Positions 1 to 11,358 of a DNA stretch of 11,358 bases are shown here, one piece after another. Both the position numbers and the translations under genes were made by a program. This stretch comes from Candidatus Fermentibacterales bacterium (GTDB taxonomy: Bacteria > Fermentibacterota > Fermentibacteria > Fermentibacterales > JAFGKQ01), in contig JAFGKQ010000303.1 of NCBI GenBank assembly GCA_016928495.1, positions 1 through 11,358 on the forward strand, read 5' to 3'. The notes under the pieces are model-generated. The model saw nothing but the letters and a program-made list of their open reading frames with translations, had not been told where the DNA came from and ran no database searches. Positions within the stretch are counted from its first letter, which is position 1, and each line of letters starts with the position of its first letter.

Positions 1-1208
1 CACTCGGGGCTCTTCTGCCAAGATGCCTGCGCCTCGTCGGAGAAGGACACGCCCATGGCCATCTGGGAGGGCATGAAGATCATGGTCTGTATCGTGCCGC
101 CCAGTCCGGGGATGGTTTTCGTCCCAGCGCAGCCGGCCAACACCCACAGCCTCTCCAGGCCGACAACCGGGTTGGCCGTTAGGGAGTCGAGGAGCCTCGT
201 GTACCGGCTGCAGTAGACAGGGGGATAGAGCACCCGGTGGTGGTTGGTGAGGATCATCCTGTCGGTGGAGATGGCGGGCTCGTCGGTTGCCAGCCGCACC
301 GCTGTTCCTCTCTCGTTGCTTATCTCCACCACTATCGCGGGCTCGCCCGGGTGTGATGGCCCGGGGGCGCCCGTGCAATGGACGTCATAGGAATTGGACC
401 TGTTCCAGCAGGTGGTGGCCTCGAGCAGATCGTCAATGTCGCAGCTTCCGCTCCCGTCGAAGTCCTCACGGCAGAGCCCCAGTGCCAGTGCCATGCAGAT
501 CGGGACGAACGGAGAGCTCGTCTGGTAGGTGCCCTGGTGGTTGCCCATGTCGATCGTGCCGTTGACCCCGGCCTGGTTCATGCCCGAGAGACAGCCCATG
601 AGGCCCGAGAACCCTATCGACACCCACTCCTGAGCATCGTCGGGGTCGTAGGTGATCAGCAGATGGTGGTCGTAGAGAACCAGGTCCTCGTCGACCCAGT
701 AGTCGAGGTTGCGGGCTATGCCGGGCTCGCCCAGGAGGTCAGGGTCGGCGGAAGTCGCCTCTCCCCAGGCACTGATGCTGGAGCAGAGCGGGTAGCCCGC
801 ATCGATCAGGTGCGAGATGTCCGGGACTGCGGAAGCGAGGTAGAGATCGAGAGTGTCCAGGTCCCTGCCGTAGACGTCGGACCAGGTACCCACCGTGTCC
901 GCGATGCCACTCACCATACCTGCAGCGTAGGACCTGAACTCGTCGGGTATCTCGAAGTAGGCGTCCAGGAACAGCCTTGCCAGGTCTATGTTGCCGGGTC
1001 CGCCCGCGAACTCGAGGAAGTAGGTCTCGAAGAGCTCCTTCTGGTCCGGACCCAGGAGGTAGCCGTGGGCATAGCCCATCTCCTCCCAGTTTCCCCAGAG
1101 GTTGAGCACCGTGATGTCGCCGATGGTCTCCAGAGAGCCGTTGACACCCGCCGTCGATATCGGGCACAGGGCTGTCGTAAGCAGCAGAGCGAGCATGCGG
1201 TGGGTCAT
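1..1208 (-). CDS. Secreted C45-family Ntn hydrolase (acyltransferase/amidase-like), 3' end missing
   Basis: The 402 codons present, with no stop before the edge, encode an exported protein: signal peptide (MTHRMLALLLTTALC), then a domain resembling peptidase family C45 (penicillin acyltransferase, acid ceramidase-like, phospholipase B-like proteins). Visible marks are WEEMGYAHG (41-49), the putative nucleophile Cys142 in YPLCSSISAWG, the ARNLDY motif (165-170) and SGLMGCLSGMNQAGV (201-215). In this family the propeptide is cut so that Cys becomes the new N terminus, predicted here between Leu141 and Cys142. Family members cleave or transfer amide-linked acyl groups; the substrate here is unknown. 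Residues 249-262 (DFDGSGSCDIDDLL) resemble a dockerin/EF-hand calcium loop inside the domain, in a Cys-rich stretch. The ATG overlaps the upstream gene's stop by 4 bases (ATGA), after an AGGAGGA ribosome site, so translation is probably coupled. Family call fairly sure; specificity not known. Confidence 0.8.
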   Translation of the reverse strand, partial: MTHRMLALLLTTALCPISTAGVNGSLETIGDITVLNLWGNWEEMGYAHGYLLGPDQKELFETYFLEFAGGPGNIDLARLFLDAYFEIPDEFRSYAAGMVSGIADTVGTWSDVYGRDLDTLDLYLASAVPDISHLIDAGYPLCSSISAWGEATSADPDLLGEPGIARNLDYWVDEDLVLYDHHLLITYDPDDAQEWVSIGFSGLMGCLSGMNQAGVNGTIDMGNHQGTYQTSSPFVPICMALALGLCREDFDGSGSCDIDDLLEATTCWNRSNSYDVHCTGAPGPSHPGEPAIVVEISNERGTAVRLATDEPAISTDRMILTNHHRVLYPPVYCSRYTRLLDSLTANPVVGLERLWVLAGCAGTKTIPGLGGTIQTMIFMPSQMAMGVSFSDEAQASWQKSPE

Positions 1209-2248
1209 TCCTCCTCCGTCAGGACCGGCGCCATCGGCGAGCCGAGCATCTCTTCCAGCGCCCATGACAGGCATAGCCTGGTGGTTCTGCCCGCGGAGAG
1301 TTCCACCCGCCCGACCCAGAGCAGCACGGCACCGCTCTGCTTCCTGAGACCGAGCTGGACGAGATACTCCCCCACCCCCAGTTCCGCGGAGTCTGTAGCG
1401 AGGGGGTCCGACAGGGACCAGTCGAGCGGCTCGAGAGCGCCGGAGCGCGGAACCGCGATCCCGAGGCTCCAGTCCCCGGGCAGCGTGTCAGGAAGCCCCT
1501 CGATGACCAGAGTACCGGTGGGGACATATTCTCCCGTGAGATCCACTTCATCGGTGAAGCATATCGCCATAGCCAGGCCCTCGAAGGCACCCGGAAGGCT
1601 GTCCAGCTCCGTCACAAAGGGTTCCCACGAGCCTCCGTCCCATACCTCGAGCCAACGGTAGAGGCCGCCGTCGGGACCCCCGAAACAGCCTTGCACCGGC
1701 CTGGCAGCGATGCCCAGGGCCTTCAGGCTGGCACCCAGGAGGACCCTCCACTCCCGCTCGGTGCCTCCACCCGCACCGATGACGTCACCCGGCGCGGCGA
1801 CGCCTCCCATGAACTCGGGCTCGTAGAGCTCCAGGTTTTCTCTCATCCAGGCCCAGACGGCCCGGCAGGTTTCCTCGAGGGTTGCCCCCGCCGGGAGACG
1901 GCTCTGCCAGAAGACGGACAGCCTCGTCCTGTAAGCCGAGACCGGCTCCTCGTCCAGCCTGTAGTGGAGGAGGTAGGGTAAGAAGATCGAATCGGGCAGA
2001 TCCGTGTAGAAGAGCCCCCGTGAGTGCTGTGCACCGAGGACGTGGTCCATCAGGACCTCCTCGGTCATCTCCAGCCTGTCCAGTCTCGCTATCTGGGTGA
2101 AGAGAGTCTCGACCGCCTCGAGCAAGTAGGGGTCCTCTAGCTCGAGGACCTCGGCCCAGAACGCCTCGTTCCCGGGTGTCTTCTCGAGCAGGCTGTCCCT
2201 CTCCGCGGGAGTGATCGCCAGCGTCAGTGCCAGGAGAAGCGGGTTCAC
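1205..2248 (-). CDS. Transglutaminase-fold protein lacking the catalytic triad (probable pseudoenzyme)
   Basis: A 347-residue, probably exported protein with a short hydrophobic leader (MNPLLLALTLAIT), paralogous to the next gene upstream. Shared landmarks are LPDSIFLPYLLHYRLDEEP (84-102, against IPDSVFLRYVLPARVSQEP), the helix ending KALGI (176-180), and YRWLEVW (197-203, against HAWTEVW). At the positions of the paralogue's Cys141, His174 and Glu189 it carries Glu165, Tyr197 and Val212, so thiol catalysis is not expected. The C-terminal third looks like a beta-sandwich. It may bind substrate, regulate its paralogue or have a structural role; that is inference. The start is GTG, in a 4-base GTGA overlap with the upstream stop and after a GGAGGT ribosome site. 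It overlaps the C45 hydrolase gene downstream in the same way, so the three proteins are probably made together. Confidence 0.8.
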   Translation of the reverse strand: MNPLLLALTLAITPAERDSLLEKTPGNEAFWAEVLELEDPYLLEAVETLFTQIARLDRLEMTEEVLMDHVLGAQHSRGLFYTDLPDSIFLPYLLHYRLDEEPVSAYRTRLSVFWQSRLPAGATLEETCRAVWAWMRENLELYEPEFMGGVAAPGDVIGAGGGTEREWRVLLGASLKALGIAARPVQGCFGGPDGGLYRWLEVWDGGSWEPFVTELDSLPGAFEGLAMAICFTDEVDLTGEYVPTGTLVIEGLPDTLPGDWSLGIAVPRSGALEPLDWSLSDPLATDSAELGVGEYLVQLGLRKQSGAVLLWVGRVELSAGRTTRLCLSWALEEMLGSPMAPVLTEEE

Positions 2249-3231
2249 TGCACCACCTCCGGCACGTTGACGAGGTGCACGCCCTCGATGTGGCCGGTCT
2301 CCTCGGGGTAGTAGACCAGGCTGTCTCCCGGCAGCAGCATCACGAAGCCGGTCCGGAGGGGCCAGCCCCAGCTCACCATGTAGACCCCCGCGCCCAGCTC
2401 GACGCTCCTGAGGTCCTCGTCGAGTCGCACGAGCGTGCGGAACGAGCCCCAGTTGACTATCGAGACGAACACCTCCGTGGTGTCGTCACCCACGGTCAGG
2501 GTGCCGGTCCGAGTGTAGTTGGCCGTTACGTTCACGAAGGACGCGCCGCCCAGGGTGCGGAGGGTGCCGGGGACGGAATCGGGGGCTATGGCCAGGACCA
2601 GGGATGCCTTGCTCACGTTCTCGTCGAACCAGGCGCTGCTCAGAGAGTCCGCAGCGGAGCTGGACTCGGCGTACTTCCAGCCGTCAGGGGTCCAGACCTC
2701 TGTCCATGCATGGTTGTTGTCGCAGCAGGACCACCAGGGGGTGTAGGCCTGCCTGCAGGGGATGCCCACGCTCCTCAGGGCGTCCATGTAGAAGATCGTG
2801 AGCTCCTCGCAGCGGCCAATGCCGGATCTCCAGGTGACGAGGGGCGACTGGTCCCGCTTCTGGGTAGGCTCGTAGGCGGTCCGCTCGTCGCACCAGGCGC
2901 CGACAGCCAGGGCGGCCTGCTCGATCGACGAGAGCCCCTCGACGGCGGGCAGCACGGAGTCCCGGAGCATCGAGCGCCACTCGACCAGGGGCTCCTGGCT
3001 GACCCTGGCGGGAAGCACGTAGCGCAGAAAGACAGAATCAGGTATCAGGGGGCCCCAGGGGGTGGACTCGCGGGTCCAGAGGGCTATCTCCGCGTTCGCC
3101 TCCAGCAGGGCCACTCCCTGAGGCGTGAGGTCGCTCCTGGGGGAGCGATCGAGAAGGAACCCGATGCAGTCTTCGAGTGAAAGGCCCGCGAGCGTCGAGC
3201 AGACAGCGACCACCCTGAGGATCGGAAGCAT
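2245..3231 (-). CDS. Secreted transglutaminase-like cysteine enzyme
   Basis: A 328-residue protein with a hydrophobic N terminus (MLPILRVVAVCSTLAG) that fits a signal peptide. The middle is a transglutaminase-like domain (PF01841 type): SGIGRCEELTIFYMDALRSV holds the candidate nucleophile Cys141, NNHAWTEVW the His174, and GWKYAES the acidic third residue Glu189, where most relatives have Asp. Before it is a helical region (DSVFLRYVLPARVSQEP) shared with the downstream paralogue; after it comes a probable beta-sandwich (about 225-328). Bacterial relatives act as proteases, peptide amidases or cross-linkers; the substrate cannot be told here. The ATG at 3231 is preferred over an upstream in-frame ATG at 3321 because GGAGGTTGGG lies directly before it and the signal peptide then starts correctly. 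It is the first gene of a coupled three-gene operon. Confidence 0.83.
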   Translation of the reverse strand: MLPILRVVAVCSTLAGLSLEDCIGFLLDRSPRSDLTPQGVALLEANAEIALWTRESTPWGPLIPDSVFLRYVLPARVSQEPLVEWRSMLRDSVLPAVEGLSSIEQAALAVGAWCDERTAYEPTQKRDQSPLVTWRSGIGRCEELTIFYMDALRSVGIPCRQAYTPWWSCCDNNHAWTEVWTPDGWKYAESSSAADSLSSAWFDENVSKASLVLAIAPDSVPGTLRTLGGASFVNVTANYTRTGTLTVGDDTTEVFVSIVNWGSFRTLVRLDEDLRSVELGAGVYMVSWGWPLRTGFVMLLPGDSLVYYPEETGHIEGVHLVNVPEVVQ

Positions 3232-3293
3232 CCCAACCTCCGTCGGACGATAGTGATGCGGCGGGGAAGAACCCCCGCTTGCCGCGCCCAGTG

Positions 3294-3321
3294 AGTATGT
3301 TACGTTCTGGTATTGCAGCAA
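3294..3321 (-). promoter_or_regulatory. Possible promoter of the transglutaminase/C45 operon
   Basis: Read on the minus strand, TTGCTG (3321-3316) and CATACT (3299-3294) are 16 bases apart and resemble sigma-70 -35 and -10 boxes, about 60 bases before the ATG at 3231. A GC-rich hairpin (stem 3261-3266 with 3273-3278) would fall in the resulting leader. The match is modest and sigma-factor preferences of this organism are unknown. No equally good promoter was seen for the divergent operon. Confidence 0.22.
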
Positions 3322-3341
3322 ACATGGGAGGAACGAGCCTG

Positions 3342-3734
3342 ATGGTCGAGAATCGAGCGGAAGCCCGCAGACAGGGCTGCCTGATGAAATCGCTGGTGTC
3401 GTGGGCAGTAGCCGGCCTTAGCATGTACCTGGCGTCCCTGGTCCTGGGCAACAGGATGGAGTTCTACGGCGGCTTCTGGACGGTGTTCTGGACCTCCCTC
3501 GTGGTGGGCCTGCTCAATGCGGTGCTGGTGCCCATCACCAGGGTTATCACCTGTCCCATCTGGCTGCTGACACTAGGGCTGCTTCGATTCGTCGTGAACG
3601 CGATCGTTCTCCTGATCGCGGACTGGTGGGTGGAGAGCTTCTACATAAGGAGCTTCTGGTGGGCGCTCCTGGCGGCCATCCTGATCTCCATCGCGACCAC
3701 CATGATCAACGGGCTCCTGGGAAGGGACAAGTAA
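3342..3734 (+). CDS. Phage-holin-IV-like small membrane protein (PF04020 family)
   Basis: A 130-residue protein with four hydrophobic segments at about 16-36, 45-66, 70-96 and 104-124. The core GLLNAVLVPITRVITCPIWL, then TLGLLRFVVNAIVLLIADW, and FWWALLAAILISI near the end, is the usual pattern of the 'mycobacterial 4 TMS phage holin' family. Despite that name, these proteins are widespread chromosomal inner-membrane proteins of unknown function and do not mark a prophage. The start at 3342 follows GGGAGGAACGAGCCTG; an ATG at 3384 (residue 15) would give an N terminus closer to the family norm and cannot be ruled out. It is the first gene of a plus-strand operon and ends 21 bases before the CofE-like gene. 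Confidence 0.82.
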   Translation: MVENRAEARRQGCLMKSLVSWAVAGLSMYLASLVLGNRMEFYGGFWTVFWTSLVVGLLNAVLVPITRVITCPIWLLTLGLLRFVVNAIVLLIADWWVESFYIRSFWWALLAAILISIATTMINGLLGRDK

Positions 3735-3755
3735 CCGCCCCGGAGGGGATAGGGC

Positions 3756-4478
3756 ATGGAAGAGCCAGTCGCGGGACCGGCCAGGACCACGAGGGTCATC
3801 GAGGGAAGGTCCTACCTGAGGATCCCTGTCAGGACCAAGCTCATACTGAGGGGTGAGCCGCTTCTCAGGACCATCGAGGAGGCCCTCGCCGACGCCGGAG
3901 TGGAGCTTCGGCTGACCGATCTCCTGTTCGTCAGCGAGAAGGCAGTGTCGGCAAGCCAGGGGCGGTACTACCTCCTGGACTCCGATGAACTCAGGCCGAG
4001 GTTCCTGGCCCGGTTCCTGAGCAGGTTCGTCACGAGGACTCCCGCGGGGATAGGCCTTGGCATGCCCGAGACGATGGAGTGCGCTCTGCGCGAGTGCGGA
4101 ACCGGGAGAATCCTGTTCGCCTCCGTCATCGGTGCGCTGGGCAAGCTCGTGGGCAGGAAGGGTGACTTCTACAGGATCGCGGGGCCGGAGGCCCGATCCA
4201 TCGATGGTCCCACGACCGGGACGATACCGCCGTTCAACAGGGCAGTCAGCCTGGGCCCGGAGAGGCCGGACATCGCCGCACAGAGGCTGTCGAAGCACTT
4301 CGGGGTGACTGCTGCCGTCGTCGACATCAATGACCTCGGAGGCAACATCCTAGGCATCTATCCCGAGAGGGGCGGCTGGAGCGAGGACCTGGTTCTGGCG
4401 GCGCTCGCCGACAATCCGCTGGGGCAGGGCCATCACCAGACCCCCGTGGGCATACTGAGAGAACAGGACGGAAGCTAG
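3756..4478 (+). CDS. CofE-like protein (F420-0:gamma-glutamyl ligase family, PF01996)
   Basis: The 240-residue sequence follows the F420_ligase family: IPVRTKLI near the N terminus, LTDLLFVSEKAVSASQGR (53-70), TPAGIGLGMPETMECAL (95-111), VVDINDLGGNILG (188-200) and LADNPLGQGHHQTPVGIL (217-234). Characterised CofE/FbiB enzymes add glutamates to the cofactor precursor F420-0 using GTP. Here the segment that in CofE, as I recall it, reads D-[ST]-x-G-R is DLGG, with no Arg, and no other F420 genes are in view. It may therefore ligate a different acceptor. The ATG follows GGAGGGGATAGGGC. A creatininase-family gene follows after 44 bases, in the same operon. Family sure; substrate unknown. Confidence 0.8.
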   Translation: MEEPVAGPARTTRVIEGRSYLRIPVRTKLILRGEPLLRTIEEALADAGVELRLTDLLFVSEKAVSASQGRYYLLDSDELRPRFLARFLSRFVTRTPAGIGLGMPETMECALRECGTGRILFASVIGALGKLVGRKGDFYRIAGPEARSIDGPTTGTIPPFNRAVSLGPERPDIAAQRLSKHFGVTAAVVDINDLGGNILGIYPERGGWSEDLVLAALADNPLGQGHHQTPVGILREQDGS

Positions 4479-4491
4479 CTTGCAGCTCTTC

Positions 4492-4511
4492 CGCCGGGCG
4501 TCCTCCCGGCG
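4492..4511 (+). other. Intercistronic hairpin
   Basis: CGCCGGG (4492-4498) pairs perfectly with CCCGGCG (4505-4511) across a 6-base loop, between the CofE-like and creatininase genes. No T-run follows, so it is not a convincing intrinsic terminator. It could stabilise mRNA or tune downstream expression; that is conjecture. Confidence 0.3.
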
Positions 4512-4522
4512 CGAGAAGGTGG

Positions 4523-5269
4523 GTGAGCCGGATGCGGCTTGCTGAGATGACTACCGACCAGGTAGTTCAGTACCTGGTGAAGAGGTCCATCGTGGCGATA
4601 CCGTTGGGAAGTACCGAGCAACACGGCTCGCTGGGTCCGCTGGGCTGCGATTCGATCGTTGCCACCGAAGTAGTGGAGAGGGCCTGCAACCGGACGGGCA
4701 TAGTGATGACCCCGGCCATGCCGTTCGGCCTCTCACAGAACCACACTTCCTTCGGCGGGACGGTGAGCCTGAGGGCTTCCACCCTGGCTTCGGTGGTGTT
4801 CGACATCGTCGGCTCGCTGTCCGGGCAGGGCTTCAGGAAGTTCCTGTTCGTAAGCGGTCACGGGGGAAACAGGGGGCCCGTCCTCTGCGGCCTGGCGGAC
4901 GCGGTTGCCTGCAACCCCGACCTCCGCTGCCGCTACGTGCCCTACTGGGAGCTGCCGGGGGTCCCGGAAGCTCAGAAGGAGCTGTTCGGAGAAGGCAATG
5001 GGGCGCACGGTACCGCCACGGAGCTGTCGATCGTATACCATCTCTACCCCGACCTGGCCGGCGAGAGCAAGCGCAAGATCAAGAAACACCCTCCGGAAGC
5101 TCCCGCGGGATGTGTTCTGGGACCGGAGGAGTGGGCCAGGAGATACCCCGAGGGCCTCGTGGGAGTCGACCCCTCGGTCATCTCCGACAGGGCAGGCCGT
5201 GACATCCTGAAGGCGATAGTCGACTCCCTCTGCAAGCTCATCAGCGAGTGGGAGAAGGATGCCTCCTGA
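4523..5269 (+). CDS. Creatininase-family metal-dependent amidohydrolase
   Basis: A 248-residue cytoplasmic protein of the creatininase family (PF02633; creatinine amidohydrolase, the archaeal formamide hydrolase ArfB, mycofactocin peptidase MftE). Signature segments are IPLGSTEQHG (26-35), GPLGCDS (38-44), SGHGGNRG (111-118) and GAHGTATELS (160-169). Glu32, His34, Asp43, His113 and Glu167 are the likely divalent-metal ligands. Members cut cyclic or linear amides, so a small amide or short peptide is the expected substrate; specificity cannot be read from the sequence. The start shown is GTG after GAGAAGGTGG; an in-frame ATG three codons on (4532) is a good alternative. Its last 11 bases overlap the ABC ATPase gene, which points to coupled translation with the transporter. 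Confidence 0.85.
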   Translation: MSRMRLAEMTTDQVVQYLVKRSIVAIPLGSTEQHGSLGPLGCDSIVATEVVERACNRTGIVMTPAMPFGLSQNHTSFGGTVSLRASTLASVVFDIVGSLSGQGFRKFLFVSGHGGNRGPVLCGLADAVACNPDLRCRYVPYWELPGVPEAQKELFGEGNGAHGTATELSIVYHLYPDLAGESKRKIKKHPPEAPAGCVLGPEEWARRYPEGLVGVDPSVISDRAGRDILKAIVDSLCKLISEWEKDAS

Positions 5270-6170
5270 CGGGCATCCGATAGCCCTTCTCGACGACGTC
5301 CACGCAAGCTACGGGAACACCCATGCCCTCCGGGGCCTCGACTTCTCCATCCCGGAGGGATCCGGAGTTATCGGACTCCTGGGCAGGAACGGCGCCGGCA
5401 AGACGACAGCCATCAGGGCCATTCTGGGGCTTGTGAGGCCCTCCGCGGGCAGCGTGCGCGTGTTCGGGCTGGACCCGCTCGAAGGAAGCGGCGTGAGGCG
5501 TCGCTCCTCCGTGATGTTCGCGGAGGACGGCCTGCTCCGGGAGATGACGGTTCGCGAGAACCTCCGGACATGGGCCGGCATCTCGGGCATCGCTACAGGC
5601 AGAGTCGGGGAGACGATGGAGCTTCTCGGCATCACGCCGATGGCCGGCCGCCGTGTCAGCGAGCTCTCCTCGGGCAACAGGCGCATCACCGCCCTTGCGA
5701 GAGCCCTCCTGCAGGACTCCGATCTGCTCATCCTGGACGAGCCGACATCCTCGCTGGATCCGGCCCGCGCCATAGACGTCCGCAGGATGATCGCGACGCT
5801 CAGGGAGGGGCGCGCGATACTCGTCTCCACCCACAACCTCGCGGAGGCCGAGGAGCTCTGCGACTACCTGGTGATCCTCCACGAAGGCAGGGCCGTGGCG
5901 GAGGGAAGCCCCGAAGCGCTGTCGGAGGAGGCGGGCGCCTGCGTGGTCGCGACGGAGTCCCGGGGGCCGGTTCTCTTCCAGGGGAAGAGCTTCCTCCCGG
6001 GCGCCGACGGTCTGGCTCGCGTTCCTCTGCCGGATGGCTGGGGGCCGGCGAAGCTCCTCGCTGAGCTGATCGCCGATGGAGTCCTGGTCACGGAGTTCAG
6101 GCCGGCCCGAAGGAGCCTCGCCGAGGTGTTCCTGTCAGCCACCTCCGATGAGGATGCAGACGGACCATGA
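5259..6170 (+). CDS. ABC transporter ATP-binding protein (ABC-2 exporter type)
   Basis: A 303-residue ATPase: aromatic A-loop region (ASYGN), Walker A GRNGAGKTT (42-50), Walker B DLLILDEP (155-162) and switch His192 in VSTHNL. Two motifs are off-consensus. The signature is LSSGN (136-140) rather than LSGGQ, and the Q-loop region reads MFAEDGLL, with Glu89 where Gln is usual. The tail (about 225-303) ends RRSLAEVFL, typical of ATPases paired with ABC-2 permeases such as Nat/Ccm/Drr-type exporters. It should energise the permease encoded next, whose ATG overlaps this stop by 4 bases. The ATG follows GGAGAAGG and lies inside the creatininase gene end. Substrate unknown. Confidence 0.9.
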   Translation: MPPDGHPIALLDDVHASYGNTHALRGLDFSIPEGSGVIGLLGRNGAGKTTAIRAILGLVRPSAGSVRVFGLDPLEGSGVRRRSSVMFAEDGLLREMTVRENLRTWAGISGIATGRVGETMELLGITPMAGRRVSELSSGNRRITALARALLQDSDLLILDEPTSSLDPARAIDVRRMIATLREGRAILVSTHNLAEAEELCDYLVILHEGRAVAEGSPEALSEEAGACVVATESRGPVLFQGKSFLPGADGLARVPLPDGWGPAKLLAELIADGVLVTEFRPARRSLAEVFLSATSDEDADGP

Positions 6171-6895
6171 GGGAGATGCTCGCTGTCTCCAGGCGGGAAC
6201 TGCTCCACTTCGTGCGGGCCCTGGGCAGGGCCGGCATGATCAGGCTCGTCCTGGTCTTCTTCGTTGTGTTCGCGGTATTCGTTCCACTGCGGAGCGATTC
6301 GAACGGCTCGGACCTGATCCTGCTCATCTTCGCCGTGCTTCCCCTCTACCTGGCGGGGCCGGGTGCGGTGGACGCTTTCGCCGGAGAGAAGGAGAGGGAG
6401 ACACTCGAGACCCTTCTCACCTCTCCCCTCTCCGCCGCCCAGATGATGTGGGGCAAGCTCGTCGCGGTGATCGCCTACGCGCTCGCCTTCACCTGGGCGC
6501 CGATGCTGCTCTACTGCGTCATCAACCTGATCAGGCACGGGAGGGCCCCGGCGGCAGAGGCGATACTGATGGTGTCGGTCCTCGGATTGCTGGTCGCGTT
6601 CCTCAGCAGCGCGCTGGGTATATCCCTGTCAGCAAAGGCGCGATCGGTAAGGGCAGCCCAGCACTGGTTCGCTCTGATCCTCCTGGCCCTCTTCATAGGG
6701 CTGCCGATGCTCGCTACCCAGGCTCACGGCTTCGTTCCGCAATGGGTTCTGACAGCCCTGACCGGGCTGTTCCGCGGGGGGTGGCTCTCTACGGGGATGC
6801 TGCTGACCCTGCTGTCCCTGCTTCTCATAGCCGTTCCATGCGGGTTCTACATGTACGCGAGGACTGCCAGGCTCTGGCGCATGAACGACTGGTAG
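6167..6895 (+). CDS. ABC-2 type transporter permease
   Basis: A 242-residue inner-membrane protein with about six hydrophobic segments (26-40, 49-66, 96-121, 130-154, 164-183, 209-229). Between the second and third is AGEKERETLETLLTSPLSA (72-90), the cytoplasmic coupling-helix motif of ABC-2 permeases that contacts the ATPase. Two copies with two ATPases would form an exporter. The ATG overlaps the ATPase stop (ATGA), and its own ribosome site is weak, in keeping with coupling. It is the last gene of the five-gene operon; a hairpin about 50 bases downstream probably ends the transcript. The cargo is not identifiable. Confidence 0.88.
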   Translation: MREMLAVSRRELLHFVRALGRAGMIRLVLVFFVVFAVFVPLRSDSNGSDLILLIFAVLPLYLAGPGAVDAFAGEKERETLETLLTSPLSAAQMMWGKLVAVIAYALAFTWAPMLLYCVINLIRHGRAPAAEAILMVSVLGLLVAFLSSALGISLSAKARSVRAAQHWFALILLALFIGLPMLATQAHGFVPQWVLTALTGLFRGGWLSTGMLLTLLSLLLIAVPCGFYMYARTARLWRMNDW

Positions 6896-6948
6896 GGGCA
6901 GTGCGGGCACGACCCCGGACCACAGCCCAGCCAACGGGATAAAGCAGG

Positions 6949-6984
6949 CAGGCGGGCAGCCCACTTGCGAGGACTGCCCGCCTG
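6949..6984. terminator. Probable bidirectional terminator hairpin
   Basis: CAGGCGGGCAG (6949-6959) and CTGCCCGCCTG (6974-6984) form a perfect 11-base-pair stem with a 14-base loop, between the convergent ABC permease gene and the 43-residue gene. On the minus strand the stem is followed by CCTGCTTTAT, a weak U-tract; on the plus strand there is none. A second weaker repeat (CGGTAG 6987-6992, CTACCG 7009-7014) sits beside it. Confidence 0.55.
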
Positions 6985-7015
6985 GTCGGTAGTGGAGGGG
7001 GCTCGGTTCTACCGG

Positions 7016-7147
7016 CTATCCGCCTCCTCTCGATGGCACCTTGCGGTGCTGGAGGTGGTGGTCTTCAGCGTGAGTGTGAGGCTTGCGAGCCCTCTTCTGG
7101 GTCCTGGGATGACCTGACTTCCCGGGCTTGCCCCTGTTCTCGGTCAT
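7016..7147 (-). CDS. Small histidine-rich basic protein, 43 residues
   Basis: I do not recognise this protein. It starts MTENRGKPGKSGHPRTQKRA and continues through a cluster with HTH, DHHLQH and a KVPSRGGG end. Six of 43 residues are His and about twelve are Lys or Arg; there is no hydrophobic segment, so it should be soluble and probably disordered. The evidence for a gene is the near-ideal ribosome site (GGAGGGAGGT ending 4 bases before the ATG), codon choice like the neighbours (AAG, CAC, CAG, CTC), a clean TAG stop and a terminator-like hairpin downstream. It is divergent from the ArsR repressor with 114 bases between the starts, so it may share that control. Metal binding by the His cluster or nucleic-acid binding by the basic residues are both possible. 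Confidence 0.6.
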   Translation of the reverse strand: MTENRGKPGKSGHPRTQKRARKPHTHAEDHHLQHRKVPSRGGG

Positions 7148-7151
7148 TCCG

Positions 7152-7161
7152 ACCTCCCTCC
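7152..7161 (-). promoter_or_regulatory. Strong ribosome binding site for the 43-residue protein
   Basis: Minus-strand GGAGGGAGGT followed by CGGA and ATG. The spacing is optimal; this decides the start at 7147 over an in-frame upstream ATG at 7240, which would run back through the ArsR operator. Confidence 0.65.
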
Positions 7162-7197
7162 AGAGACTAGTACGCCCGACAGCGCCTCCTGGTTCCA

Positions 7198-7244
7198 TTG
7201 ACTGCGAGCACACTATTTGCATATTTGGCCTGTTATACAAATAG
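7198..7244 (+). promoter_or_regulatory. Promoter and putative ArsR operator
   Basis: TTGACT (7198-7203) and CATATT (7220-7225), 16 bases apart, form a plausible promoter for the ArsR operon. Over the -10 box lies an AT-rich repeat set in otherwise GC-rich DNA: CTATTTG (7213-7219) and CAAATAG (7238-7244) are perfect inverted repeats, and a second TATTTG (7222-7227) also mirrors CAAATA (7238-7243) with a 10-base spacer. ArsR/SmtB repressors bind such sites at their own promoters and release when metal binds. The site lies between divergent genes and could govern both. Confidence 0.5.
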
Positions 7245-7261
7245 GAAGGCTCGGGACGGAC

Positions 7262-7576
7262 ATGCAGGGCACGACCCGGATGCCTGACCTCCGGAAGCAG
7301 GCTGAGATCATCAGGGCGATGGGAAGCCCATCGAGGCTTCTGATCGTTCAGGAGCTAGCCCGACGCGAGATGAGCGTAGGCGAGGTAACAGCACTGGTAG
7401 GCTCCGACATGTCCACCGTCTCCAGGCACCTGGGCGTACTCAGGCAGGTCGGCATTGTCTCCTGCCGGCGAGAGGGCACGACCATCCTGTACCGCCTGGA
7501 TACGCCCTGCGTCCTGGGGTTCCTGTCCTGCGTGAAAGAAGTGCTCGAGGGGTCTTGCGAGGCTGGCTCTCCATGA
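7262..7576 (+). CDS. ArsR/SmtB-family metalloregulatory repressor
   Basis: A 104-residue winged-helix protein: MGSPSRLLIVQELARREMSV (20-39), recognition-helix region DMSTVSRHLGVLRQVGIV (49-66) and the wing CRREGTTILYRLD (68-80). The classical ArsR metal site (CVC in helix 3) is absent; that stretch reads MSVGEV. Instead Cys83, Cys90 and Cys99 lie in the C-terminal helix (TPCVLGFLSC, then GSC), plus Cys68 in the wing, so a thiol sensor site formed by C-terminal cysteines is likely. The start at 7262 is chosen because it leaves the operator upstream; AGGAAGG lies 12 bases before it, rather far. The TGA stop overlaps the permease ATG. Expected role: repress this cassette until a thiophilic metal or metalloid is present. 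Confidence 0.85.
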   Translation: MQGTTRMPDLRKQAEIIRAMGSPSRLLIVQELARREMSVGEVTALVGSDMSTVSRHLGVLRQVGIVSCRREGTTILYRLDTPCVLGFLSCVKEVLEGSCEAGSP

Positions 7577-8892
7577 GGATCTCCGGCAGGTGGAAGACGG
7601 CGTTGCTGCTGGCGGCGGGGTTCCTCGCGGCCTACCACCTTCCGCTCCAGGACCCGCGCTTCAGAGGCGCGGTACTCGAGGGCCTGTTTCTGCTCAAGGA
7701 CTACGCCAGGCAGCACGTGGTGCTGTGCCTGGTGCCCGCCTTCTTCATAGCCGGCGCGATATCGGTGCTGCTCTCGAAGGGTGCGGTGCTGAGGTTCCTC
7801 GGGGCAAGCGCCCGGAGGCTCGTCGCCTACTCGGTCGCATCGGTCTCCGGAAGCGTTCTCTCCGTCTGCTCCTGTACGGTTCTGCCCATCTTCGCGGGCA
7901 TATACGGCATGGGGGCCGGGCTGGGACCCGCGACGACCTTCCTCTACTCGGGACCCGCCATCAACGTCCTGGCGATCATCCTCACGGGACGTGTGCTGGG
8001 AATGGAGCTCGGAGTGGCCAGGACTCTCGGCGCGGTCCTCTTCGGGATCGTGCTCGGCCTGCTGATGAGCTTCTTCTTCCGCGGCGAGGAGAGAAAGCGG
8101 TGCGCGGCCAGGCCGTCGAGCGAGCCTCTCGGCAATACACCGGAGGCCCCCGTCTGGCACAGCGTACTGCTCCTCCTGGTTCTGGTGCTGATCCTTGTGA
8201 CCGCAACCTGGGGTGGCTGTGAATGCAGCGGGGGTCTGACCGGGAGCTTCTATCGGGCAAAGGGACTGGTGCTGTCTGGACTGGGCCTGATCCTCGCGGC
8301 CATGCTGCACCGCTGGCTGGGCGCAAGGCTCTGGAAGCTCGCCCTCGGTGCCGCGATGGTGGCGGCCACGGCTCTTCTGCTTCCGGGGAGGACGGTCCTC
8401 TCCTTCGGCACGGGGGCGCTGGTGTTGTCGTGGATTCTGGCCAGCACTCGCGGTGAAGGATACGAATGGTTCGATTCGACCTTCGGCTTCACCAGGCAGG
8501 TGCTCCCGCTGCTCTTCCTGGGCGTGCTGGCGGCCGGGGTCCTGCTCGGCCGGCCGGGGCAGCAGGGAGTCATCCCTTCTTCCTGGATCGAGAGCGCCGT
8601 GGGCGGGAACTCCGTCACGGCGAACCTGGCCGCTTCCCTGGCCGGTGCGCTGATGTACTTCGCCACGCTCACGGAGGTTCCCATTGTGCAGGGCCTCATG
8701 GGTGCGGGCATGGGCAAGGGCCCCGCCCTGGCGCTTCTTCTGGCCGGCCCGGCGGTCTCGCTTCCGAACCTCCTGGTGATCCGAAGCGTCCTGGGTACAA
8801 GGAAGACGGTGGTCTTCGCCGGGCTGGTAGTGACGATGGCAACACTCTGTGGATCGCTCTACGGTTGGCTCTTGGCCGGATCGGGGGGGTGA
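7573..8892 (+). CDS. ArsP/DUF318-family permease (putative metal or metalloid efflux)
   Basis: A 439-residue membrane protein of the PF03773 permease family, with eight or more hydrophobic segments in two halves. The first half has the hallmark SVCSCTVLPIFAGIYGMGAG (97-116) followed by LGPATTFLYSGPAINVLAI; the second has a matching ATLTEVPIVQGLMGAGMGKG (364-383) followed by PALALLLAGPAVSLPNLLVI. Cys99 and Cys101 form a CxC pair in the membrane. A second pair, Cys216-Glu-Cys218 in WGGCECSGG, follows a hydrophobic stretch. Relatives include ArsP (organoarsenical efflux) and SO_0444-type Cu/Zn exporters; the substrate here is undecided. The ATG overlaps the ArsR stop, and the TGA overlaps the GTG of the CxxC protein gene, so all three are coupled. 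Confidence 0.87.
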   Translation: MRISGRWKTALLLAAGFLAAYHLPLQDPRFRGAVLEGLFLLKDYARQHVVLCLVPAFFIAGAISVLLSKGAVLRFLGASARRLVAYSVASVSGSVLSVCSCTVLPIFAGIYGMGAGLGPATTFLYSGPAINVLAIILTGRVLGMELGVARTLGAVLFGIVLGLLMSFFFRGEERKRCAARPSSEPLGNTPEAPVWHSVLLLLVLVLILVTATWGGCECSGGLTGSFYRAKGLVLSGLGLILAAMLHRWLGARLWKLALGAAMVAATALLLPGRTVLSFGTGALVLSWILASTRGEGYEWFDSTFGFTRQVLPLLFLGVLAAGVLLGRPGQQGVIPSSWIESAVGGNSVTANLAASLAGALMYFATLTEVPIVQGLMGAGMGKGPALALLLAGPAVSLPNLLVIRSVLGTRKTVVFAGLVVTMATLCGSLYGWLLAGSGG

Positions 8893-9128
8893 TACAACTG
8901 AAGATCCAGATCCTCGGAATGGGATGCCCGAAGTGCCGGCAGCTTGCCGAGCGCGCCGCGGAGGCTGCTGCTCGCCTGGGCCTCGACTTCGAGATCGAGA
9001 AGGTCACGGAGCTTGCCGCCATCACCGCGATGGGGGCGATGATCACGCCGGCCCTGGCGGTAGACGGCGTCCTGAAGCTGCAGGGCTCCGTACCCACGGT
9101 GGAGCAGCTCGAAGAGATGCTGAATTAA
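8889..9128 (+). CDS. CxxC mini-thioredoxin (redox-active disulfide protein 2 type)
   Basis: A 79-residue thioredoxin-fold protein of the TIGR00412 type: KIQILGMGCPKCRQLAERA with Cys13-Pro-Lys-Cys16, EIEKVTEL (35-42), the cis-proline region MITPALAVDG (51-60), VLKLQGSVPT and a final helix. There is no signal peptide, so it is cytoplasmic. It probably reduces or passes thiol-bound substrate to the co-encoded permease; that is inference from gene order. The GTG start lies in a 4-base overlap with the permease stop after a G-run; relatives usually begin at the Lys of KIQIL, so a CTG at 8898 is a possible alternative. The last codons and TAA lie within the left arm of the inverted-repeat element. 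Confidence 0.85.
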   Translation: MIQLKIQILGMGCPKCRQLAERAAEAAARLGLDFEIEKVTELAAITAMGAMITPALAVDGVLKLQGSVPTVEQLEEMLN

Positions 9129-9247
9129 GGGGACACATCACTTATCTCGGTGAAACGGCTCTGAGTGCTGCCCTGCAGTCGGCGGCGCAGAGCCGGGTGC
9201 CGGAGCAGCAATCGGCCGAGATAGGTGATGTGTCCCCTTAATTCAGC
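9119..9247. mobile_element. MITE-like palindromic element with 32-base inverted arms
   Basis: The left arm (9119-9150), starting GCTGAATTAAGGGGACAC, and the right arm (9216-9247, reverse complement) are identical over 32 bases except at 9142/9224 (T opposite G). The 65-base centre holds a nested pair, CGGCTCTG (9156-9163) and CAGAGCCG (9188-9195). No reading frame is inside. Such elements are typically non-autonomous and moved by a transposase elsewhere; the GGGGACAC end resembles, from memory, repeats found near REP-associated Y1 transposase genes. No target duplication was identified. Both flanking genes end inside the arms with the same CTGAATTAA. As RNA, either strand would fold into a long hairpin, so it likely ends both convergent transcripts. 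Confidence 0.7.
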
Positions 9248-10407
9248 CAGGACTCGAAGGCCCTGAGCCCCTCGGCAGGCACCCAGTGCGCACCGTCGTG
9301 CTCGTAGAAGGTCACGTCATAGCCGCGGGACTGGAAGTAGTCCCTGGCCACAAGGCCTCTATCGTCCTCGCTGGCTCCGCGTGCGATGAACACCCGGAAC
9401 CCGGGGGCCGATTCCTGTGGGGCCCACTCCTCTCCGATCATCGGGGCACCGAAAGCAGCGACGCCGTCGTAGATGTCCGGATGCAGCAGGGCCGTCATGT
9501 AGCAGAGCTGCCCGCCCTGGCTGAAGCCCAGCAGATAGGTTCCGCACACCGGGTAATGCTCGCGCAGCTCCATCGTGGCGAAGACCACGTAGTCGATGGA
9601 CGTGATCACCGATCTCTCCCACAGCTCGGCCCTTCTGTCCTCCGGCAGGATCTCCAGCCAGTCCTGGCTCCCGTGGGCGCACCAGCTATAGCCGCCGCCG
9701 GTCTCGGGCGGAAGCGCGTAGGGTGCCTGGAGGGAGAGATAGATGAAGTCCCCGTTCTCGAAGTCCGAGAATCGCCGCGAGAACTCCTCGGCACTTCCGG
9801 TGTAGCCATGAAGGGCAACCACGGCGGGATACTCTCTTCCCGGATCGTAGCCCTCCGGCAGGTGGAGCCTGGCAGTCTGAAGCGACGGGAACATGAGATA
9901 GAGCATCTCGTCGCTTCGCAGAGCGGCCATCTCCTCCATCATGGAGTCGATCTCTGCCACAGCCCCCTGGAACTGCTGCGTCTGCCGTATGCTGTCGAAG
10001 TCCGGGTCGGCATCCACGAAGCCCCGGTCGTCCAGCCCGGCCCTGAAGGAAGCCACCAGGAAGCGCGATGCCAGCGCTTCCTCGCCCATGAGCGCATAGC
10101 AGCAAGCCAGGTTGTAGATCACTATGGGATTGCGGTTCAGGTCGGCCTGGAGGAACAGCAGGTAGTACCTTGCCGCAAGGTCGAAGTCACCGATGGTGTA
10201 GGCCTGTTGTGCGTTCTCGATCAGGTAGCCCAGATCCGCCTCGAAGAGCCTCTCGAAGTCGGGCTCCGCGGGCTCGACGCGGGCGGGGTTGGCCCACCCG
10301 GGAAGAGCCTCCGGTATCTCGACCCCCCCGATGCTGGCCCGGGACGGGGCCGGGAGCCCCACGACGAGCGGTACTGCGAGCAATAGAAGCGACCTCCGGA
10401 GGAACAA
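9238..10407 (-). CDS. Exported TPR-alpha/beta-hydrolase fusion (esterase-like)
   Basis: A 389-residue protein with a signal peptide (MFLRRSLLLLAVPLVVGLPA, probable cut after SRA at 22-24). Residues about 55-130 contain TPR-like helices (AQQAYTIGDFDLAARYYLLF, then IYNLACCYALMGEEALASRF). The hydrolase domain (about 175-389) has the oxyanion-loop HGYTGS (200-205), nucleophile elbow GFSQGG with Ser296, acid Asp348 or Asp349 in ASEDD, and His374 in DGAHWVP. It resembles the carboxylesterase/phospholipase or esterase D group; the substrate is unknown. The start is TTG, supported by GGGAGG six bases before it and by the correctly placed leader. It lies 31 bases after the beta-propeller gene, probably one operon. 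The final codons, CTG AAT TAA, come from the inverted-repeat element's arm. Confidence 0.85.
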   Translation of the reverse strand: MFLRRSLLLLAVPLVVGLPAPSRASIGGVEIPEALPGWANPARVEPAEPDFERLFEADLGYLIENAQQAYTIGDFDLAARYYLLFLQADLNRNPIVIYNLACCYALMGEEALASRFLVASFRAGLDDRGFVDADPDFDSIRQTQQFQGAVAEIDSMMEEMAALRSDEMLYLMFPSLQTARLHLPEGYDPGREYPAVVALHGYTGSAEEFSRRFSDFENGDFIYLSLQAPYALPPETGGGYSWCAHGSQDWLEILPEDRRAELWERSVITSIDYVVFATMELREHYPVCGTYLLGFSQGGQLCYMTALLHPDIYDGVAAFGAPMIGEEWAPQESAPGFRVFIARGASEDDRGLVARDYFQSRGYDVTFYEHDGAHWVPAEGLRAFESWLN

Positions 10408-10419
10408 GCGGAACCTCCC
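10408..10419 (-). promoter_or_regulatory. Ribosome binding site that fixes a TTG start
   Basis: Minus-strand GGGAGG (10419-10414), then TTCCGC, then TTG. No ATG or GTG stands at a similar distance, and the following residues form a typical signal peptide, so TTG is the likely start of the esterase-like gene. Confidence 0.6.
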
Positions 10420-10438
10420 TCTCCGGGCTGCAGAGCTC

Positions 10439-11358
10439 CTAGGGCTGTTCGAGCTCTATCAGGTAGACCTTCGGGTAGTCCTCGGGATCGGGGTCGAAGC
10501 CCAAGACCCCGCCCGAGTCGATCACGAACTCGGCCCTCCGGCCCGCAACCCGCCCCAGCCCTTCGAGCCTTGCCACGAACAGCAGCTCCCCCTGGTAGTC
10601 GTAGACGTGGAAGGTCGGGATCTCGTCGCTCCCCACGCGGACCCAGAGCCTCTCCGAGGCGTCCACGCCCAGACCCGAGACTGCATCCCTGAACGGATTG
10701 ACGTCCTCTATCCTGGGCCTGGTGATGCTCGTGGTGCCGCTCTCCATGCTGATGGCCAGGCCCAGGGCGCCATCCTCGATCTCCTCGTCCGTCTTGCCGA
10801 CCCTTTCCCAGTCCTTCTCGATCGTCACCAGCTCGCCGCCGTCAGAGGTGAATCCCCTGATCAGGTAGACGCTGTCGCTCGATTCCGCTACGAAAACGCT
10901 GCCGTCCGGCCCGGTGGCCAGGGCGATCCTCGGCGCCTCCACTCTTATCCCGCCGTCCTCCGACCGTACGTTGACGGGGAAGGTCGCATAGACCGTCGCA
11001 GGCTCCGGATCAGTCGGGTTCCAGCACCCCACGAGCAGGCTGCCCTCAGGCCCCTGCTCGCCCGGTTGGATCCTCATCTGGCTGCCCACGAAGCTGTCTC
11101 CGACACCAGGGGCGAGGTTGGAGGGAGCTCCGCTCTGACCGAAGCCGCCCAGCTCCTCCACGTACGCCATGACGGGATCGTAGAGCACGATGTTCCTGGC
11201 CATCATGTCGGCGACCGCGACTCCGCCGCTCCCGAGTGTGGCGAACGCAATGGGGAACTCGTACTCCCCCGGGCCCGGACCCGTCCTTCCCACGCTTCCC
11301 AGGTGAGTCAGGTCCTCGCCGGAGAACCGGTCGACGGACATCCTCTGGAGATCCAGAG
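10439..11358 (-). CDS. Beta-propeller protein (6-bladed/NHL-like), 5' end missing
   Basis: The frame is open to the right edge; 306 codons and a TAG stop are visible. The sequence repeats the blade pattern of 6-bladed propellers: VDRFSGEDLTHLGSVGRTG, GVAVADMMARNIVLYD, IALATGPDGSVFVAESSDSVYLI, LGVDASERLWVRVG with IPTFHVYDYQGELLFVARL, and LGFDPDPEDYPKVYLIELEQ at the end. Such proteins are usually exported and serve as binding scaffolds or, less often, lyases or hydrolases; nothing here shows catalysis. An ATG at 11341 exists, but LDLQR just before it continues a blade and no ribosome site is seen, so the true start probably lies beyond the window. The esterase-like gene follows after 31 bases. 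Confidence 0.75.
   Translation of the reverse strand, partial: LDLQRMSVDRFSGEDLTHLGSVGRTGPGPGEYEFPIAFATLGSGGVAVADMMARNIVLYDPVMAYVEELGGFGQSGAPSNLAPGVGDSFVGSQMRIQPGEQGPEGSLLVGCWNPTDPEPATVYATFPVNVRSEDGGIRVEAPRIALATGPDGSVFVAESSDSVYLIRGFTSDGGELVTIEKDWERVGKTDEEIEDGALGLAISMESGTTSITRPRIEDVNPFRDAVSGLGVDASERLWVRVGSDEIPTFHVYDYQGELLFVARLEGLGRVAGRRAEFVIDSGGVLGFDPDPEDYPKVYLIELEQP

Follow-up and report, generated by a model that had tools for sequence, protein, structure and literature searches.

Two convergent genes in the window (the whole 11,358-nt stretch of DNA analysed, from a Candidatus Fermentibacterales bacterium) face each other across a long palindrome, and the last codons of both lie within it. 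This arrangement raises the question of whether the palindrome is a plain terminator of the host or a mobile element and, if it is mobile, whether the element brought the two stop codons along or landed beside them.

The palindrome and the genes that end in it

A sequence-only reading of the locus had described a near-perfect palindrome with 32-nt arms, and this description holds. The left arm (9119-9150, plus strand) and the right arm (9216-9247, minus strand) are identical at 31 of 32 positions in inverted orientation and enclose a 65-nt interior (9151-9215), which is partly self-complementary and has no similarity to interiors elsewhere. The left arm consists of an outer prefix, GCTGAATTAA, followed by the core GGGGACACATCACTTATCTCGG. 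In this copy the match between the arms runs 10 nt outward from GGGG and reaches the CTG of both convergent genes, and GAATTAA, which adjoins GGGG on the outer side of each arm, is in frame with the corresponding gene. The gene on the left (8889-9128, plus strand, GTG start at 8889) encodes an ArsE/MTH895-type thioredoxin-like protein (TIGR00412, 88.9 bits; PF13192); its final codons, CTG AAT TAA, occupy 9120-9128 within the left arm, with the TAA stop (9126-9128) on the outer edge. The esterase-like gene on the right (9238-10407, minus strand; PF00756) ends with the same codons within the right arm, its TAA (9238-9240) again lying on the outer edge. Both proteins thus finish with Leu-Asn supplied by the arms, as had been claimed. 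The thioredoxin gene is the last of a row that also includes genes for an ArsR-family regulator and an ArsP-type permease (7217-9128), forming an arsenic-type operon.

Folded as RNA, the 129-nt element reaches -91.7 kcal/mol (z = -11.7), and none of 200 dinucleotide shuffles was equally stable. The earlier suggestion that it folds into a terminator is not supported, since a T-run (U-tract) is lacking: by the criterion of a hairpin plus T-run, no terminator-like site occurs between 8900 and 9500, and an intrinsic terminator was rejected. The strong hairpin may still affect transcripts. No Rfam family matched in the window.

The arm sequence of the window was found 3' of the stop in none of 29 thioredoxin homologues and none of 14 esterase homologues from relatives, which are not strict empty sites because synteny was not established for them. 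The thioredoxin homologues stop at about the same residue as the window gene, several of them with LS-stop and a TGA codon. All 14 esterase homologues extend 2 to 7 residues beyond the aligned end (for example WI-REIQ-stop as against WL-N-stop in the window), which makes the window esterase slightly shorter.

Copies of the arm and a candidate transposase

The search for further copies that the sequence-only reading had proposed was made with the 17-nt core GGGGACACATCACTTAT, allowing up to 3 mismatches. It returned 36 matches in the genome, as against none for the reversed control, and these arm cores fall into 17 places on 15 contigs. They are laid out as inverted pairs, as single arms (contigs C265, C271 and C321) and as clusters with nested or tandem arms. 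The commonest arm is AGTTATGGGGACACATCACTTATCTC, and some arms contain GAGATAAG...CTTATCTC, which forms a weak inner stem. On all arms the outer prefix is AT-rich, being mostly AGTTAT or AATTAT and otherwise GAGATAA, AATTAA or AATAAT. In pairs that enclose no gene, the interiors measure 25 to 119 nt and are mutually dissimilar; a single MITE with a conserved interior is therefore unsupported in this genome (the best of 72 pairwise comparisons gave z = 2.8). When the interiors were compared with shuffles for an additional hairpin constraint, most lay within or near the shuffle range; that of C301 (z = -7.3) contains a nested degenerate palindrome.

Two elements (L057 near 5497 and L054 near 2581) stop a short distance from tRNA genes, for tRNA-Ser and tRNA-Asp, on the 3' side, and around 7030-7080 of contig C158 (L056) there are tandem truncated arms, TTATGGGGATAGTTATGGGTAGTTATGGGG, the first of which supplies the TAG stop of one gene.

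One inverted pair of arms with the same layout, on contig C90, encloses a 238-aa Y1/HUH frame, so that the Y1-type transposase with similar flanks that the earlier reading had told us to look for is present. The frame carries an HUH motif (HVH) and the tyrosine motif RYxxxNPVRAG, and its sole Pfam domain, Y1_Tnp (PF01797), matches at the cut-off. Its own stop is a TAA on the arm edge (...GEISDVSP*). No PDB chain matched this protein, and a search of the genome_contigs set with this transposase yielded one distant locus, which lacks the window arm. Homologues within the order, roughly 40-53% identical, are often flanked by terminal inverted repeats (TIRs) of other sequence, such as TTTAAGGGGACACCATCA, AATTAGGGACGGAGGTAATTA, TTAAATAGTGACAGGCACTATTTAA and AAAGGGGACAGACTCCTATATTT. 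Given its matching flanks, the C90 transposase is probably the recogniser of arms with the core GGGGACACATCACTTATCTC. At 4976-4998 of the same contig (L042), the right arm seems to contribute a start codon to the gene that follows, which we take to be a YgiQ-like radical SAM frame.

This organisation recalls the TIRtrons, or TIRYTs, in which a Y1/HUH transposase gene lies between long inverted repeats (Di Nocera et al. 2013, PMC3733652). Some TIRYT TIRs have GGGGWSAS in common and are dispersed as dimers (PMC3733652; PMC6006769). The likeness extends to the C90 gene between its long terminal inverted repeats, to GGGGACAC in the arms, which fits that motif, and to the dispersal as singles, dimers and clusters, all three of which occur here. 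Most TIRYTs belong to subclass 2.1, and 6 of 26 fall outside it (PMC6006769). Unlike the long TIRYT protein with a C-terminal HTH domain, the C90 frame has 238 aa and Y1_Tnp alone. Some points count against the assignment: the C90 frame scores 62.6 of 80 bits with the REP-associated tyrosine transposase model, under its curated cut-off, the interiors are unrelated between copies, which is a difference from TIRtrons and odd if whole units move, and no strict empty site turned up. On the strength of arms, layout and transposase, the window palindrome is best read as a non-autonomous, MITE-like TIR dimer of the TIRtron kind. A second TIRtron occurs on contig C225 (L043), where a Y1 frame lies within a 45-nt TIR starting GGGGACGTAG (1050-1094 and 2266-2310); its left TIR encodes the last residues of the upstream gene together with a TAA.

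The unrelated interiors, like the single arms on C265, C271 and C321, would also be expected if two arms had inserted independently, one at each gene end, with the old intergenic spacer left between them. We consider this unlikely. The similarity between the two arms is somewhat higher within elements than in shuffled pairings (P = 0.004), the match in the window extends outward from GGGG as described above, and pairs in sister genomes are of constant length, either 47 or about 108 bp. The likeness within elements fits either movement of whole units or the known process by which quasipalindromes are corrected through template switching (cf. PMC7202029), and such correction could also explain the outward match into the CTG of both genes. 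That likeness, which is slight, leaves room for the arm homogenisation that had been suggested from the single mismatch.

Stop codons at the arm edges

The genome is dense, with about 9% of intergenic DNA and a median convergent gap of 5 nt on the background contigs. Stop usage was counted on 40 background contigs (267 kb) and the element contigs with a simple codon-usage gene caller. Away from arms, 276 genes end with TGA (164), TAG (103) or TAA (9); near arms, 14 genes end with TAA (7), TAG (6) or TGA (1). The excess of TAA (7/14 as against 9/276) is significant (Fisher P = 1e-6). Of the nine TAA stops away from arms, three either fall inside an arm that is read outward or immediately precede a degenerate one, and without them the enrichment has P = 2e-7. 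The context differs as well: every one of the five TAA stops on background contigs is GTAA or CTAA, whereas six of the seven near arms read ATAA or TTAA, the seventh (C321) being CTAA followed by TTAT.

The position of the arms points the same way. For ten arms, a stop in the same sense lies no more than 8 nt away, where about 0.8-0.9 would be expected, since a random non-coding position has a 2.5% chance of being that close to such a stop on its 3' side. The binomial P is 4e-9 with 32 outer boundaries counted and 7e-6 with all 36 arms and a doubled rate. The copies therefore cluster at gene ends, which the sequence-only reading had asked to be checked. Arms that face no gene end bear the same prefixes, which suggests that the TAA belongs to the element. 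At several TAG stops, the host would give the T and the arm the AG(TTAT).

Stop supply by the arms is a statistical tendency, and most arms bear no stop by themselves. In the window copy, two of the three inward frames reach a stop inside the arm; in the commonest arm none does, and a host T is needed to complete T+AG. The claim that such an insertion carries an in-frame stop in either orientation thus suits the window copy in part and is overstated for the family.

Conversely, the transposase might target AT-rich stop codons, so that the TAA pre-existed and the element landed beside it. Enzymes of the IS200/IS605 type use short targets that are often AT-rich, and such a preference would agree with the TTAT, ATAA, TTAA or similar sequence that precedes every arm. 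This order of events is nevertheless improbable: the same prefixes stand on arms that face no gene end, the esterase falls short of its homologues in length, and no stop in the 267-kb background lies on or beside a same-strand TTAT, ATAA or TTAA. A bidirectional terminator or mRNA 3'-end hairpin that belongs to the host, sits between convergent genes and has nothing to do with transposition would account for the very stable fold and for the position between gene 3' ends and beside tRNA 3' ends, but it has very little left to recommend it, as the site is not terminator-like and has no T-run, the arm is common to 17 places and encloses a transposase gene, and homologues in relatives lack it downstream of their stops. 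With other copies in the genome and homologues of both flanking genes lacking the arm, the choice between mobile element and plain terminator that had been posed at the outset falls to the mobile element.

We are thus fairly confident that the palindrome is a non-autonomous TIRtron copy situated where two convergent genes meet, with its edges supplying both stops. The C90 transposase would mobilise the arms as single-stranded DNA, in the manner of HUH enzymes. An element would have arrived between the facing ends of the thioredoxin-like and esterase-like genes, where the in-frame TAA of each arm edge would have come to serve as the stop; the resulting esterase is a few residues short of its homologues, and the thioredoxin keeps about its normal length. 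Copies probably survive best where their edge gives a working in-frame stop, because a dense genome offers few other places in which an insertion does no harm. Were the palindrome transcribed, it would form a very stable hairpin, which may protect or separate the converging mRNAs. In this genome, where TAA is rare, a TAA stop points to a gene that probably received its stop from an element, and instances in which mobile DNA has rewritten the end of a gene can thus be counted. The measured habit opens the question of whether elements of this sort at the 3' ends of genes are tolerated there, targeted to them or useful.

Related genomes and known systems

The habit recurs in relatives: within 8 nt of a stop lie 14 of 49 distinct arms of the TAGGGACGGAGG family in four related genomes and 6 of 29 distinct arms of the TAGTGACAGGCACTA family in three others, with P values that are rough owing to a background from few bases and the simple gene caller. 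At three loci (L192, L201 and L207), the element ends both convergent genes, as in the window. It is conceivable, though somewhat doubtful, that TIRtron-type elements in general have been selected to carry a portable stop on their outer edge. In that case, each of the TIR families, which differ in core while their transposases are homologous, would possess an AT-rich edge (GAATTAA, GATAA, AATTAAATAG, TTAAATAGTGA) able to close a gene cleanly when correctly phased, the elements would fill the 3' ends of genes, and stop codons and C-termini would be rewritten by elements in dense genomes.

The closest precedent is found in the GTAG REPs, whose termini often give a TAG stop and which, when convergent, are mostly no further than 20 bp from either 3' end (PMC3733652). 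The elements described here resemble REP/REPIN sequences and their RAYT (TnpAREP) in the inverted pairs that form a hairpin, in their location at gene 3' ends and in stop donation, there by TAG. They differ in that the main stem is formed by both arms together; no GTAG or GTGG foot occurs in the arm consensus, and membership was rejected. The C90 transposase, as read from an alignment, has F (LFQ) where TnpAREP reportedly keeps a conserved W. With IS200/IS605 elements the system shares the HUH and catalytic Tyr motifs and the AT-rich sequence outside the ends, whereas the longer transposase frame and long TIRs set it apart from that group, with its short tnpA and subterminal hairpins, in which it was not placed; nor was a multicopy autonomous element found. 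MITEs of DDE transposons are likewise short, non-autonomous inverted-repeat elements near genes; those described here differ by their relation to a Y1/HUH transposase and, in this genome, by the lack of a conserved interior.

In open-licence papers, neither a relevant paper on the arm motif and its transposase nor this TIR family was found. Palindromes of such a kind are already known, and the quantified stop-codon habit is the mildly new part. The arms are a new TIR family of the known TIRtron kind, and stop donation, a property reported for GTAG REPs, is extended here to the TIRs of the little-studied TIRtrons and measured.

In sister genomes, the elements of about 108 bp (L192-L216) are constant in length and retain spaced AATAA / ATTATT / GAATAAA motifs, their interiors diverging otherwise. 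Three TIR cores that differ in sequence and lie in different genomes (L239, L192 and 9120-9128 of the window) have a similar prefix, TGAATTAA(A), in front of them, and this prefix may be a target or cleavage site.
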